This document shows positions 1 through 64,000 of a stretch of DNA of 64,000 nt, piece by piece (position 1 is the stretch's first letter; each line of letters starts with the position of its first letter). This stretch comes from Pseudomonas sp. S04. Lineage in GTDB: Bacteria > Pseudomonadota > Gammaproteobacteria > Pseudomonadales > Pseudomonadaceae. The position numbers and the translations under genes were made by a program. The notes below the pieces were generated by a model. It did not search any database. It was given only the letters and a program-made list of their open reading frames with translations, and was not told the origin of the DNA. Where the stretch lies: assembly GCF_009834545.1 (NCBI RefSeq), contig NZ_CP019427.1:3788001-3852000 (forward strand), written 5' to 3'.

Positions 1-1148
1 ACCGCCAGCAGCCGGGCAAAGGCACCAGCCACGGCAACGCCGGGCTGATCGAGCGCGCCAGCGTGATTCCCTATTCGTTCCCCCGCGAGCTGTCGAGCCT
101 GCTGCGCTACGCCCGCAACCAGCAATCGGACGTGCGCTACAGCCTCAAGCACCTGCCCAAGGCCGGTCCCTGGTTGCTGCAATACTGGCGGCACTCCGGG
201 GCCAAGGGCCTGGCCATGGCGACCAAGGCCATGCTGCCGCTGGTGGAACGTTGTGTCAGTGAACATGACCTGCTCTCGACGCCGGCCGGCATGGACCATC
301 TGATCCAGGCCGGCGGCTGGGTCGAGGCCTACAGCTCGATCCCGGCTTTCTTCAAGGCGCAACAGGACGCCGCAGCACTGCAGCGCTTTGGCCTCAATTA
401 CCAGGTGCTCGACCGCGACGAACTGCGGGCACGCCAACCCGGCCTGCACAGCAGCGTGATCGGTGGCATCCACTGGCTCGATCCCAAGACCGTCAGCGAT
501 CCCGGCGGCCTGACCCGTGGCTACGCCGAACTGTTCGTCGAACGCGGCGGCGTGTTTGTCCTCGGCGATGCCCTCTCCCTGCGCCAGGGCGAAGGCAAAT
601 GGCAGGTGCAGACCGAGCAGGGCCTGGTGCTCGGCGACGAAGCCGTGGTCGCCCTCGGTCCGCAAGCCCGGGGCGTCTTCGAACCCCTGGGCTACAAGAT
701 TCCGCTGGCGATCAAGCGCGGCTATCACATGCACTATGCCGCCCTGCCAGGCAGTTGCCTGCAACAACCCTTGCTCGACCCTATCGGCGGTTACGTGCTG
801 GCGCCGATGGTGGGTGGCGTGCGCCTGACCACCGGGATCGAGTTCGCCGACAGTGACGACCCGATCAACGAAATCCAGTTGCGCCGCTGCGAAGAGCTGG
901 CGCGCAAGTTCTACCCGCTGGGCGAGCGCCTGGACGCCGAACCCTGGCTGGGCCGCCGCCCGTGCCTGCCGGACATGTGCCCGGTGATCGGCCCGGCAGC
1001 GCGGCACCCGGGCCTGTGGTTCAACTTCGGCCACGCCCACCACGGCCTGACCCTCGGCCCGGTCTGCGGCCGTTTGCTGGCCGAAATGATGACCGGTGCC
1101 ACCCCGTTCACCGACCCTGCCCCTTACAGCGCCGAGCGCTTCCATTGA
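1..1148 (+). CDS. FAD-dependent D-amino-acid dehydrogenase (DadA) family, 5' partial
   Basis: FAD-dependent oxidoreductase of the DadA/DAO family, expected to oxidise a D-amino acid or related amine to the 2-oxo acid. The reading frame is open from the left edge (codons in phase with base 3), so the N-terminal dinucleotide-binding GxGxxG lies outside the window. The in-frame GTG at 63 is internal, because the codons before it already spell a conserved family segment ([11 protein letters not shown]). The C-terminal FAD-contact segment [13 protein letters not shown] is present near bases 1023-1060, so the 3' end looks intact. An amino-acid ABC ATPase starts 17 bases after the stop, which implies one operon for uptake and oxidation that begins upstream. 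The substrate cannot be read from the sequence. Confidence 0.88.
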
Positions 1149-1165
1149 TTGCCGGAGACCCGACC

Positions 1166-1954
1166 ATGCCTGCCCTCTCTGCCCGTATCGATACGCCGCT
1201 GGCCGTGCAACCCGACACCCGTAAGGTGGTGGTGGATATCGCCGCCCTGAACAAGTTCTATGGCGCCTTCCATGTCTTGCACGACATCAACCTGCAAGTG
1301 CGCGAAGGCGAACGCATCGTCCTGTGCGGGCCTTCCGGCTCGGGTAAATCGACCCTGATCCGCTGCATCAACCGCCTGGAAATCGCCGAGAAAGGCCGGA
1401 TCCTGGTGAATGACACCGACCTGTCCCAGAACACCCGCGAGGCGGCCAAGGTGCGCAGCGAAGTGGGCATGGTGTTCCAGCATTTCAATCTGTTCCCGCA
1501 CATGAGCGTGCTCGACAACTGCACCCTGGCGCCGATCTCGGTGCGTGGCCTGAGCCGCAAGAAAGCCGAGGAACTGGCCGAGCACTTCCTGCACAAAGTC
1601 GGGATCGCCAGCCAGGCCGGCAAGTACCCCAGCCAGCTCTCCGGCGGCCAGCAACAGCGCGTGGCCATCGCCCGGGCGTTGTGCATGGAACCGAAAATCA
1701 TGCTGTTCGACGAGCCCACTTCGGCGCTCGACCCGGAGATGGTCAGCGAAGTGCTGGACGTGATGGTGAAACTGGCTGGCAGCGGCATGACCATGCTCTG
1801 CGTGACCCACGAGATGGGGTTTGCCCGGCAAGTGGCCGAGCGCGTGCTGTTTCTCGACGGTGGCCAGATCATCGAGGACGCCCCGCCGGAAGACTTCTTC
1901 AACGCCCCGAAAAGCCCACGGGCCAAGGCCTTCCTGGCGCAGATCGTGCATTGA
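1166..1954 (+). CDS. Polar amino-acid ABC transporter ATP-binding protein (GlnQ/AapP type)
   Basis: Cytoplasmic ATPase of a polar amino-acid importer, 262 residues. Walker [10 protein letters not shown] is at 55-63, the Q-loop Gln near 105, signature LSGGQ at 158-162, Walker B IMLFDE at 178-183 and the H-loop His at 215. The D-loop is SALDP and the [10 protein letters not shown] region following it is typical of the GlnQ/HisP subfamily. The ATG at 1166 is chosen because the open frame further upstream (from 962) only overlaps the preceding gene. About 25 extra N-terminal residues precede the core domain compared with GlnQ. The permease and binding-protein genes are not in the window and presumably lie upstream of the DadA-like gene. 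Confidence 0.93.
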
Positions 1955-1962
1955 CACAGGCC

Positions 1963-1986
1963 AGGCCCGCAGGGTGCTGCGGGCCT
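1963..1986 (+). terminator. Perfect 10-bp stem hairpin after ABC ATPase gene
   Basis: AGGCCCGCAG (1963-1972), GGTG loop and CTGCGGGCCT (1977-1986) form a perfect stem 9 bases after the stop codon. No T-run follows, so it may terminate poorly on its own or act as an mRNA 3'-end stabiliser. Confidence 0.5.
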
Positions 1987-2063
1987 GACTGACGAACGTC
2001 AGGCGACTATTGGGCCATACCCGCTAATCTCCCATGGCAATTCTTCAGCACTGGAGGTTGGTC

Positions 2064-2516
2064 ATGAATCCCAGATATCCACTGGTCGCCCTGCTGGTCA
2101 GCGCGAGCCTGTTTGGTTGTACCACGTCAAGCGAGCACGGGATCAGCATTCCCCTGGCGGCCACTCGGCACAACGTCGGGCAAATCGCCAATACCACCCT
2201 GGCCAATTGGGACCAGAACACCGGGTTCGACTTTTTCATCAGCGGCGTGCCCACCGGCACCTCCCTGCCCCTGCGCATCTACACCTTCATCCATAAGGGC
2301 AGTTGCCAGCAGCCCGGCCCGGTGGCCTATGCGATGAACGACAAGGTCAATACCGAACGCGCCGCCGTTGCCGGCTGGACCTTTTCCAGGAGCGCCCCCA
2401 TCGCCCTACCGGAGTTGCTGGCCGGCCAGTACTCGATCGTCCTGCGATCGGCACCGGAGGACGGCAACCTCGATCTGTTCTGTGGCGATATTCCCCCGGG
2501 CGGCACAGCAAAATAG
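2064..2516 (+). CDS. Putative lipoprotein, unknown function
   Basis: 150-residue predicted lipoprotein. Residues 1-18 form a short basic N-terminus plus hydrophobic stretch ending in the lipobox SLFGC, so the mature protein would start at the Cys and be lipid-anchored. The start at 2064 has GGAGG seven bases upstream (2053-2057). An ATG at 2034 in the same frame is less likely because it would put ten extra residues before the signal peptide. The mature part is rich in Gly, Pro and aromatic residues with alternating hydrophobic positions and two Cys (in GSCQQPGP and DLFCGD), suggesting a small beta-sandwich with one disulfide. I do not recognise the family. It stands alone between a hairpin and a small minus-strand gene. 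Confidence 0.75.
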   Translation: MNPRYPLVALLVSASLFGCTTSSEHGISIPLAATRHNVGQIANTTLANWDQNTGFDFFISGVPTGTSLPLRIYTFIHKGSCQQPGPVAYAMNDKVNTERAAVAGWTFSRSAPIALPELLAGQYSIVLRSAPEDGNLDLFCGDIPPGGTAK

Positions 2517-2527
2517 TCGAGGCGCGA

Positions 2528-2689
2528 TCAGCTCTCGACCGGGCTGCTTGGATCCTGACTGGCTTCAGCCGCCAGCTTCAAGCGGTCGGCTTTGCTGATG
2601 TACTTGTCCTTGTTGACTGGGGCCAGCTTGGCGCTGGCCTTTTTCGCGTGGGCTTTTAACAGCTGCTTGATTTTCTTACGGCGATTCAT
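2528..2689 (-). CDS. Small basic DUF2986-like protein
   Basis: 53-residue protein read on the minus strand: it begins MNRRKKIKQLLKAHAKKASA, contains YISKADRLKLA at residues 30-40 and ends in an acidic tail. The N-terminal two thirds is very Lys/Arg-rich. The N-terminal MNRRKKI and the central Y-I-S-K-A-D-R motif match what I know of the DUF2986 family of short gammaproteobacterial proteins of unknown function. The ATG at 2689 is preceded on the minus strand by GAGCACC, a weak ribosome site. The gene is short but its composition and motif make it credible as coding. Confidence 0.7.
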   Translation of the reverse strand: MNRRKKIKQLLKAHAKKASAKLAPVNKDKYISKADRLKLAAEASQDPSSPVES

Positions 2690-2910
2690 GGTGCTCTACT
2701 CAGGGTGACAATGGCGCGATGGTAGCAGCTAACGGTCTTGAAGCAGGACCCCATGGCGCGCCTGGATGCAGGACACTGGACACAGATAGGCCACCTGAAA
2801 CCGGTCAGTTGACCACCGACTCCTGAGAACAGGCCGCTGCTGTCTTGAAAAACCAGATCGCAAACGTGAGAGTCGACCACTTCAATGAATGGATGCAGAG
2901 AGGTTGTAGC

Positions 2911-3504
2911 GTGAAGTGGCTATTTGAAGTGATCGCAGCCGTCGGGGTGGTACTGGGTGCAATCAGGGTGATTTATGACATGACCACCGTCACCCGATCC
3001 CGACTCAAAGAAGACTATCTATTCGCAAAGGGCTTCCTCAAAAGTCTTGAGCAGGAGCCCAACACCCACCACTTGGTGATGGATCGCGGCTACTACGCTT
3101 TGGCGGGTACTACCGCGATTACGGTCGCGGAAATTGCCTATCTGATCTCGCTGACCCACCCTGACAAATCCTTGAGAAGTTACATCGCCGCCAGGAAATA
3201 CCTGCAGATCATGCCCTCCAGTTACAAGGTTGGGTTTCGCAAAAAGTACAAAAACCCTTGGTCAAGAAGATGGCGTAAATCGGTGTACCTTTTCATGTAC
3301 TTGATGGGCGCCAGCCTGTCGATGTCTCCTCTCATTTTGCAAAAGCCTCTTGGATTGGAGGCAACATCGTTACTCATGATGATTGTGACCGTTCCAAGCT
3401 TCGGCTTTTTAGCGTTTGATTCCTTGCGCAGCTTCATGAAGATCAAGGCCGGTGAAGAACTGGTCAGAGATCAAACTGAACACGTACAGAAATTAATCGT
3501 GTAG
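2911..3504 (+). CDS. Hypothetical membrane protein
   Basis: About 197 residues and no family recognised. The likely start is GTG 2911, seven bases after AGAGAGG (2897-2903); the frame stays open back to a TTG at 2845, so an N-terminus up to 22 residues longer is possible. A first membrane segment covers about residues 3-20 (WLFEVIAAVGVVLGAIRVIY), followed by a charged soluble stretch with many Lys/Arg. Two further hydrophobic segments near the C-terminus are separated by only a few residues. The codons are visibly more A/T-rich than in the flanking genes, which could indicate recent acquisition. It faces the VOC gene convergently. Confidence 0.6.
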   Translation: MKWLFEVIAAVGVVLGAIRVIYDMTTVTRSRLKEDYLFAKGFLKSLEQEPNTHHLVMDRGYYALAGTTAITVAEIAYLISLTHPDKSLRSYIAARKYLQIMPSSYKVGFRKKYKNPWSRRWRKSVYLFMYLMGASLSMSPLILQKPLGLEATSLLMMIVTVPSFGFLAFDSLRSFMKIKAGEELVRDQTEHVQKLIV

Positions 3505-3568
3505 GTGGCCGCCATGAGACCTTTGGGGGCCAGGACAGTCGGCCTGCCCTGCCCCCGGTTGACGCGGG

Positions 3569-4048
3569 TTAACCCTTGATCGCGGCCTCAATGGCGGCGA
3601 CATCGATTTTGCCCATCTCCATCATTGCCGCGAAGGCGCGCTTGGCCACCGCTCGGTCGGGGTGGGTGAAGGCCGCCGTGAGCACTCGCGGAGTGATCTG
3701 CCACGACAGTCCCCAGCGGTCCTTGCACCAGCCGCAGGCGCTGGCCTCGCCGCCGTTGCCGACAATCGCGTCCCACAGGCGGTCGGTTTCGGCCTGATCG
3801 TCAGTCGCGACCTGGAACGAAAACGCCTCGTTATGCTTGAACGCCGGCCCGCCGTTCAATCCCAGGCAAGGGATGCCCATCACATTGAACTCCACCGTCA
3901 ACACATCGCCCTGCTTGCCCGCCGGGTAGTCGCCGGGCGCACGATGCGCAGCGCCCACCGTGCTGTCGGGGAAGGTCTTGGCGTAGAAGGTCGCGGCGTC
4001 CAGGGCATCGCCGTTGAACCACAGACAGATCGTATTTTTGCTGACCAT
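3569..4048 (-). CDS. VOC family protein (PhnB/YjdN-like glyoxalase fold)
   Basis: 159-residue protein of the vicinal oxygen chelate superfamily, PhnB/YjdN-like branch (often annotated as 3-demethylubiquinone-9 methyltransferase-like). Recognisable segments are the opening ICLWFNGDALDAATFYAKTF, the central GIPCLGLNGGPAFKHNEAFS, and CGWCKDRWGLSWQITP about two thirds along, followed by an Ala-rich C-terminal helix ending in KIDVAAIEAAIKG. TGGAG lies about eight bases before the ATG. The family binds a metal in a cupped beta-sheet, but the substrate of this branch is generally unknown. It is a single gene, divergent from the TonB receptor. Confidence 0.85.
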   Translation of the reverse strand: MVSKNTICLWFNGDALDAATFYAKTFPDSTVGAAHRAPGDYPAGKQGDVLTVEFNVMGIPCLGLNGGPAFKHNEAFSFQVATDDQAETDRLWDAIVGNGGEASACGWCKDRWGLSWQITPRVLTAAFTHPDRAVAKRAFAAMMEMGKIDVAAIEAAIKG

Positions 4049-4348
4049 TTTGTTTCTCCAGAATTGGCACAGACCGGTTCATTCTAGCTGCACCGTTCAT
4101 CGCCCCATGGCAGCATGGCGGTTTACCCAGGATCAGGAAGATCATGCTTATTCGACTGACGCAGGTTTCGTCTTCATCGATGAGTGGGAACCCTTGGCCA
4201 GTCATCCGCAGATCCTGGTCCAGACCATGATCTGGCAGGCAAGCCACTGAAATTCACGGTAAAAAACCGGGTTTTCATGTGTTCCCCGGGGGCTCCCCGG
4301 CGTCGCAGTTGTTTACTGCCCGCCCCCTTTTCGTCTGGAGTTCGCCCG
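4049..4348. other. Intergenic region between divergent VOC gene and TonB receptor
   Basis: About 300 bases without a supported gene. It must hold the promoters of both divergent genes. By eye I see no convincing Fur box (GATAATGATAATCATTATC type) and no sigma factor or anti-sigma gene next to the receptor. Confidence 0.4.
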
Positions 4349-6486
4349 ATGCCCGCGTCCAAATCCTTGCCCACTGCATTACTGGGCCTGGCCCTGGCCT
4401 GGCCCTGGCCTGTCCGGCCATGGCCGAGGCGCAGGGCCTGGAATTGGGCCAGGTGCTGATCGGTGCCGAAGAGCGCAGCGGCGAAGACGCCTCGGTGGAA
4501 GAAGCCAAGGCCCGGCTGGCCCAGGTGCCCGGCGGCACTAACGTGGTCGACCTGCGCCGGCCGCTCCAGGGCCGGGTGGCCAGCAACCAGGATGTGTTGG
4601 CCTATCAGCCGGGGATCTATGCCCAGTCCGCGGGCAACGAAGGGGTCAAGATCTCGATCCGTGGCTCGGGGATCAACCGCGCCCCTGGCGCCCATGCCTC
4701 GGGACTGTACGCCATGCTCGACGGCCTGCCTTTGACCGGCCCAGGCGGCACCCCCTATGAACTGCTCGAGCCGCTGTGGCTCGATCACGTGGAAGTGCTG
4801 CGCGGCGCCAACGGTTTCGACCGCGGCGCCCTCGCCCTGGGCGGCGCCATCGACTACGTCAGCCACACCGGCTATGACTCACCGCTGTTGCAGGTGCGCT
4901 ACGGGATCGGCAGCCACGGCTACCAGCAGCGCCAGGTCAGCTCCGGCCAGGTGCTGGGCGACTTCGATTACTACCTGGCCGTGACCGATGCCCGCTCCGA
5001 TGGTTACCAGGATCACACCGCCAGCGACAGCCAGGGGTTCATCGCCAACGTCGGCTACCGCTTCAACCCGAACCTGGAAACCCGCTTCTACCTGCGCTAC
5101 CGCCAGACCGACAACGACCTGGCCGGGCGGGTCAGCAAGTACTCGATCGAGCACGACCCACGGGCCGCCAACCCTGCGTACGTGGCGCGCGACGATCGCC
5201 GCGAGCAACCGGGCAGCACCTTCATCGGCAACAAGACCACCTACTACATCGACGACGATTCGAGCATCCAGACCGGCCTGGTCTACCACGACTACCCGAT
5301 GGACCTGCGCGAAGGACCCAACCGCCTGAAAGTCGCCTACAGCGATGTCAGCGGCACCTTCGACTACAAGCGCCGCGACACCCTCTGGGGCCTGGAAAGC
5401 CAGAGCACCCTGGGCCTGCGCACCACCAAACACCTGCCCAACGCCGGCGCCAGCGAAGAAGTGCGCATCCCCACCGGCAACACCGCAGGCTACGCGCCGG
5501 GCACACCGATGCGCGACTTCACCTACCAGGGTTCGGACTCCGTGCTGCACGCCGGCAACGACCTGGAAATCGCTGACGACCTGTGGCTGACCACCGGCCT
5601 CGCCGCCCTCTACACCCGCCGCGAAAGCGCCGTCACCTACCCCGAGGAAGGCGGCAAGACCAGCCAACACGACTGGGACTACGCCGCCCGTCTGGGCCTG
5701 CGCTACCAGTTGACGCCCGGCGTGCAAGTGTTCGGCAACCTCAGCCGCTCGGTGGAAGCACCCCACCCCTGGTCGCTGATCTACAGCTCGAACATTCGTT
5801 TCCCGCAAGGCAGCGGTCCCGCCAGCGGCACCCAGCGCGACCCGATCGAACTGCAAAACCAGACTGCCACCACCCTCGAACTCGGCGGACGCGGCGATGC
5901 CGTCCTCGGACAATGGAGCCTGTCCTGGTACTACGCCCAGGTCCGCCATGAACTGCTCTCCGTCCTGCCGGACGCCAACACCGTCACCCCCTACGAACTC
6001 AACGCCAGCCCCACCGTGCACCAGGGCGTGGAAGCCAGCCTGCAAAGCACCCTGTGGGCATCGCCAACCGGTGAACAACTGAGCCTGCGCCAGAGCTACA
6101 CCTTCAGCGACTTCCACTACCGCGACGACGACCACTTCGACGATAACCGCCTACCCGGCCTGCCAATGCACTACTACCAAGGCGAACTGCGCTACGACTG
6201 GCCCCTGGGCTTCTTCGCCGCAATCAACAGCCAACTGGTCTCCAAAGTCGCCGTCGACTACGCCAACAGCGAATACGCCGACCCCTACGCCCTCTTCGGC
6301 GCCACCCTGGGCTACAACGCCCCGAAGGGCGACTGGCAAACCTGGCTGGACCTGCGCAATTTGACGGATAAACGGTACGCGGCGACGGTTACGCCGGGGT
6401 ATGACGATAGGGGGTTGGATGCAGCACGGTCGACGCCTGGGGAAGGGTTTGGGGTTTATGCGGGGGTTTCTTGGAGTTTGCGGTGA
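4349..6486 (+). CDS. TonB-dependent receptor, frameshifted in the signal peptide by an 11-bp tandem duplication
   Basis: Outer-membrane TonB-dependent receptor (siderophore or metal-chelate class): N-terminal plug with LAYQPGIYAQSAGNEGVKIS and VEVLRGANGFDRGALALGGA, then a long beta-barrel. The natural start is ATG 4349, eight bases after TGGAG, and it opens a good signal peptide (MPASKSLPTALLGLALA). That frame runs into TGA at 4459, while the receptor body is read in the next frame, open from a GTG at 4279 that would give no complete signal peptide. The cause is visible: GGCCTGGCCCT occurs twice in tandem (4385-4395, 4396-4406). Removing one copy restores a 708-residue protein starting ...LALACPAMAEAQG. 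As written the receptor is probably off, or the extra unit is an assembly error. The last codons read VSWSLR rather than the usual terminal Phe. Confidence 0.85.
4385..4412 (+). repeat. 11-bp tandem repeat (2.5 copies) in signal-peptide coding region
   Basis: Units GGCCTGGCCCT at 4385-4395 and 4396-4406, then the partial GGCCTG at 4407-4412. Eleven is not a multiple of three, so copy number decides the reading frame: 1 or 4 copies join the start to the receptor body, 2 or 3 do not. Confidence 0.9.
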
Positions 6487-6515
6487 GGGGCAGAAAGCGT
6501 GTCCGCCTTTCAACC

Positions 6516-7094
6516 TCAAATCGCCGGACCACACTTCGCAAATCGCATCAGCGACGGATAAAGCTCTTCGAAATCTGAACTGAGCGGTAAATACAGGTTT
6601 GTCAGTTCTTCAAAAGCGTCATGTAGGTTCTCAGGCCCGGATAAACGTTCGGATATAACGTCTAGTCCGTGGCCGATCATTGAAAAGTCCCTGTACGCTC
6701 CAAGCCAGTCTTCAGAAATGATCAATGGCGCAATCCGAGCCAGGCGCTCGGGCAAATCGGCTTCGCTCCTTAGAACGGTGTAAACCCTTTTAGAGAACGC
6801 ATCCAAGGTTGTCTCGGCGTATCGGTCCCAATCCCGAGCCAGGCAGTGATCGAAAAACATGTCGAGCGCAATGCCCGCATATCTACGTCGCGTGACAGTG
6901 AACCGGCCTAAGGCCCTTCTGACGACAGGATGGGAATCAGTGAAGACGTCAATCTTGCGATGAAGGTTGATCGCTTCTTCAGTCCTGGCAGAAAAGCGAC
7001 CTGCAAGCGCTCCTTTCACGAAATCTCCATAGAGGCTTCCCAGCAACTGTTCTGGCTCCTGACCACCTAAATGGAGATGTGCGAGGTAGTTCAT
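6516..7094 (-). CDS. acpH: ACP phosphodiesterase (acyl-carrier-protein hydrolase)
   Basis: 192-residue cytoplasmic enzyme that removes the 4'-phosphopantetheine group from holo-ACP. The N-terminus MNYLAHLHLGG and the DFVKG, LHRKIDVFTDSHP and ALDMFFDHCLARDW segments are hallmarks of the AcpH family (an HD-like metal site), and the length matches E. coli AcpH (193). The frame extends 29 codons upstream of Met 7094, but the homologous start is clearly MNYL. The gene is monocistronic and divergent from the AhpD-like gene. Base composition here is less GC-rich than in the surrounding core genes. Confidence 0.9.
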   Translation of the reverse strand: MNYLAHLHLGGQEPEQLLGSLYGDFVKGALAGRFSARTEEAINLHRKIDVFTDSHPVVRRALGRFTVTRRRYAGIALDMFFDHCLARDWDRYAETTLDAFSKRVYTVLRSEADLPERLARIAPLIISEDWLGAYRDFSMIGHGLDVISERLSGPENLHDAFEELTNLYLPLSSDFEELYPSLMRFAKCGPAI

Positions 7095-7272
7095 GGTCAC
7101 CCAATGTCGGAAAAAATGATGTTGAGGTGATGCAATGGATCGCAAGCTAAGTGTTTCGCTTGAAATATCGAATAAAACCATACCATCCTAAAGATAGGCA
7201 ATTCAACTCAACGCATAATTTTCGCCTATTCAATTCTGTTGATAGTGGATATCACTTCAGTTGCATTGCACG

Positions 7273-7292
7273 CCTACCTACTGGATGGTAGA
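7273..7292 (+). promoter_or_regulatory. Operator-like site, left end of electrophile island
   Basis: CCTACCTACTGGATGGTAGA, with inverted arms CTACC/GGTAG. It matches 14 of 20 bases with the site at 14831-14850 in front of the other arm of the island. It lies 59-78 bases before the AhpD-like start, a place where a repressor could block transcription. Candidate binding site of one of the two TetR proteins encoded nearby. Confidence 0.55.
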
Positions 7293-7350
7293 TTTGATTC
7301 ATGTTTCAGGCTGCTCCATGTCCACTGTCCCCTACCTCTGTGAGAATCCC

Positions 7351-7683
7351 ATGCAAGATTGGAAGCAAACCCGCAACGACATCAACACTCGCCTCGTTGA
7401 ACTCAATAGCCTATCCCCAGAAACCATGAAAGGCATGGCTGCGCTGGGCGCCGCTGGCGGAAAGACCAACCACCTGGACGCCAAAACCCGCGAACTGATA
7501 TCCCTGGCCGTGGCCGTGACCACCCGCTGCGACGGTTGCATTGCCTTCCACGCAGCGCAAGCCAAGAAACTCGGTATCACCAGTGAAGAGGTAGCCGAAG
7601 CACTGGGCGTAGCCATCAACATGAACGCTGGTGCCGCGCTGGTTTACAGCACTCACGTCCTTGACGCGTTCGACAAATCCTGA
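7351..7683 (+). CDS. AhpD-like carboxymuconolactone decarboxylase family protein
   Basis: 110-residue all-helical AhpD-fold protein. The redox pair C60-x-x-C63 with His67 (TTRCDGCIAFH) is the proton-relay motif of this family, in which the two Cys act as an alkylhydroperoxidase or disulfide reductase. The C-terminal VAEALGVAINMNAGAALVYS is typical of the short single-domain members. Met 7351 is preferred. An in-frame ATG at 7318 would add 11 residues, and the open frame further upstream crosses the operator-like palindrome at 7273, so it is not coding. First gene of the plus-strand arm of the island; it is followed 45 bases later by the OYE-like gene. Confidence 0.9.
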   Translation: MQDWKQTRNDINTRLVELNSLSPETMKGMAALGAAGGKTNHLDAKTRELISLAVAVTTRCDGCIAFHAAQAKKLGITSEEVAEALGVAINMNAGAALVYSTHVLDAFDKS

Positions 7684-7728
7684 ATCCAACGCCAACCCTC
7701 ATCCTTTCAAACGACGTCGAGATTAGTC

Positions 7729-8835
7729 ATGAACAAGTTGTTCACCCCGTACGATTTGTCCGGTATTACGCTCAAAAACCGTGTTGTCATGGCGCCAATG
7801 ACTCGCACCCGAACGCTGGACAATGTTCCCAACGAATCCACCGCTCTGTATTACGCGCAACGCGCTTCCGCCGGCCTTCTGATCACTGAAGGTTTGCCGA
7901 TTTCCGACGAGGCCCGTGGCTACCTCTACACACCGGGTATTTATGCCGAAGGACACCTGCCCGGCTGGCGTCAGGTCACCGAAGAAGTGCATGCCAAAGA
8001 TGGGAAAATTTTCGCGCAGTTGTGGCACGTAGGTCGCATGTCTCATCAGTCGGTACATGGCATGGTGCCGGTCTCCTCGGGGACTGTGCCTGCCGTGGAT
8101 ACCACAGTGTATGCATGGGTCGAGCCAGGTAAATCAGGCCCGGTTCAACCCAGCGCACCTCGTGCATTGAAAACTGACGAAGTGAAACGCGTCATCGCGG
8201 ACTTCGTAAAGTCTGCGCGCATGGCGATTGACGCCGGTTTTGACGGTATCGAAATCATGGCCGCCAACGGCTTCCTGTTCGATCAGTTCCTGAGCAGCGC
8301 CCTAAATACCCGCACTGACCAGTACGGTGGCTCCATCGCTAATCGTCAGCGCTTCTTACTGGAAACCATCGACGCAATTGCGGCTGAAATTGGCGGTTCG
8401 AAAGTCGGCGTACGTTTCTCCCCATTCGGCCGCCTTTATGACTTCGGTGTGTACGAAGGCGAAGAAGAAACCTGGATGAGCATGGCGGCTGCGCTCAACG
8501 ATCGCGAACTGGCGTTCGTTCACCTGAACTACCAGCCGACCATCCTTGCCGCGCAAACACCACCTGGTTTCGGCGCGGCATTCCGCGAGACCTACAAAGG
8601 CACCTTGATGGCCGCCGGCGGCTTCACCAAAGAGATCGCAGAGTCGGAACTGGCCAAGAGTGAACTGGACCTGATCGCCTTCGGCACGGCCTACATTGCC
8701 AATCCTGATCTGGTAGAGCGGATGCAAAACGATTGGCCACTTGCTGAGGGTGATCGTGCAACCTACTACGGCGTGAGTGGTTCGATTGAAAAGGGTTACA
8801 CCGACTATCCGGAATATACAGCGGCCTATGCCTGA
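7729..8835 (+). CDS. Old Yellow Enzyme-family flavin oxidoreductase (NemA-like), atypical active site
   Basis: 368-residue FMN-dependent alkene/nitro reductase family member. MAPMTRTRTLDN at 21-32, QLWHVGRMSH near 97-106 and TDQYGGSIANRQRF place it with NemA and related enzymes. The family pattern H-x-x-N/H-G-Y-L that anchors the substrate carbonyl and supplies the proton-donating Tyr reads M177-A-A-N180-G-F182-L here. Thus the canonical His is Met and the Tyr is Phe; only the Asn remains. The flavin would still be reduced by NAD(P)H, but protonation of ordinary enones should be impaired, so quinones, nitro compounds or another acceptor may be the substrate. It lies between the AhpD-like and tautomerase genes in one operon. 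Confidence 0.9.
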   Translation: MNKLFTPYDLSGITLKNRVVMAPMTRTRTLDNVPNESTALYYAQRASAGLLITEGLPISDEARGYLYTPGIYAEGHLPGWRQVTEEVHAKDGKIFAQLWHVGRMSHQSVHGMVPVSSGTVPAVDTTVYAWVEPGKSGPVQPSAPRALKTDEVKRVIADFVKSARMAIDAGFDGIEIMAANGFLFDQFLSSALNTRTDQYGGSIANRQRFLLETIDAIAAEIGGSKVGVRFSPFGRLYDFGVYEGEEETWMSMAAALNDRELAFVHLNYQPTILAAQTPPGFGAAFRETYKGTLMAAGGFTKEIAESELAKSELDLIAFGTAYIANPDLVERMQNDWPLAEGDRATYYGVSGSIEKGYTDYPEYTAAYA

Positions 8836-8865
8836 CATTCCTTTTCCAGCATTCAGGAGCACACC

Positions 8866-9084
8866 ATGCCACTCGTAACGATCAAAGGTATTGAAGGCGT
8901 TTTCTCCGATGAGCAAAAAGCCGAGGTCATTCGCAAAGTGACTGACGTCATGGTGTCGGTGGAAGGCGAAAACATGCGCGCCCTCACTTGGGTCATCTTT
9001 GAAGAGGTCAAGAGCGGAGATTGGGGCATTGCCGGCAATCCCGTGACTGCGCAGGAAGTATTGAAGCTGCAAGCCGGTAAATAA
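8866..9084 (+). CDS. 4-oxalocrotonate tautomerase-like protein
   Basis: 72-residue tautomerase-superfamily protein. The processed N-terminus would be Pro2 (MPLVTIKG), the catalytic base of the family. The beta-alpha-beta pattern MPLVTIKGIEGVFSDEQKAE...ALTWVIFEEVKSGDWGIAG and the length fit a small 4-OT-type subunit that works as a hexamer. GGAGCACACC precedes the ATG, 30 bases after the OYE stop, so it is probably co-transcribed. A role in isomerising or dehalogenating an unsaturated acid or carbonyl made or removed by the OYE-like enzyme is plausible but inferred from position only. A strong terminator follows. Confidence 0.88.
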   Translation: MPLVTIKGIEGVFSDEQKAEVIRKVTDVMVSVEGENMRALTWVIFEEVKSGDWGIAGNPVTAQEVLKLQAGK

Positions 9085-9106
9085 GGGCTTCACCTTCAAG
9101 TCATTG

Positions 9107-9155
9107 GCTCCCCGGACATTGAGTGCACTCATGCTCAGCGTCCGGGGAGCTTTTT
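9107..9155 (+). terminator. Intrinsic terminator after tautomerase gene
   Basis: GCTCCCCGGAC (9107-9117) pairs perfectly with GTCCGGGGAGC (9140-9150) and is followed by TTTTT (9151-9155). The loop itself contains the palindrome GAGTGCACTC. It separates the AhpD-OYE-tautomerase transcript from kefF, which starts only 40 bases later. Confidence 0.85.
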
Positions 9156-9194
9156 GCGTTCTAAAAGAGCGCCAGGTTTGTTGGGGATTAATCT

Positions 9195-9716
9195 GTGATT
9201 CTGATCATCTATGCCCATCCTTACCCTGAGAAATCTAACGTCAACAAGTTGATGCTCAGGCTCGCTGCCAATAATTCCGATGTCGTCATCCGCTCCCTTT
9301 ACGACCTGTATCCCGATTTCAACATTGATGTCGAAGCTGAACAGAAGGCTGTTGAGCAAGCAGACCTGCTGGTTTTGCAACATCCCCTTTATTGGTACAG
9401 CTACCCACCTCTTTTAAAGCTGTGGATCGACAAAGTGTTCACTAAGGGCTGGGCTTATGGCGAGGGCGCTGCCGCTCTCACAAACAAACACCTGCTATGG
9501 GCTGTGACTACGGGAGGAGAGCACGATCACTTCAATATCGGCGACAACCCTGGGTTCGCCGTGCTCGCCCAACCCCTTCAAGCAACAGCCAGTTACTGCG
9601 AGATGCGCTGGCTAAGTCCAGTTGCTGTCCATGGCGCCTACAGAGCTGATGAAAATGCGCTGCTCTCACAAGTGCGTGATTACAGCGCACGCCTCACCTC
9701 GTGGAGGGATGAATGA
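9195..9716 (+). CDS. kefF: KefF-like quinone oxidoreductase, ancillary subunit of KefC
   Basis: 173-residue flavodoxin-fold NAD(P)H:quinone oxidoreductase. ILIIYAHPYPEKSNVNKLML is the FMN phosphate-binding start; HPLYWYSYPPLLKLWIDKVF and GWAYGEGAAALTNKHLLW are hallmarks of the KefF/MdaB/NQO family, and the length matches KefF (176). In E. coli, KefF binds and activates the glutathione-gated potassium efflux system KefC. The start is GTG 9195 behind TTGGGGA. The stop TGA (9714-9716) touches the ATG of kefC (9717), so the two are translationally coupled, which supports the assignment. Confidence 0.92.
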   Translation: MILIIYAHPYPEKSNVNKLMLRLAANNSDVVIRSLYDLYPDFNIDVEAEQKAVEQADLLVLQHPLYWYSYPPLLKLWIDKVFTKGWAYGEGAAALTNKHLLWAVTTGGEHDHFNIGDNPGFAVLAQPLQATASYCEMRWLSPVAVHGAYRADENALLSQVRDYSARLTSWRDE

Positions 9717-11549
9717 ATGGACACTCATAGCCTGATCGAAATGCTCATCTACCTAGGCTCAGCAGCATTGATTGTGCCCATCGCCGTGCGGTCGGGATTG
9801 GGCCCCGTGTTGGGCTATCTACTGGCTGGCTGCCTGATAGGCCCATGGGGCTTGAAGCTAGTGACGGATGTGGAGTCCATCCTGCATTTTGCTGAAATCG
9901 GCGTGGTCTTGATGCTGTTCATCATTGGTCTTGAACTTGACCCGAAACGACTTTGGGCCATGCGCCGTATGGTGTTCGGTGGCGGTGCGCTGCAAATGCT
10001 TGCGTGTGGTCTCGCAATTGCCGTGTTTTGCGCGGCACTGGGCTTGAACTGGACGGCCGCACTGTTGGTGGGATTAACGCTGAGTCTCTCGTCGACCGCC
10101 ATTGCCATGCAGGCCATGAACGAACGAAACATGATCCCAACTGCCGTGGGTCGCAGCAGTTTTGCCGTGCTGTTGTTTCAGGACATCGCGGCGATTCCAC
10201 TGGTGGCAATGATTCCTTTGTTGGCCGCAAATGGTGGCACCCCTTCCGGCGCTGAACTCGCGCTGTCCATCGCAAAAGTCGTCGGTGCGATCGTCTCGGT
10301 GGTGCTCCTGGGTAAGTACGTTTCCCGCCCAGTCCTGCGCTTCGTCGCGCGCTCGGGCTTGCGTGAAATCTTCAGTGCCGTTGCGCTGTTTCTGGTGTTC
10401 GGGTTCGGCTTGTTGCTGGAGGAGGCTGGATTATCCATGGCCATGGGTGCCTTTCTCGCGGGTGTCCTGTTAGCGAGCTCGGAATATCGACACGCACTTG
10501 AAAGCGACATCGAGCCATTTAAGGGGCTGCTGCTCGGTCTGTTCTTTATCGGCGTGGGCATGTCGATCGATTTCGGCACGCTGATCGATGCACCATTGAA
10601 AGTCTTGACGCTGACCTTGGGTTTTATCCTGATCAAGCTGCTGGTGATCAAACTCCTTGGTCGCTTCTTGAGTGTCCCCACTGAACAACGCTCTTGGCAG
10701 GCGGTGTTTCTGGGTCAAGGCAGTGAGTTCGCTTTCGTCGTGTTTGGCGCAGCAACCGTTGCCGGAATTCTGGTCGACCCTTGGGGCAAAAGCCTGACCT
10801 TGGCGGTGGCGTTATCCATGTGTGTCACACCGCTGCTGATCTTGGTGCTTAATCGACTGGAATCCGCAAATAAACGGGGTAACCAGGAAGCGGACACCAT
10901 CGAACAGAGCAATCCTCGGGTGATCATCGCCGGCTTTGGTCGATTCGGCCAAATCGCCGGCCGACTACTGATGTCATGTGGGTTTGAAGTCGTAGTACTG
11001 GATCACGATCCCGATCATATCGAGACGTTGCGCAAGTTCGGAGTCAAGGTGTTCTACGGCGATGCGACCCGCATCGATTTGCTCCACGCTGCCGGCGCAG
11101 CGCAGGCAGTGGTGCTGATCAACGCAATCGACAATCAGGAAGACAACCTGGCACTCACCAGGCTGGCTCAGGAGCATTTTCCATCTCTGAAGCTGGTGGT
11201 ACGTGCTCGCGACATGGGGCACATCATCACCCTCCGCCAGATGGGGATTGAGGCAGTTGAGAGGGAAACTTTCGAGAGTGCTTTGTCCTTGGGACGCAGA
11301 GCGCTGGAGCAGCTTGGGATCGGGCGCTACGAGGCTCGAGAGCGCGCGGATAGATTCCGCCGATTGAATCTGGAGATGCTTGAAGAAATGGCGGCCCAAC
11401 CCGAAGACGACACCGAGTTTAAGTACGACGCCTACAAGCGCGCTAATGCGCTGCTGACAGAAATATTCAATGAAGATCTTGCTCACCCGTTCGATAACGG
11501 GCCGGGAAAAACTCCACCTGCAATCAAGGGCAGAAACGTACCAGACTAA
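9717..11549 (+). CDS. kefC: Glutathione-regulated K+/H+ antiporter KefC-type
   Basis: 610-residue inner-membrane CPA2 antiporter. About a dozen transmembrane segments fill residues 1-385, with ELDPKRLW, the [10 protein letters not shown] segment and [16 protein letters not shown] typical of KefB/KefC. A Rossmann RCK (KTN) domain starts near 400 with [17 protein letters not shown] and D-H-D of the nucleotide site, and ends before a charged tail with a predicted helix. In E. coli this efflux system is held closed by glutathione and opened by glutathione-electrophile adducts, acidifying the cytoplasm and protecting against toxic electrophiles. Length is close to E. coli KefC (620). It ends at a convergent hairpin shared with the thioredoxin gene. 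Confidence 0.94.
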
Positions 11550-11560
11550 GCCATGGCGCT

Positions 11561-11581
11561 GAGGCTCGATTAACGAGCCTC
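11561..11581. terminator. Bidirectional hairpin between convergent kefC and thioredoxin genes
   Basis: GAGGCTCG (11561-11568), ATTAA loop and CGAGCCTC (11574-11581) form a perfect 8-bp stem that overlaps the thioredoxin stop codon. T-runs are weak on both sides. It is the meeting point of the two arms of the island. Confidence 0.6.
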
Positions 11582-11899
11582 TTCCAGCTCCGCCAGTATT
11601 ACCTTCTTCAAGGCAGAGACGGACCGAGACCCAGGCATGACCCGCAAAAGTCGGCCCTGATGGAAGACCGCCAAAGACGGCACCGCGCGAATGCCATACA
11701 TTTGCGCAATCGTCGGCGACACCGCGACGTCTATCTTCCCAAATACTGCCAAGGCGTGAAGCTTTTCCTCCAGCGCATGAAAGATCGGCTTCATCTCCTG
11801 ACAAGGCTTACACCAGGACGCTGAAAACAGCACAACGCTGCTGCCTTTTGCAATAAATCGAGCGAACTTTGGAGCGCTCAACTCAACGATACGGCTCAT
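11570..11899 (-). CDS. Thioredoxin-fold protein
   Basis: 109-residue thioredoxin. The active site is W29-C30-K-P-C33, preceded by VVLFSASWC and followed by the cis-Pro segment GIRAVPSLAVF; the KIDVAVSP and GRLLRVMPG segments are standard. Lys instead of Gly at the third active-site position is a variation seen in accessory thioredoxins and can change redox potential. No signal peptide, so it is cytoplasmic. It is the last gene of the minus-strand arm, 61 bases after the FrnE-like gene, and probably reduces disulfides in or around the products of that arm. Confidence 0.92.
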   Translation of the reverse strand: MSRIVELSAPKFARFIAKGSSVVLFSASWCKPCQEMKPIFHALEEKLHALAVFGKIDVAVSPTIAQMYGIRAVPSLAVFHQGRLLRVMPGSRSVSALKKVILAELEEAR

Positions 11900-11960
11900 C
11901 AGATCCTCCTCCAGACTATGCGAGGTGCGGTACCACTAGGGACCGCACAACCAGTGCCTA

Positions 11961-12659
11961 TCAAACTTTGCAGCCATCGATACCGCAGACTTGTCCTGCA
12001 AAATCCTCTTCCTTGACCTGTACCTTTGCTTGCATCTTATTCAGCGCTTCGAGAAAAACGGCCTCAGGCTGAGCGCCGGACAGCGAGAACTCGTTGTTGA
12101 AGACGAACATCGGCACGCCCGATCCCAATTGCGCAGCGAAGTGCTCGTCCTCTTCCATCTCAACGCGTATTTCTACGGATGACCATGCTAGCTGGATCGA
12201 TTCTTCCGACACGCCCACTTCCCGCGCAATCGCCTCCAGACTGGAGCGATCAAACAGTGACTTGCCATGGGTAGTGCTTTGTTCGTACAACGCTTCCATG
12301 AGACGCTTTTTCACTGTCGGTTCTTCAACTGCCTTGACCAGCACATGAGCGTCTGCGGTATCGCCAAACTGCATAGTCGCAAAGCGGTAATCAAGGCCGT
12401 CTGCTTTACCGTATTTGAGTACGGTACTCATCATCGCTTCAGCGGTGTCTGCGTTCCCGAGCTTGCGCTTTAGAGCAGCAATCATGGGTTCAGGTGTGTG
12501 GTTCGCCGCCAAGCGATAAGCACGAATATTTATCTGAACTGCGTCTTTTTCTTCAAAGCGATCCAGCGCTTTTTCAAAGCGACGCTTTGCGACCCAGCAC
12601 CAAGGGCAAACAAAATCAGACCAGATATCGACTACGTATTTTTTCGAAGTGGTTTGCAT
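11961..12659 (-). CDS. DsbA-family oxidoreductase, FrnE-like
   Basis: 232-residue cytoplasmic DsbA-fold protein of the FrnE/HCCA-isomerase-like branch. The opening VVDIWSDFVCPWCW contains C18-P-W-C21; GVPMFVFNNEFSLSGAQP carries the cis-Pro and the family's characteristic loop. A second Cys pair, C-G-I-D-G-C, sits at the extreme C-terminus and may act as a resolving or metal-binding pair; FrnE of Deinococcus is known to use a second CxnC motif. It starts 3 bases after the TetR stop, so it is co-transcribed and likely translationally coupled. Function in oxidative or electrophile stress is inferred from family and context. Confidence 0.88.
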   Translation of the reverse strand: MQTTSKKYVVDIWSDFVCPWCWVAKRRFEKALDRFEEKDAVQINIRAYRLAANHTPEPMIAALKRKLGNADTAEAMMSTVLKYGKADGLDYRFATMQFGDTADAHVLVKAVEEPTVKKRLMEALYEQSTTHGKSLFDRSSLEAIAREVGVSEESIQLAWSSVEIRVEMEEDEHFAAQLGSGVPMFVFNNEFSLSGAQPEAVFLEALNKMQAKVQVKEEDFAGQVCGIDGCKV

Positions 12660-12662
12660 AAG

Positions 12663-13253
12663 TCATCCTGCGAGAAGAAATGAAGACCGCATTGCCAGCG
12701 ACTCAAGCAAATGGTCAAAGCCAGCTAAAGGGTAGGTTGATCGGCCCAATGCCCAATCGATGAGGCTTGAGCCCTCTAGCGTGCTCAGCAGCATGAAGGC
12801 GTATTCCTCAACGGGTTTATCCAGCAACCAGTGGTGCAGTTGGACTGCGTCATTGAGGGTGGCCGTCAGCCAGTCGAGCTGAGACTCAAAAAAATCCCGA
12901 GTGAGCTCTTGCAGCGAGATGGGCAATGCGGCCATTTCTGCCGCCAATGCACCACACAACGGCAGCAGCCCGTCATGGGCGCTGACGACGAACAGCCGCG
13001 AAAACTCACGTAGCCGCAACAGCGGATCGGGATGCCTGATTTCTATCGAGCCAAGCGTCTCTGTGAATCGATGGATGTAATCCCTGATCAATTCCGCGCC
13101 CAGACATTCCTTGGTCGGGAAGTGATGATGAATACTGGCTTTCCTGATTCCGATCTGTGCTGCTAGGTCGGCGTAACTGAACGCTGAGTAACCTCTGGAG
13201 CGCATCTGTATTTGCGCGACATTCAACAGTGCGGCTTTTGTCGTGATAGACAT
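12663..13253 (-). CDS. TetR-family regulator of the electrophile island
   Basis: 196-residue TetR repressor. The HTH covers about residues 21-47 (GYSAFSYADLAAQIGIRKASIHHHFPTKE), with the recognition helix ASIHHHF. Start at Met 13253; a GTG/ATG four codons earlier is possible. Cys50 follows the HTH and Cys100 lies in LLPLCGALAAEM at the start of the ligand-binding region, close to where NemR-type regulators carry their electrophile-sensing Cys106. It shares the HTH and the LLPLCGALAAE block with the TetR at 15162-15737, so the two are paralogues. It sits inside the minus-strand operon between SDR and FrnE-like genes and is the best candidate to bind the two matching sites at 7273 and 14831. 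Confidence 0.9.
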   Translation of the reverse strand: MSITTKAALLNVAQIQMRSRGYSAFSYADLAAQIGIRKASIHHHFPTKECLGAELIRDYIHRFTETLGSIEIRHPDPLLRLREFSRLFVVSAHDGLLPLCGALAAEMAALPISLQELTRDFFESQLDWLTATLNDAVQLHHWLLDKPVEEYAFMLLSTLEGSSLIDWALGRSTYPLAGFDHLLESLAMRSSFLLAG

Positions 13254-13356
13254 TGGAGACTCCACCGGCCAGCGTTCAGCCGTTTTTTAGCCAAGGCAGC
13301 GAGCCGCTGAGCGCCCTCCCGGAGGAGGGCCATTCCATTCGCGCTGCACTTTCGGG

Positions 13357-14130
13357 TTAGGCACGTACGGCCATGATCCCGGCGTCCACGTCCCAGATTG
13401 CGCCTGTCACCCACGATGTCTTGTCCGACAGCAGGAACAGAATGGTATTGGCGACGTCTTCTGGAACACCAACTCGACCCAGCGGGTGGAAATCGTTCAG
13501 CGACTTCATGGCTTCCGGAATCGCTTCCTTGTCCATGAAACCCTCGTAGATCGAGGTGTGAACAATGCCTGGCGATACCGCATTGACGCGGATACCCGAA
13601 TGAGCCAATTCGATAGCCAGGTTGCGTGTCAACGCATGCAGACCTGCTTTGGCCATCGAGTAGGCGGAGGCAGGAGAACCGGCTAGTGCCGCCTGTGCAC
13701 CGATGGAGCCGATATTGACGATCGAACCCTCACGCTTGGCTGCAAGCATGTTTTTGACCACTGCCTGTGTGATGAAGAAGGTCGCGCGGTTGAGCGACAG
13801 GTACATGTCGTACTCAGCTTCGTCGTGCTCGGTGAATGGTTTTGGAATGAAGATCCCGGCCGAGTTCACCATCAGGCTGATGTCGCTGTGCTTGGCGTTG
13901 ATTTCGTCACGGACGAAGTTCATGCCTTCTTCAGTCATTAAGTTGGCCACGATCACCGAGACCGAACCCAGTGGGCTCAGCTCGTTACGAACGGCGTCAG
14001 CTTTATCTTGCTTGCTGCCGGTAAGCACTACGCTACCGCCTGCCTTGAGCACCATGCGCGCGGTTTCCAGACCCATGCCACTGGTGCCGCCGACGACCAA
14101 AAGTTTCTTGCCTTTGAAAAAATCGTTCAT
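13357..14130 (-). CDS. Short-chain dehydrogenase/reductase
   Basis: 257-residue classical SDR, NAD(P)-dependent carbonyl/alcohol oxidoreductase. The nucleotide-binding GGTSGMG is at 14-20, NSAG at 89-92, and the catalytic Ser142, Tyr157 and Lys161 are in place (Y-S-M-A-K). The C-terminal [27 protein letters not shown] is standard. Gly-rich motif begins with Gly rather than Thr, as in many FabG-like SDRs. It is the second gene of the minus-strand arm, 93 bases after the OsmC-like gene. Reduction of a reactive aldehyde or ketone would fit the island but the substrate is unknown. Confidence 0.92.
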
Positions 14131-14223
14131 TACAGACTCCGGGAATCCAGATTTCGTAAGAGGGCACCAAAGCAGCTTTCTACCTGGTGCTCACAAGTTG
14201 TCTATCTCGATGAAGCAGGCGAT

Positions 14224-14778
14224 TTAGCCTTCAAGGACTTCGAGGGTTGGCACCATGCGGATGGCTTTCGAAAAGTTGGCGTAGTTGACTGACGTTTTCA
14301 GCACCACCTTGTGCAACTCTTCAACGCGCTCGCGGGAGGCGTCGGTGTGCAGGCGAATCACGACGTTCACTTCGTCGTAGCCAGGGTTGACGGTTTCGTC
14401 GATGCCCAGGAAACCGCGAAGGTCGAGGGTGCCGTCAGTCTCGATTTCCAGGCTGTGAATCTTGATGCCCATCATTGCCGCATTCGCTGCGTAGCCGACC
14501 GACATGCAAGCGTTGAGCGCTGCCATCAGCAGTTCCTGTGGGTTAGGTGCGGTGTTTTGGCCCAGCAGTTCATTTGGCTCATCGGCGACAATTTCAAAGT
14601 TGCGCGAGTAGGTTTCCCCGGCCAGGTTATAGCGATTGACCTTCGCGACGGAACGGGTTTGGCCTTTCCACTCGGTCTTCACGTTAAAACTTGCATGACG
14701 CTTGGTCGCATCCTCAGCAACGCCTTGGGCAAACTGCTGGAGTGCGGCGACATCGATACCATTCAGATTGTTGCTCAT
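14224..14778 (-). CDS. OsmC-family protein with a single Cys
   Basis: 184-residue OsmC/Ohr-fold protein, YhfA-like branch. NPQELLMAALNACMSVGYAANA at 79-100 holds the family's helix, with Cys91 as the only cysteine in the protein. Classical Ohr/OsmC peroxidases use two Cys, so this member lacks the resolving partner and would need an external thiol such as the thioredoxin encoded in the same operon, or may not be a peroxidase at all. First gene of the minus-strand arm, preceded by an operator-like palindrome at 14831. A GAGGAACG ribosome site lies just before the ATG. Confidence 0.9.
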   Translation of the reverse strand: MSNNLNGIDVAALQQFAQGVAEDATKRHASFNVKTEWKGQTRSVAKVNRYNLAGETYSRNFEIVADEPNELLGQNTAPNPQELLMAALNACMSVGYAANAAMMGIKIHSLEIETDGTLDLRGFLGIDETVNPGYDEVNVVIRLHTDASRERVEELHKVVLKTSVNYANFSKAIRMVPTLEVLEG

Positions 14779-14830
14779 GTGTTCGTTCCTCTTCGGATGG
14801 ACCGGGCGTTAGGCCCGGAAGAGAAACAAG

Positions 14831-14850
14831 CCTACCAACTAGTAGGTTGG
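14831..14850 (-). promoter_or_regulatory. Operator-like palindrome, right end of electrophile island
   Basis: CCTACCAACTAGTAGGTTGG, a palindrome broken only at four symmetric positions (core ACC-N-ACTAGT-N-GGT). It lies 53-72 bases upstream of the OsmC-like start and shares 14 of 20 bases, in the same register, with 7273-7292. TetR operators commonly have this form. Confidence 0.65.
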
Positions 14851-15161
14851 ATATCAATAGGCTATTTCTTTACAGCTGAGCGTCGCAAGAAACTTGCTCT
14901 AACAGATATTCTGGAATACGCGCGCTTGCGATCACCGTAGAGGTGTCGCAGCTCTCAAAAAAATCAGCTCGGGTTTGCTGGGGTAAAGAAGGGGGAAAGT
15001 GTCCGCGACAATTGCAGGACTCGACGTGCTCCCGATAGAAGGAGCGCGCGAATGCAGAATTTAGAGGATCGAGACTGGGGGATGAAACGATCACGAGGAG
15101 GCGGTAAGGCCGTGCTGGTCATAGCAGAGCCGAAGGCTAGGGAAGCGGAAGCTGTTATGCC
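14851..15161. other. Intergenic stretch with no convincing gene
   Basis: Between the operator at 14831 and the second TetR gene. A short plus-strand frame starting ATG 15051 with AGAAGGAG ahead of it could encode about 58 residues (MQNLEDRDWGMKRSRGGG...), but its second half overlaps the TetR coding strand. It has no family I recognise. It may be a remnant of a lost gene. Confidence 0.35.
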
Positions 15162-15737
15162 TCAGTGGCGCGTTCCCGCAGCCCTGAGCCCATCTAAAAT
15201 GAATTCAAAACCAGAAAACTGCTCGTAGTTGTCGTTCAGCGCCCAAGATACAAAGCTGCCGCCTTCTAATGTGTTCAAGATGAGCCTGGCGACCTTCACT
15301 CGGTCGAGATCTGCTTTGAGTTCGCCGGCTTCTTGGCCCTTCACGATATTTTCCTGAAGCCAGTTGAGGTGGATCTCGAAAAAATCTCTCGTCAACTGCT
15401 TCAGGCTATTAGGCAAAGCCAGCAGCTCCGCCGCCAAGGCTCCACAGAGCGGAAGCAGAGCGCTTTCGCTGCTTTTCGCGAACATCATGGCGAAAGCATT
15501 GAGCCGATCAACAGTGCCGGTATTTTCAACATTGATGTATTCCAGCTGACTCTTGAAGCGGAACAGGTAGCCCTCAACGATGGCAATCGCCAGACCTTCT
15601 TTGGTGGGAAAGTGGTGATGAATACTCGCCTTCCTGATACCGATCTCTTCAGCCAGATCAGCGTAGCTGAAAGCTGCATAGCCTTTCGTACGCAACAAAA
15701 TCTCTGCGCTGGCAAGGAGGTCAGAACGTGTACTCAT
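15162..15737 (-). CDS. TetR-family regulator, paralogue of the island TetR
   Basis: 191-residue TetR protein. HTH at about residues 19-46 (GYAAFSYADLAEEIGIRKASIHHHFPTKE), nearly identical to that of the TetR at 12663-13253, and the same LLPLCGALAAE block with Cys98. The near-identical recognition helices (both ASIHHHF) suggest that the two proteins could recognise related or the same DNA. Monocistronic on the minus strand; its own promoter region carries the palindrome ATTGATCAAT within GCCGC/GCGGC arms. It may be a second sensor for the island or control a distant target. Confidence 0.9.
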   Translation of the reverse strand: MSTRSDLLASAEILLRTKGYAAFSYADLAEEIGIRKASIHHHFPTKEGLAIAIVEGYLFRFKSQLEYINVENTGTVDRLNAFAMMFAKSSESALLPLCGALAAELLALPNSLKQLTRDFFEIHLNWLQENIVKGQEAGELKADLDRVKVARLILNTLEGGSFVSWALNDNYEQFSGFEFILDGLRAAGTRH

Positions 15738-15740
15738 AAT

Positions 15741-15766
15741 GCCGCTTCCAAATTGATCAATGCGGC
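15741..15766 (-). promoter_or_regulatory. Inverted repeat before second TetR gene
   Basis: GCCGC (15741-15745) and GCGGC (15762-15766) flank ATTGATCAAT (15752-15761), starting 4 bases before the TetR start codon. Candidate autoregulatory site; it does not resemble the CCTACC sites. Confidence 0.4.
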
Positions 15767-16010
15767 ATCATAAATTAGTACTTACTCATAAGACAGCGCT
15801 CGGTTTGTCCACACCTGTCGCATCTCAATGGCTGTTTTCTGCCCATCACGACAAACGGAAACCCCCCACCTTGTACAACCCCCCATCTCGTCCTATCGTT
15901 AAATCCCTCAGAGCACCTTTAAATTCACGCGGCCCAACAGCCCCAGTTAACCGCGTGTGATACAGAGATCGGGGCAAGCACTGATTAGATTCAGTGCGAG
16001 GAGAATGCTC

Positions 16011-16274
16011 ATGATCCGCAGATACTATCTAACCGCCCTCACCGCCCTGGCCCTTGCAGTTGGCGGCTCCTGGGTGCCGACACTGGCTTTCGCCACCGAT
16101 CAGGCTGACCAGCGGCAGGAGTCGCGCGATACCAAGCAGGAGGGGCGTGATGCTTCTCGGGAGACCAAGGAGGCTTGCAAGGAAGGCGACGAGAAGAGTC
16201 GCGCCGATTGCCGCCAGGACAAGCGCGATACCAAGCAAGACACGCGCGACACTGCGCGAGACATCAAGTACTGA
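16011..16274 (+). CDS. Small exported highly charged protein
   Basis: 87-residue protein with a clear Sec signal peptide (MIRRYYLTALTALALAVGGS...LAFA, cleavage near residue 26). The mature part is almost wholly charged, with recurring R-D-T-K-Q / R-E-T-K units (ESRDTKQEGRDASRETKEA ... DKRDTKQDTRDTARDIKY) and two Cys, and should form a single long helix in the periplasm. The ATG at 16011 is eight bases after GAGGAGA and is preferred over ATG 16005, which is too close. No named family recognised; similar charged periplasmic proteins are common in Pseudomonas. It is followed by a hairpin (16347-16374) and a DUF502 gene. Confidence 0.75.
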   Translation: MIRRYYLTALTALALAVGGSWVPTLAFATDQADQRQESRDTKQEGRDASRETKEACKEGDEKSRADCRQDKRDTKQDTRDTARDIKY

Positions 16275-16346
16275 TTGCGTAGATCTCACCCTCGCACTTC
16301 GCTGCGGGGTCAGGACAGGTTGATCCTTCGGTTATCGGTTGGAGCT

Positions 16347-16374
16347 GCGCGGCGTGTTGATTGGAGCGCCGCGC
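16347..16374 (+). terminator. Hairpin without T-run between small exported protein and DUF502 gene
   Basis: GCGCGGCG (16347-16354) and CGCCGCGC (16367-16374) form an 8-bp stem with a 12-base loop. No T-run follows, so termination is uncertain. Confidence 0.4.
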
Positions 16375-16441
16375 ACAACAACTGCAGGGGGCGATCAAGG
16401 GGCGCGGCCCTATTCCGCCAATCCCGACAGGGGCAGTGCAT

Positions 16442-17077
16442 ATGAAGACGGCGCTCGGATACTTCGCCAAACGGGTACTTGCTGGTCTGCTGGTTATCGT
16501 CCCGATTTATCTCGCGATCCTGGTGCTGCTCAAGGGCATGAAGTCGCTGGGACAACTGGTGCGACCCTTCTCCCAACTGTTGCCGGAATGGCTGCCTGCC
16601 GAGCAGTTGTTATCGTTGATCCTGGTGTTGTTGATCTGCTTTTTCATTGGCGCCGCCCTGCGTACCGGTTTGGGCGAGCGCACCCGCGCGCGGGCAGAAC
16701 GGGCGGTGTTTGAAAAAATCCCCGGCTACAGCCTGTTCCGCAGCCTGACCCAGCAAGTGGCGGGTGATAGCCGGCAAAACGTCTGGAAGCCGGCCTTGGT
16801 CGAAATCGAAGATGCGCTGGTCCCGGCGTTCATCATTGAAGTGTTCGATGACGGCCGCTATACGATTTTCGTCCCTTCGGTGCCCACGCCATTGGCCGGC
16901 GCCATCTATGTGCTGGAAGCAAGCCGCGTGCATCCGCTGGATGTGTCCTTCACTGATGCCTTCAAGGTCATCAGCAAATGGGGTTTGGGTGCCAAGGATC
17001 TGGTGGCGGCCATGGAAGCCGGGGCCAAGCGGCCTGAGGTTCCAGTGGTCGCCAGCAAGGTTGATGCAGCACCTTGA
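16442..17077 (+). CDS. DUF502 family membrane protein
   Basis: 211-residue inner-membrane protein of the DUF502 family. Two membrane segments are at about 9-33 (AKRVLAGLLVIVPIYLAILVLL) and 56-76 (LLSLILVLLICFFIGAAL), followed by the conserved cytoplasmic segment IPGYSLFRSLTQQVAG and VFVPSVPTPLAGAIY-like IFVPSVPTPLAGAIYVL. Function is unknown. Start at ATG 16442, with AGGGGCAG just upstream; the open frame before it is not coding. It converges with the nucleotidyltransferase-like gene, leaving only 12 bases between stops. Confidence 0.88.
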   Translation: MKTALGYFAKRVLAGLLVIVPIYLAILVLLKGMKSLGQLVRPFSQLLPEWLPAEQLLSLILVLLICFFIGAALRTGLGERTRARAERAVFEKIPGYSLFRSLTQQVAGDSRQNVWKPALVEIEDALVPAFIIEVFDDGRYTIFVPSVPTPLAGAIYVLEASRVHPLDVSFTDAFKVISKWGLGAKDLVAAMEAGAKRPEVPVVASKVDAAP

Positions 17078-17089
17078 TTCGCCTCGTTC

Positions 17090-17656
17090 TCAAGAGCAGT
17101 AATCCACAACCTTCAGCCAAGGCCAGCGCTGCTGGTAACTCTGTGCCTTCTGGGCAAACAACTCGGGCTTGGGGTTCTTCCGGTTGATCCGCAGTAGCCC
17201 CTGCTGCGTGTCGGCCAGGCCATGGGGGGCGTAGAGTTCGCCGGTGGTGATGTCCAGGCCGATGCAGGTACCGGCGATCAGGTAGCGGTCGACGCCGTCC
17301 CGGGTTGAGTGCAATTGCGGATAGTCGCTGCCGAATCGCTGGCGGTACCACAGGTGGACACGGGCCTGGTTCTTCAATTCGATGTTGACGTCGAGGTCGT
17401 GGAACAAGCGGCGGCCGGCCTGGATCACCTGGTCTTCGGCTTCCCAGGACAGGTCTGGGTCGAAGTAGAAGATGTCATAGTCCTTTACGCCCCAGTCCAG
17501 GGGGCGTTGGGCCTGTTGGTTCCAGATGGCCTGGAACAGGCAGCCGGCGGTGAGCATGCATTGGTCCAGGCCGAGTGCGGGCAGGCGGGCGGTGATGAGT
17601 GCGTTGACTGGGTTGGCCAGTGCGACCTCGAGCAGGGTTTTGGCCGTTAGTGTCAT
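17090..17656 (-). CDS. Nucleotidyltransferase-fold protein (DUF925/PF06042 type)
   Basis: 188-residue protein of the uncharacterised nucleotidyltransferase family PF06042. The metal-binding acidic triad appears as VKDYDIFYFDPDLSWEAED, and CLFQAIWNQQ before it is the usual G-x-L/F-x-x-x-W segment; INRKNPKPELFAQKAQSYQQRWPWLKV ends the domain. The family is predicted from fold to transfer a nucleotide or to be a toxin/antitoxin-like enzyme, but no substrate is established. Single gene, no partner next to it, so a toxin role has no support here. Confidence 0.85.
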   Translation of the reverse strand: MTLTAKTLLEVALANPVNALITARLPALGLDQCMLTAGCLFQAIWNQQAQRPLDWGVKDYDIFYFDPDLSWEAEDQVIQAGRRLFHDLDVNIELKNQARVHLWYRQRFGSDYPQLHSTRDGVDRYLIAGTCIGLDITTGELYAPHGLADTQQGLLRINRKNPKPELFAQKAQSYQQRWPWLKVVDYCS

Positions 17657-17758
17657 GTTGATCCTTTTTGGGTGGGGCTCCGGGGTGCTGAGGATAGCTT
17701 AGCGTTGGGGGGTGTGGATTATAGTGATTTGGCGCCCTGCTCTATCTCCGTCAGTTGG

Positions 17759-20700
17759 TCAGGACAGGTTTTCCAGGAGCTCCAGGGCTTGGTCGAAGTC
17801 GTAGGATTGGGCTTGTTGCATCACTTGATTTAACTGTTCGGCCACTCGTGGGCCTGATGCCAGTCCTTGCAGGGTGTGCAAGGCGCTCAGGGCTTGGGCG
17901 TCGCTTTCGGCCAGTAGGTCGCGGACGTGGGCCAGTTGGGTGTGCCATTCGCTGTCCAGTGGGGGGACGTCGATTACCGGTGCCTCGTTTAGCTGCGCCA
18001 AGCCGGCCAGCAGCGGGGTCAGGTGCTGTTCGACGGCCGCCAGGCGTTCGGCCAGGTCCGGTTCGCTGGCGCCTTGCAGGCACGCTTGCTCCAGGGCACC
18101 GGCGGCTTGGGCCAGGGCGGTGGCGCCGAGGTTGCCGGCGGTGCCGCGCAAGGTGTGGGCGAGTCTGGCTGGCGCCGCTGGATCGGCCTGGGTTCGCGCG
18201 CTGCGGAATTGGCCGTCAAAGCCTTGTTGGCTGGCGTTGAATTTACCCAGCAGGCGCAGGTAGAGGTCGGTCTTGCCCATGCAGGTGGCGAGGCCGGCGT
18301 GCAGGTCGATCCCGGGCAGGCTGGCGGGCAGGCTGCTGGTCGTTGCATTGGCCGCGGCCACCTCGGCGGCAGGGGCGCCGCGCCCTGGACGTGGGTGTAT
18401 CCACTTGGCCAGGGTGGCGAACATGTCGTCAATGTTCAGCGGTTTGCTGATGTGGTCGTTCATGCCGCAGGCCAGCGCCCGCTCGCGGTCGCCCGCCATG
18501 GCGTCGGCGGTCATGGCGATCACCGGCAGGTCGGCCCAGCGCGGCTGCTCGCGGATTTTGCCGGTGGCGGTGTAGCCGTCCATCACTGGCATCTGGCAGT
18601 CCATCAGCACGCCGTCGAAGTCTGAGTCGCGCTGCAATTGCTCCAGCGCCTCGGCGCCGTGGACGGCCAGGCACAGTTCGATCCCGGCGCTCTCGAGCAA
18701 CTCACACGCCAGCTCGCGGTTCAGTTCGTTGTCTTCCACCAGCAGCACCCGCGCGCCACGCAGGCTGGCAATGGCGCTGGCGCTTTGGCCGGAGCGCTCG
18801 TTGGCCCGGGTGTCGACCTGGGGCGCCTTGCCGAGAACCGTGCCCAGCGCTTCGAGCAAGGTCGAGGGGGTCACCGGCTTGGTCAGCACCACCGGCAATT
18901 GAATACCGTGGCGGCTGGCTTCTTCGCGGGCTTCTTCGCGGCCAAAGGCGGTGACCATGATCACCGACGGAGTTTGTGCCAGTTGGGCGGCATGCATCTG
19001 CAGCACCGTCTCCACGCCATCCATGCCGGGCATGCGCCAGTCCATCAGCACCAGGTCGTAGGGCAGCATCCGGGCTTCGGCGTCCACCAGCTTGGCCAGG
19101 GCCGTCCGGCCGCTCTGCGCGACATCGACTTCGACACCAAAACTGCGAGCCATGGTCGAGAGGATTTCCCGCGCGCTGGCGTTGTCATCGACCACCAACA
19201 CCCGGCAGCCGAGCAATTCCTCGGCGGTCAGCATGCGCCGCACATGGCTCTCGCGCTGCAGCCCCAGGCTGACCTCGAAGTGAAAGGTCGAGCCCTGGCC
19301 CGGCTCGCTCTCGACCCATATCTCGCCGCCCATCAGTTCCACCAGATGCCGGGAAATCGCCAGGCCCAGGCCGGTACCGCCGTATTTGCGGGTGGTGGAA
19401 CTGTCTGCCTGACTGAAGGGCTGGAACAGGCGCGAGCACTGTTCGGTACTCATGCCGATGCCGCTGTCCCGCACCCAGAAATGCAGCTGCGCCTGGCCTT
19501 CCTCACCACCGCACTGCTCCACGCCGAGCACGATTTCGCCCTGCTCGGTGAACTTGGTCGCGTTATTGCCCAGGTTGACCAGCACCTGGCCGAGGCGCAA
19601 CGGATCGCCGATCAACCCGGTGGGCAGTTCGGCGGCGATGCTGAACAGCAGTTCCAGGCCTTTGTCCTCGGCCTTGAGGCCAATCATGTTGGCGAAGCCG
19701 TCGAGCACGTCCTCAAGATGGAAGGGAATCTGCTCCAGGTGCATCTTGCCGGCCTCGATCCGGGAGAAGTCGAGGATATCGTTGATGATCCCCAGCAGGC
19801 TTTCCGCCGAGCGATGGACCTTTTCGATGTAGTTGCGCTGGCGATGGTCGAGCTCGGTGCGCAAGGCCAGGTGGCTCATGCCGATGATGGCGTTCATCGG
19901 GGTGCGGATCTCGTGGCTCATGGTCGCCAGGAAGTCGCTCTTGGCCCGGGTCGCCTCCTCTGCCGTCTCGCGCGCGCGCTGCACCTGGGCCTCGGCGATC
20001 TTGCGATCGGTGATATCGAAGTACCAGTTGGCCCCCATGCCCCGCTCCCCCTGGGTCAGGGTGACGCTCGACACCAGCACCTCGAAACGCTCACCGTCGG
20101 TGCGCTGCAGGCTGGCCTCGAAGTTGAGCACCGCCCCTTGCGCCACCTCGGCGAGAAACCGTTGATGGGCCTCGGGCTCGACCCAGAATTGGCTCAGGTC
20201 GCTGCCCTGCAGTTGCCCAAGCTGGCTGGCGAACAAGCGGTCGAATTGCGGATTGCTGTAGGTCGGGCGGCCATCGGCGTCTTTGATCAGCATGGCCACC
20301 GGGCTGCTGTCGAGGACCGCGCGCAACTGGATCTCGCTGGCCTTGAGCGCCGCCTGCAGTTGCCGGCGCTCGCTGACATCGCGTACCGAGGCGCACACAC
20401 ACATGCCGCTCCCTTCCAGGCTGGGCAAGCGTGACAGGCTGATCTCGGCGGAAAACAGGCTGCCGTCCTTGCGCACGCCTTGCAGGTCTTCGAGGTTGGC
20501 GCCCATCTGCCGGGTGTCGCCGTGGCCGATGAAACCGTCGCGCAGCGCCACGTGACGGCCGCGACTGGCCAGCGGCACGAGGCGCTCGATGGCCGCGCCG
20601 ATCAGCTCGCCGGGGGCGTAGCCGAACAGTTGATCCAGCTGACGGTTGGTCCTCAGGATGTGCCCACCATCGTCCACTACCAGCATGCCATCGGGCGCCG

Positions 20701-22144
20701 CTTCGATGATCCCGCGATACCAGGCTTCGGTGGCGCGCAGTGCCCCTTGCTGGGTTTCCAGCGCCTGGGCCTGCGCCTCCAGTTGCAGCGCCTGTTGCGC
20801 CACTTCGCTGGCCTGGCGTCGGGTTTGCGCCAACAGGGTCTTGACCGCCTGATTGCGCTCCATGATCGCCATCGCGGCGGCCAGTCGTGGCGTGGCCTCC
20901 TGCAACAGTAGCCATTCACGCTCGTCCAAAGGCTGCAGGCTGGCCAACTCGAACACCCCCAGCAGGCGCTCGCCATGCACGATCGGTTGCAGCAACAGGC
21001 AACTGGCCGCTACCTCGCCCAGCGGCGAGTGCAACCGCCAGTACTGCTGCGGCAACGCCTGCAACTGTCGCACTTGGCGATCCAGCGCACACTGACCCAA
21101 CAGGCCGTCGCCGAATGGCACCTGGTCCTTGGGTGGGTGCTCGGAATCGGTGGCATAACCGCCCATCAGCTGCAGCGTGGCGGCGTCTTCCTGGGCGCTG
21201 TACAGCACCGCCTGGCAGATGCCGTGCAGGCCCGCGATGTGCAGCAGGAATACCTGCGCCAGTTCGTCCGGGGTGTCGGCCTGCTGCAGGTCGATCTGCA
21301 ATTGGGCGATATGGCCCTTGATCCAGCGCTGGCGCTCCAGTTGCTGGGACTCGGTCTGCAGTTGGGCGATGGCCCGCGCCAGGTCCCCGGTTTCATTGTT
21401 CAGGTCGGTGTGGGGGATCGGCTGGTCGAGCTGCCCGGCGGCCAGTTGATCGACCGCCACCCGCACCCGATTCAGCGGGTTGCGGATCGACTGGCTGGCC
21501 AGCCACGACAGCAACAACGCCAACGACAGGCCACCGAACAACAGGATGTAGGTCAGCAAGGTGCTGCGTTCGGCGTACTCGACAATGCCCTTGGCGGTGT
21601 CGCGAATCGAGGCTTCCTTGATTTGCGCAATACCGTACAAATGACTGTCGGCCTGCCGGGCGATCCTCTGGAACTCGCTGCTGTTAAGCAGCAATAGCGC
21701 CTGGCTCTGCCGACCCTGGTCGATCAACACAAAAGCCTGTTCGCTGTAGCGCTGCAACTGTTGCAGCATCAGGTCGATCTCGGCCAGGCGCGCGAGGTTC
21801 TCCGGGCGCTTGAGGGTGACCTTGGCCTGGGCCAGGGCCAATTGCAGGCGTTGCCGGTTGTCAGCCAACTGCTGCAGGGCTTCGACGCGAATCTGCGCAC
21901 TGTCGGTGCCCACCGCCCGCTGCAGGGTTTGCATCAAATGGGGCAGCTGCACCCGCGCTTCATGCAGGTACTCCATGCCGACCAGTTCCTGCAGATAGAG
22001 GTTTTGCATGTCCTGCTTCAGCGATTGCTGAGTGCGCAGGCTTTGCACGCCGAGCACCAGCACCAACAGCAGCAGCGCGGCGAATCCCAGGAGCAGTTTG
22101 TGCAGCAGCGCGAGACGCTCGAGCAGGGTGCGAAATCCAGCCAT
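17759..22144 (-). CDS. Large hybrid sensor histidine kinase (HAMP-GAF-PAS-PAS-HK-REC-REC-HPt)
   Basis: 1461-residue membrane-bound hybrid kinase. TM1 is at about 15-35, a helical periplasmic sensor to about 190, and TM2 near 192-213, followed by HAMP, a GAF-like domain (about 285-420), a coiled coil, and two PAS domains (475-720) in [14 protein letters not shown] and [15 protein letters not shown]. The phosphoacceptor His is near 743 in [11 protein letters not shown], followed by an ATPase domain with GGTGLGLAI. Two receiver domains have Asp near 1034 ([11 protein letters not shown]) and 1180 ([12 protein letters not shown]), and an HPt has [14 protein letters not shown] near 1329. It starts 46 bases after the HD-GYP regulator, which is thus the likely phosphorylation partner in a c-di-GMP-linked phosphorelay. 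The signal is unknown. Confidence 0.93.
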
Positions 22145-22190
22145 TACCTATCCTCGTGAACCTGATCGAAAAAGCTCCGCACGCGCGGGG

Positions 22191-23348
22191 TCAAGGCGTC
22201 TGCCCGCTGCGTTGCAGGGCCGCCAACTGCACGGCCATGTCCTGGTCGGTATCGGCGAAACGCTGGGCGATCTCCTGGAACTGTTCACAACAGGCCAGGA
22301 AGGCATCGCAGATGTCCGGGTCGAAGTGGCTGCCGCGCCCCTGAGTGATGATCTCGACAGCCTGCTCATGGGGCATCCCCGCCTTATACACACGCCGGCT
22401 TATAAGCGCGTCATAGACGTCGGCCACCGCCATCAACCGCGCGCTGATGGGGATAGCGTCCGCCACCAGCCCCTGGGGGTAACCGCTGCCATCCCATTTT
22501 TCCTGGTGGCTGTAGGCGATCTCCTTGGCCAGGCTGAGGAACTCGGCGCGTATACCCAACTGGTCCTCGGCGCGCTGGATGGCGTCACGCCCAAGGGTGG
22601 TGTGGCTCTTCATGATCTCGAATTCCTCTGCGCTAAAGCGTCCCGGCTTGAGCAGGATATGGTCGGGAATGCCGACCTTGCCGATGTCGTGCAGGGGCGC
22701 CGACTTGAACAGCAACTCGATGGTCGCCACGCTGAGAAAGTGCCGGAAACGCGGGTGATCCTGCAGATGTTCGGCCAGCACCTTGACGTAGTGCTGGGTG
22801 CGGCGGATGTGGTTGCCGGTTTCGTTGTCGCGCGTCTCCGCCAGGGAGGCCATGGCCTGGATCGCCACATCCTGGATAGCGACCACCTCGCGGGTGCGAC
22901 GCTGCACTTCCTGTTCGAGGTAGTCGTTGTGATCACGCAGGAAGTCGGCCGCCGCCTTCAGCTTGAGCTGGGTGTCGACCCGCGCCAGCACCAGTGCCGG
23001 CCTGATCGGCTTGGTGATGTAGTCGACCGCGCCCAGTTCCAGGCCATGGATCTCGTCCTCGGTGCCGGCCATGGCGGTGAGGAAAATGATCGGAATTTCG
23101 CGGGTATGAGGATCGTCCTTGAGTCGCCTGGCCACTTCATGCCCGGACAGCCCAGGCATCATCACGTCCAGCAGGATCAAGTCCGGCAGCGAGTCGCCCT
23201 GGAGCAGGCGCAAGGCTTTTTCCCCGCTATTGGCGACCTTGACCCGGTAGCGATCCTTGAGCAGGTCGGTCATCAGCAACAGGTTATCGGGCGTGTCGTC
23301 GACCACCAGCAAGGTCGCACGGGTGTAATGACTCGGTTGGCTATTCAT
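22191..23348 (-). CDS. Response regulator with HD-GYP domain (c-di-GMP phosphodiesterase)
   Basis: 385-residue two-domain regulator of the RpfG type. The receiver domain (about 12-130) has the acidic pair in VVDDTPDN and Asp61 in LILLDVMMPGLSG. The C-terminal HD-GYP domain has HIRRTQHYVKVLAEHL, the HD pair in PLHDIGKVGIPD and GSGYPQGL for the GYP motif, so the full signature needed for hydrolysis of cyclic di-GMP is present. A helical linker joins them. It is the first gene of a two-gene minus-strand operon with the giant hybrid kinase; output would be lower c-di-GMP when the relay is active. Start at ATG 23348. Confidence 0.94.
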   Translation of the reverse strand: MNSQPSHYTRATLLVVDDTPDNLLLMTDLLKDRYRVKVANSGEKALRLLQGDSLPDLILLDVMMPGLSGHEVARRLKDDPHTREIPIIFLTAMAGTEDEIHGLELGAVDYITKPIRPALVLARVDTQLKLKAAADFLRDHNDYLEQEVQRRTREVVAIQDVAIQAMASLAETRDNETGNHIRRTQHYVKVLAEHLQDHPRFRHFLSVATIELLFKSAPLHDIGKVGIPDHILLKPGRFSAEEFEIMKSHTTLGRDAIQRAEDQLGIRAEFLSLAKEIAYSHQEKWDGSGYPQGLVADAIPISARLMAVADVYDALISRRVYKAGMPHEQAVEIITQGRGSHFDPDICDAFLACCEQFQEIAQRFADTDQDMAVQLAALQRSGQTP

Positions 23349-23603
23349 CGCAGGCCGCTCCCTCGCCAGACATTGGCATCCCCAGGCGGCATTTCCAGCC
23401 TGGCGCTGGAAAGCGTAGTTGCAGTTTTGCGCACTTGCCGAACCGTTGCGTGCGGAAAAGAACGGGAGTTTCCTGGCAGTTTTTTAAGCTTTGCTACTAT
23501 TAGCGAACGGCATCGACACCGACGCCTGCGGCTTGCACAGTCGGCTGACACTTCCCTGGTTTTGAATCACCCCTCTCAACCTGCCTGAGCCCATGGAGTT
23601 GCA

Positions 23604-25088
23604 ATGCGCATTCCATTAATTTACGCGTTCTCAGCCGTCCTTTTTGTCAGTGCAGCGGCCAGCCAGGCACAAAGCGTAGCGCCGGCCGCCAGTCCACCCG
23701 CCAGCACCACTGCGCCAGCGCCGGTCACGGCAGCGACCAAGGACCCGGTGTTTACCCAGGAACAGCTCGACCAGATGCTGGCGCCTATTGCCCTGTATCC
23801 CGACCCCCTGCTGGCCCAACTGCTGATGGCCAGCACCTACCCCGGGGAAATCGCCGAGGCGGTGACCTGGTCCAAGGCCCACCCGGACGCCAAGGGCGAT
23901 GACGCGGTCAAGCAGGTGGCGAGCCAGCCGTGGGACCCGAGCGTGCAGGCGCTGGTCGCGTTTCCCCAGGTCATGGTCACGCTGGGCCAGGATCCGGTCT
24001 GGGTCCAACGCCTGGGGGATGCCTTCCTGGCGCAGCCCGACGACGTCATGGAGGGCGTGCAACGCTTGCGCCGCCAGGCGCAAACCGCCGGTAACCTGCA
24101 GAGCAACCAGTACCAGAACGTCACGGTCCAGGCCGCTGCCCCGGCTCCAGCCGCCAGCTCCAGCAGTTCGGCGCCCGCCCCGGCCAGCAGTTCCTCGACC
24201 ATCATCATCCAGCCCGCCGACCCGCAGGTGGTGTACGTACCCACCTACAACCCGACCACCACCTACGGCACCTGGCCCTACCCGGCCTCGCCACCGGCCT
24301 ACTATCCGCCGCCGCCCGCCTATTACCCGGGTTCGGCGCTGATGGCCGGGTTGGCGTTCGGCACCGGGGTGGCGATCGTCGGCGCGTTGTGGGGCGAATG
24401 TGACTGGGACGACAACGATATCGACATCGACGTCGATCGCTACAACAACATCAATGCCAACAACCGCATCAGCAACAATCAGAACAAGTGGCAGCACAAC
24501 TCCGCGCACCGCAATGGCGTGCCCTATCGCGACAACCGCAGCCGCCAGCAATACGGTCGCCAACTGGACGGTGCCACTCAGCGTGAGGCCTACCGCGGGG
24601 ACAACGCCCAGCGCGCCCAGGCTAGGGAAAACGCCCGTAGCTCGATGGACAAGCACGGTATCGAACGCCCCGCCACCAGCAACCGCGAAGCCCGGGACCG
24701 GGTGCGCGAAGCCCAGTCCGGTGCCTCGGCGGGCAACCGCATGCAAGCGAGTAACGAGCGGCCACGGACTACGGACCGCAGCCAGGGCACGCCCCGGACC
24801 ACCCGCGACAATCAGCAGCCGCGCCAGCACAACCGGCAGGTCAATCAGCGCGACCAGCGGCCGGCGCAGGCGCGCCAAACCACGCAAAAACGCCCGGCTG
24901 CCACTCAGAGTGCGGCGCGCAACAATGCCTTCGCCGGCGCGCGCTCACCGTCCCAGGTCAATGCCCAGGCCAATCGTGGCCGTGCCAGCCAAGTCTCCGC
25001 GCAGCGCCCGAGCGCCTCGCGAGCCGCTGGCCATCAAATCAGTCGACCATCCAGCGCACCCGCGCGCCAACGGGGGAGCCGTCGTTGA
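23604..25088 (+). CDS. DUF3300 family exported protein
   Basis: 494-residue secreted protein. Signal peptide 1-22 (cleavage near ASQAQS), then a Pro/Ala linker and the DUF3300 core with FTQEQLDQMLAPIALYPDPLLAQLLMASTYP and the repeated W-x-P/Y elements. A hydrophobic Gly-rich stretch (MAGLAFGTGVAIVGALWGE) is followed by an Asn/Asp-rich segment (DNDIDIDVDRYNNINANN...), and then about 200 residues of low-complexity Arg/Gln/Ala/Ser sequence. Function is unknown; the tail is likely disordered. Its stop overlaps the start of the DUF2950 gene, so the two are translationally coupled, a pairing that I know to recur in proteobacteria. Confidence 0.9.
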   Translation: MRIPLIYAFSAVLFVSAAASQAQSVAPAASPPASTTAPAPVTAATKDPVFTQEQLDQMLAPIALYPDPLLAQLLMASTYPGEIAEAVTWSKAHPDAKGDDAVKQVASQPWDPSVQALVAFPQVMVTLGQDPVWVQRLGDAFLAQPDDVMEGVQRLRRQAQTAGNLQSNQYQNVTVQAAAPAPAASSSSSAPAPASSSSTIIIQPADPQVVYVPTYNPTTTYGTWPYPASPPAYYPPPPAYYPGSALMAGLAFGTGVAIVGALWGECDWDDNDIDIDVDRYNNINANNRISNNQNKWQHNSAHRNGVPYRDNRSRQQYGRQLDGATQREAYRGDNAQRAQARENARSSMDKHGIERPATSNREARDRVREAQSGASAGNRMQASNERPRTTDRSQGTPRTTRDNQQPRQHNRQVNQRDQRPAQARQTTQKRPAATQSAARNNAFAGARSPSQVNAQANRGRASQVSAQRPSASRAAGHQISRPSSAPARQRGSRR

Positions 25089-26002
25089 ATAACCATCCTC
25101 GCAGCAAGCCACTCACCGGCCGGCTCCTGCACGCCCTGGGGCTGACTGTCGGCCTGGCCTGGTCGTGCCTGGCCAGCGCCCAGCAGGAATTTGCCACGCC
25201 TGAACAGGCCGCCCAGTCGTTCGTCGAAGCGTTGGGCAGTAAACACGCCGACCACGAGCGCCTGACGGCGTTGCTGGGCAATGAGTGGCGTAGTTTCATC
25301 CCGCGTGAAGGTGCCGAACGCCAGGATGTCGATGCGTTCATCAAGCAGTACCACGAACAGCATCAGATCGAGCAAACCAGCGACGGCAAGGCGCTGCTGT
25401 CGGTCGGCAGCAACCACTGGACGCTGCCGATCCCCCTGGTCAAAAGCGCCAACGGTTGGCGCTTCGACATCAAGGCCGGCGGCGCCGAAGTCCGGGCTCG
25501 GCGCATAGGCCGCAACGAACTCTCTGCGGTACAGGCGGCGCTGGCCTATCACGATGCGCAGATGGAATATGCCTCAATCGACCGTGACGGCGATGGTGCC
25601 CTGGAGTATGCGCAAAACCTCTTCAGCCACCCGGGCCAGCATGACGGGCTCTATTGGGCAGACGACGACAGCGGCCAGATCAGCCCGCTGGGCCCCTCCT
25701 TCGGCAAGACCGTTGCCGGCGAGGATTGGCACGGTTATCACTTCCGCATCCTGCATGGCCAGGGACCCTCGGCACCGGGCGGTGCCTACAGCTACCTGAT
25801 CGGCGACAAGATGAGCCGGGGGTTTGCCCTGATCGCCTGGCCGGCAAAATACGCCGACACCGGGGTGATGAGCTTCATGATCAGCCATGAAGGCCAGGTG
25901 TTCGAAAAAGACCTGGGACCGGACAGCGAGAAGCTGGCCCAGGGGATGACCGTCTTTGACCCGGATGACAGCTGGAAGGAAGTCGGGCCGGACCAAGAGT
26001 AA
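25085..26002 (+). CDS. DUF2950 family exported protein
   Basis: 305-residue protein of the DUF2950 family. The start is TTG 25085, overlapping the DUF3300 stop (25086-25088). Residues 1-34 form a signal peptide ending in SCLASAQQ. The mature domain begins FATPEQAAQSFVEALGSKHADHERLTALLG and has the conserved GGAYSYLIGDKMSRGFALIAWPAKYADTGVMSF block, with WTLPIPLVKSANGWRFDIKAG before it. Function unknown. Overlap with the DUF3300 gene implies a joint role, probably at the envelope. Confidence 0.9.
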   Translation: MNNHPRSKPLTGRLLHALGLTVGLAWSCLASAQQEFATPEQAAQSFVEALGSKHADHERLTALLGNEWRSFIPREGAERQDVDAFIKQYHEQHQIEQTSDGKALLSVGSNHWTLPIPLVKSANGWRFDIKAGGAEVRARRIGRNELSAVQAALAYHDAQMEYASIDRDGDGALEYAQNLFSHPGQHDGLYWADDDSGQISPLGPSFGKTVAGEDWHGYHFRILHGQGPSAPGGAYSYLIGDKMSRGFALIAWPAKYADTGVMSFMISHEGQVFEKDLGPDSEKLAQGMTVFDPDDSWKEVGPDQE

Positions 26003-26007
26003 CGCGC

Positions 26008-26646
26008 TTAGCCGCCTGGGCCGGGCTCGTCAAAGGTTCCCGTGCGCACCTCACCGCAGTACACATAACGGGTCAGCAGCACGCCGCCGGGGGTGCTGCT
26101 GGACTCCACCAGGGTGAAAGCCGCCGCTTGGGCGCTGTGGTCGAACAGGCGCTTGCCCTTGCCCAGCAGGATCGGAAATATCATCAGCCGCAGTTCGTCC
26201 ACCAGGCCTGCCACCAGCAGTTGGCGCACCAGATCACCACTGCCCTGGGTCAACAGTTGAGCGCCCTGCTCCTGCTTGAGCGCGCGTATCGACTCCGTCA
26301 GGTTGCCCTGCAATCCATGGCTGTTGTGCCAGGCCAGGGTCTCGGGGTGATGGGTGGCTACATGTTTGGGCACGCTGTTGAACAGCTCGGCGATAGTGCG
26401 GTGATCGGCATCGGCCTGGCTGTACTGCGGCCAATAGGCGGCGAAGATGTCGTAGGTCCGGCGCCCCAGCAGCAATTCGAACGGCTGGGAAAACAGTGCC
26501 TGTATCGCCAGGCCGGAAACCGGGTCGGCATAAGGCACGATCCAGCCGCCATAGCGGAAGCCGCCGCAGGTATCTTCCTGTGGCCCGCCGGGGGCTTGCA
26601 TCACCCCATCCAGGCTGATGAACGCGGCAACGATAAGTTTGCGCAT
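26008..26646 (-). CDS. Dihydrofolate-reductase-like (RibD C-terminal) family protein
   Basis: 212-residue protein of the DHFR/RibD-C superfamily (YyaP/YwjB-like branch). MRKLIVAAFISLDGVMQAPGGPQED at the N-terminus, LLLGRRTYDIFAAYWPQ and LTQGSGDLVRQLLVAGLVDELRLMIFPILLGKGKRLF are diagnostic. It probably binds NADPH; the substrate is unknown, and true folate reduction is unlikely given the sequence branch. About ten basic/acidic residues at the C-terminus extend beyond the usual end. Single gene, separated by 5 bases from the stop of the convergent DUF2950 gene. Confidence 0.9.
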   Translation of the reverse strand: MRKLIVAAFISLDGVMQAPGGPQEDTCGGFRYGGWIVPYADPVSGLAIQALFSQPFELLLGRRTYDIFAAYWPQYSQADADHRTIAELFNSVPKHVATHHPETLAWHNSHGLQGNLTESIRALKQEQGAQLLTQGSGDLVRQLLVAGLVDELRLMIFPILLGKGKRLFDHSAQAAAFTLVESSSTPGGVLLTRYVYCGEVRTGTFDEPGPGG

Positions 26647-26689
26647 GGTTATCTCCTGCTGGGGCCTGGTGCGACATCAGCGCCGCGCC

Positions 26690-28123
26690 TCACTCCTCTT
26701 CTCGCAACGCGATGATCCGCCCGGATTTTTCGGCGGCCAGCAGCGTGCCATGGTCGGCGGCATTCTGATCGGCATAGGCGATGGCAAATTTGCCGATGGC
26801 CTGGTCGAAGGAGTCGGTCTTGCCCAGGTAACCACTGATGAGCGCCGCATCGCCGGATTTGGCGTGGGCGCGGGCCAGGGTCAGGCCGCACCACTGGGCG
26901 TACATTTTCATCCGCGCGGCGGATACGCCTTCAATCGGCGCGGACATTTTCATGTCGCGCAACTGCCGGACAAAAAAACAGCGACCGTTCTGGCTGCGGG
27001 TCCAGCCCAGGAAGATATCGCTGGAGGACTGCATCAGGCGCTGCCCGGTGACCACTCGCTGACCGTGGTTGTCGTAGTTGCTCTTGCCGGCATAGGGCGC
27101 CAGGACCGAGGGACAGGCCTCCTTGAACTGCAGGAGCAACGGGTGATTTTCCGCGGAAAAGAACAGGCCGACAAAACAGTAGGTACCGACGCTCCCGATG
27201 CCCACCGCCTTGACCGCAATGTCTTCCAGGCGGTAACGATCGAACAGCACGCGCCGCTCATGGGGCAGTGACAGCCGATAGTCCTGGAGCGTCAGTTGGA
27301 CGTTGCGCATGAAACCCTTTTCATACACATGAAACAGGATCGGCGGTTGATCGATCAGGCGTCGGCGCCCGCCGACTTCGCCGCTGATCTTGGGGTAGAG
27401 GTAATCACCGACCCGCATTCGCGCCTTGGCGACCACTTGCTCGCGGATTTTCTTGATCTGCGCATTGGGCGCCATGTCGATGATCGTTTGCGCGTCCAGG
27501 CAGTCGTACCAGACGTCCATCGGGTTCATCCTGGAAAACCTGCGCAGGTGCTCGCGGTAGGCGCCCACGCAACCGGCGGCGATGGCTCGCGCTTCTTTGT
27601 CGCCGAGGTCGTTGTCGCGCGCGGCCACGGCAAAGCTGATCGCCAGGCGTTTGACATCCCACTCCCAGGGCGCGGGCAGGGTTTCGTCAAAGTCGTTGAT
27701 GTCGAAAATCAGGTTGCGCTCGGGGGTGGCGAACAAGCCGAAGTTCATCAGGTGGCAATCGCCGCAGGCCTGGACCTGGATGCCGGTCGTCGGGGTAGCC
27801 GCCAGGTCATGGGCCATCAACCCGGCAGAGCCGCGCAAGAAGGTGAAAGGGCTGCGCAGCATGCGGCCGTAGCGCACCGGCACCAGGTTGGGCAGTCGAT
27901 AGCGGTTGGATTCTTCGAGCAGCTCGATGGCGTTACGCTGCTTGCGGGCGGGCTTCCACTGGGCGTGTTGGCCATGGGGCAGACGCTCGCGCAATAACGC
28001 ACCGGCGTACAGCCGCTCCTTGCGCGACTGAAAAACCTGTTCGTCACCGGTGTCATCCGACGGCTCTGGATTGCCGGCGGCAGGCCTGCTTTTTGGCGGG
28101 GGCATGTGCCCTCCTACGCTCAA
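26690..28123 (-). CDS. DUF2252 family protein
   Basis: 477-residue cytoplasmic protein of the DUF2252 family, distantly related to the protein-kinase/aminoglycoside-phosphotransferase fold. Diagnostic are RSPFTFLRGSAGLMAHDL, CGDCHLMNFGLFATPERNLIFDINDFDETLPAPWEWD (kinase-like catalytic and metal segments), VKAVGIGSVGTYCFVGLFF and GQRLMQSSSDIFLGW. The C-terminal third is alpha-helical. Function is unknown. The gene stands alone, 43 bases upstream of (on the minus strand) the DHFR-like gene, so they may share a transcript. Confidence 0.9.
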   Translation of the reverse strand: MSVGGHMPPPKSRPAAGNPEPSDDTGDEQVFQSRKERLYAGALLRERLPHGQHAQWKPARKQRNAIELLEESNRYRLPNLVPVRYGRMLRSPFTFLRGSAGLMAHDLAATPTTGIQVQACGDCHLMNFGLFATPERNLIFDINDFDETLPAPWEWDVKRLAISFAVAARDNDLGDKEARAIAAGCVGAYREHLRRFSRMNPMDVWYDCLDAQTIIDMAPNAQIKKIREQVVAKARMRVGDYLYPKISGEVGGRRRLIDQPPILFHVYEKGFMRNVQLTLQDYRLSLPHERRVLFDRYRLEDIAVKAVGIGSVGTYCFVGLFFSAENHPLLLQFKEACPSVLAPYAGKSNYDNHGQRVVTGQRLMQSSSDIFLGWTRSQNGRCFFVRQLRDMKMSAPIEGVSAARMKMYAQWCGLTLARAHAKSGDAALISGYLGKTDSFDQAIGKFAIAYADQNAADHGTLLAAEKSGRIIALREEE

Positions 28124-28305
28124 CGAAGTCTGATTCGCTTGGGCACAGGACCTGATAATTCGACTGTTCCATCAGCCCGCAGAAGACAGGTGCGGCGGTA
28201 GGCTAGAAAGCGCCAAAGCTAATGGTTCAAGCGTAGCAGCTCTTATCCTGGTGGCCATTATGGCGGGCAACGGAAAAGGTGTTGGCTTGAACAGCAGGCT
28301 GCCCG

Positions 28306-28337
28306 GGCGAACGCGACGCCTTGGCATCGCGTTCGCC
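28306..28337 (-). terminator. Perfect 11-bp hairpin after rlhA
   Basis: GGCGAACGCGA (28306-28316) pairs with TCGCGTTCGCC (28327-28337) across a 10-base loop, just 6 bases beyond the rlhA stop. No clear T-run follows. Probably defines the 3' end of the rlhA transcript. Confidence 0.55.
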
Positions 28338-28343
28338 TGGCAC

Positions 28344-30347
28344 TCAGTGAGGGGCGCGGACGATGGTCTTGAGCAGGTCCGCCGGGCTGATGTGCCCGAC
28401 TACCTGCTGTTGCACGCCACTGCCCGGCTGGGGCAGGTCGAGGATGTGGCCCTTGATCTTGCCGACCACGTGCATCTCGCAGGGTTTGCAGTCGAACTTC
28501 AGGGTCAGCACTTCGTCGCCGTGGATCAGTTGCATCGGCGCGACCTTGGTGCGCACGCCGGTGACACCCTTGGCCTGTTTCGGGCACAGGTTGAAGGAGA
28601 ACCGCAGGCAGTGCTTGGTGATCATCACCGGCACCTCGCCGGTCTCCTCGTGGGCCTCGAAGGCCGCGTCGATCAGCTTGACCCCATGGCGATGATAGAA
28701 GTCCCGGGCTTTCTGGTTGTAGACGTTGGCCAGGAACGACAGGTGGGACTCCGGGTACACCGGCGGCGGACTGGTCTCGGCTTTGCGTCCACCCCTGGGA
28801 TGGGCCTCGACCCGGGCTGCGGTCAGGGCTTCGATGACGTCGCGGCGCACCGCCTTGAGCTGGGAGTTGGGGATGAAGTAGGCCTGGGGCGCATCCAGTT
28901 TGATCGCAGCGGCGTGATACTGGGTGGTGCCCAGTTGACCGAGCAGATCGCGCAGTTGCTCCAGGGCCTGCTCCGGTTTGTTGGCGACGCCGAACGGGCC
29001 TGCGAGGGCGACGCTGGCACTGATGCCCTCCTCGCTGGTGGCCGTCAGCTCCAGGCGCTCTTCACGCAGCTGCACGTGCCAGTCAACGCCCACCCGGCGT
29101 TCGGCGGAGGTCTTGAGCAGGGCTTGCTGCCAGTTGTGGTCGAGATTGCGATTGAGCGGGTGATTTGGCCGGGCCTTGTACAAGTCCGCAGGCATCTCGT
29201 TGGGCTCGACGCGATAGCGGTAGCGCTTCTCGCCGTCCTCCTCGAACTCGCCCTTGGCCTCGGCGATGTTGGCTCGAAAGCCCACCACTTCGCGCTTGAT
29301 CAGCACGTTGAGGCCGTCACCGTTGGACAGCGGCTCTTGCGTGACCACTTGCAAATCGCGCTTGCCGACTTTTTCGACGATGCCCACCGGCAGGCCGGTA
29401 AAGGTCGGCGTGTCGAAGGCGCCAATGTCGATCTTGCGGTCACTGACGAAGTAGTCGGTGCTGCCACGGTGGAAAGTCTTTTCCGGGTCCGGCAGGAAGA
29501 AGTGCGCGGTGCGGCCGCTGGAGGCGCGGGCCAGGTCCGGACGGTCTTCGAGCACATCATCCAGGCGCTGGCGGTAGTAGGCCGTGATGTTCTTCACGTA
29601 GCCCATGTCCTTGTAGCGCCCCTCGATCTTGAACGAGCGCACGCCGGCTTCCACCAGGGCGCGGATGTTGGCGCTCTGGTTGTTGTCCTTCATCGACAGC
29701 AAATGCTTCTCGAAGGCGACCACACGACCCTGGTCGTCCTTGAGGGTATACGGCAGGCGGCAGGCCTGGGAGCAGTCGCCCCGGTTGGCACTGCGGCCGT
29801 TCTGCGCATGGGAAATGTTGCACTGGCCGGAAAAGGCCACGCACAAGGCGCCATGGATGAAGAACTCGATCGCCGCGTCAGTCTCGTCGGCAATCGCGCG
29901 GATCTCCTGCAGGTTCAGCTCGCGCGCCAGCACCAGCTGGGAGAAGCCGGCCTGGTCGAGGAACTTGGCCCGGGCCAGGGTGCGGATGTCGGTCTGGGTG
30001 CTGGCGTGTAGCTCGATCGGCGGAATATCCAGCTCCATCACCCCCAGGTCCTGGACGATCAGCGCGTCGACGCCGGCATCGTAGAGCTGATGGATCAGCT
30101 TGCGCGCCGGCTCCAGCTCGTTGTCGTGCAGGATGGTGTTGATGGTGGTGAACACCCGGGCATGGTAGCGCCGGGCAAATTCCACCAGGCCGGCGATTTC
30201 GCTCACTTCGTTGCAGGCGTTATGCCGCGCACCGAAGCTCGGTCCACCGATGTACACGGCGTCGGCGCCATGCAGAATGGCCTCGCGGGCAATGGCGACA
30301 TCGCGGGCGGGGCTGAGTAATTCCAGATGATGTTTAGGCAGGGACAT
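28344..30347 (-). CDS. rlhA: 23S rRNA 5-hydroxycytidine synthase RlhA (peptidase U32 family)
   Basis: 667-residue U32-family protein. LELLSPARDVAIAREAILHGADAVYIGG at the N-terminus, then LHASTQTDIR, FIHGALCVAFSGQC, NRGDCSQACRLPYTL and SFKIEGRYKDMGYV; the clustered Cys are those of the [4Fe-4S] site seen in this family. Length matches E. coli RlhA/YdcP (653), which uses prephenate in hydroxylating C2501 of 23S rRNA, rather than the shorter TrhP/YegQ (about 450). The C-terminal domain (LCPKQAKGVTGVRTKV...GDEVLTLKFDCKPCEM) is also present. Start at ATG 30347. Monocistronic. Confidence 0.9.
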   Translation of the reverse strand: MSLPKHHLELLSPARDVAIAREAILHGADAVYIGGPSFGARHNACNEVSEIAGLVEFARRYHARVFTTINTILHDNELEPARKLIHQLYDAGVDALIVQDLGVMELDIPPIELHASTQTDIRTLARAKFLDQAGFSQLVLARELNLQEIRAIADETDAAIEFFIHGALCVAFSGQCNISHAQNGRSANRGDCSQACRLPYTLKDDQGRVVAFEKHLLSMKDNNQSANIRALVEAGVRSFKIEGRYKDMGYVKNITAYYRQRLDDVLEDRPDLARASSGRTAHFFLPDPEKTFHRGSTDYFVSDRKIDIGAFDTPTFTGLPVGIVEKVGKRDLQVVTQEPLSNGDGLNVLIKREVVGFRANIAEAKGEFEEDGEKRYRYRVEPNEMPADLYKARPNHPLNRNLDHNWQQALLKTSAERRVGVDWHVQLREERLELTATSEEGISASVALAGPFGVANKPEQALEQLRDLLGQLGTTQYHAAAIKLDAPQAYFIPNSQLKAVRRDVIEALTAARVEAHPRGGRKAETSPPPVYPESHLSFLANVYNQKARDFYHRHGVKLIDAAFEAHEETGEVPVMITKHCLRFSFNLCPKQAKGVTGVRTKVAPMQLIHGDEVLTLKFDCKPCEMHVVGKIKGHILDLPQPGSGVQQQVVGHISPADLLKTIVRAPH

Positions 30348-30425
30348 ATTTTTTTAGTCGACTTGTCACGGTAGGTGCGCATTGTAGCGGCGAATCGCCG
30401 GAGCGGCACCCGTGTGCTGCCAGGT

Positions 30426-30452
30426 GGCGGCCGTTGCCTGGGCAAGGCCGCC
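30426..30452 (-). terminator. GC-rich hairpin after RidA-family gene
   Basis: GGCGGCC (30426-30432) and GGCCGCC (30446-30452), with inner TTGCC/GGCAA pairing, lie 17 bases beyond the RidA-family stop on the minus strand. No T-run. Confidence 0.45.
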
Positions 30453-30468
30453 GTCCGAGCCCGTCGAC

Positions 30469-30849
30469 TCAGGCCTTGGCGGCCATCGCGGTGACTTCCA
30501 CACGCATCCCTTCAACCGCCAGGGCGGCCACGCCCACGGCGGCGCGGACTGGCCATGGCTTGGCGAAGAAGCGCTGGTACACCTGGTTGAAGGCGGCGCG
30601 GTCGGCCATGTCGGTGAGGTAGATGGTCAGGTGCAGCACCCGGTCCATGGAACTGCCGGCCTTCTCCAGCGCGACTTTCAGCGCCTGCAAGGTGCACTCG
30701 CTCTGCAACTCGATATCACCCAGCTCCAGGCTGCCGTCGGCGCGAGTAGGAATCTGGGTGGAAACCAGCAGGCCGGCGAAACCGGCAACGTCGGAAGAGA
30801 TCGAATCGGCGTCCGGATCGGGGATGAAGGTCAGGTCTTGATTAGCCAT
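30469..30849 (-). CDS. RidA family enamine/imine deaminase-like protein
   Basis: 126-residue protein of the RidA/YjgF/YER057c family, small trimeric cytoplasmic proteins that hydrolyse reactive enamine/imine intermediates of amino-acid metabolism. VAGFAGLLVSTQIPTRADGSLE, QALKVALEKAGSSMDRVLHLTIYLTDM and KPWPVRAAVGVAALAVEGMRVEVTAMA are typical. The catalytic Arg of archetypal RidA (S-R-A-A-V-G-V / R105 region) is matched by VRAAVGVAAL, where Arg is retained. The N-terminal segment departs from RidA itself, so this is a paralogue (Rid2/3-like). Single gene. Confidence 0.88.
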   Translation of the reverse strand: MANQDLTFIPDPDADSISSDVAGFAGLLVSTQIPTRADGSLELGDIELQSECTLQALKVALEKAGSSMDRVLHLTIYLTDMADRAAFNQVYQRFFAKPWPVRAAVGVAALAVEGMRVEVTAMAAKA

Positions 30850-31005
30850 GGGTGCTCCTGCTTGAGGGGGAAAAAGTCCCGCAGTCTACCGCCCCATCGC
30901 GCCCACGCTGAGTGATCCGCTGGAAAAAAATCCCAGGCACGGAAAAACCCGCGTCACGACCCAGGCCGGCGCAGCAGATTTTACGAGAAAGATTGCTTTG
31001 GAAAA

Positions 31006-31080
31006 TGGCAGGGGCGGCTGGATTCGAACCAACGCATGGCAGGATCAAAACCTGCTGCCTTACCGCTTGGCGACGCCCCT
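31006..31080 (-). tRNA. tRNA-Gln (anticodon TTG)
   Basis: Minus-strand cloverleaf. Acceptor AGGGGCG pairs with CGCCCCT (31074-31080 and 31010-31016 in plus coordinates), discriminator G, and CCA is encoded (31006-31008). The anticodon arm GCAGG-TTTTGAT-CCTGC gives anticodon TTG (Gln). The T arm GTTGG-TTCGAAT-CCAGC is intact. No integrase or attachment-site repeat is seen beside it. Confidence 0.95.
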
Positions 31081-31173
31081 GCAGATGTAGCGACGAGTGC
31101 TGGGCACTCACTTGCTGAACCCTTGCACGACTGACGACCCGGTAAAGGCCAGTGCAAGAATGCGCGGAAATTT

Positions 31174-31219
31174 ACCAAGTTTGTTCGAGCCTGGGAAGCT
31201 TTTTTTTAACAAATTTGTT
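31174..31219 (+). promoter_or_regulatory. Paired operator-like palindromes before the GS-like gene
   Basis: AACAAATTTGTT at 31208-31219 is a perfect 12-bp palindrome. ACCAAGTTTGTT at 31174-31185 matches it at 10 of 12 positions. The two are exactly 34 bases apart, about three helical turns, so a regulator could bind both on one DNA face. The remaining intergenic DNA (31081-31436) shows nothing else I recognise. Confidence 0.55.
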
Positions 31220-31436
31220 TGAAAACAGCTACTTGCTCATAAGTAATGGCCATGAGCGGCGTTCCCGGGCAGTTTTTTCCAGCTTTTGCTCGGCCAGACT
31301 TGCGCTTGGCGACAGTGAGCTAAGCTTTGAGCAGCTCATTGCACACGATGCTCATGCTGCAGGTTTTGGGGTTTTCTGGAGAGCGTCTGCAACGACTGAT
31401 CAGACTGCCCTCCTCCTTGCCGCAGGATTTGCCGTG

Positions 31437-32810
31437 ATGACCGAGCCCCTCCTAAGCTTCGAAGCACTCAAGCGCGCCGCTGCCAATGGCGAAATCGATA
31501 CCGTGCTGGTGTGCATGGTCGACATGCAGGGGCGCCTGGTGGGCAAGCGCTTCCAGGTCGAGTTTTTCATCGACAGCGGTCACGAAGAAACCCACTGCTG
31601 CAATTACCTGTTGGCCGACGACATCGACATGGAGCCGGTGCCCGGGTACGCGGCCGCCAGCTGGAGCAAAGGCTACGGCGACTTTGTGCTCAAGCCCGAC
31701 ATGAGCACCCTGCGCCGCGTGCCGTGGCTGGAATGCACGGCCCTGGTGCTGTGCGACGTACTCGACCATCACCACCGCCAGGACCTGCCCCACAGCCCGC
31801 GGGCGATCCTCAAGAAACAGGTCGAACGCCTGCGCCAACGCGGCTACACCGGCATGTTCGCCTCGGAACTGGAGTTCTACCTGTTCGACGAGAGCTACGA
31901 GGCCATCCACCAGCGCAACTACCACCAGCCAAAAACCGCCGGGCACTACATCGAGGACTACAACATCCTGCAGACCACCCGCGAGGAACCGGTACTGCGG
32001 GCGATCCGCAAGCACCTGCAGGCCTCCGGCATTCCCGTGGAGAACTCCAAGGGTGAATGGGGCCCGGGGCAGGAAGAGATCAACATCCGCTACGCCGATG
32101 CCCTGACCATGGCCGACCACCACGTCATCATCAAGCACGCCTGCAAGGAGATCGCCCAACTGCAAGGCAAGGCGATCACCTTCATGGCCAAGTGGCGCTA
32201 CGACGCCGCCGGCTCCAGCAGCCACATCCACAATTCGCTGTGGGACAAAAACGGCAAGAAGCCGCTGTTCTTCGAAGCCAAGGCCGAGTTCGGCATGTCA
32301 AAACTGATGCGTGCCTGGGTGGCCGGGCAGCTCAAGTACGCCAACGACATCACCTGTTTTCTTGCGCCCTACATCAACTCCTATAAGCGCTTCCAGGCCG
32401 GCACCTTTGCGCCCACGCGTGCCGTCTGGAGCCTGGACAACCGTACCGCCGGCTTTCGCCTGTGCGCCGAGGGCAGCAAATCCATCCGTATCGAATGCCG
32501 GATCGGCGGCGCCGACCTCAATCCCTACCTGGCCTTCGCCGCCCTGATCGCCGCAGGCCTGGCCGGGATCGACGAGCAGCTCGAGCTGGCCGCGCCCTTC
32601 GAGGGCGATGCCTATGTCGACAGTCATTTGCCGGAAGTCTCCAAGACCCTGCGCGAGGCCTGCGCCGCGCTCAAGGGCTCGGGCATGTTGCGCGAAGCGT
32701 TCGGTGACGACGTGATCGACCATTACGTGCACACCGCCGAATGGGAGCAGAAAGAGTACGACCGGCGCATTACCGACTGGGAATTGCAGCGCGGCTTCGA
32801 GCGCTATTGA
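31437..32810 (+). CDS. Glutamine-synthetase-like gamma-glutamyl-amine ligase
   Basis: 457-residue enzyme of the glutamine synthetase superfamily, PuuA/GlnA4-like rather than housekeeping GlnA. It has the N-terminal beta-grasp domain, the metal-binding ASELEFYLFDESYE, ENSKGEWGPGQEEINIRYADAL, KWRYDAAGSSSHIHNSLWD and the C-terminal IECRIGGADLNPYLAFAALIAAG. The adenylylation-site tail of GlnA is absent. Such enzymes join glutamate to an amine using ATP, the first step of several amine catabolic routes. ATG 31437 is used; the longer upstream frame runs through the operator-like sites. It is followed closely by aldehyde and alcohol dehydrogenases and an APC permease (spacings 7, 3 and 146 bases), so the substrate is probably an amine or amino alcohol. 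Confidence 0.88.
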   Translation: MTEPLLSFEALKRAAANGEIDTVLVCMVDMQGRLVGKRFQVEFFIDSGHEETHCCNYLLADDIDMEPVPGYAAASWSKGYGDFVLKPDMSTLRRVPWLECTALVLCDVLDHHHRQDLPHSPRAILKKQVERLRQRGYTGMFASELEFYLFDESYEAIHQRNYHQPKTAGHYIEDYNILQTTREEPVLRAIRKHLQASGIPVENSKGEWGPGQEEINIRYADALTMADHHVIIKHACKEIAQLQGKAITFMAKWRYDAAGSSSHIHNSLWDKNGKKPLFFEAKAEFGMSKLMRAWVAGQLKYANDITCFLAPYINSYKRFQAGTFAPTRAVWSLDNRTAGFRLCAEGSKSIRIECRIGGADLNPYLAFAALIAAGLAGIDEQLELAAPFEGDAYVDSHLPEVSKTLREACAALKGSGMLREAFGDDVIDHYVHTAEWEQKEYDRRITDWELQRGFERY

Positions 32811-32817
32811 GACCGCC

Positions 32818-34209
32818 ATGACTTCGACCATCCAACTGATTTCCCCGGTCGACGGCCGGGTCTACGCCGAGCGTCAGCGCGCCGATGCCGGGCAGATCGA
32901 GCAGGCCCTGGCGAGCGCCGCCAGCGCCCAGGCACTGTGGAAGCGCCGCCCGCTGGCTGAGCGTGCGGCGTTGTGCAGCGCCGCCGTGGACGCGATGCTG
33001 GCGATGCAGGCCGAGATCGTCCCGGAGCTGGCCTGGCAGATGGGCCGTCCGGTGCGTTTTGGCGCGGGCGAGCTGCGTGGCTTTGCCGAACGGGCCCGGC
33101 ACATGATCGCGCTGGCACCGCAGGCATTGGCGGCGATCGAACCGGAACCGAGCGCCGGGTTTCGCCGCTGGATCAGTCGCGAGCCACTGGGCACGGTGCT
33201 GGTGGTCGCGCCGTGGAACTACCCCTACCTGACCGCCGTAAACAGCATTATTCCGGCGCTGATGGCGGGCAACAGCGTGATCCTCAAACACGCCTCGCAA
33301 ACCCTGCTGGTGGGCGAGCGTTTCGCCGAGGCCTTTCGCCGCGCCAACCTGCCCGAAGGGCTGTTCCACAACCTGCTGCTCAGCCACCTGGATACCGCGC
33401 AGATGATTGCTGGCGGCCAGGTCCAGCGGGTCAATTTCACCGGTTCCGTGGGCGGCGGCAAGGACATGCAACGGGCGGCCGTCGACGGTTTCCTCGGCGT
33501 CGGCCTGGAGCTCGGCGGCAAGGACCCGGCCTATGTTCGCGCAGACGCCAACCTCGACCACGCGGTGGAGAACCTGGTGGATGGCAGCTTCTTCAACTGC
33601 GGGCAAAGCTGTTGCGCTGTCGAGCGCATTTATGTCGCCGCCAGCCTCTTCCCCGCCTTCGTCGAACGGTTTGTCGCCCTGACCCGCCAGTACGTGCTGG
33701 GCAACCCGCTGGACCCAGCCACCACGCTGGGTCCGATGGTCACCCCCCAAGCCGCGGACCTGGTCCGTGGACAAATCGCCCAGGCCCTGGACCAGGGTGC
33801 CCGGGCCTTGATCAAGCCCGAAGATTTTCCCGCCGACGTGCCAGGCAGTGCTTACCTCGCGCCCCAGGTCCTGGTGGATGTCAGCCATCGGATGGCGCTG
33901 ATGCGCGACGAAAGTTTTGGCCCGGTGGTGGGCATCATGCCGGTGCGCGGCGACGAAGAAGCCCTGGCCCTGATCAACGACAGCGAGTTTGGCCTCAGCG
34001 CCTCGCTCTGGACCCAGGACCTGGCCGCTGCCGAACAGTTGGGCCACGCGATCGACACCGGCACCCTGTTCATGAACCGCTGCGATTACCTGGACCCGGC
34101 CCTGGCCTGGACCGGGGTGAAAAACAGTGGGCGCGGCGTCACCCTGTCGAGCCTGGGCTATGAACACCTGACCCGCGCCAAATCCTTTCATCTGCGCCAC
34201 GAGATCTGA
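32818..34209 (+). CDS. Aldehyde dehydrogenase family protein
   Basis: 463-residue NAD(P)-dependent aldehyde dehydrogenase. VVAPWNYPYLTAVN and VILKHASQTLLVGERF form the cofactor-binding part, FTGSVGGGKDM the Gly-rich turn, LELGGKDPAYV carries the general-base Glu and FNCGQSCCAVERIYV the catalytic Cys. Close in type to succinate-semialdehyde and other NAD-linked acid-forming dehydrogenases. It begins 7 bases after the GS-like stop. In the cluster it would oxidise an (aminoacyl) aldehyde to the acid, either after deamination or after alcohol oxidation by the next gene product. Confidence 0.93.
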   Translation: MTSTIQLISPVDGRVYAERQRADAGQIEQALASAASAQALWKRRPLAERAALCSAAVDAMLAMQAEIVPELAWQMGRPVRFGAGELRGFAERARHMIALAPQALAAIEPEPSAGFRRWISREPLGTVLVVAPWNYPYLTAVNSIIPALMAGNSVILKHASQTLLVGERFAEAFRRANLPEGLFHNLLLSHLDTAQMIAGGQVQRVNFTGSVGGGKDMQRAAVDGFLGVGLELGGKDPAYVRADANLDHAVENLVDGSFFNCGQSCCAVERIYVAASLFPAFVERFVALTRQYVLGNPLDPATTLGPMVTPQAADLVRGQIAQALDQGARALIKPEDFPADVPGSAYLAPQVLVDVSHRMALMRDESFGPVVGIMPVRGDEEALALINDSEFGLSASLWTQDLAAAEQLGHAIDTGTLFMNRCDYLDPALAWTGVKNSGRGVTLSSLGYEHLTRAKSFHLRHEI

Positions 34210-34212
34210 ACC

Positions 34213-35373
34213 ATGAGCCTGACGGGAAACTGGAACTACCCCACCAGCGTGCGCTTCGGTGTCGGGCGCATCGCCGAGCTGGCCGACGTCTGCCGCAGCC
34301 AGGGCATCCAGCGCCCGTTGCTGGTCACCGACAGCGGCCTGGCACGGGCACCGATCACGGTGGCGGCAGTCGACGCCCTGCGCACGGCCGGCCTCGGCGT
34401 GGCGCTGTTCAGCGACCTCAAGCCCAACCCGGTGGAAGCCAACCTGGCGGGTGGGTTGCAGGCCTGGCGCACCGGCCAGCACGACGGGGTGATTGCCTTC
34501 GGCGGCGGCAGTGGCCTGGACATGGGCAAGCTCATCGCCTTCATGAGCGGTCAGAGCCGGCCGGTCTGGGACTTCGAAGACATCGGCGACTACTGGACCC
34601 GCGCCGACGACAGCCGCATCGCCCCAATCATTGCCGTGCCGACTACCGCCGGGACCGGCTCCGAAGTCGGCCGGGCCGCGGTGATCATCGATGAACGCAG
34701 CCACACCAAGCGCATCATTTTCCACCCGAAAATGCTCCCGCGGGTGGTCATCAGCGACCCGGCCCTGAGTGTTGGCATGCCGGCCAAGATCACCGCTGGC
34801 ACCGGCATGGATGCGTTTGCCCACTGCCTGGAAGCCTACTGCGCCCCCGGTTTCCACCCGATGGCCGACGGCATTGCAGTAGAAGGCATACGCCTGGTGG
34901 CCGGGGCCCTGGTCCGTGCCGTGCGCACCCCCGCCGACCTCGAAGCCCGCGCCAACATGCTCGCGGCCGCCGCCATGGGCGCCACAGCCTTCCAGAAAGG
35001 CCTGGGCGGCATGCACGCACTGTCGCATCCGGTGGGGGCGCTGTACGACACCCACCACGGCATGACCAACGCCACTTTCATGCCCTATGTCCTGGCGTTC
35101 AACCGCCCGGCCATCGAGGAGCGCATCACCCGCCTGGCGGCCTACCTGGGCCTGCCCGCTCCCGGGTTCGACAGCTTCCTGGCCTTCGTCCTCAAGTTGC
35201 GCAAGGACATCGACGTGCCCCATACCCTGGTTGAACTGGGGGTGGACGATCGCCAGGCCGGACTGATCGCCGACATGGCCGTGGTCGACCCCTGCGCGGG
35301 AGGCAATCCACTGCCCCTGACCCGCGAGGGTGCGGCGCAGATATTTGCCGCGGCCTATCACGGTCGCCTCTAG
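34213..35373 (+). CDS. Iron-containing alcohol dehydrogenase
   Basis: 386-residue group III (Fe-type) alcohol dehydrogenase. GGGSGLDMGKLIA is the NAD-binding Gly-rich loop, VPTTAGTGSEVG the Thr-rich segment, GMDAFAHCLEAY and ALSHPVGALYDTHHGMTNA contain the Asp and His metal ligands. Starts 3 bases after the ALDH stop, so tightly coupled. Its presence next to a gamma-glutamyl-amine ligase and ALDH suggests that the amine substrate carries a hydroxyl group that is oxidised in two steps. Which alcohol is unknown. Confidence 0.93.
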   Translation: MSLTGNWNYPTSVRFGVGRIAELADVCRSQGIQRPLLVTDSGLARAPITVAAVDALRTAGLGVALFSDLKPNPVEANLAGGLQAWRTGQHDGVIAFGGGSGLDMGKLIAFMSGQSRPVWDFEDIGDYWTRADDSRIAPIIAVPTTAGTGSEVGRAAVIIDERSHTKRIIFHPKMLPRVVISDPALSVGMPAKITAGTGMDAFAHCLEAYCAPGFHPMADGIAVEGIRLVAGALVRAVRTPADLEARANMLAAAAMGATAFQKGLGGMHALSHPVGALYDTHHGMTNATFMPYVLAFNRPAIEERITRLAAYLGLPAPGFDSFLAFVLKLRKDIDVPHTLVELGVDDRQAGLIADMAVVDPCAGGNPLPLTREGAAQIFAAAYHGRL

Positions 35374-35519
35374 AGCAGTCACCTGGCCATGGCCCGACCA
35401 CGGGCCGGGACAGGGTTTACCCAGCAGTGACAGGAGCAGTACGACAAGGGGTTGAAAGCCAAGCCATCCGGCGCTGTCAGCGCGGGTGGATGCGTATCAA
35501 AACCTGAAGGGGCACCCAC

Positions 35520-37085
35520 ATGAAACCAGCCAGCCAGCCCGATAGCGGCACCCCCCATGACGACGACGTCAAGGTGCTGCACAGCATGGGCTACGCCCAG
35601 CAACTCTCGCGACGAATGGGGGTTTTCTCCAACTTTGCGATTTCCTTTTCGATCATCTGCATCCTCTCCGGCGGCATCAACTCCCTGGCCCAGGGCACCT
35701 CGGGGGCAGGCGGTGCGGCAATTGGCATCGGCTGGCCGCTTGGCTGCCTGATCTCCGGGGTATTTGCCCTGGCCATGGCGCAGATTTCCTCGGCCTACCC
35801 CACCGCTGGCGGGTTGTATCACTGGGGCTCGATCCTGGGTAACCGCTTCACCGGCTGGCTGACCGCCTGGTTCAATCTACTGGGGTTGGTGACCGTGCTC
35901 GGCGCCATCAACGTCGGCACCTACTACTTCTTTTTCGGCGCCTTCGGACCGGCGCTGGGCATGGAGGACACCACCACGGTCAGGGTGATTTTCCTGGCGG
36001 CCCTCACCGGCCTCCAGGCCCTGTGCAACCACTTGGGCATTGGCCTGACGGCAAAGCTCACCGACTTTTCCGGCTACTTGATCTTCGCCACGGCCCTGGC
36101 GCTGACGATCGTTTGCCTGGTCTCGGCGCCCAGCTATGAGTTCGCCCGGCTATGGACCTTCGGCAACTATTCCGGCGCGGCTGGCGGCAATGTCTGGCCC
36201 GAGGCGTCGAATGCCTGGATCTTCATGCTCGGCCTGCTGCTGCCGATCTACACCATCACCGGTTATGACGCCTCGGCGCACACCTCCGAGGAAACCCGCA
36301 ACGCGGCCATGTCGGTGCCCCGGGGCATGGTGATGTCGGTGGTCTGGTCGCTGCTGTTCGGTTGGGTCATGTTGTGCTCGTTCGTGCTGCTGTTGCCGAG
36401 CCTGGACGAAGCAGCGAAACAGGGCTGGAACGTGTTTTTCTGGGCCATGGACACCCAGGTCAACCCCAACGTCAAACTCGCGCTGTACGTGGCGATTTTC
36501 ATTTCCCAGGTGCTCTGCGGGTTGGCGACCGTGACCTCGGTGTCACGCATGATCTTCGCCTTCTCTCGGGATGGCGGCCTGCCCTTTTCGAAAACCCTGG
36601 CCTCGGTCTCGCCGACCTTCCGCAGCCCGGTCGCCGCGATCTGGACCGGCGCGACCCTGGCGGTATTGTTCGACTGGGGCTCATCGGTGATCTCGATCGG
36701 CGCCACCCCGGTCTACACCATCGTGGTCTCCTGCACGGTGATTTTCCTGTTCTTCTCCTTCATCATCCCGATCGTGCTCGGCCTGTTCACCTACGGCACG
36801 GCGAAGTGGCCGACCATGGGCCCCTGGAACATGGGACGCGGCTGGTACTCGCTGTTTGCGATTCTGTCAGTCATCTCGATGGCGGTGATCTTCATCATCG
36901 GCATCCAGCCCCCGAACGATTGGGCGCTGTACATCACCATCGGCTTTCTGGTCCTGACTGCAATCGTCTGGTTCGGCTTCGAAGCCCGGCGCTTCCAGGG
37001 CCCACCGATCGGCGACATGATCAGCAAACGCCAGGCACAGATCGCCGAAGCGGAAGCAGCGCTGAACAAAACCCCAGGAAGTTAA
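35520..37085 (+). CDS. APC superfamily amino-acid/amine permease
   Basis: 521-residue inner-membrane permease with about 12 hydrophobic segments, APC superfamily. LSRRMGVFSNFAISFSIICILSGG near the N-terminus, TAGGLYHWGSILG (first conserved loop), GYDASAHTSEETRNAA and MIFAFSRDGGLP are typical of the amino-acid/choline transporter branch (GABA permease-like). GAAGGGG precedes the ATG. It closes the GS-like/ALDH/Fe-ADH cluster and would import the amine; a gap of 146 bases precedes it. C-terminus is a charged helix. Confidence 0.9.
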   Translation: MKPASQPDSGTPHDDDVKVLHSMGYAQQLSRRMGVFSNFAISFSIICILSGGINSLAQGTSGAGGAAIGIGWPLGCLISGVFALAMAQISSAYPTAGGLYHWGSILGNRFTGWLTAWFNLLGLVTVLGAINVGTYYFFFGAFGPALGMEDTTTVRVIFLAALTGLQALCNHLGIGLTAKLTDFSGYLIFATALALTIVCLVSAPSYEFARLWTFGNYSGAAGGNVWPEASNAWIFMLGLLLPIYTITGYDASAHTSEETRNAAMSVPRGMVMSVVWSLLFGWVMLCSFVLLLPSLDEAAKQGWNVFFWAMDTQVNPNVKLALYVAIFISQVLCGLATVTSVSRMIFAFSRDGGLPFSKTLASVSPTFRSPVAAIWTGATLAVLFDWGSSVISIGATPVYTIVVSCTVIFLFFSFIIPIVLGLFTYGTAKWPTMGPWNMGRGWYSLFAILSVISMAVIFIIGIQPPNDWALYITIGFLVLTAIVWFGFEARRFQGPPIGDMISKRQAQIAEAEAALNKTPGS

Positions 37086-37100
37086 GCAAGGTAGAGACCT

Positions 37101-37200
37101 GTGGGAGCTGGCTTGCCTGCGATGGTTGCAAGGACGGCGTGGTGCATCAGGCAGTGTGCGTCATCGTTGGCGACCATCGCGAGCAAGCTCGCTCCTACAA
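37101..37200. repeat. REPIN (two inverted REP sequences)
   Basis: GTGGGAGCTGGCTTGCCTGCGATGG-type REP at 37101-37125 and its inverted partner ending GCTCGCTCCTACAA at 37174-37200, separated by about 48 bases. This is the usual Pseudomonas REP doublet, at a 3' end. The remainder of 37086-37415 shows no gene. Confidence 0.85.
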
Positions 37201-37415
37201 GGGATATCCCCACAGACCCAGGATCAAAAGATCGCAGCCTACGGCAGCCCCCACATCACCGTCAGACACTGAGCACCATCGCCAGCAAACCGCAGGAATT
37301 ACGCCCCATTGAGCCATAAACGCGACACCTGGATTGAGCAATAATCCAGCTTGGGATAGAACTGCCTGGCGGTATTTTTCCTACGCTGATCAATCCTCGC
37401 GATAAGGGCTGAACC

Positions 37416-38255
37416 TTGAAGACAACCATAACCAAAACCTTCGCCACTCCCCTGCTCCTGTCCTGCCTGCTGCTGTCCGGCACCGCCACTGCTGCCGAGC
37501 AGGCCAGCCCTCCTGCTTCGAACCTGCTCACCGCCGCCGTTGCCTGGAAACAGACCGCCGCCGAATTCGAGGCGCTGTACTACCAGGGTTTCAACGTGGC
37601 GAGAATGCAACTGGATCGGGCCCTGCAGGCGCACAAGGACGGCGACCGGCCGCTGGCGATCATCAGCGACGTCGATGACACGGTGCTGGGGAGCAACAGC
37701 TACTGGGGCTACATGATCAACGCCGACAAAGAGTTCTTCGACGACGCAGCCTGGGACAAATGGGTGGCGGACAATGGCCCGGTCGCCACGCCAGGCGCGG
37801 TGGATTTCCTCAACTACGCAAAATCCAAAGGCGTGGAGGTGTTCTACGTCACCAGTCGCGATCAAGGCGAAAAAACCTTCGAGTACGCCCTGGCCAACCT
37901 GCGCAAGAACAACCTGCCCTATGCCGATGAGCAGCACCTGACGGTGTATCGCGACAGCTCCAACAAAGAGCCGAGGCAGCAGGAAATCGCCAAGAACTAC
38001 GAGGTGGTGGTGATGCTGGGCGACAACCTCAACGACTTCAAGCGCAAGTACTACGTGGGGGACGTCAAGCAACGCATGAGCCTGATGAACGAGGACAAAC
38101 AAGAGTTCGGTCGCAAGTTCATCATTTTCCCCAACCCCACCGACGGCCACTGGCTGAAGGCAATTTTTGGCGACTCCGAGCCACCGGCCACCGCCGAGAA
38201 CCACGCACGTTTCAAGGCCGCCGCCGGTTCCACGGCCTGGCAGCCCAAGCCGTAA
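37416..38255 (+). CDS. Exported acid phosphatase / 5'-nucleotidase, e(P4) HAD family
   Basis: 279-residue exported phosphatase of HAD subfamily IIIB. Signal peptide 1-26 (LLLSCLLLSGTATAAE); a lipobox is not obvious. The HAD nucleophile motif is D85-V-D87-D88-T-V-L (I-S-D-V-D-D-T-V-L), and motif IV GDNLNDF is near residue 203. FYVTSRDQGEKTFEYALANL is motif II. The family dephosphorylates nucleotides and other phosphomonoesters in the periplasm. The start is TTG 37416 with AAGGG seven bases ahead (37404-37408). Monocistronic; strong terminator follows. Confidence 0.9.
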   Translation: MKTTITKTFATPLLLSCLLLSGTATAAEQASPPASNLLTAAVAWKQTAAEFEALYYQGFNVARMQLDRALQAHKDGDRPLAIISDVDDTVLGSNSYWGYMINADKEFFDDAAWDKWVADNGPVATPGAVDFLNYAKSKGVEVFYVTSRDQGEKTFEYALANLRKNNLPYADEQHLTVYRDSSNKEPRQQEIAKNYEVVVMLGDNLNDFKRKYYVGDVKQRMSLMNEDKQEFGRKFIIFPNPTDGHWLKAIFGDSEPPATAENHARFKAAAGSTAWQPKP

Positions 38256-38263
38256 CCCGGTTC

Positions 38264-38295
38264 GAGTCCGAGGCTCCCTGGCGGAGCCCGGACTC
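38264..38295. terminator. Bidirectional hairpin between convergent genes
   Basis: GAGTCC (38264-38269)/GGACTC (38290-38295) and inner GGCTCC (38272-38277)/GGAGCC (38283-38288), broken only by one unpaired base on each side. It overlaps the stop of the minus-strand membrane-protein gene. Confidence 0.6.
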
Positions 38296-38818
38296 AACCC
38301 GCCTGGCCAGTGACCACCCGGGCGTTACGCACGAACAGCGCCCGCACCTTGTCCCAGAAGCTGCCCCCCAGTACAAAAAAGCTGCCGATCAGCATCGCAT
38401 CGCCCAGCAGCTGGATCTGCCACACGTTGGGCCGCAAACCCGGCCAGAGACTGTCGACGTAAGGTTCCAGGACCGAGGAGATCAGCGGCAGGCAGAACAT
38501 CACGATGCCGATGGCATGGCGCACCGGCCCCACTTCCACGTCGGCACTCGGCGCCAGCCCGGAGACGTAGCCGAACAGGCTGCGCTTGACCCGCTGGAAC
38601 CCGGCCTTGCCCATGACGGCGATGACCAGGATCAGCAGGATTTTGTTGCTGATGAACAGCGCGCCGGTCAGGGCCGCGACTTTCGAGCCCGGGAGCCCGA
38701 GCGACGCCGCGATCGGCACCATGACCCAGGAACCGAGCATCACGCAGATGATGCCGATGCCCAATTTGAAGCGCCAGCCGACGGCAGGGGGTTGAGCGAC
38801 ATCCTCGGGGGTCTTCAT
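38294..38818 (-). CDS. Small membrane protein of the transporter-suffix-domain type
   Basis: 174-residue inner-membrane protein with four hydrophobic segments: about 17-38 (GIGIICVMLGSWVMVPIAAS), 48-70, 100-121 and 138-155. Charged cytoplasmic ends. The opening WRFKLGIGIICVMLGSWVMVP and the segment GYVSGLAPSADVEVGPVRHAIGIVMFCLP match the small family annotated as transporter suffix domain proteins, whose function is unknown. No transporter gene is adjacent. Single gene on the minus strand. Confidence 0.75.
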   Translation of the reverse strand: MKTPEDVAQPPAVGWRFKLGIGIICVMLGSWVMVPIAASLGLPGSKVAALTGALFISNKILLILVIAVMGKAGFQRVKRSLFGYVSGLAPSADVEVGPVRHAIGIVMFCLPLISSVLEPYVDSLWPGLRPNVWQIQLLGDAMLIGSFFVLGGSFWDKVRALFVRNARVVTGQAG

Positions 38819-38858
38819 GGACCGCGTCCCTCACTTGAATTAATCCGCGCAAACAACC

Positions 38859-39311
38859 TCAGGGCGTGACCTGATAACCCTTGCCCTGCAGGCAGCTGGT
38901 ATAGGCGGTGGAACTGGTCGAGGCGCTGGTCTTTTCCTGCTCCCGGCGCTCCTGCCGTTGCCGCGAGCCCCCCACTACCACGCCAGCCGCTGCGGTCTGC
39001 TTGGCGCGATCTTGACGATAGTCCTGCTTCACATCGTCGTCGACCCGGTCGTACACCTCGTCATGCTGGTTGCCGCGCACCGCGGCCCCCGTTGCACCGG
39101 CCGCGGCACCCACGGCGGCACCGCGCAAACGTCCCCCGGAAGCCGTGTTGGTGCTTGCGCTCTGGCTGGCCGCCACGTTATGGCATTCACTGATATCGAG
39201 CTGGGTTTGCTGCGCGCTCTGACCTTTTGTCGGCACCACCGTTTCCGCCCATCCCTGGGTGCAGGCAAGCGACAAAGCAGCGCACAGGCTAATGGATGAC
39301 AACCTACTCAT
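38859..39311 (-). CDS. Exported glycine-zipper protein
   Basis: 150-residue exported protein. Signal peptide 1-22 (cleavage after GWA), then a soluble region with one Cys (SECHNVAAS), and the glycine-zipper GGRLRGAAVGAAAGATGAAVRGN (three GxxxG/GxxxA turns). A basic and Gln-rich segment VVVGGSRQRQERREQEK follows, and a second Cys near the C-terminus (TSCLQGKGYQV). Such proteins insert in or associate with the outer membrane. Met 39311 is chosen; the frame upstream has no signal. Single gene, downstream of the NCS1 operon end. Confidence 0.82.
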   Translation of the reverse strand: MSRLSSISLCAALSLACTQGWAETVVPTKGQSAQQTQLDISECHNVAASQSASTNTASGGRLRGAAVGAAAGATGAAVRGNQHDEVYDRVDDDVKQDYRQDRAKQTAAAGVVVGGSRQRQERREQEKTSASTSSTAYTSCLQGKGYQVTP

Positions 39312-39401
39312 AATGACCTCCCTGAAGCCGTTGCACCGGCTCGGTGCAGTCAATCCAGTGTAGATCACCCACGGTTAGCCTCCTCGACAAAAAATGCCCC
39401 C

Positions 39402-40808
39402 CTAAACCGGCCGCTGCGGCACCACCGCCAGGGCCGTCGACCTGGCCAGCAGGTAGTAGAGGATGCCCGGCACCAGCAGGCCGACGATCCAGGAAATATC
39501 CACCCCACCCAACTGCGCGACCATCGGCCCGGAATAGAAATGGGTGTCGACAAACGGCAACTGGATCAACACGCCAATCACGTAGACGCTGATGCCCAGC
39601 ACGTTCCAGCGCCCGTAGCGGCCCGCCGGATCGGACAGGGCCGGGATGTCGTAGCGCTCCTTGTTGATGAAGTAGTAATCCACCAGGTTGATCGCGCTCC
39701 AGGGGGTGAAGAAGGTCAGCAGGAACAGGATGAAGTACTTGAACGAGTTGAGGAACGAGTACTGCCCCAGCAGCGCCAGCGTGGTCGACGCCGCGACAAT
39801 CAGCAGCACGAATACCATGCGGTGCCGGGCTGTCAGCTGCAGGCTGCTGCGAAAACCACTGATGATGGTGGCCACGCACATGAAGCTGCCGTAGGCGTTG
39901 AGGGTCGAGACGGTGACCTTGCCAAGCACCACGCTCAAATACAGCAACGAGGCGATCACTCCGGTGCTGCCCAGGCCAACGATGGTCGCCACCTCGTGCC
40001 CACGAAAGCCGGCCCCCGCCAACGCCGCGGCGAACACCCCCAGGACCATCGACGCCTGGGCGCCGAGCACGGTTCCCAGGCCAACGGCGGTGAAGGTTTT
40101 CCAGGACGAGGTGGTGCTCGGCAGGTAGCGCGAATAGTCCGCCACGTACGGACCAAAGGCGATCTGCCAGGAGGCCGAAAGCGACACCGCCAACAGGAAG
40201 GTGCCCCAGGCAAAGTGGCGGTTTTCCAGGAGCAGGCCGATGTCATTGAGGGTCAGCAGCCGGGTGAACAGGTACACAAAGGCAATGATCCCCAGCACAC
40301 TCGCGACCTTGCCCACCAGGTGGATCACCCGGTAGCCGAAGATCGTCAGGAACGCGATGCACGCGGCAAAGATCAGGATCCCGGCGCTGTCGCTGACATC
40401 GATCAACTGGGCAATCGCCTGCCCCGACAACACCGCGCCCGTGGCGCTGAAACCCAGGTACATCAGGCACACCAGGACAATCGGGATGGCTGCGCCATAG
40501 ACCCCGAATTGCACCCGGCTGGAGATCATCTGCGGCAGGCCCAGCTTCGGCCCTTGCGCCGCGTGCAGGGCAACCACCGCCCCGCCCAGCACCTGGCCGA
40601 GCAACAGGCCGATCAGCGACCAGAACACGTCGCCACCCAGCACCACTGCCAGGGCCCCGGTGACAATCGCGGTGATCTGCAGGTTGGCCCCCAGCCACAG
40701 GGTGAACTGGCTGTAGAGGCTGCCATGGCGTTCGGATTCGGGGATGTAGTCGATCGAGCGGGTCTCGATCAGTGGATTGCGCTTGGAACTCTCGATGACC
40801 TTGGTCAT
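39402..40808 (-). CDS. NCS1-family cytosine/purine/hydantoin-type permease
   Basis: 468-residue inner-membrane permease of the NCS1 family with about 12 segments. The conserved N-terminus (IDYIPESERHGSLYSQFTLWLGANLQI), GPKLGLPQMISSRVQFG and FFTPWSAINLVDYYFI are diagnostic. NCS1 proteins import nucleobases, hydantoins, allantoin or thiamine precursors; specificity is not evident. Third gene of a minus-strand set with an exported amidohydrolase and a porin, 53 bases after the porin gene. AAGGA lies ahead of the ATG and an AACAACAA motif lies 30-42 bases upstream. Confidence 0.9.
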   Translation of the reverse strand: MTKVIESSKRNPLIETRSIDYIPESERHGSLYSQFTLWLGANLQITAIVTGALAVVLGGDVFWSLIGLLLGQVLGGAVVALHAAQGPKLGLPQMISSRVQFGVYGAAIPIVLVCLMYLGFSATGAVLSGQAIAQLIDVSDSAGILIFAACIAFLTIFGYRVIHLVGKVASVLGIIAFVYLFTRLLTLNDIGLLLENRHFAWGTFLLAVSLSASWQIAFGPYVADYSRYLPSTTSSWKTFTAVGLGTVLGAQASMVLGVFAAALAGAGFRGHEVATIVGLGSTGVIASLLYLSVVLGKVTVSTLNAYGSFMCVATIISGFRSSLQLTARHRMVFVLLIVAASTTLALLGQYSFLNSFKYFILFLLTFFTPWSAINLVDYYFINKERYDIPALSDPAGRYGRWNVLGISVYVIGVLIQLPFVDTHFYSGPMVAQLGGVDISWIVGLLVPGILYYLLARSTALAVVPQRPV

Positions 40809-40837
40809 GAACGGTTTTTCCTTGGAGGAGCAGACAC

Positions 40838-40850
40838 TGTTGTTGTTATT
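40838..40850 (-). promoter_or_regulatory. AACAACAA motif (candidate Hfq/Crc site) before NCS1 gene
   Basis: On the mRNA strand AATAACAACAACA, starting 42 and ending 30 bases before the permease start. Matches the AANAANAA catabolite-activity motif bound by Hfq with Crc in Pseudomonas. The two genes upstream in the same operon carry the same motif. Confidence 0.6.
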
Positions 40851-40861
40851 GCGGCGTCGAC

Positions 40862-41602
40862 TTAGAACGCCTTGCTGGCACTGACCACGACGGTGGCCGT
40901 GCACAGGTCGTCATAGCCATACCAACTGGCACATTGGCTTTTTTTCAGGTTGGTGTCGACATAACTCAGGCCCCAGGTGACGCCCACGAACTCACGGCTG
41001 AGCTTGGCCTCCCATTCGTTGTAGGCCGAGCTCCCGCTGCCGTTGGTGGCCAGGAAGGCTTCATCCTTGGTGTCGTTGCGCCCCAGGCGCAAGTCCAGGC
41101 TCACCTCGGCCGGCAACACCAGGGTGTAGCCGAGATAGGCATACAGGGTGTCCTGGTCCTGGCCAAACACATTGGGTGTGTCGTTGGAGTAGTACGCACC
41201 CACCTTGACCCCATACAGGTCGAGGATGGCGTAGACCTCACTGAGGTTGAATTGGCCCTCCTTCGGGTAGTCGTATTTGATGTATCCCAGGTCCAGGCTG
41301 ATGGCATCCGTGGCCTGCCAGAAATAACCGGCGTAGTACTCCATTTCCTGGCGGGTCTTGTAGTCATAGCCAAAGTCGACATTCGAGGTCCAGGCGCCCA
41401 GGTACAGGCCGCTGCTGTGTTGCAGCGTGGCGCCGAACTGCAGCGCCGGATCGCCAAGGGTCTGGGAGATTCCGCGGGAGCGGTAGTCACTGGCGGCGGT
41501 CAGGCTCATGTCCAGGCTGAAGTCGTCGCTGAGGGGCAACGCCTGGCTGGTGATTGGCAACAGGGCCAGGCTGGCCAGGGCGAAGCGTGAGAGTGCGTTC
41601 AT
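40862..41602 (-). CDS. TorF-family putative outer-membrane porin
   Basis: 246-residue outer-membrane beta-barrel of the TorF family (Gcw_chp, TIGR02001). Signal peptide 1-21 (LALLPITSQA), then the typical MSLTAASDYRSRGISQT motif, repeated aromatic-rich strands (GLYLGAWTSNVDFGYDYKT) and the C-terminal ATVVVSASKAF ending in Phe. It lies between the exported amidohydrolase (117 bases upstream) and the NCS1 permease (53 bases downstream) and would provide outer-membrane passage for the substrate or product. AAGGG ribosome site overlapped by an AACAACAA motif. Confidence 0.9.
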   Translation of the reverse strand: MNALSRFALASLALLPITSQALPLSDDFSLDMSLTAASDYRSRGISQTLGDPALQFGATLQHSSGLYLGAWTSNVDFGYDYKTRQEMEYYAGYFWQATDAISLDLGYIKYDYPKEGQFNLSEVYAILDLYGVKVGAYYSNDTPNVFGQDQDTLYAYLGYTLVLPAEVSLDLRLGRNDTKDEAFLATNGSGSSAYNEWEAKLSREFVGVTWGLSYVDTNLKKSQCASWYGYDDLCTATVVVSASKAF

Positions 41603-41611
41603 GGAAAACCC

Positions 41612-41621
41612 TTGTTGTTAT
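41612..41621 (-). promoter_or_regulatory. AACAACAA motif (candidate Hfq/Crc site) before porin gene
   Basis: mRNA-strand ATAACAACAA, 10-19 bases before the ATG, directly against the AAGGG ribosome site, so binding there would block initiation. Confidence 0.65.
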
Positions 41622-41719
41622 GAGTGTGCGGGTTATTGCAGGCACGGCGTTGCCGGACGCCTTGAGATGCAAGGCGCCCGGTGGTTTGGCTGGATCGCGG
41701 GTGTTAGGGGTAGCGCGGT

Positions 41720-43462
41720 TCAGGACGCGGGGGCGTATACCTGCTTGCCGGCGAAGAAGGTCTTCAGGACCTGGGTGTCGAACAACTCGTCGTCACTGAC
41801 CTTGAACACATCGCGGTCAAGAATGATCAGGTCAGCCTGCTTGCCCGGCGCCAGTGAACCGATCTGCCGCTCCAGGCGCAGGGTCTTGGCGGCGTTGAGG
41901 GTATAGGCGTAGAACATGCTCTGGCGATCGAGGCTTTCCTTGGCATTCAACACCCCCAGCGGGCCTTTGCGGGTACTGGCCTGGGCGATGGCGTTGAACG
42001 GATTGGGGCTGGACACCGGCCAGTCGCTGCCACCGGCAATCACCGCACCGGCGTCATGCAGCGAGCGGGCGGGATACTGGTAACCGTAGGCAAACGCGCT
42101 GATGTAGGGCTTGACCAGCTCCACCGTGTACGACTCGCCGGTGGCCCACAGCAACTGCATCGAGGCGATCACCCCCAGTTGCTTGAAGCGCGGGAACTCC
42201 TTGGGATTGACCAGTTGCAGGTGCGCGATGCTATGGGGCACCGGCGTCGGGCTGAGCTTGCGCGCGTAGGCCACGCCATTCAGGGCTTCACGCACCGCAC
42301 GGTCACCGACCGCATGCATGTGCAGGATCCAGCCGCGCTTCTCCGCCGCCACCACCAGTTCACCGAAGTGCTCCGGGTCGATCAACAACTGGCCATTTTT
42401 ATGGCTGTTCTTGAAGGGCACGATGACCGCCGCCGTCTGCCCGGGAAACTCGAGAATGCCATCGGCAAACACCTTGATCCCGGGGAACGTCAGGTTGGGT
42501 ACGCCCTCGAACTGTTTCATCACCGTGGCCAGGACTTCCAGGTCCTCGGGCCGGCTCTTCGGATTGGTCAGCATCAGGGCCGCGACGTGGGCGCTGAGTT
42601 CGCCTTTCTCGGCCAGTGCGCGGTACAACGGCAGGACCCCGGTACTGTCGGCGGTTGCCTGGAAGTCGAACAGTGAATCGTCGCTCCCCGCATTCGCCGC
42701 GGCGTCCATCCAGGCAGTGACGCCATATTGGTTGTTGATCCTGACTGCCTCGCGGGCGGCCTTGAGCATGGTTTCCTGGCTGGGCGCAGGGATTTCGTTG
42801 CGGATCTTGTCCCAGCGCGATTCGGCAAAATAACCGTTGGGGGTGAAGTCCGCCTCATGCCCGACAAAACTACGGTCCTGCTCCGACAGGCCCTTGACCA
42901 GCGCGGCATCGATCTTCAGGCGCTTGAGCATGGCATTGTTGGCCCAGCCGGTATGCCCGTCGATGCCGCTGAACACCAGCGGCTGATCGGCCCAGCGGCC
43001 CTGATTGAAACGCTGGCCCATTTCGCGGCTTTTGTCCCAGTAGGCCGAACTGGTCCCGGCAATGCTGATCACGTCACCGGCCCGCGCGCGCCCGGCCTGG
43101 TCCTGCTCGATGATCCATTGTTCGAGCTCCGCCAGCGGCTTGACCTCGTCCAGCAGGTTGGCGCCCATGCTGTCGAAGGCCGCCACCACCGGGTGGCTGT
43201 GGGTGTCGATCAACCCCGGCATCAGCACTTTGCCGGCCAGGTCGATACGTTGGGTGTTGGCGTCGGCCAGGGCCTGGATCTCGGCGTCGCTGCCCACTTG
43301 CAGGATCTTGCCATCTTGCACCGCCACCGCCTGCACCAGCGCCTGGCCGGGCTCTGCGGTAAACACCTTGCCGTTGAACAACACCAGGTCGGCAGCGGCC
43401 ATCGCCGGCACCGCAGTCAGGGCCAGCGCGGCGGCCAGCAGGTTGGGAATCAATCGTTGCAT
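41720..43462 (-). CDS. Exported YtcJ-like amidohydrolase
   Basis: 580-residue metal-dependent hydrolase of the amidohydrolase superfamily, YtcJ branch. A Sec signal peptide (MQRLIPNLLAAALALTAVPAMAA) sends it to the periplasm, unlike most members. The metal-site start PGLIDTHSHP is near residue 78, with HMHAVGDRAVREAL and IAGGSDWPVSSPNP in the expected order. Substrates of YtcJ proteins are amide or imide bonds and some aryl-formamides; none can be assigned. It is the first gene of a set followed by a TorF porin and an NCS1 permease, consistent with periplasmic hydrolysis then import. An AACAACAA motif lies just before the start. Confidence 0.9.
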   Translation of the reverse strand: MQRLIPNLLAAALALTAVPAMAAADLVLFNGKVFTAEPGQALVQAVAVQDGKILQVGSDAEIQALADANTQRIDLAGKVLMPGLIDTHSHPVVAAFDSMGANLLDEVKPLAELEQWIIEQDQAGRARAGDVISIAGTSSAYWDKSREMGQRFNQGRWADQPLVFSGIDGHTGWANNAMLKRLKIDAALVKGLSEQDRSFVGHEADFTPNGYFAESRWDKIRNEIPAPSQETMLKAAREAVRINNQYGVTAWMDAAANAGSDDSLFDFQATADSTGVLPLYRALAEKGELSAHVAALMLTNPKSRPEDLEVLATVMKQFEGVPNLTFPGIKVFADGILEFPGQTAAVIVPFKNSHKNGQLLIDPEHFGELVVAAEKRGWILHMHAVGDRAVREALNGVAYARKLSPTPVPHSIAHLQLVNPKEFPRFKQLGVIASMQLLWATGESYTVELVKPYISAFAYGYQYPARSLHDAGAVIAGGSDWPVSSPNPFNAIAQASTRKGPLGVLNAKESLDRQSMFYAYTLNAAKTLRLERQIGSLAPGKQADLIILDRDVFKVSDDELFDTQVLKTFFAGKQVYAPAS

Positions 43463-43474
43463 CGGGACGCTCTC

Positions 43475-43484
43475 TTGTTGTTAT
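43475..43484 (-). promoter_or_regulatory. AACAACAA motif (candidate Hfq/Crc site) before amidohydrolase gene
   Basis: mRNA-strand ATAACAACAA, 13-22 bases before the ATG, adjoining the AGAGAG ribosome site. Confidence 0.65.
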
Positions 43485-43572
43485 CGGGCTGGCATCACCC
43501 TATAGAACACCAGCGCAGAACGGACCTCTACAAATGAGGAGGGGGTACACAGGACAACCCTAGACCCAACCC

Positions 43573-43595
43573 GTGGGGGCGGGCTTGCCTGCGAT
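43573..43595 (+). repeat. REP sequence, left of palindromic element
   Basis: GTGGGGGCGGGCTTGCCTGCGAT-type REP. An inverted partner lies at 45690-45711 on the far side of the palindromic element, so together they enclose it. Confidence 0.75.
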
Positions 43596-43920
43596 AGGCA
43601 TAGGTATCTACACAACTGTGGTGCGACCAGGATGTTGGATTAGACCGAGTACATATCCATTTTTGCGGTAACGGCCACCTATGGTTCCGCTTTTACAGCG
43701 GCTCACTTTTGGAGGAGCCCAAAAGTAAGCAAAAGGCTCTTGCCCCACCACTTGGCACCTCGCTTAGGCTCGGTGTTCCCTCACTCCGGCTTGAATCCGT
43801 GGGCCGCCGCCACGCGCCATCCATGGCGCGGGGCGGCTAACCCGGCGTCCTGCCGGGTTACCCACGGCTTCAAGCCTGCGTTCGGCCAGCGTGGTTAACG
43901 GGGCGCCCAGGATCAAAAGC

Positions 43921-43986
<66 letters not shown>

Positions 43987-44260
43987 AAAAGATTGCTGAC
44001 TTCGTCAGCGTCTTGGGAAGTAGAAGCCACACCGCGCATGCTCTAGCGATCAGGTCGGCTTTTAGGCCGCCTCGCTTTGTTTTTGATCCTGGGCGCCCCG
44101 TTAACCACGCTGGCCGTACTTCGATATTGATTTGGGGGGTAAACCGGCAGGACGCCGGTTTAGCCGCACTGGGCCAGGGAGGGCCCATTGCGGCGGCCCC
44201 CCAAATCAATGTCGGAGTACGGGCATGCCGAGCCTAAGCGAGGCACCGAGTGGTGGGGTA

Positions 44261-45563
44261 TGTACGGGACAACCACATGGGTTACAAAAAAGTACCTTTA
44301 CATAGGTAACACTTTTATCGACACGTACCCGTTCTTTGCCTCTCTAGCATAGACCCGGCCTAGGATTACCGGACCGAATATCACCTCCCACACATCATCA
44401 CTGATCATCTCCATTCCAATGGTCTGATGCTTAAGCACATTGGCTATATAAATCCGCAGACCTGCTCGATTAATGATTCCATTACTATCAGCCAGGTAAC
44501 ACTCCACGTGGCTCGCATACCCCATTTCAGGCAACTTTTCCGGGTAAGTCCGAGTCGAGGGTGAATAGCAGGAAGCAGGCGTTTTCTGGTCAAGCGCCTC
44601 GTGCCCCCGCTCATAATTGTAGTGCTGCATAAAGCGGTCAAACTGTCTCTGCTGAGCCTCCCAAGGAATGGCGGGCGGTTGAGGCAAGGTGCTTTTCAGC
44701 GTTCGGTGCATGCGTTCGTGACGCCCATTCTGGTCCGGACGGCCAGGCTCAATTCGCTCAGGAATAATCCCTAGTCGCAGCCACCATATCGACAGCTGCG
44801 ACAGCCCGGCACGGCCGGTACTGGCAAATGGCACACCATTGTCAGTTCGAATACGCTCCGGCAACCCGTACTCGCGGAAAACTCGCTCAAAGGTCTGTTG
44901 GGTCTCCTTCAGATTGGTACTGGACATACTCTGGCAGGCCAGTAGAAAACGGCTGGCGTGATCCATGATCGTCAGTGGATAGCACCAAACTCCGGCGCCC
45001 GTCAGAAACTGGCCCTTGTAGTCCGCGCTAAAGAGCTGATTAGGTTTTTCTGCCTTGCTCAAAGGTTTGGGATAGACCGCGACACGCCGTCGTACACGCT
45101 GCGGCGTAATTAAGTCGGCTGCTTTAAGGATGTTGTAGATGGTCGTTTTTGACGGCGGATCCTGATCGGGAAAGCGCTTGAGCAAGTCATTTTGGATCTT
45201 CTTAGGCCCTGGAGTTGTTTCTCCGATAGACCGAAGCTCGATGATTGCCTGCCTAACAGCGACAGGCACCACGTAGCTCTGGTTGTGCCGGCAACGGCTG
45301 CGTTCCTCAAGCCCACTAGGCCCTTCAGCTTTGTATCGCTCGACCCATTTATAGCCAGTCTTTCGACTGATCTCGTAGTCACTGCACAGCTTGCTGAAGG
45401 TGTGTTTGTCCGCCAGATAGGCAGCGATGAACATCACTTTTCGATCCATAGGTTTCAGCTCTCTCCAGGGCATGGTCAGATCCTCGCGAAATCGACCATG
45501 CCAGTTAATAACTGTTACCTATGTGCGTGAACTGATTTGTAACCCATGTGGGTGAGTCATACC
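44261..45563 (-). mobile_element. IS481-family insertion sequence
   Basis: 1303-base element. Terminal inverted repeats TGTACGGGACAACCACATGG (left) and, read inward, GGTATGACTCACCCACATGG (right) match 14 of 20 bases and continue into GGTTACAAA. Both ends are flanked by GGTA (44257-44260 and 45564-45567), a 4-bp target duplication. Joining the flanks at one GGTA gives GTGGTGGGGTAAGAGCG, which matches the inverted copy in the left arm (GTGGTGGGGCAAGAGCC) except for two bases, confirming the insertion. One transposase gene fills it. Confidence 0.9.
44298..45473 (-). CDS. IS481-family transposase
   Basis: 391-residue DDE transposase. An N-terminal HTH (KLCSDYEISRKTGYKWVERYKAEG) of IS481 type is followed by the rve integrase core with Asp151 (FSADYKG), Asp211 (RTDNGVPF) and Glu253 (NGRHERMHRTLK). 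No frameshift or premature stop, so the copy looks intact and potentially active. Transposes the enclosing 1.3 kb element. Confidence 0.95.
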   Translation of the reverse strand: MPWRELKPMDRKVMFIAAYLADKHTFSKLCSDYEISRKTGYKWVERYKAEGPSGLEERSRCRHNQSYVVPVAVRQAIIELRSIGETTPGPKKIQNDLLKRFPDQDPPSKTTIYNILKAADLITPQRVRRRVAVYPKPLSKAEKPNQLFSADYKGQFLTGAGVWCYPLTIMDHASRFLLACQSMSSTNLKETQQTFERVFREYGLPERIRTDNGVPFASTGRAGLSQLSIWWLRLGIIPERIEPGRPDQNGRHERMHRTLKSTLPQPPAIPWEAQQRQFDRFMQHYNYERGHEALDQKTPASCYSPSTRTYPEKLPEMGYASHVECYLADSNGIINRAGLRIYIANVLKHQTIGMEMISDDVWEVIFGPVILGRVYAREAKNGYVSIKVLPM

Positions 45564-45689
45564 GGTAAGAGCGTTTTGCTTACTTTTGCGCTGTTCAAAA
45601 GTGAGCCGCTGTAAAAGCGGAACCATAGGAGGCCGTTACCGAAGAAATGGATATGTACTCCGCCTAATCCAACACCCCTGAGGCCGCCA

Positions 45690-45711
45690 CGCGAGCAAGC
45701 TCGCTCCCACA
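45690..45711 (-). repeat. REP sequence, right of palindromic element
   Basis: GCGAGCAAGCTCGCTCCCAC type, inverted relative to the REP at 43573, just beyond the LuxR gene stop. Confidence 0.75.
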
Positions 45712-45724
45712 AGTTTGCTGCGTG

Positions 45725-46720
45725 TCAGCTGTTGGAGCGCAACGCCGAGCCCAGTTCGACCTTGCTCTTGACCCCCAACTGCACGTAGCAATTGCGCAGG
45801 TAGGTGCGCACGGTGGCGGGGCTCAGGGCGAGGATCCTGGCGATTTCCTTGTACGAGTGACCCGCGGCAAACAGCATGGCCGCCGTGCGTTCGCGGGGGG
45901 CCAGGACCACCCCGCGCGGTGGCGCTTCGAGGGACAGGATCACATGCTCGGCATTCGGGCTCAGGGTCAGGGCGCAGCGGCCCAGGCGCATCACGCAGGG
46001 GACCTTGGCCAGTTGGGCGATGACCTGAGGCGGCAGGATCGAGCCGTTCCACCCCGGCACTTCGCGGCCAATCGCGGCGCATAACTGCGCGCCCACATAC
46101 AGCAGGCTGCCGTCCATGCGCGCCACGCCAAAATCGCTGGCGCCATTACCGGTGTCGAGGCGGATCATGTCCTGCACCTGGAATCGCCACAGCTGCAACA
46201 AGTGATCACAGAAGGCCTGGAACAACCCGGCCTCGCACTCATTGAAAGTCGCGTCGTCGACGCCCCGGTACAGGCAGACAAAAAAGTACAGGCCGCTTTC
46301 AGGCAATTCGAAAGTGATGCTCATCAGGTGATAGAGATCATGCCGACGGGCGAAGTCGTTCACTTCCTCGCTGGGGTCGGTGAACTCGCTGTCGCGCATC
46401 ACCTGCCCCAGGCGGGTAAAGGTGTCATTGGCGAAGCAGTCCAGTTCCGCCACCTGGCTCCACTCCTCGACAAAGGACTCCGGCAGGTCGATACGCCCGT
46501 GCATCCAGCTTTGCGGCGGCGCGCTGGCATGGGAGGCCGACATCTCACCCCACCAACCCGAGGCAAACGGCACCAATTGGCGAAAGGCCTGCAAGCCTTC
46601 GGCAATGAAGTGCGAACCGCCCCGCTCCCGCGCAACCCTCGCCAGCTGGAGCAGGCAACCATTAAATGCCTCGAGCGTGGCCATCGACATCTGTGCAGCG
46701 CACAACTCACCCGCAACCAT
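45725..46720 (-). CDS. LuxR-family transcriptional regulator
   Basis: 331-residue regulator with a C-terminal LuxR/NarL HTH (LAPRERTAAMLFAAGHSYKEIARILALSPATVRTYLRNCYVQLGVKSKVELG). The N-terminal 250 residues have no receiver signature and no autoinducer-domain motif I can recognise, and are rich in aromatic residues (FASGWWGEMS...). The start is uncertain: the open frame continues upstream to 47002 across the divergent rpiR gene, but Met 46720 follows GGGG by eight bases; Met 46690 is an alternative. Divergent from rpiR-ddp, whose control region it shares, so it may co-regulate dipeptide salvage. Confidence 0.8.
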   Translation of the reverse strand: MVAGELCAAQMSMATLEAFNGCLLQLARVARERGGSHFIAEGLQAFRQLVPFASGWWGEMSASHASAPPQSWMHGRIDLPESFVEEWSQVAELDCFANDTFTRLGQVMRDSEFTDPSEEVNDFARRHDLYHLMSITFELPESGLYFFVCLYRGVDDATFNECEAGLFQAFCDHLLQLWRFQVQDMIRLDTGNGASDFGVARMDGSLLYVGAQLCAAIGREVPGWNGSILPPQVIAQLAKVPCVMRLGRCALTLSPNAEHVILSLEAPPRGVVLAPRERTAAMLFAAGHSYKEIARILALSPATVRTYLRNCYVQLGVKSKVELGSALRSNS

Positions 46721-46850
46721 CACGACAACCCCGACTACTGAACAAGCCTGACGTACCTGAGCGCTGGACCATGCCACAGGCGACGCAACAGCGTCCAGCC
46801 GGCAAACCGGGTCATTGGCGCACTGAGTAAAAAGGCGTTGTGTTCCCTCG

Positions 46851-46902
46851 ATAACGAATGTTATGTTCATAACACGGTCACAATAAATGACACACATATA
46901 AC
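46851..46902. promoter_or_regulatory. Repeated ATAAC/GTTAT half-sites between luxR-type gene and rpiR
   Basis: ATAAC (46851-46855), GTTAT (46860-46864), ATAAC (46869-46873) follow each other every nine bases, and a fourth ATAAC lies at 46898-46902. GTTATG-TT-CATAAC (46860-46873) is a perfect inverted repeat. Candidate operator for RpiR autoregulation. Confidence 0.55.
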
Positions 46903-46925
46903 AATCCCGTACCTGGCGCGCCCCT

Positions 46926-47786
46926 ATGTCCATGGAAAAGAACAGTTTTCTGCAGTTGCTGGAACACAAGTTCTCCAGCCTGACCCCGACCGGCAAGCGC
47001 ATCGCCAGTTACCTGCTCGGCAACCCCGAGCAATTGCCCTTCGAGTCGGCCGACAGCATCGCCCAGCAGACCTCCACCACCGGGATTTCCGTGGGGCGGT
47101 TCTTGCGCTCCCTGGGCTACCAGAATATCGATGAGGTCAAACAGAGCCTGCGCGGCGAGGCGCCCACTTCCTGGCTGATCACCGACCGGATTGCCGCCTT
47201 CCGTGCCGAAACCAACGCCGACGACGCCCTGGAGCGCTCCCAACATCGCGAGATCGAAGCGATCCAGATGGTCTACGCCCTGGCGCGCAGCGAGACCTTT
47301 GCCCAGATCGTGCAGCGCATCTACGAAGCCGATGCGGTGTTCATTCTCGGGATCCAGTCCACACGCGGGATCCTCACGGCCTTCCACAGTCACCTGGAAT
47401 ACATTCGTCCCAAGGTCTACTACGTCGATGGCCTGTCGGGCATCTATGCCGAGACCCTGAACTCCGGCTTCGCCAACCCGTACGCCATCATTGCCGACTT
47501 TCGCGCGTACTCCAGCGTGACCCAGACCTTCTGCGACGCGGCGATCGACAACGACCTGCCGCTGGCGCTGATCACCGACCTGCAATGCCCCTGGGCCCGT
47601 GACTATCCCCTTGACCTGTTGCAGCTGAAAACCGATGTCGGGCAGTTCTGGGACTCCCCGGCGCCTCTGGCGTGCCTGTTGAACCTGGTGGTTTCGGCCG
47701 TCGCGGAGAAATACGGCGAGCGCCTCGATGAACGCCTGGCCAGGAACCGTCAACTGCAAAAAGCCTTCGGCCAGTTCGAAGGCTGA
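46926..47786 (+). CDS. RpiR/MurR-family transcriptional regulator
   Basis: 286-residue regulator with N-terminal RpiR HTH (residues 1-77: LTPTGKRIASYLLGNPEQLPFESADSIAQQTSTTGISVGRFLRSLGYQNIDEVKQSLRGE as the conserved block) and a C-terminal SIS domain from about 115 to 260 (AVFILGIQSTRGIL at its start). SIS domains bind phosphorylated sugars, and MurR of this family senses N-acetylmuramate-6-phosphate; here a peptidoglycan-derived signal is an inference from its ddpX-ddpABCDF neighbours. It starts the operon, with 37 bases to ddpX. Repeated ATAAC half-sites precede it. Confidence 0.9.
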   Translation: MSMEKNSFLQLLEHKFSSLTPTGKRIASYLLGNPEQLPFESADSIAQQTSTTGISVGRFLRSLGYQNIDEVKQSLRGEAPTSWLITDRIAAFRAETNADDALERSQHREIEAIQMVYALARSETFAQIVQRIYEADAVFILGIQSTRGILTAFHSHLEYIRPKVYYVDGLSGIYAETLNSGFANPYAIIADFRAYSSVTQTFCDAAIDNDLPLALITDLQCPWARDYPLDLLQLKTDVGQFWDSPAPLACLLNLVVSAVAEKYGERLDERLARNRQLQKAFGQFEG

Positions 47787-47823
47787 TCCCCCCGCCCCAC
47801 TGAATCCCAACTGGAGTGTTTGC

Positions 47824-48360
47824 GTGAGCCACAGCCCCCTTGTAGAAATTGACGCCCAGCGTTATCAGGTGCAAATCGATCTGATCTACGCCAGTGCCGA
47901 CAACCTGGCTGGAAAAGTGATCTACCCGACGGCGCGCTGCCTGTTGCACGCCGCAGCCGCCGAGTGCCTGGACAAGGCCAGCCAACTGGCGCGCCTGGCC
48001 GGCTACACCCTGCGCATCTATGACGCCTACCGCCCGCCGTATGCCCAGTACCTGTTATGGGAAGCCTTGCCCAACAACGACTACGTGCGTGATCCGCACC
48101 TGGGCTCGCACCACAGCCGCGGCGTGGCCGTCGACCTGACCCTGGTGGACAGCGATGGCACGCCGCTGGACATGGGCACGGCCTTCGACGCGATGGAAGA
48201 AAAGTCCCATCAGTTTTATCCCGACCTGCCAGCGAGCGTGCAGCGCAATCGCCTGTTGCTGCTGGGGATCATGCTCGGCGCCGGCTTCCAGGCCATCGCC
48301 ACCGAGTGGTGGCATTTCGAACTGCCGAATGCCGACGACTACCCCCTGCTGGAGGAATGA
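47824..48360 (+). CDS. ddpX: D-alanyl-D-alanine dipeptidase DdpX/VanX type
   Basis: 178-residue zinc D,D-dipeptidase. Zinc ligands and catalytic residues are in the VanX pattern: H97-S-R-G-V-A-V-D104 and E161-W-W-H164, with the substrate-binding Arg70 in IYDAYRP. GTG 47824 is the start, seven bases after GGAG. The protein hydrolyses D-Ala-D-Ala released by cell-wall turnover. Like E. coli DdpX it is encoded beside the ddp ABC dipeptide importer, indicating use as a carbon/nitrogen source rather than vancomycin resistance; no VanR/S/H/A is near. Confidence 0.93.
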   Translation: MSHSPLVEIDAQRYQVQIDLIYASADNLAGKVIYPTARCLLHAAAAECLDKASQLARLAGYTLRIYDAYRPPYAQYLLWEALPNNDYVRDPHLGSHHSRGVAVDLTLVDSDGTPLDMGTAFDAMEEKSHQFYPDLPASVQRNRLLLLGIMLGAGFQAIATEWWHFELPNADDYPLLEE

Positions 48361-48470
48361 ACCGCCCCCGGCCAAGACGTACCGAAGAAACCGCAGAGTT
48401 TCTGCCGCGACCTACAACAACAAAACGCTCCACCCTGCTTCACCTGCTACTGCCCGGTTATAGATTTTAT

Positions 48471-48478
48471 AAAAACAA
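48471..48478 (+). promoter_or_regulatory. AAAAACAA motif before ddpA
   Basis: A candidate AANAANAA Hfq/Crc site lying 43-50 bases before the ddpA start used here; weaker than the three AACAACAA sites in this window. The GTTAT at 48457-48461 resembles the half-sites upstream of rpiR. Confidence 0.3.
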
Positions 48479-48520
48479 ACCTGACGTACTTCCATACATC
48501 GAATGATCAAGGAAACCGGC

Positions 48521-50101
48521 ATGACCCCAATCACCACCGTGACCCGCAAACCTTTCCCCGGCGTCGGCAAACTGCTGCTGAGCGTCCTGTGCAGCGCGCT
48601 GAGCCTCGGCGCCTGGCAAGCCGCCAGCGCTGCCGTCGCCCAGGACACACTGGTCATCGGCAAACCCGCCGACCCGCAGACCCTCGACCCGGCCGTGACC
48701 TTCGACAACAACGACTGGACCATCACCTACCCGTCCTACCAGCGCCTGGTGGGCTACAAGATCGAGGGTGACAAGAGCAGCACCGAAGTCCAGGGCGACC
48801 TGGCTGAAAGCTGGACCGTTTCCCCGGACAACCTGGTCTGGGAATTCAAGATCAAGCCCGGCAACAAGTTCGATGACGGCGCCAGTGTGGACGCCGACGC
48901 CGTGAAGTTTTCCTTCGACCGCCTGATGACCCTCAAGCAGGGGCCGTCCGGTGCGTTCCCGGAAGACATGGTGGTCGCCGTGATCGACCCACAGACTATT
49001 CGTTTCACGCTCAAGACGCCGTTCGCCCCGTTCCTGTTCACCCTGGCCCACAACGGCGCTTCGATCGTCAACCCGGCCGTGGCCAGCAAAGGCGCGGAAA
49101 CCAACGCCTGGCTGTCCAGCCACACCGCAGGTTCCGGCCCGTACCGCCTGAGCAACTGGCAGAAAGGCCAGTCGCTGACCATGGAGCCCAACCCGCACTT
49201 TGCCGGGCCCAAGCCTGCGCTGAAAACCGTGGTGCTGAAGATCATCGCCGAGCCGTCGGTGCGCCGCCTGCAACTGGAACGCGGTGACCTGGACATCATC
49301 GAGGACATGCCCGAAGACCAGTTGGGCGCTCTCGCCAGCAAGCCGGGCGTGGTGGTCAAGGAGTTCCCGTCGCTGCGGGTCACCTACCTGTACCTGAACA
49401 ACAAGAAAGGCCCGCTGACCAGCGTCGACGCCCGCCGGGCGATTACCGAAGCGGTGGACTACAACGGCATCGTCAAGGGCATTCTCAAGGACAAGGCCAA
49501 GCTGCTGAACGGGCCGATCCCGGATGGCATGTGGGCCTACGACAGCTCCCTGCCCGAGACGAAGCAAGACATGGCAGCCGCCAAGGAGAGCCTGGCCAAG
49601 GCACCGCAGAAGATCACCAACCTGAGCTACATGTACTCGGACAAGGACGCCAACTGGGAGCCGATCGGCCTGACCCTGCAAGCGGCTCTGGCGCCGTTGG
49701 GCATCAACCTCAAGCTGGAGAAAACCGCCAACGCCACCCTGCGTGAACGCGTTGGCCAGGCCGACTACGACATCGCCGTGGGCACCTGGAGCCCGGACTT
49801 CGCCGACCCCTACATGTTCATGAACTTCTGGTTCGACTCCAAGATGCAGGGCCTGCAAGGCAACCGTTCGTTCTACAGCAACCCCCAGGTCGACACCCTG
49901 ATCCGCGAGGCCGCCACCACCAGCGACACGGCCAAGCGCGTCGAGCTGTACCAGAGCGCGCAAAAAATGGTGCTCAAGGACAGCGTCTACGCCTACCTCT
50001 ATCAGAAGAGCTACACCCTGCCGATGCGTGATTCGGTCAAGGGCTACGTGTTCAACCCGATGCTGGAACAGGTGTTCAACCTTGGCAGCATGAGCAAGTA
50101 A
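48521..50101 (+). CDS. ddpA: ABC transporter periplasmic dipeptide-binding protein (DdpA/DppA type)
   Basis: 526-residue family-5 solute-binding protein. Signal peptide about 1-36 (LLLSVLCSALSLGAWQAASA), then LVIGKPADPQTLDPAVTFDN, WEFKIKPGNKFDDGASVDADAVKFS and the remaining Dpp/Opp blocks to the C-terminus. Chosen start ATG 48521, seven bases after AAGGA (48509-48513); ATG 48503 in frame has no ribosome site. It captures D,D-dipeptides in the periplasm. The rest of the transporter follows in the order permease, permease, ATPase, ATPase. Confidence 0.92.
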   Translation: MTPITTVTRKPFPGVGKLLLSVLCSALSLGAWQAASAAVAQDTLVIGKPADPQTLDPAVTFDNNDWTITYPSYQRLVGYKIEGDKSSTEVQGDLAESWTVSPDNLVWEFKIKPGNKFDDGASVDADAVKFSFDRLMTLKQGPSGAFPEDMVVAVIDPQTIRFTLKTPFAPFLFTLAHNGASIVNPAVASKGAETNAWLSSHTAGSGPYRLSNWQKGQSLTMEPNPHFAGPKPALKTVVLKIIAEPSVRRLQLERGDLDIIEDMPEDQLGALASKPGVVVKEFPSLRVTYLYLNNKKGPLTSVDARRAITEAVDYNGIVKGILKDKAKLLNGPIPDGMWAYDSSLPETKQDMAAAKESLAKAPQKITNLSYMYSDKDANWEPIGLTLQAALAPLGINLKLEKTANATLRERVGQADYDIAVGTWSPDFADPYMFMNFWFDSKMQGLQGNRSFYSNPQVDTLIREAATTSDTAKRVELYQSAQKMVLKDSVYAYLYQKSYTLPMRDSVKGYVFNPMLEQVFNLGSMSK

Positions 50102-50176
50102 ACCCGCTCCCTCGCGCCAGCCAGCAATGGCTGGCGCGGCTGTTGAATTTTGTCGTTGCTGTGACTGAGGTGCCAA

Positions 50177-51193
50177 ATGGCCTTCCTGACTCTGTTGCGC
50201 AAGCGCCTGTTCGGCCTGGTGTTGGTCGTGTTCGGCGTTTCGCTGATTACCTTTGCAATTTCCCACTTGATCCCCGGGGATCCCGCCCGGTTGATCGCCG
50301 GCGACCGGGCCAGCGATGCGCTGGTGGCGGGCATTCGTCACCAGTTGGGGCTGGACCTGCCGCTGTACCAACAATACGGCCGCTACCTGATGGACCTGTT
50401 GCACGGCGACCTCGGGACGTCGATCCGCACCAACCGTCCAGTGCTGGAAGACTTGCAGGCATTCTTCCCTGCCACGCTGGAGCTGGCCCTGGTGGCGCTG
50501 TTCCTGGCGATCCTGGTGGGCGTGCCCCTGGGCGTGCTGTCGGCGGTCTATCACAACCGGGCGATCGACCAGATCGCGCGGACCCTGGCGGTCACTGGCA
50601 TTTCCACACCGGCCTTCTGGCTGGGCCTGGGGGCCATAGTGCTGTTCTACGGCCACCTGGGCTGGTTGCCCGGCGGCGGCCGCTTGTCCGAAGGCGTGGC
50701 ACCACCGCCGACCTTCACCGGGTTCTACCTGATCGACGCCCTGCTGGCCGGTGACGGCGGGCTGTTTCTCGACGCCCTGGAACACCTGATCCTGCCGGCC
50801 GCGACCCTGGGCTTCGTGACCCTGGGCGTGGTCGCCCGGCAGATCCGCTCGGCGATGCTCGACCAACTCGGCGAAGACTACATTCGCACAGCCCGGGCTT
50901 ATGGCCTGTCACGCTGGACAGTGATCCTGCGCCATGCGCTGCCCAATGCGCTGATCCCTTCGGTGACGGTGCTGGGGCTGACCCTGGGCGACTTGCTGTA
51001 TGGCGCGGTGCTGACCGAAACCGTGTTCGCCTGGCCCGGCATGGGCGCCTATGTGGTCAAGTCGATCCAGTCCCTGGACTTCCCGGCAGTGATGGGCTTC
51101 GCGATCCTGGTGTCGTTTATCTATGTACTGCTGAACATGGCCATCGATCTTCTGTACCGCGTGATCGATCCACGCATTGGCGAGGTGAATTGA
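50177..51193 (+). CDS. ddpB: ABC dipeptide transporter permease (DdpB/DppB type)
   Basis: 338-residue inner-membrane permease of the DppB/OppB family, about six segments. VFGVSLITFAISHLIPGDPARLIAG is the conserved start, LGTSIRTNRPVLEDL, then the binding-protein-dependent EDYIRTARAYGLSRWTVILRHALPNALIP (EAA-like loop). GAGGTG lies ahead of the ATG. Followed 1 base later by ddpC. Confidence 0.94.
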   Translation: MAFLTLLRKRLFGLVLVVFGVSLITFAISHLIPGDPARLIAGDRASDALVAGIRHQLGLDLPLYQQYGRYLMDLLHGDLGTSIRTNRPVLEDLQAFFPATLELALVALFLAILVGVPLGVLSAVYHNRAIDQIARTLAVTGISTPAFWLGLGAIVLFYGHLGWLPGGGRLSEGVAPPPTFTGFYLIDALLAGDGGLFLDALEHLILPAATLGFVTLGVVARQIRSAMLDQLGEDYIRTARAYGLSRWTVILRHALPNALIPSVTVLGLTLGDLLYGAVLTETVFAWPGMGAYVVKSIQSLDFPAVMGFAILVSFIYVLLNMAIDLLYRVIDPRIGEVN

Positions 51194-51194
51194 A

Positions 51195-52076
51195 ATGTCC
51201 CTGACCCTGACGGCCGCGCGTGGTCCGCGCTGGCGCGAAAAACTCGCCTACCTGGCCTACCAGATCCGCCGCAGCCCGCTGACCATGGCCGGCCTGGCAA
51301 TCACCCTGATGGTCCTGCTGTGCATGATCTTTGCGCCCTGGCTGGCCAGCCATGATCCCAACGCCCTGAACCTCGCCGAGCGCCTGGCACCGCCGTCGGC
51401 CGAGCACTGGTTCGGTACCGACGAAGTCGGCCGCGACCTGTTCAGCCGAGTCCTGTACGGCAGCCAGCAATCGGTGGGCGTCGGCCTGTTCGTGGCCTTT
51501 GCCTCGTGCTTGATTGGCGGCTTGCTGGGCTGTTTTTCCGGAGTGATCGGCGGGCGCTTCGATGCCCTGACCATGCGCCTGATGGACATCATGCTGTCGG
51601 TGCCGTCGCTGGTGCTGATCATGGCCCTGGCCGCCGCGCTGGGCGCCAGCCTGTTCAATGCCATGTTGGCAATTACCCTGGTACGGATTCCGTCCTATGT
51701 GCGCCTGGCCCGCGGCCAGGCCCTGAGCATCCGCCAGATGGGCTACGTCAAGGCTGCCGAAACCTTCGGCGCCGGGCGTTGGCACATGGTGCACTGGCAC
51801 GTCGCACGCAATGCCATGCCCCCTTTGCTGGTGCAATTGAGCCTGGATATCGGCAGCGCGATCCTCATGGCATCGGCCCTGGGTTTCATCGGCCTGGGCG
51901 CACAACAACCCACCGCCGAATGGGGCGCCATGGTCGCCACCGGGCGCAACTACATCCTGGACAACTGGTGGTACTCGACCTTCCCGGGGCTGGCGATCCT
52001 GATCACCGCCACCGGTTTCAATTTGCTGGGCGATGGCGTGCGCGATCTGCTCGACCCACGGCAACAGGGGAAATGA
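51195..52076 (+). CDS. ddpC: ABC dipeptide transporter permease (DdpC/DppC type)
   Basis: 293-residue permease partner of ddpB, DppC/OppC family. APWLASHDPNALNLAERLAPPSAEHWFGTDEVGRDLFSRVLYGSQQS is the periplasmic-side segment, and YVKAAETFGAGRWHMVHWHVARNAMPPLL the EAA loop that contacts the ATPases. About six hydrophobic segments. Its stop and the next start are separated by two bases. Confidence 0.94.
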   Translation: MSLTLTAARGPRWREKLAYLAYQIRRSPLTMAGLAITLMVLLCMIFAPWLASHDPNALNLAERLAPPSAEHWFGTDEVGRDLFSRVLYGSQQSVGVGLFVAFASCLIGGLLGCFSGVIGGRFDALTMRLMDIMLSVPSLVLIMALAAALGASLFNAMLAITLVRIPSYVRLARGQALSIRQMGYVKAAETFGAGRWHMVHWHVARNAMPPLLVQLSLDIGSAILMASALGFIGLGAQQPTAEWGAMVATGRNYILDNWWYSTFPGLAILITATGFNLLGDGVRDLLDPRQQGK

Positions 52077-52078
52077 CC

Positions 52079-53068
52079 ATGCACACTGCTACGCCTGTAT
52101 TGGCCATCGAAAACCTGAGCCTGGAATTCCCGGCCTACAAGAACAACGTCAAGGCGTTGAACGGCGTCTCGCTGCACGTCAATCCGGGGGAAATAGTCGG
52201 CGTGGTCGGCGAGTCCGGCTCGGGCAAGTCGGTGACCGCAATGCTCAGCATGCGCCTGCTGCCCGAGCGCAGTTATCGCGTGACCGGTGGCAGCCTGCAC
52301 ATGCTCAACCGCGACATGCTCGCTGCCCCGGAAAAAGACTTGCTGCAGATTCGCGGTCGCGATGCGGCGATGATTTTCCAGGAGCCGATGACCGCGCTCA
52401 ACCCAACCCGGCGCATTGGCCGGCAGATGCTCGACGTGATCATCCACCACCAGAAGATCAGTGCCGCCGAGGCTCGCACCAAGGCCATTGCCTTGCTGCG
52501 CGACATGCACATCGCCAGCCCTGAACAAGTGCTGGAAAGCTATCCCTTCGAGCTGTCCGGCGGCATGCGCCAACGGGTGATGATCGCCCTGGCGTTTTCC
52601 TGTGAACCACAACTGCTGATCGCCGACGAGCCGACCACTGCCCTCGACGTCACGGTGCAACGCCAGGTGCTGTTGCTGCTGCGCGAGAAGGCCCGGCAAA
52701 AAGGCACGGCGATCTTGCTGATCACCCACGACATGGCGCTGGTCTCGCAGTTCTGCGACCGGGTCTACGTGATGTACACCGGCGCCGTGGTCGAGCAAGG
52801 CAGCACCGCCGAAGTCATGGGCAACCCCCAACACCCTTACACCCAGGGGTTGCTCAGCGGCCTGCCAGAAATGGTCGAGCCGGGTCAGCCGCTGATGACC
52901 ATTCCCGGGCAAGTGCCCAACCTGGCCTCCCTGCCCGTGGGCTGCACTTTCGAAGAACGCTGCCCGCACAGCATGCCAGTGTGTGGCAAGCGTCCGGTCC
53001 TGACCCCCATCCAGGGTAATGAGCAACGCCAAAGCGCGTGCTGGTTGCCGCTCAAGGAGTTTGCGTGA
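52079..53068 (+). CDS. ddpD: ABC dipeptide transporter ATP-binding protein (DdpD/DppD type)
   Basis: 329-residue ATPase. Walker A GESGSGKS at 44-51, Q-loop near 101, signature LSGGM at 159-163, Walker B LLIADE at 179-184; the C-terminal oligopeptide-transporter tail has the Cys-containing CTFEERCPHSMPVCG motif. ATG 52079 is the true start; the longer open frame from 51506 lies over ddpC. Its TGA overlaps the next ATG (TGATG at 53066-53070), so the two ATPases are translationally coupled. Confidence 0.93.
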   Translation: MHTATPVLAIENLSLEFPAYKNNVKALNGVSLHVNPGEIVGVVGESGSGKSVTAMLSMRLLPERSYRVTGGSLHMLNRDMLAAPEKDLLQIRGRDAAMIFQEPMTALNPTRRIGRQMLDVIIHHQKISAAEARTKAIALLRDMHIASPEQVLESYPFELSGGMRQRVMIALAFSCEPQLLIADEPTTALDVTVQRQVLLLLREKARQKGTAILLITHDMALVSQFCDRVYVMYTGAVVEQGSTAEVMGNPQHPYTQGLLSGLPEMVEPGQPLMTIPGQVPNLASLPVGCTFEERCPHSMPVCGKRPVLTPIQGNEQRQSACWLPLKEFA

Positions 53069-54039
53069 TGAACAGTGCGCTGATTCACCCCGTTAGCGAA
53101 TCCGCAGCCGAGATCCTGCGGCTCACGGACGTGCGTGTGCGCTTCCCGGTGAGCAACGACTGGCTGGGGCGACCACGGGGTTACGCCCACGCCCTCAACG
53201 GCATTGACCTGCAGGTGCGGGCCGGGGAAACCCTGGGTATCGTCGGCGAGTCCGGCTGCGGCAAAAGCACCCTGGCCCAGTTGCTGATGGGCCTGCTCGC
53301 GCCCAGCAGCGGTGAGCTGAACTGGGCCGCTGGCAGCAAGGGACCGGGCAGCAGCAACGTGCAGATCGTGTTCCAGGACCCGCAATCGTCCCTTGATCCG
53401 CGCCTGCCGATCTGGAGGATCATCACCGAACCGCTGTACGCCCGCGGCCACCGCAACCGCAGCGAAATGCGCGAGATCGCGGCCAAGGTTGCGGCGCAGG
53501 TGGGGATCCGCCCGGAGTACCTGGACCGCTTCGCCCACCAGTTTTCCGGTGGCCAGCGGCAACGGATCGCCATCGCCAGGGCCCTGTCCTCGGACCCGGA
53601 CATCATCGTCCTCGACGAGCCGACCTCGGCCCTGGATATCTCGGTGCAGGCGCAGATCCTCAACCTGCTGGCCGAATTGCAACGGGCCCGCAACCTGACG
53701 TACATATTAATTTCGCACAACGTCTCGGTAGTGCGGCACATGGCCGACCGTGTGGCGGTGATGTACCTGGGGCAGATCGTCGAACTGGGCAGCGCCGCCC
53801 AGGTCCTCGAAGAACCGCGCCATCCCTACACTCGCCTGCTGTTCGAAGCAGTACCGCGCCTGGGGGTTGCCCTGCATGCCGAACAGGTCGCCGCGCCAAC
53901 CGAGCTCCCCGGTAACCGGCAACTGCCCACAGGCTGTTTTTTCCGTGAGCGCTGCAGCTTCAGCACCCACGGTTGTGAACAACCACAGGTGATGCGTGGG
54001 GGTGAGCAGCAGCGAGTCAGGTGTCACGTCCAGCTGTGA
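53068..54039 (+). CDS. ddpF: ABC dipeptide transporter ATP-binding protein (DdpF/DppF type)
   Basis: 323-residue ATPase pairing with DdpD. Walker A GESGCGKST at 60-68, FSGGQRQRIAIARALSSDP signature and [16 protein letters not shown] Walker B, with the C-terminal CFFRERCSF and ACW-like QRVRCHVQL tail. Starts inside the stop of ddpD. It ends the operon at an 11-bp hairpin shared with the convergent BON-domain gene. Confidence 0.93.
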   Translation: MNSALIHPVSESAAEILRLTDVRVRFPVSNDWLGRPRGYAHALNGIDLQVRAGETLGIVGESGCGKSTLAQLLMGLLAPSSGELNWAAGSKGPGSSNVQIVFQDPQSSLDPRLPIWRIITEPLYARGHRNRSEMREIAAKVAAQVGIRPEYLDRFAHQFSGGQRQRIAIARALSSDPDIIVLDEPTSALDISVQAQILNLLAELQRARNLTYILISHNVSVVRHMADRVAVMYLGQIVELGSAAQVLEEPRHPYTRLLFEAVPRLGVALHAEQVAAPTELPGNRQLPTGCFFRERCSFSTHGCEQPQVMRGGEQQRVRCHVQL

Positions 54040-54050
54040 TCGGGCTGGGC

Positions 54051-54075
54051 CAGCCGGGGAGCCACTCCCCGGCTG
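54051..54075. terminator. Bidirectional hairpin after ddpF
   Basis: CAGCCGGGGAG (54051-54061), CCA loop and CTCCCCGGCTG (54065-54075): perfect 11-bp stem between convergent ddpF and the BON gene. No strong T-run. Confidence 0.6.
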
Positions 54076-54097
54076 CTACGGTTGGGTTGCGGGTCGG

Positions 54098-54451
54098 CTA
54101 AAGCTCATCGTCCTTCTTGCCCGACAACGGCGAGCGGTACTCGTGGCGCTCCTCGGCGTCTGGCGCCTCCATGTTGCTGCCCGGCATGAACACGTTAGTC
54201 AGCAGTTCCCGGGCGTCGACTTCCATGACCCCGGGCACGCCCCGGGCCAGTTCAATTGCCTGTTCACACTGGCGATGGGTCAGCACCCTGCCGCTCAAGG
54301 CCACTGTGCCGGCATGGGTCTTGACGTGGACATTCAGGCTCAAGGTCTTATCGGCGAAGGCCAGGGCGGATTTCACCCGGGTGGTGGTCCACGTGTCGTG
54401 AACGGCCATGCCCAGGTCGTGGGACAAATGCTGCAAGGAATGATTTTTCAT
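54098..54451 (-). CDS. BON-domain protein
   Basis: 117-residue protein with one BON domain (TTRVKSALAFADKTLSLNVHVKTHAGTVALSGRVLTHRQCEQAIELARGVPGV), a phospholipid/periplasmic adhesion fold. No clear signal peptide in the chosen frame (Met 54451, GAGGG ahead), which is unusual for BON proteins of the OsmY type, so it may be cytoplasmic or use another signal. The C-terminal tail is acidic. Single gene. Confidence 0.85.
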   Translation of the reverse strand: MKNHSLQHLSHDLGMAVHDTWTTTRVKSALAFADKTLSLNVHVKTHAGTVALSGRVLTHRQCEQAIELARGVPGVMEVDARELLTNVFMPGSNMEAPDAEERHEYRSPLSGKKDDEL

Positions 54452-54561
54452 GGCAGAACCCTCTGTTGTGAGCCGTCGTATGGCCAGCGGGTTCGCCGGG
54501 CAATACGCGCCACAACACAGGTTAATTATAGTGCCTGGCGCGCGGTGCCGATTGGCCACGC

Positions 54562-54585
54562 AAAAAGGCCGCCAGGAAGGCGGCC
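54562..54585 (-). terminator. Intrinsic terminator after MXKDX gene
   Basis: On the minus strand GGCCGCC-TTCCT-GGCGGCC followed by TTTTT (plus 54562-54585). Good stem and T-run. Confidence 0.85.
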
Positions 54586-54629
54586 CATGGGATCTGCCGG
54601 GGTGACGCGCTTGTGCGCCCGAGGGGATA

Positions 54630-54926
54630 TTACTGCGACATGGCGTCTTTTTTCATGGCGTCTTTGCCCATTGCGTCCTTGGACATCGAGCCCTTGCTCA
54701 TTGCATCTTTGCTCATTGCATCCTTGCCCATAGCGTCTTTGCTCATTGCATCCTTGGACATCGAGTCCTTGCTCATGGCGTCTTTACTCATCGCGCCTTT
54801 ACTCATCGCGTCTTTGCTCATTGCATCTTTGGACATGGTGTCCTTGCCCATGGTGTCAGCGGCATACACGCTGGCGGCGCCTAGTGCCAGGCACATGGAC
54901 AGGACTGCAGTGGTGATCTTGTTCAT
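54630..54926 (-). CDS. MXKDX pentapeptide-repeat exported protein
   Basis: 98-residue exported protein. Signal peptide 1-22 (MNKITTAVLSMCLALGAASVYA), then 14 tandem pentapeptides of the form M-[SGK]-K-[DG]-[ATS] and a terminal MSQ. This is the family annotated as pentapeptide MXKDX repeat proteins. It is encoded by 15-bp repeats, so unit number can change by recombination. Acid-stress or envelope role has been suggested for relatives; nothing here shows it. Met-rich spacing every five residues could bind metal or present methionines for oxidation. Confidence 0.9.
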   Translation of the reverse strand: MNKITTAVLSMCLALGAASVYAADTMGKDTMSKDAMSKDAMSKGAMSKDAMSKDSMSKDAMSKDAMGKDAMSKDAMSKGSMSKDAMGKDAMKKDAMSQ

Positions 54927-54998
54927 GGTGTAACTCCTTGAAGCTCAGGTTGCGAATCGACGCAGCGAGTGCCGCGCCGTAGAAATTCTCGGCGCCCA

Positions 54999-55790
54999 TC
55001 AGCTACCACCGAACCAGTTGTAGCCCTGGTCTTCCCAGTAGCCACCGCTGTAGGTATTGCTGACGAATATCGCCTGGATGTGTTTGGGGTTCTTGTAGCC
55101 CAGCTTGGTCGGCATGCGCAGCTTCATCGGAAAGCCATAGCGGCGCGGCAGCACTTCGCCGTCATAGGTCAGGGCCAGCAGGGTTTGCGCATGCAGGGCG
55201 GTGGCCATGTCGATGCTGGTGTAGTAGTCGTCGGCGCATTTGAAGCCGACATACTTGGCGTCGGTGTCGGCACCGATCCGCTTGAGGAAATCGCTGAAGC
55301 GCACCCCGCCCCAACGGCCAATTGCACTCCAGCCTTCAACGCAGATATGCCGGGTGATCTGCTCGGTCTGCGCCATGGCGCGCAATTCATCGAGGCGCCA
55401 ACTGCGCCGGTCCGCCACCAGGCCGGTGACTTCCAGGCGATACTCGGCTTCTTCGACCACCGGCACCTGGTCGATGCCGTAGAAGGCATTGAAGGGGAAC
55501 GGCCGGGTAATCATCGATTGCGGATAAGTCGGCGCCAGTGCGTTGGGGTTGAACAGCCAGCCCTGCACCCGGTCATTGAACCGTGACATCGCCGACAGCG
55601 CGGTTTCGACACTGTCGTTGTCGGTCAGGCTGCAACCGGACAACATCGCCACACCCCCCAGGGTCAGGCCCCTGAGCAGGAACGAGCGACGCGAGCGGTC
55701 CTCGACTTGCAGCTGTGGCGCGAGGATTTTCCTGGCATCGGTCAGAATGGAGGACTCATCCAGATGCGGACCTTGCGTGTGCTTGTTCAT
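54999..55790 (-). CDS. Periplasmic molybdopterin-dependent oxidoreductase, MsrP-like
   Basis: 263-residue sulfite-oxidase-fold Moco protein. The N-terminus has a Tat signal S-R-R-S-F-L-L-R-G with a following hydrophobic stretch and a lipobox-like MLSGC. The core is MsrP/YedY-like: RHICVEGWSAIGRWGGVRFSDFL with the Moco Cys in ICVEGW, and RYGFPMKLRMPTKLGYKNPK. Cytochrome-b partner overlaps by 4 bases, forming an MsrPQ-like pair, although sequence similarity to MsrP is limited and the partner is not MsrQ. Substrate could be methionine sulfoxide or another sulfoxide/N-oxide. Confidence 0.9.
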   Translation of the reverse strand: MNKHTQGPHLDESSILTDARKILAPQLQVEDRSRRSFLLRGLTLGGVAMLSGCSLTDNDSVETALSAMSRFNDRVQGWLFNPNALAPTYPQSMITRPFPFNAFYGIDQVPVVEEAEYRLEVTGLVADRRSWRLDELRAMAQTEQITRHICVEGWSAIGRWGGVRFSDFLKRIGADTDAKYVGFKCADDYYTSIDMATALHAQTLLALTYDGEVLPRRYGFPMKLRMPTKLGYKNPKHIQAIFVSNTYSGGYWEDQGYNWFGGS

Positions 55791-56425
55791 GTGCGCTCCT
55801 TGCGGCCGACGATCATCGCCCAGAGTGTTTTAGGCACCACGGCGACCATCAGCAGATGGACCGCAACGAACCCCACCATCAGCGCCATCGCCACGAAATG
55901 CACATGCCGGGCAGCTTCATAGCCCCCCAGCAGCTCGCGCAACGTGGCGAACTGCACCGACTTCCAGAGCACCAGGCCGGAGACCACCAGCACCGCGATG
56001 TCGAGCATCACGAACAGGTAGGCCAGCCGTTGCACCTGGTTGTAGCGGCTCAGGTCGGCATGCCCCAGGCGCCCCCTCAACGCGGCCCACAGGTCTTGCG
56101 CCACGCCCTTGGCCGACAAGGGGAAAAACTGCCGTGACAGGCGACCACTGGCAAGGTTGATCAGCAGGTAGGCAATGCCGTTGAACAACAGCAGCCACAT
56201 CGCTGCAAAATGCCACTGCAAGGCGCCGCCCAGCCAGCCACCGAGGGTGATCGCCAGAGGGAAACTGAAGTCGTACAGAGGGGAGGCGTTATAGATGCGC
56301 CAGCCGCTGGTCACCATGATCAGCACGGCCAGGGCATTGAGCCAATGGGTCAGCCGCAGCCAGCGCGGATGGCTGGCATACGGATGCTCGACAGGAGCGC
56401 GGAGAGGGGTGGGCAGCACTGACAT
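55787..56425 (-). CDS. Cytochrome b (b561-type) membrane subunit
   Basis: 212-residue integral membrane di-haem cytochrome b. About four to five segments: RLTHWLNALAVLIMVTSGW carries His, HFAAMWLLLFNGIAYLLINLAS, and VHFVAMALMVGFVAVHLLMV, with His residues placed as haem ligands. First gene of the pair; its stop overlaps the Moco oxidoreductase start by 4 bases. It should pass quinol electrons to the periplasmic Moco enzyme. Start ATG 56425. Confidence 0.9.
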   Translation of the reverse strand: MSVLPTPLRAPVEHPYASHPRWLRLTHWLNALAVLIMVTSGWRIYNASPLYDFSFPLAITLGGWLGGALQWHFAAMWLLLFNGIAYLLINLASGRLSRQFFPLSAKGVAQDLWAALRGRLGHADLSRYNQVQRLAYLFVMLDIAVLVVSGLVLWKSVQFATLRELLGGYEAARHVHFVAMALMVGFVAVHLLMVAVVPKTLWAMIVGRKERT

Positions 56426-56573
56426 GATCAGTTCCTGACGTTGGATTTGTCAGGGAGTATGCCGACCAATAGATCGCTAAATCCTCACGGAAAGTTCAAC
56501 TTAATGTGATAACTGCAAAGCGGGTTCCCGAGGTTTCGCCTACTGGACGAAGACCCCGGGATGGGCCGCAGCC

Positions 56574-58250
56574 TCAGGTGTGATGAATATCCCGGTCCTT
56601 GGTTTCCGGCATGAAGAAGATGCCCAGGACGGCCGTCATCACCGCGATGACGATGGGGTACCAGAGCCCGTAGTAGATATCCCCCGTGGCCGCCACCATA
56701 GCGAACGCGACCGTCGGCAGGAATCCTCCGAACCAGCCATTGCCGATGTGGTACGGCAGCGACATCGAGGTGTAGCGGATGCGCGCCGGGAACAACTCCA
56801 CCAGCCAGGCGGCGATGGGCCCGTAGACCATGGTCACATAGATCACCAGGATGGTCAGGAGCAGCAGCACCATTGGGTAGTTGGTCTTCGCCGGGTCGGC
56901 CTTCTCGGGATATCCGGCGTCCTTGAGGCCGCTGCCGAGGGAGGCGACGAACGCATCGTTGCGCGTCTTGAAGTCGGCGGCCGGCATGCCGGTGCCCTCG
57001 AAACTGGGGATCACCTGGTCGCCGATACGCACCTGGGCCACGGTGCCAGGCTCGGCCTTCTCGTTCTTGTAGGGGATCGCCCGCTTCGCCAGCACAGTCT
57101 TGGCCAGGTCGCAGGAACTGGTGAATTTGGCCTTGCCCACCGGGTCGAACTGGAACGAACACTGCGCGGGATCGGCGACCACCGTGACCGGGTTTTTCTC
57201 CTGGGCGATGAATACGTCGGGGTTACCGTACTGGGTCAGCGCATGGAAGATCGGGAAGTAGGTCAGCGCCGCCAGGATGCAGCCGGCCATGATGATGCCC
57301 TTGCGGCCGATGCGATCGGAGAGACTGCCGAAGATCACAAAAAACGGCGTGCCGATCAGCAGGGAACCGGCAATCAGCAGGTTGGCGGTCTGCGGGTCGA
57401 TCTTCAGCGTCTGCAACAGGAAGAACAACGCATAGAACTGCCCGGTGTACCAGACCACGGCCTGGCCAGCGGTGCCGCCGAGCAACGCCATGATCACAAT
57501 CTTGAGGTTATCCCAGCGGGCAAAAGACTCGGTCAGCGGCGCCTTGGAAGCTTTGCCTTCGGCTTTCATCTTGAGGAACACCGGCGACTCGCTGAGCTGC
57601 AGGCGGATATACACCGAGATGACCAACAGCAGGATCGACAGCAGGAACGGAATCCGCCAGCCCCAGGCCTCGAATGCCTCGGTGCCCAGGATGGTGCGAC
57701 AGGCGAGGATCACCAGCAGCGAGAGGAACAGCCCGAGGGTCGCAGTGGTCTGGATCCAGGAAGTGAAAAAACCGCGCTTGCCCTTGGGTGCATGCTCGGC
57801 GACGTAGGTCGCCGCCCCCCCGTATTCACCGCCCAGGGCCAGGCCTTGCAAGAGCCGCAGGGTAATCAGGATGATCGGCGCCGCCACGCCGATGGTTGCG
57901 TAGCCCGGCAGGAATCCCACCACGGCGGTGGAGACCCCCATGATCACGATGGTGATGAGAAAGGTGTGCTTGCGCCCGATCATGTCACCCAGGCGGCCGA
58001 ACACGATGGCGCCGAAAGGCCGGACCGCGAAGCCCGCGGCGAAGGCCAGTAGCGCGAAGATGAACGAGGTGGTCTCGTTGACCCCGGCAAAGAAATGCTT
58101 GGCGATGATCGCGGCGAGGGAACCGTACAGATAGAAGTCGTACCACTCGAATACCGTCCCCAGGGACGAGGCGAAAATGACCTTGCGCTCCTCCTTGGTG
58201 ATTCCGTGATGGGGCGCGCTGCCCGTGGAGGTGCTGTCGATTGCCGGCAT
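56574..58250 (-). CDS. MFS transporter, metabolite:H+ symporter (MHS) family
   Basis: 558-residue inner-membrane transporter of the MHS family (KgtP/ShiA/ProP relatives). FASSLGTVFEWYDFYLYG, RPFGAIVFGRLGDMIGRKHTF, LRLLQGLALGGEYGGAATYVAEHAPKGKRG are standard. It is longer than usual (about 430-450) because of about 115 hydrophilic residues (near 385-500) between the later segments, rich in charged residues with two Cys, facing the periplasm by position. Start Met 58250; the longer open frame upstream is not coding. Substrate probably an organic acid. Confidence 0.9.
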   Translation of the reverse strand: MPAIDSTSTGSAPHHGITKEERKVIFASSLGTVFEWYDFYLYGSLAAIIAKHFFAGVNETTSFIFALLAFAAGFAVRPFGAIVFGRLGDMIGRKHTFLITIVIMGVSTAVVGFLPGYATIGVAAPIILITLRLLQGLALGGEYGGAATYVAEHAPKGKRGFFTSWIQTTATLGLFLSLLVILACRTILGTEAFEAWGWRIPFLLSILLLVISVYIRLQLSESPVFLKMKAEGKASKAPLTESFARWDNLKIVIMALLGGTAGQAVVWYTGQFYALFFLLQTLKIDPQTANLLIAGSLLIGTPFFVIFGSLSDRIGRKGIIMAGCILAALTYFPIFHALTQYGNPDVFIAQEKNPVTVVADPAQCSFQFDPVGKAKFTSSCDLAKTVLAKRAIPYKNEKAEPGTVAQVRIGDQVIPSFEGTGMPAADFKTRNDAFVASLGSGLKDAGYPEKADPAKTNYPMVLLLLTILVIYVTMVYGPIAAWLVELFPARIRYTSMSLPYHIGNGWFGGFLPTVAFAMVAATGDIYYGLWYPIVIAVMTAVLGIFFMPETKDRDIHHT

Positions 58251-58472
58251 GGGTGTTCTCCGTCCAGTAGTTGTCATAGGCCGGAGTGCCTCTCTGTCCA
58301 TGCCGCTTGGCGGGGATCCAGGCTGATGGCCTCCCTGAAGCATAATCGGCTTGCGCCAGATATCCACTCGCCTGCATTCACAAGCCTCCTGGGTGCCTAT
58401 CACCCTGCTCTATCGTCGATGACTTTCAATTGGCCCTGGCGCAGGGTGAAGTTTCAACCGGAGGGATTCGAC

Positions 58473-58877
58473 ATGCTCAACACACTCAAACAGATCAACT
58501 CAAGTTCGGCTTTCAACCGCTGGGCCGGCCTGCAAGTCACCCGTGCCGACAGCGGCGAGGTGGAACTAAGCATGGCCTTTCGCGAGGCCGACATGGCGCA
58601 ATATGCCGGCTTCCTGCACGCCGGGATGATCGCCGCCCTGCTCGATACCGTCTGCGGTTTTGCCGCCGGGACGGTGGCCGGTAACGTGCTGGCCTCGCAC
58701 TTCTCGGTGAACTGTCTGGCACCGGCGGTGGGTGAGGTTTTCATCGCCAAGGGCAAGGTGATCAAGGCCGGCAAGAAACAGGTATTCGCCCGCGCCGAAC
58801 TGTTTGCCCAGAACGGCGAACAGTTGAAACTGGTCGCCACCGGGGATGCGATCCTGGTGCCGGTTGAAGCGGGCTAA
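58473..58877 (+). CDS. PaaI-type hotdog thioesterase
   Basis: 134-residue hotdog-fold acyl-CoA thioesterase of the PaaI/YbgC type. The active-site segment GFLHAGMIAALLDTVCGFAA holds the HAGM and the catalytic Asp; the C-terminal KAGKKQVFARAELFAQNG is typical. ATG 58473 has GGAGG nine bases ahead; the open frame before it continues for 126 codons without a credible protein. Divergent from the MHS transporter. Likely cleaves a CoA ester, but the pathway is not indicated. Confidence 0.9.
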   Translation: MLNTLKQINSSSAFNRWAGLQVTRADSGEVELSMAFREADMAQYAGFLHAGMIAALLDTVCGFAAGTVAGNVLASHFSVNCLAPAVGEVFIAKGKVIKAGKKQVFARAELFAQNGEQLKLVATGDAILVPVEAG

Positions 58878-58988
58878 GGACTGGCCGGACCGCTGCACAG
58901 TCTTTGACAGTTTCCCGACAAAGCTGTCAAAGATTGCCTGAGTTCGCGCGCCTAGCATGGCGGCATCCTAATTTCCCCTGGGTGCCCC

Positions 58989-59789
58989 ATGTCTTCCCTG
59001 AACAACCGCAAGTGCCTGTGCCTCGTCCTCACCTCCTTCGGCCTGTTGATCGGCGCCGAGCCGTTGCCTGCCGACGACTGGCACGCCAGTGTGCACACCG
59101 GCATCGCCAACCTGCCCCGCTACAGCGGCAGCGACGAGCGGGTCAGTGCACCGCTGCTGGGTGTGCAGATCACTAGCCCTCATGGGTTCTTCCTGGACAG
59201 CGACAAGGGTTTGGGCTGGGCCTTTGACGAGGACGACTTTGGCCTGAGCCTGTATGTCGGCGCCAGTGATGCGCGCAAGGACCGCAAATCGCAGTTCCAC
59301 GGCAGCGACGCGCTCAACGGCATGGGTTCGATCCAATCGCGCCCGGTGTTCGGCCTTGAGGCCACCTACCCCTTGGGCGAAGCCATCCTTGGCGCGACCT
59401 TCGAACACGCGCTGGAAAAGGACGACGAGCATGACACCGGCTCGGCCTACAACCACCTGAAGTTGAGCATCAGCGCCCCGCTGTACAAGGGTGCCTACGG
59501 CGAGTTGCTGGGCAGTCTCAACAGTCAGTTCGGTGACAGCAACTATGTGCGCACCTGGTATGGGGTCAGCACCAAACAGGCTTCGCGCAGCCAATTTCGC
59601 GCCCACGACACCCACGCTGGGCTGGTCAGTCGCGGCGCGGACCTCAGTTGGTCCCTGCCGATCGATGAGCAATGGAGCGTGTCCACGGTGCTGGCGCTGC
59701 AGTACCTCAACGGCGATGCCGCCGACAGCCCACTGGTCGAGCGACGGTGGCAGACGACTGTGGCTGGGCAGGTGGTGTACACCTTTTGA
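58989..59789 (+). CDS. MipA/OmpV family outer-membrane protein
   Basis: 266-residue outer-membrane protein of the MipA/OmpV family. Signal peptide 1-28 (LCLVLTSFGLLIGAEPLPA), then the opening strand HASVHTGIANLPRYSGSDERVSAPLLG with the usual Y-x-G-S-x-x-x-x-x-x-P pattern, and alternating strands to the C-terminal VVYTF ending in Phe. MipA is a scaffold for peptidoglycan enzymes, OmpV a porin-like protein; which role applies is unclear. Single gene, with the REP array downstream. Confidence 0.9.
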   Translation: MSSLNNRKCLCLVLTSFGLLIGAEPLPADDWHASVHTGIANLPRYSGSDERVSAPLLGVQITSPHGFFLDSDKGLGWAFDEDDFGLSLYVGASDARKDRKSQFHGSDALNGMGSIQSRPVFGLEATYPLGEAILGATFEHALEKDDEHDTGSAYNHLKLSISAPLYKGAYGELLGSLNSQFGDSNYVRTWYGVSTKQASRSQFRAHDTHAGLVSRGADLSWSLPIDEQWSVSTVLALQYLNGDAADSPLVERRWQTTVAGQVVYTF

Positions 59790-59823
59790 GGGGCGCAGCC
59801 ATTGAGGCAGATGGCTTGCTCGC

Positions 59824-60281
59824 GATGAGCTGGAGAACGCCGCGGGTATCCTGAATGTACGTGTAATCGTTGACGACCATCGCGAGCAAGCTCGCTCCTA
59901 CAAGGGCTGCTGTCGCTCACAGTTTTGTGTTGTGGCAGCTGGTTTGTCAGTGAAGAATCGCAACCGGCGATACACCTGTGGGAGCGAGCCTGCTCGCGAT
60001 GAGCTGGAGAGCGCCGCGGGTATCCTGAATGTACGTGTAATCGTTGACGACCATCGCGAGCAAGCTCGCTCCTACAAGGGCTGCTGTCGCTCACAGTTTT
60101 GTGTTGTGGCAGCTGGTTTGTCAGTGAAGAATCGCAACCGGCGATACACCTGTGGGAGCGAGCCTGCTCGCGATGAGCTGGAGAGCGCTGCGGGCATCCT
60201 GAATGTACGTGTAATCGTTGACGACCATCGCGAGCAAGCTCGCTCCCACAGGGGTTGCTGTCGCTCACAGTTTTGTGTTGT
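59824..60281. repeat. 174-bp REP-bearing tandem array (about 2.6 copies)
   Basis: Units start at 59824, 59998 and 60172, exactly 174 bases apart, with only a few substitutions (the third copy is cut after TTTTGTGTTGTG). Each contains an inverted REP pair: GAGCAAGCTCGCTCC in the first half and GTGGGAGCGAGCCTGCTCGCGAT at the junction. 174 = 3 x 58, which leaves long artefactual open frames on both strands. No gene in 59790-60308. Confidence 0.9.
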
Positions 60282-60308
60282 GAACACCGTCATTGTGGGG
60301 TTTGCTGG

Positions 60309-61595
60309 TTAATCCAGGTGCGCCCAGGTCATGCGAAACGACGCCCCGCCCCACGGTGAGTCCGTCACGTGCACGTGCCCGCCATGGGATTGCGACACTC
60401 GCCGCACCAGTGCCAGCCCCAGGCCGAAGCCTCCTGTGCGGCGGTCGCGGCTGGCGTCCAGGCGCGAGAACGGTTCGAAGATCTTCTCCCGCCCTTCCAC
60501 CGGCACGCCGGGGCCATCGTCATTGACCCGCACTTCATAGTGATCGCCGTTACGCACCAACGACACTTCCACCCGCTGCTCGGCATACCGAATGGCGTTG
60601 CGCAGCAGGTTGATCACCGCCCGGGCCATGAAGCGCGGCTCCAGGCGCACTTGCGCTAGCTGGCACTCGACGATCAGCAACTGCACCCCGGCCGCTTCGG
60701 CCTCCAGCGCCACACTGCCGACCACGCTGTCGAGCCAGTTGTTGGCCTGGATGTTTTCCCGGCTGATGACCGTCGCGCCGCGCTCCAGGCTGGCGTAGGT
60801 CAGCAGCTCGGAGACCATCTCCTCCAGCTCGCCGAGGTCGGCATACATGTCGGCGATCAGCGCCTTGTTGGCACTCGGATCAGCCTGCTGCCTGAGCTGG
60901 TCCAGTTCGAACGACAGTCGCGCAATCGGCGTGCGCAGTTCATGGGACACCGCGTTAGTCAGCTCGCGCTGGTTGGCGATCAGGCCTTCGATGCGCGCCG
61001 CCATCTGGTTGAAGTGTTCGGCCAGGTCACGAATGTTCGAGCGCTTGGACAACTGGATCCGCGCCGTCAGGTCATTGTCGCCAAAGCGCTCGGCGGCCAG
61101 ACGCAGTTTTTCCAGGTCACGCCAGTGCGGGCGGACCCAGAAGAACAGCACGATGCCCAGCAACACCCCGAGCATGCTGTAGGCCAGAAGCATGTAGATA
61201 GTGGTGTGGCTGGGCTCCTCCGGCAGCTTGATGCTCAGCAGTTGCTCGCCGTCGTCGATGCGCGAGATGAACTGGGTGTATGTGTCGCGGACCACCATCA
61301 GGTTATCCGCCAGCTCAGCCCGCTCGGTGTCGCTCAGCGCCAACTCGGCCGGCTCGACCAACTGCAGGCGCAGGCCGTAATGGGGTCGCAGTTTTTCCAG
61401 TTGTGCCTGGCGGCCCGGCCCATCCAGCTCACGCAGTTGCTCCACCAGAGAATAGGCAGGCCCGCGCACCGCCTCGCGGTTATAGGTTTTCAGGTCACCG
61501 TCGAGGACCGCGGTAAAGGTCCGGTCCACCACCTCGATGGCCGCCACCAGACCAATCGCCAGCACCAGGAACAGGCCAAAGAACAGACGCAGCAT
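60309..61595 (-). CDS. rstB: Sensor histidine kinase RstB-like
   Basis: 428-residue membrane-bound kinase. TM1 about 2-22, periplasmic sensor to about 132, TM2 about 133-153 (IYMLLAYSMLGVLLGIVLFFW), HAMP, then His218 in NAVSHELRTPIARL and the ATPase domain with NLLRNAIRYAEQ, DDGPGVP and GGFGLGLALV. Length and domain order match RstB of E. coli (433). It starts at the base after the response-regulator stop, so the pair is translationally coupled. Confidence 0.9.
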   Translation of the reverse strand: MLRLFFGLFLVLAIGLVAAIEVVDRTFTAVLDGDLKTYNREAVRGPAYSLVEQLRELDGPGRQAQLEKLRPHYGLRLQLVEPAELALSDTERAELADNLMVVRDTYTQFISRIDDGEQLLSIKLPEEPSHTTIYMLLAYSMLGVLLGIVLFFWVRPHWRDLEKLRLAAERFGDNDLTARIQLSKRSNIRDLAEHFNQMAARIEGLIANQRELTNAVSHELRTPIARLSFELDQLRQQADPSANKALIADMYADLGELEEMVSELLTYASLERGATVISRENIQANNWLDSVVGSVALEAEAAGVQLLIVECQLAQVRLEPRFMARAVINLLRNAIRYAEQRVEVSLVRNGDHYEVRVNDDGPGVPVEGREKIFEPFSRLDASRDRRTGGFGLGLALVRRVSQSHGGHVHVTDSPWGGASFRMTWAHLD

Positions 61596-62303
61596 CTAGA
61601 GCTCCCAGGCAAACGGATTGAACAGGTAGCCCTTGCCCCACACGGTCTTGATGCACACCGGCTCGCGCGGGTTGTCCTTGAGTTTGGCCCGCAGCTTGCT
61701 GATGTACACGTCGACGCTGCGGTTGAGGCCGTCGAAGGCGATGCCACGCATGCGGTTGAGGATGTCGTCCCGGGACAGGGTCTTGCCGGCCGCGCTCGCC
61801 AGCAACCACAGCAACTCGAACTCCATGGTGGTCAGTTCGATCAGCTCGCCGGCCAGGCGCACTTCGCGGCAACTGCGATCGATCAGCAGCCCGCCGAACT
61901 CCAGCGAACCGCGCACTGTGCTTTCCGGGACCTGGCGGCGTTGCAGGGCACGCAGGCGAGCCAGTAGCACCGGTGGTTTGATCGGTTTGATCACATAGTC
62001 GTCGGCACCGGACTCCAGGCCGAGGATGTGGTCGAGGTCATCCTCCTTGGCAGTGAGGATGACGATGGGGGTATCGGACAGGCTGCGGATCTCGCGACAC
62101 AGGTGCAGCCCGCTCTGGCCCGGCAGCATCAGGTCGAGTACGACCATCTTCGGCTTGAACTCGATGAACGCGGCCAGGGCCAGGTCGCCGCGATACACCT
62201 GCCGCACTTCGAAGCCGTGCTGGGACAGGAAGTAGGCGATCAGCCCGGAGAGCTTTTCGTCGTCTTCCACCAGCAATACTTTGCCAAAACCCAGGTTATC
62301 CAT
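61596..62303 (-). CDS. rstA: OmpR-family response regulator RstA-like
   Basis: 235-residue response regulator. Receiver with Asp57 in VVLDLMLPGQSG and Lys in DDYVIKPIKPPVLLARLRAL, followed by an OmpR winged-helix domain (LTTMEFELLWLLASAAGKTLSRDDILNRMRG, RSVDVYISKLRAKL). HILGLESGADDY and the K-P-P segment are close to RstA. First gene of the two-component operon; signal unknown (acid and divalent cations control RstAB in enterobacteria). Confidence 0.92.
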   Translation of the reverse strand: MDNLGFGKVLLVEDDEKLSGLIAYFLSQHGFEVRQVYRGDLALAAFIEFKPKMVVLDLMLPGQSGLHLCREIRSLSDTPIVILTAKEDDLDHILGLESGADDYVIKPIKPPVLLARLRALQRRQVPESTVRGSLEFGGLLIDRSCREVRLAGELIELTTMEFELLWLLASAAGKTLSRDDILNRMRGIAFDGLNRSVDVYISKLRAKLKDNPREPVCIKTVWGKGYLFNPFAWEL

Positions 62304-62381
62304 AACGACCGTCGACCACGCCTTGAGTGAAGGGGCCGCATTATGGCGCCAATCGATGGCGGGACGCAGACGACAGACGGC

Positions 62382-62408
62382 AAAAACCGCCCTTGGCGGA
62401 CGGTTTTC
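62382..62408 (-). terminator. Intrinsic terminator after miaE
   Basis: On the minus strand CCGCC-AAG-GGCGG with flanking AAAACCG/CGGTTTTT, about 70 bases beyond the miaE stop and before the rstA promoter. Confidence 0.75.
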
Positions 62409-62477
62409 AGTGATCTTTCATACTCTTAAGAGTTTTTAACAATTGCCCCGGGTTCTTTGACAATTACCCGGCGGGTG

Positions 62478-63086
62478 TCAGGCGGCGGCCGGTACACCAC
62501 TGTGGAAGCGAAATTCGACGTCCGGCGACTCGATCAACTCCTGCTCGGCAGCGCGGACCCGCTCGATTACCTGGGCAATGTCCTTGGCGTCGCCGTATTG
62601 ATAGGCCAGCTTCAGGTATCCCTGGAAGTGCCGGGCTTCGCTTTTCAGCAGGCCAAAGTAGAACTTGCCCAGTTCCTCGTCCAGGTGCGGCACCAGTGCC
62701 TCGAAGCGCTCGCAACTGCGCGCTTCGATAAAGGCCCCGACCACCAGGGTGTCCACCAGTTTGACCGGCTCGTGGCTGCGCACCACCTTGCGCAGGCCCG
62801 AGGCGTAGCGCCCGGCGGACAGCTGGCGCAGCGCGATCTTGCGCTTCTTCATCAGGCGCATGACCTGCTCGTGGTGCACCAGTTCTTCACGGGCCAGGCG
62901 CGACATCAGGTTGATCAGGTCAACATGGGAGTGGTACTTGGCAATCAGGCTCAACGCTGTGCTGGCGGCCTTGAACTCGCAGTTCTTGTGGTCGATCAGC
63001 AGGGTTTCCTGATCGGCCAGCGCCGCCTGAACCCAGCCATCCGGCGTCCGGCAACCAAGGAACTCATGAATCTCGGGAAGGATCAT
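62478..63086 (-). CDS. miaE: tRNA-(ms2io6A37) hydroxylase MiaE
   Basis: 202-residue di-iron monooxygenase that hydroxylates the isopentenyl side chain of ms2i6A37 in tRNAs reading UNN codons. The ferritin-like ligands are in DHKNCEFKAASTAL, REELVHHEQVMRLM, EARSCERFEALV and SEARHFQGYLKLA, each with the expected E/H. Length matches MiaE (about 200). Start ATG 63086. It is oxygen-dependent, and lies divergent from an Anr-controlled universal stress gene. Confidence 0.93.
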   Translation of the reverse strand: MILPEIHEFLGCRTPDGWVQAALADQETLLIDHKNCEFKAASTALSLIAKYHSHVDLINLMSRLAREELVHHEQVMRLMKKRKIALRQLSAGRYASGLRKVVRSHEPVKLVDTLVVGAFIEARSCERFEALVPHLDEELGKFYFGLLKSEARHFQGYLKLAYQYGDAKDIAQVIERVRAAEQELIESPDVEFRFHSGVPAAA

Positions 63087-63227
63087 TGGCTCACTTCCGA
63101 CAGTTCAACAGGACCATGGGGCAGGACGGCGAGGATTTCAGGGATCGATGACATGGGGCTCACGGGCAAAAGGTTCAAAGCGAGGCGCGATTATACCGGG
63201 CTGCCGGCAGACCACCAGTCGCTGCAC

Positions 63228-63241
63228 TTGATATGCATCAA
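63228..63241 (+). promoter_or_regulatory. Anr/FNR box
   Basis: TTGATATGCATCAA: both TTGAT/ATCAA halves perfect. A -10-like TATAGT lies at 63265-63270, so a start of transcription near 63276 would place the box centre at about -41.5, the class II activation position. It precedes the universal stress protein gene. Confidence 0.85.
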
Positions 63242-63310
63242 GGCCCTGGATCACCACCAGCATCTATAGTTGTTCAACACGCTTATTTTTTGTCATCGGA
63301 GATCCTGACC

Positions 63311-64000
63311 ATGCAAGACATCCGCAGCATTCTGGTGGTGATTGAGCCCTCCCCCGACGAAAGCCTGGCGCTCAAGCGCGCCAAGTTGATCGCCGGGGTC
63401 ACCCAGGCGCACCTGCATTTGCTGATTTGCGATAAAAAGCATGATCACTCGGCACTGTTGAGCGTGCTCAAGGCCAGCCTGGTGGGCGAAGGCCATAGCG
63501 TTACCACCGAGCAGGCCTGGAACGAAACCGTGCACGACACTATCGTCGAAGTGCAGCAGGCCGAAGGCTGCGGGTTGGTGGTCAAGCAGCACTTTGCCGA
63601 CAATCCGCTGAAAAAATTCCTCCTGACCCCGGACGACTGGAAGCTGCTGCGCCAGTGCCCGAGCCCGGTGCTACTGGTGAAAACCGCCAAACCCTGGACC
63701 GGCGGGACTATCCTTGCGGCCATCGATGTGGGGAACAACGACCCCGAACATCGGGTATTGCACGCCACCATCGTCGATCATGGGTTCGACATCGCTCACT
63801 TGGCCAAGGCCCAACTGCATGTGATCACCGCGCATCCGTCGCCGATGCTGTCGGCCGCCGACCCGGTGTTCCAGCTCAAGGAAACCATCGAGGCGCGCTA
63901 TCGCGAAGACTGCAAGGCGTTCCAGGCCGAGTTCGACATCGATGACGAGCACCTGCATGTCGAGGAAGGCCCGGCCGATGTATTGATTCCGCACATGGCC
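63311..64000 (+). CDS. Universal stress protein (tandem Usp domains, UspE-like), 3' partial
   Basis: Open reading frame from ATG 63311 to the right edge, 230 codons so far. The first Usp domain begins MQDIRSILVVIEPSPDESLALKRAKLIAG and ends near CPSPVLLVKTAKPW; the second begins TGGTILAAIDVGNNDPEHRVL, so this is a two-domain UspE-type protein. An Anr box and -10 element lie upstream, so it should rise under oxygen limitation. The 3' end is outside the window. Confidence 0.9.
   Translation, partial: MQDIRSILVVIEPSPDESLALKRAKLIAGVTQAHLHLLICDKKHDHSALLSVLKASLVGEGHSVTTEQAWNETVHDTIVEVQQAEGCGLVVKQHFADNPLKKFLLTPDDWKLLRQCPSPVLLVKTAKPWTGGTILAAIDVGNNDPEHRVLHATIVDHGFDIAHLAKAQLHVITAHPSPMLSAADPVFQLKETIEARYREDCKAFQAEFDIDDEHLHVEEGPADVLIPHMA

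Follow-up and report, generated by a model that had tools for sequence, protein, structure and literature searches.

An 11-bp tandem duplication and the probable recent knockout of a TonB-dependent receptor gene in Pseudomonas sp. S04

Introduction

Why does the gene of an otherwise intact surface receptor start in one reading frame and continue in another? The question is raised by a stretch of 64,000 nucleotides from Pseudomonas sp. S04 (contig NZ_CP019427.1, positions 3,788,001 to 3,852,000), hereafter the window, in which an 11-bp tandem repeat lies inside the signal peptide region of a TonB-dependent receptor gene. An earlier note, made from the sequence alone, proposed a possible phase-variable receptor and named an assembly error as the alternative. 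The known contingency loci have longer tracts of many units, which vary among strains. In part of a review on mutation bias (PMC10710837), contingency loci are described as homopolymers or tandem repeats with high-rate reversible indels, and an excerpt of another source treats slipped-strand mispairing in general terms (PMC1574311). In this study, the repeat, its counterparts in related genomes and the state of the receptor body were compared. We believe, with a probability of about 0.7, that the strain carries a recent knockout of the receptor by a spontaneous 11-bp duplication, possibly revertible.

Results

Reading frames of the receptor gene

The sequence TGGAG (4336-4340, forward strand), read as the ribosome-binding site, lies eight bases 5' of ATG 4349. 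This ATG opens a typical signal peptide, MPASKSLPTALLGLALA..., and the frame then continues as nonsense to TGA 4457-4459. The whole natural-start frame (4349..4459, forward strand) has 36 codons and forms the tail of the open reading frame 4184..4459. The receptor body (4426-6486, forward strand) is in another frame, with 686 codons and a stop at 6486, and contains no internal stop or frameshift. Pfam matches the body to the plug (PF07715, E 8.7e-11) and the beta-barrel (PF00593, E 4.4e-28), the two domains expected of a TonB-dependent receptor. Such a receptor should also have an export signal that shares the frame of its body, and none was recognised in the window. The earlier note had reported the spacing of TGGAG, the stop ending at 4459 and the body in a second frame, and all three were found again.

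The body frame has GTG 4279, TTG 4309 and ATG 4420 ahead of the domains, and the gene might still work through one of these starts, through frameshifting or through re-initiation. The three starts were judged unfit for lack of a ribosome site or an export signal: no clear ribosome site stands in the 20 bases before any of them, ATG 4420 and later starts give no signal peptide, and GTG 4279 gives a 49-residue leader that resembles the native signal in its last part only. The start region around ATG 4349, with its ribosome site, is also common to the relatives. In 20 aligned leaders, the window's among them, GGAG never varies, and the ATG is intact in every row but one, which is gapped there. 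With the conserved leader element CATGTG 4276-4281 and CGTCGCA 4301-4307 (4276..4307, forward strand), likely a promoter or control region, this conservation favours ATG 4349 as the start that is really used. We therefore regard such a rescue of the gene as scarcely credible.

The leader as a whole (4255-4351) is strongly conserved in the 20 aligned leaders, with TGTG and CGTCGCA invariant, and might serve as a promoter of an unusual kind or as a site for a regulator. By contrast, matches to four neighbouring genes of the window were confined to between 0 and 6 of the 80 named loci. Rfam at gathering thresholds found nothing in the receptor leader.

The 11-bp repeat and its rarity

Tandem Repeats Finder reported the tract at 4385-4412 (forward strand) with a period of 11, 2.5 copies and a 100% match, in agreement with the earlier note; the unit is GGCCTGGCCCT. 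The 17-mer GGCCTGGCCCTGGCCTG was found in the 6.1-Mb genome at this site only, in two overlapping matches. To gauge the rarity of such tracts, we counted perfect tandem repeats that have a period of 7-30, two copies or more and a run of 15 or more bases. None turned up in 10 copies of the window simulated by a first-order Markov model. A sample of 464 kb from the genome itself, which joined 20 stretches of 20 kb to the window and included 7.5 kb of masked N, contained four. They are the tract at 4385-4412, the window's hexamer array (43930-43984) and two arrays outside the window, one of period 13 and one, adjoining a masked stretch, of period 14. As the Markov copies gave none and the genome sample just four, the array at 4385-4412 is beyond chance and unusual inside a gene.

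Of the other repeats, the hexamer array, with the unit AGCCAG (43918-43984), lies between two TwoAYGGAY Rfam matches on opposite strands (43781-43883, reverse; 44108-44228, forward). A 174-bp unit occurs in 2.7 copies with a 97% match at 59817-60282, and nested 15-, 45- and 75-bp repeats occupy 54639-54857 of the window. The array of period 13, at C1:1311348-1311392 (L238:11348-11392), has its 13-bp unit in about 3.5 perfect copies; it is probably intergenic because it starts past a 339-codon open reading frame and ends before a 69-codon frame on the opposite strand.

The signal peptide region in relatives

A DNA search of 398 Pseudomonas genomes gave matches in 303, and the best 84 loci were read, with the window's own excluded. 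From a scan of named genomes, the best 80 of 358 relatives were read. The two sets overlap, and the 164 loci represent 128 distinct sequences. A signal peptide of the form MPSPKSLPTALLGLALACPAMA stands in frame directly before the body in 84/84 loci of the genus search, and all 80 named loci also have an in-frame signal peptide. A strict signal-peptide pattern, designed to reject the window, was matched by 163 of the 164 related loci. The sole exception, L004 (MPSPKSLPAAMLGLALACPAMA), was seen to be in frame on inspection by eye.

The nearest relative among the matches listed was P. kielensis MBT-1, whose receptor body is identical to that of the window at 664 of 686 residues. Its tract is the same as the window's, with 1.5 units (GGCCTGGCCCTGGCCTG) in place of 2.5; in the BLAST alignment, the window has an 11-bp insertion at the repeat. 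Most other relatives have a single unit in diverged surroundings. Since the relatives are in frame and P. kielensis has 1.5 units, the aligned loci indicate that the window has the derived state, which arose through one exact 11-bp tandem duplication between two copies of GGCCTG. The claim that the duplication puts the receptor out of frame is thus upheld by one-copy relatives that are in frame. The unit count in homologous loci, which the earlier note had named as a check on its switch, turned up no multi-unit relative; a second 11-bp unit was absent from all 164 related loci read.

The best protein match (P0001) was considered as a second strain of the window's species and rejected, since it agrees with P. 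kielensis at 684/686 residues and with the window at 664/686. The protein matches viewed were 120 cluster representatives of 1771, a form in which strain variants within clusters are hidden.

These comparisons bear directly on an evolved phase-variable (contingency) receptor, in which slipped-strand changes in the number of 11-bp units would switch expression. Several features of the locus fit this explanation. The unit length is no multiple of three, so the gain or loss of a unit alters the reading frame, and the affected protein is a surface receptor, with the tract in its signal peptide and an intact body. A contingency tract should be kept or variable among relatives, and neither was found here: the longest self-match at an offset of 11 is 17 bases in the window and 2-6 bases in 164/164 related loci (five with 6), so that none of them has an expanded tract. 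Many relatives use other third bases in the same leucine and alanine codons, which breaks the repeat there. The tract here has just 2.5 units, whereas known contingency loci have tracts of many. An evolved switch is therefore highly improbable.

Quality of the assembly at the locus

The extra unit could also be an assembly or base-calling error, in which case the receptor would be intact in the living strain, with 1.5 units. All relatives read intact, as this explanation expects, and short GC-rich tandem repeats are generally prone to a wrong consensus. On the other hand, the genome is a single contig of 6,098,669 bases with a completeness of 100, and an exact gain of 11 bp is unlike the usual homopolymer error. 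We compared the window with the P. kielensis contig over aligned blocks no shorter than 1.5 kb, together about 29.6 kb, and counted 40 indels. Five of these fell within 21 paired open reading frames, which served as a proxy for genes and include some antisense frames: three measure 3 bp, one (31367) 1 bp and one 11 bp. The 1-bp indel lies 5' of a shared 458-codon part and does not break the frame there, which leaves the 11-bp indel as the sole frame-breaker. A frameshift was also considered for the unequal pairs 22191-23348, 30469-30849 and 31152-32810 and was rejected. Either the same Pfam domains occur in both members or the part in common has a start codon of its own, so the extra length reflects only a start farther upstream. 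By this indel measure the assembly of the window is clean, which makes a local error less likely; we consider it unlikely.

Constraint on the receptor body

The Nei-Gojobori (NG86) dN/dS of the body between the window and P. kielensis was 0.113. Changes were polarised with four outgroups. Synonymous/nonsynonymous changes numbered 28/11 for the window and 17/9 for P. kielensis, with a further 17/4 (21) assigned to neither branch; the two branches did not differ (Fisher p 0.60). No trace of relaxed selection or decay in the window's body was visible in dN/dS, branch counts or stops. The locus thus has both marks of a recent loss of function, a state derived relative to intact relatives and an undecayed body. 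As the body has not decayed and its constraint is normal, the loss appears recent, perhaps as late as isolation or culture. A gene that is off part of the time would look the same, and an intact body is equally expected of a switching gene; constraint does not separate a knockout from a switch.

Function and genomic context of the receptor

NCBIfam scores for the receptor were far below the cut-off, the best being PqqU with 84.5 bits against 1200. Among solved structures with E up to 0.001, there was one match, 9gbc (E 0.00041), which is weak, so no substrate was inferred. The neighbourhood, taken as far as 3 kb to either side, was compared in the best 80 of 358 named relatives. Of these loci, 2 matched the window's VOC-type gene upstream, 6 the ABC gene and 4 the gene at 2034-2516, and none of the 80 had a match to the ACP phosphodiesterase downstream. 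The neighbouring genes are of no help for the function of the receptor. The next downstream gene is on the opposite strand, and a polar effect is therefore not expected.

With 34 receptor barrel matches in the genome, losing one receptor may cost little. A second TonB receptor, at C1:2212189-2213409 (L220), looks broken, with two TGA codons in its barrel match. A 225-residue piece of it has only distant relatives in P. kielensis, the best by E-value with 32% identity. At C1:2539224-2543117 (reverse strand), two barrel matches each lie in a 1633-codon open frame, as if a single frame held a fusion of two receptors.

Discussion

The data point to a spontaneous 11-bp tandem duplication in the hydrophobic core of the signal peptide that would knock out the receptor gene. 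In P. kielensis, the 6-base repeat GGCCTG is present in copies 11 bases apart. During replication, a strand could slip or re-anneal once between such copies, and the segment would be copied twice. On the P. kielensis contig, repeat pairs of at least 6 bp at offsets of 7-20 occur at 4.8 per kb, and those at offset 11 at 0.26 per kb. A starting repeat of this kind is common, and the duplication needed no special design. The tract would thus resemble a single duplication at microhomology, unlike an old contingency locus. The rarity of the product stands against this explanation, as just four real arrays of its kind were present in the 464 kb.

Translation from the natural start would end after 36 codons. 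Because no start in the body frame gives a recognisable export signal, the receptor should fail to reach the outer membrane. Its loss was perhaps neutral in culture, or may have been favoured by phage or bacteriocin. The duplication has also created an overlap of 17 bases, and from the general behaviour of slippage, precise reversion would be likelier than for most frameshifts. Reversion by slippage is possible. One could go further and suppose a newborn contingency locus, in which a single duplication has just made the repeat flippable by slippage and the strain is a mix of receptor-plus and receptor-minus cells; we hold this to be quite improbable. Of the earlier proposal of a phase-variable receptor, the part that stands is a TonB receptor put out of frame by duplication. 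The switch does not stand, because the tract is neither expanded nor kept in relatives and its 6-bp origin is common.

Known switching systems show the same contrast. The Neisseria receptors HmbR, HpuAB and FetA reportedly undergo repeat-driven switching. Like the present gene, they code for TonB-dependent receptors whose expression is set by repeat length; unlike it, they have homopolymeric or very short units in many copies, and their switching has been shown. Contingency loci in general have longer tracts that vary among strains, whereas the window has 2.5 units in one genome, and the relatives that were read do not vary. The portion of the mutation-bias review (PMC10710837) that deals with contingency loci gives a picture shared by the window, a coding-region tandem repeat in a surface protein with a frame-breaking unit. 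A close parallel is ssp1 of fission yeast (Dan et al. 2021), for which an excerpt of a review (PMC13207564) reports reversible microhomology-mediated tandem duplication. As in the window, short repeats flank a tandem-duplicated coding segment, and a premature stop results. According to the same excerpt, the yeast duplication can collapse back, whereas that of the window is bacterial and was seen once, in an assembly. Among the papers listed by our searches, no title or abstract dealt with tandem-repeat or slipped-strand phase variation of TonB receptors in Pseudomonas or with an 11-bp reversible duplication. Part of one paper (PMC12054119) describes a TonB-receptor gene within a large duplication, not a short one.

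If the knockout by duplication is the true reading, the locus would be a clean case of gene loss by duplication between ordinary 6-bp repeats. It would also advise caution against calling each out-of-frame tandem repeat a switch. If cells of the strain do flip between the two states, the birth of a switching gene could be watched.
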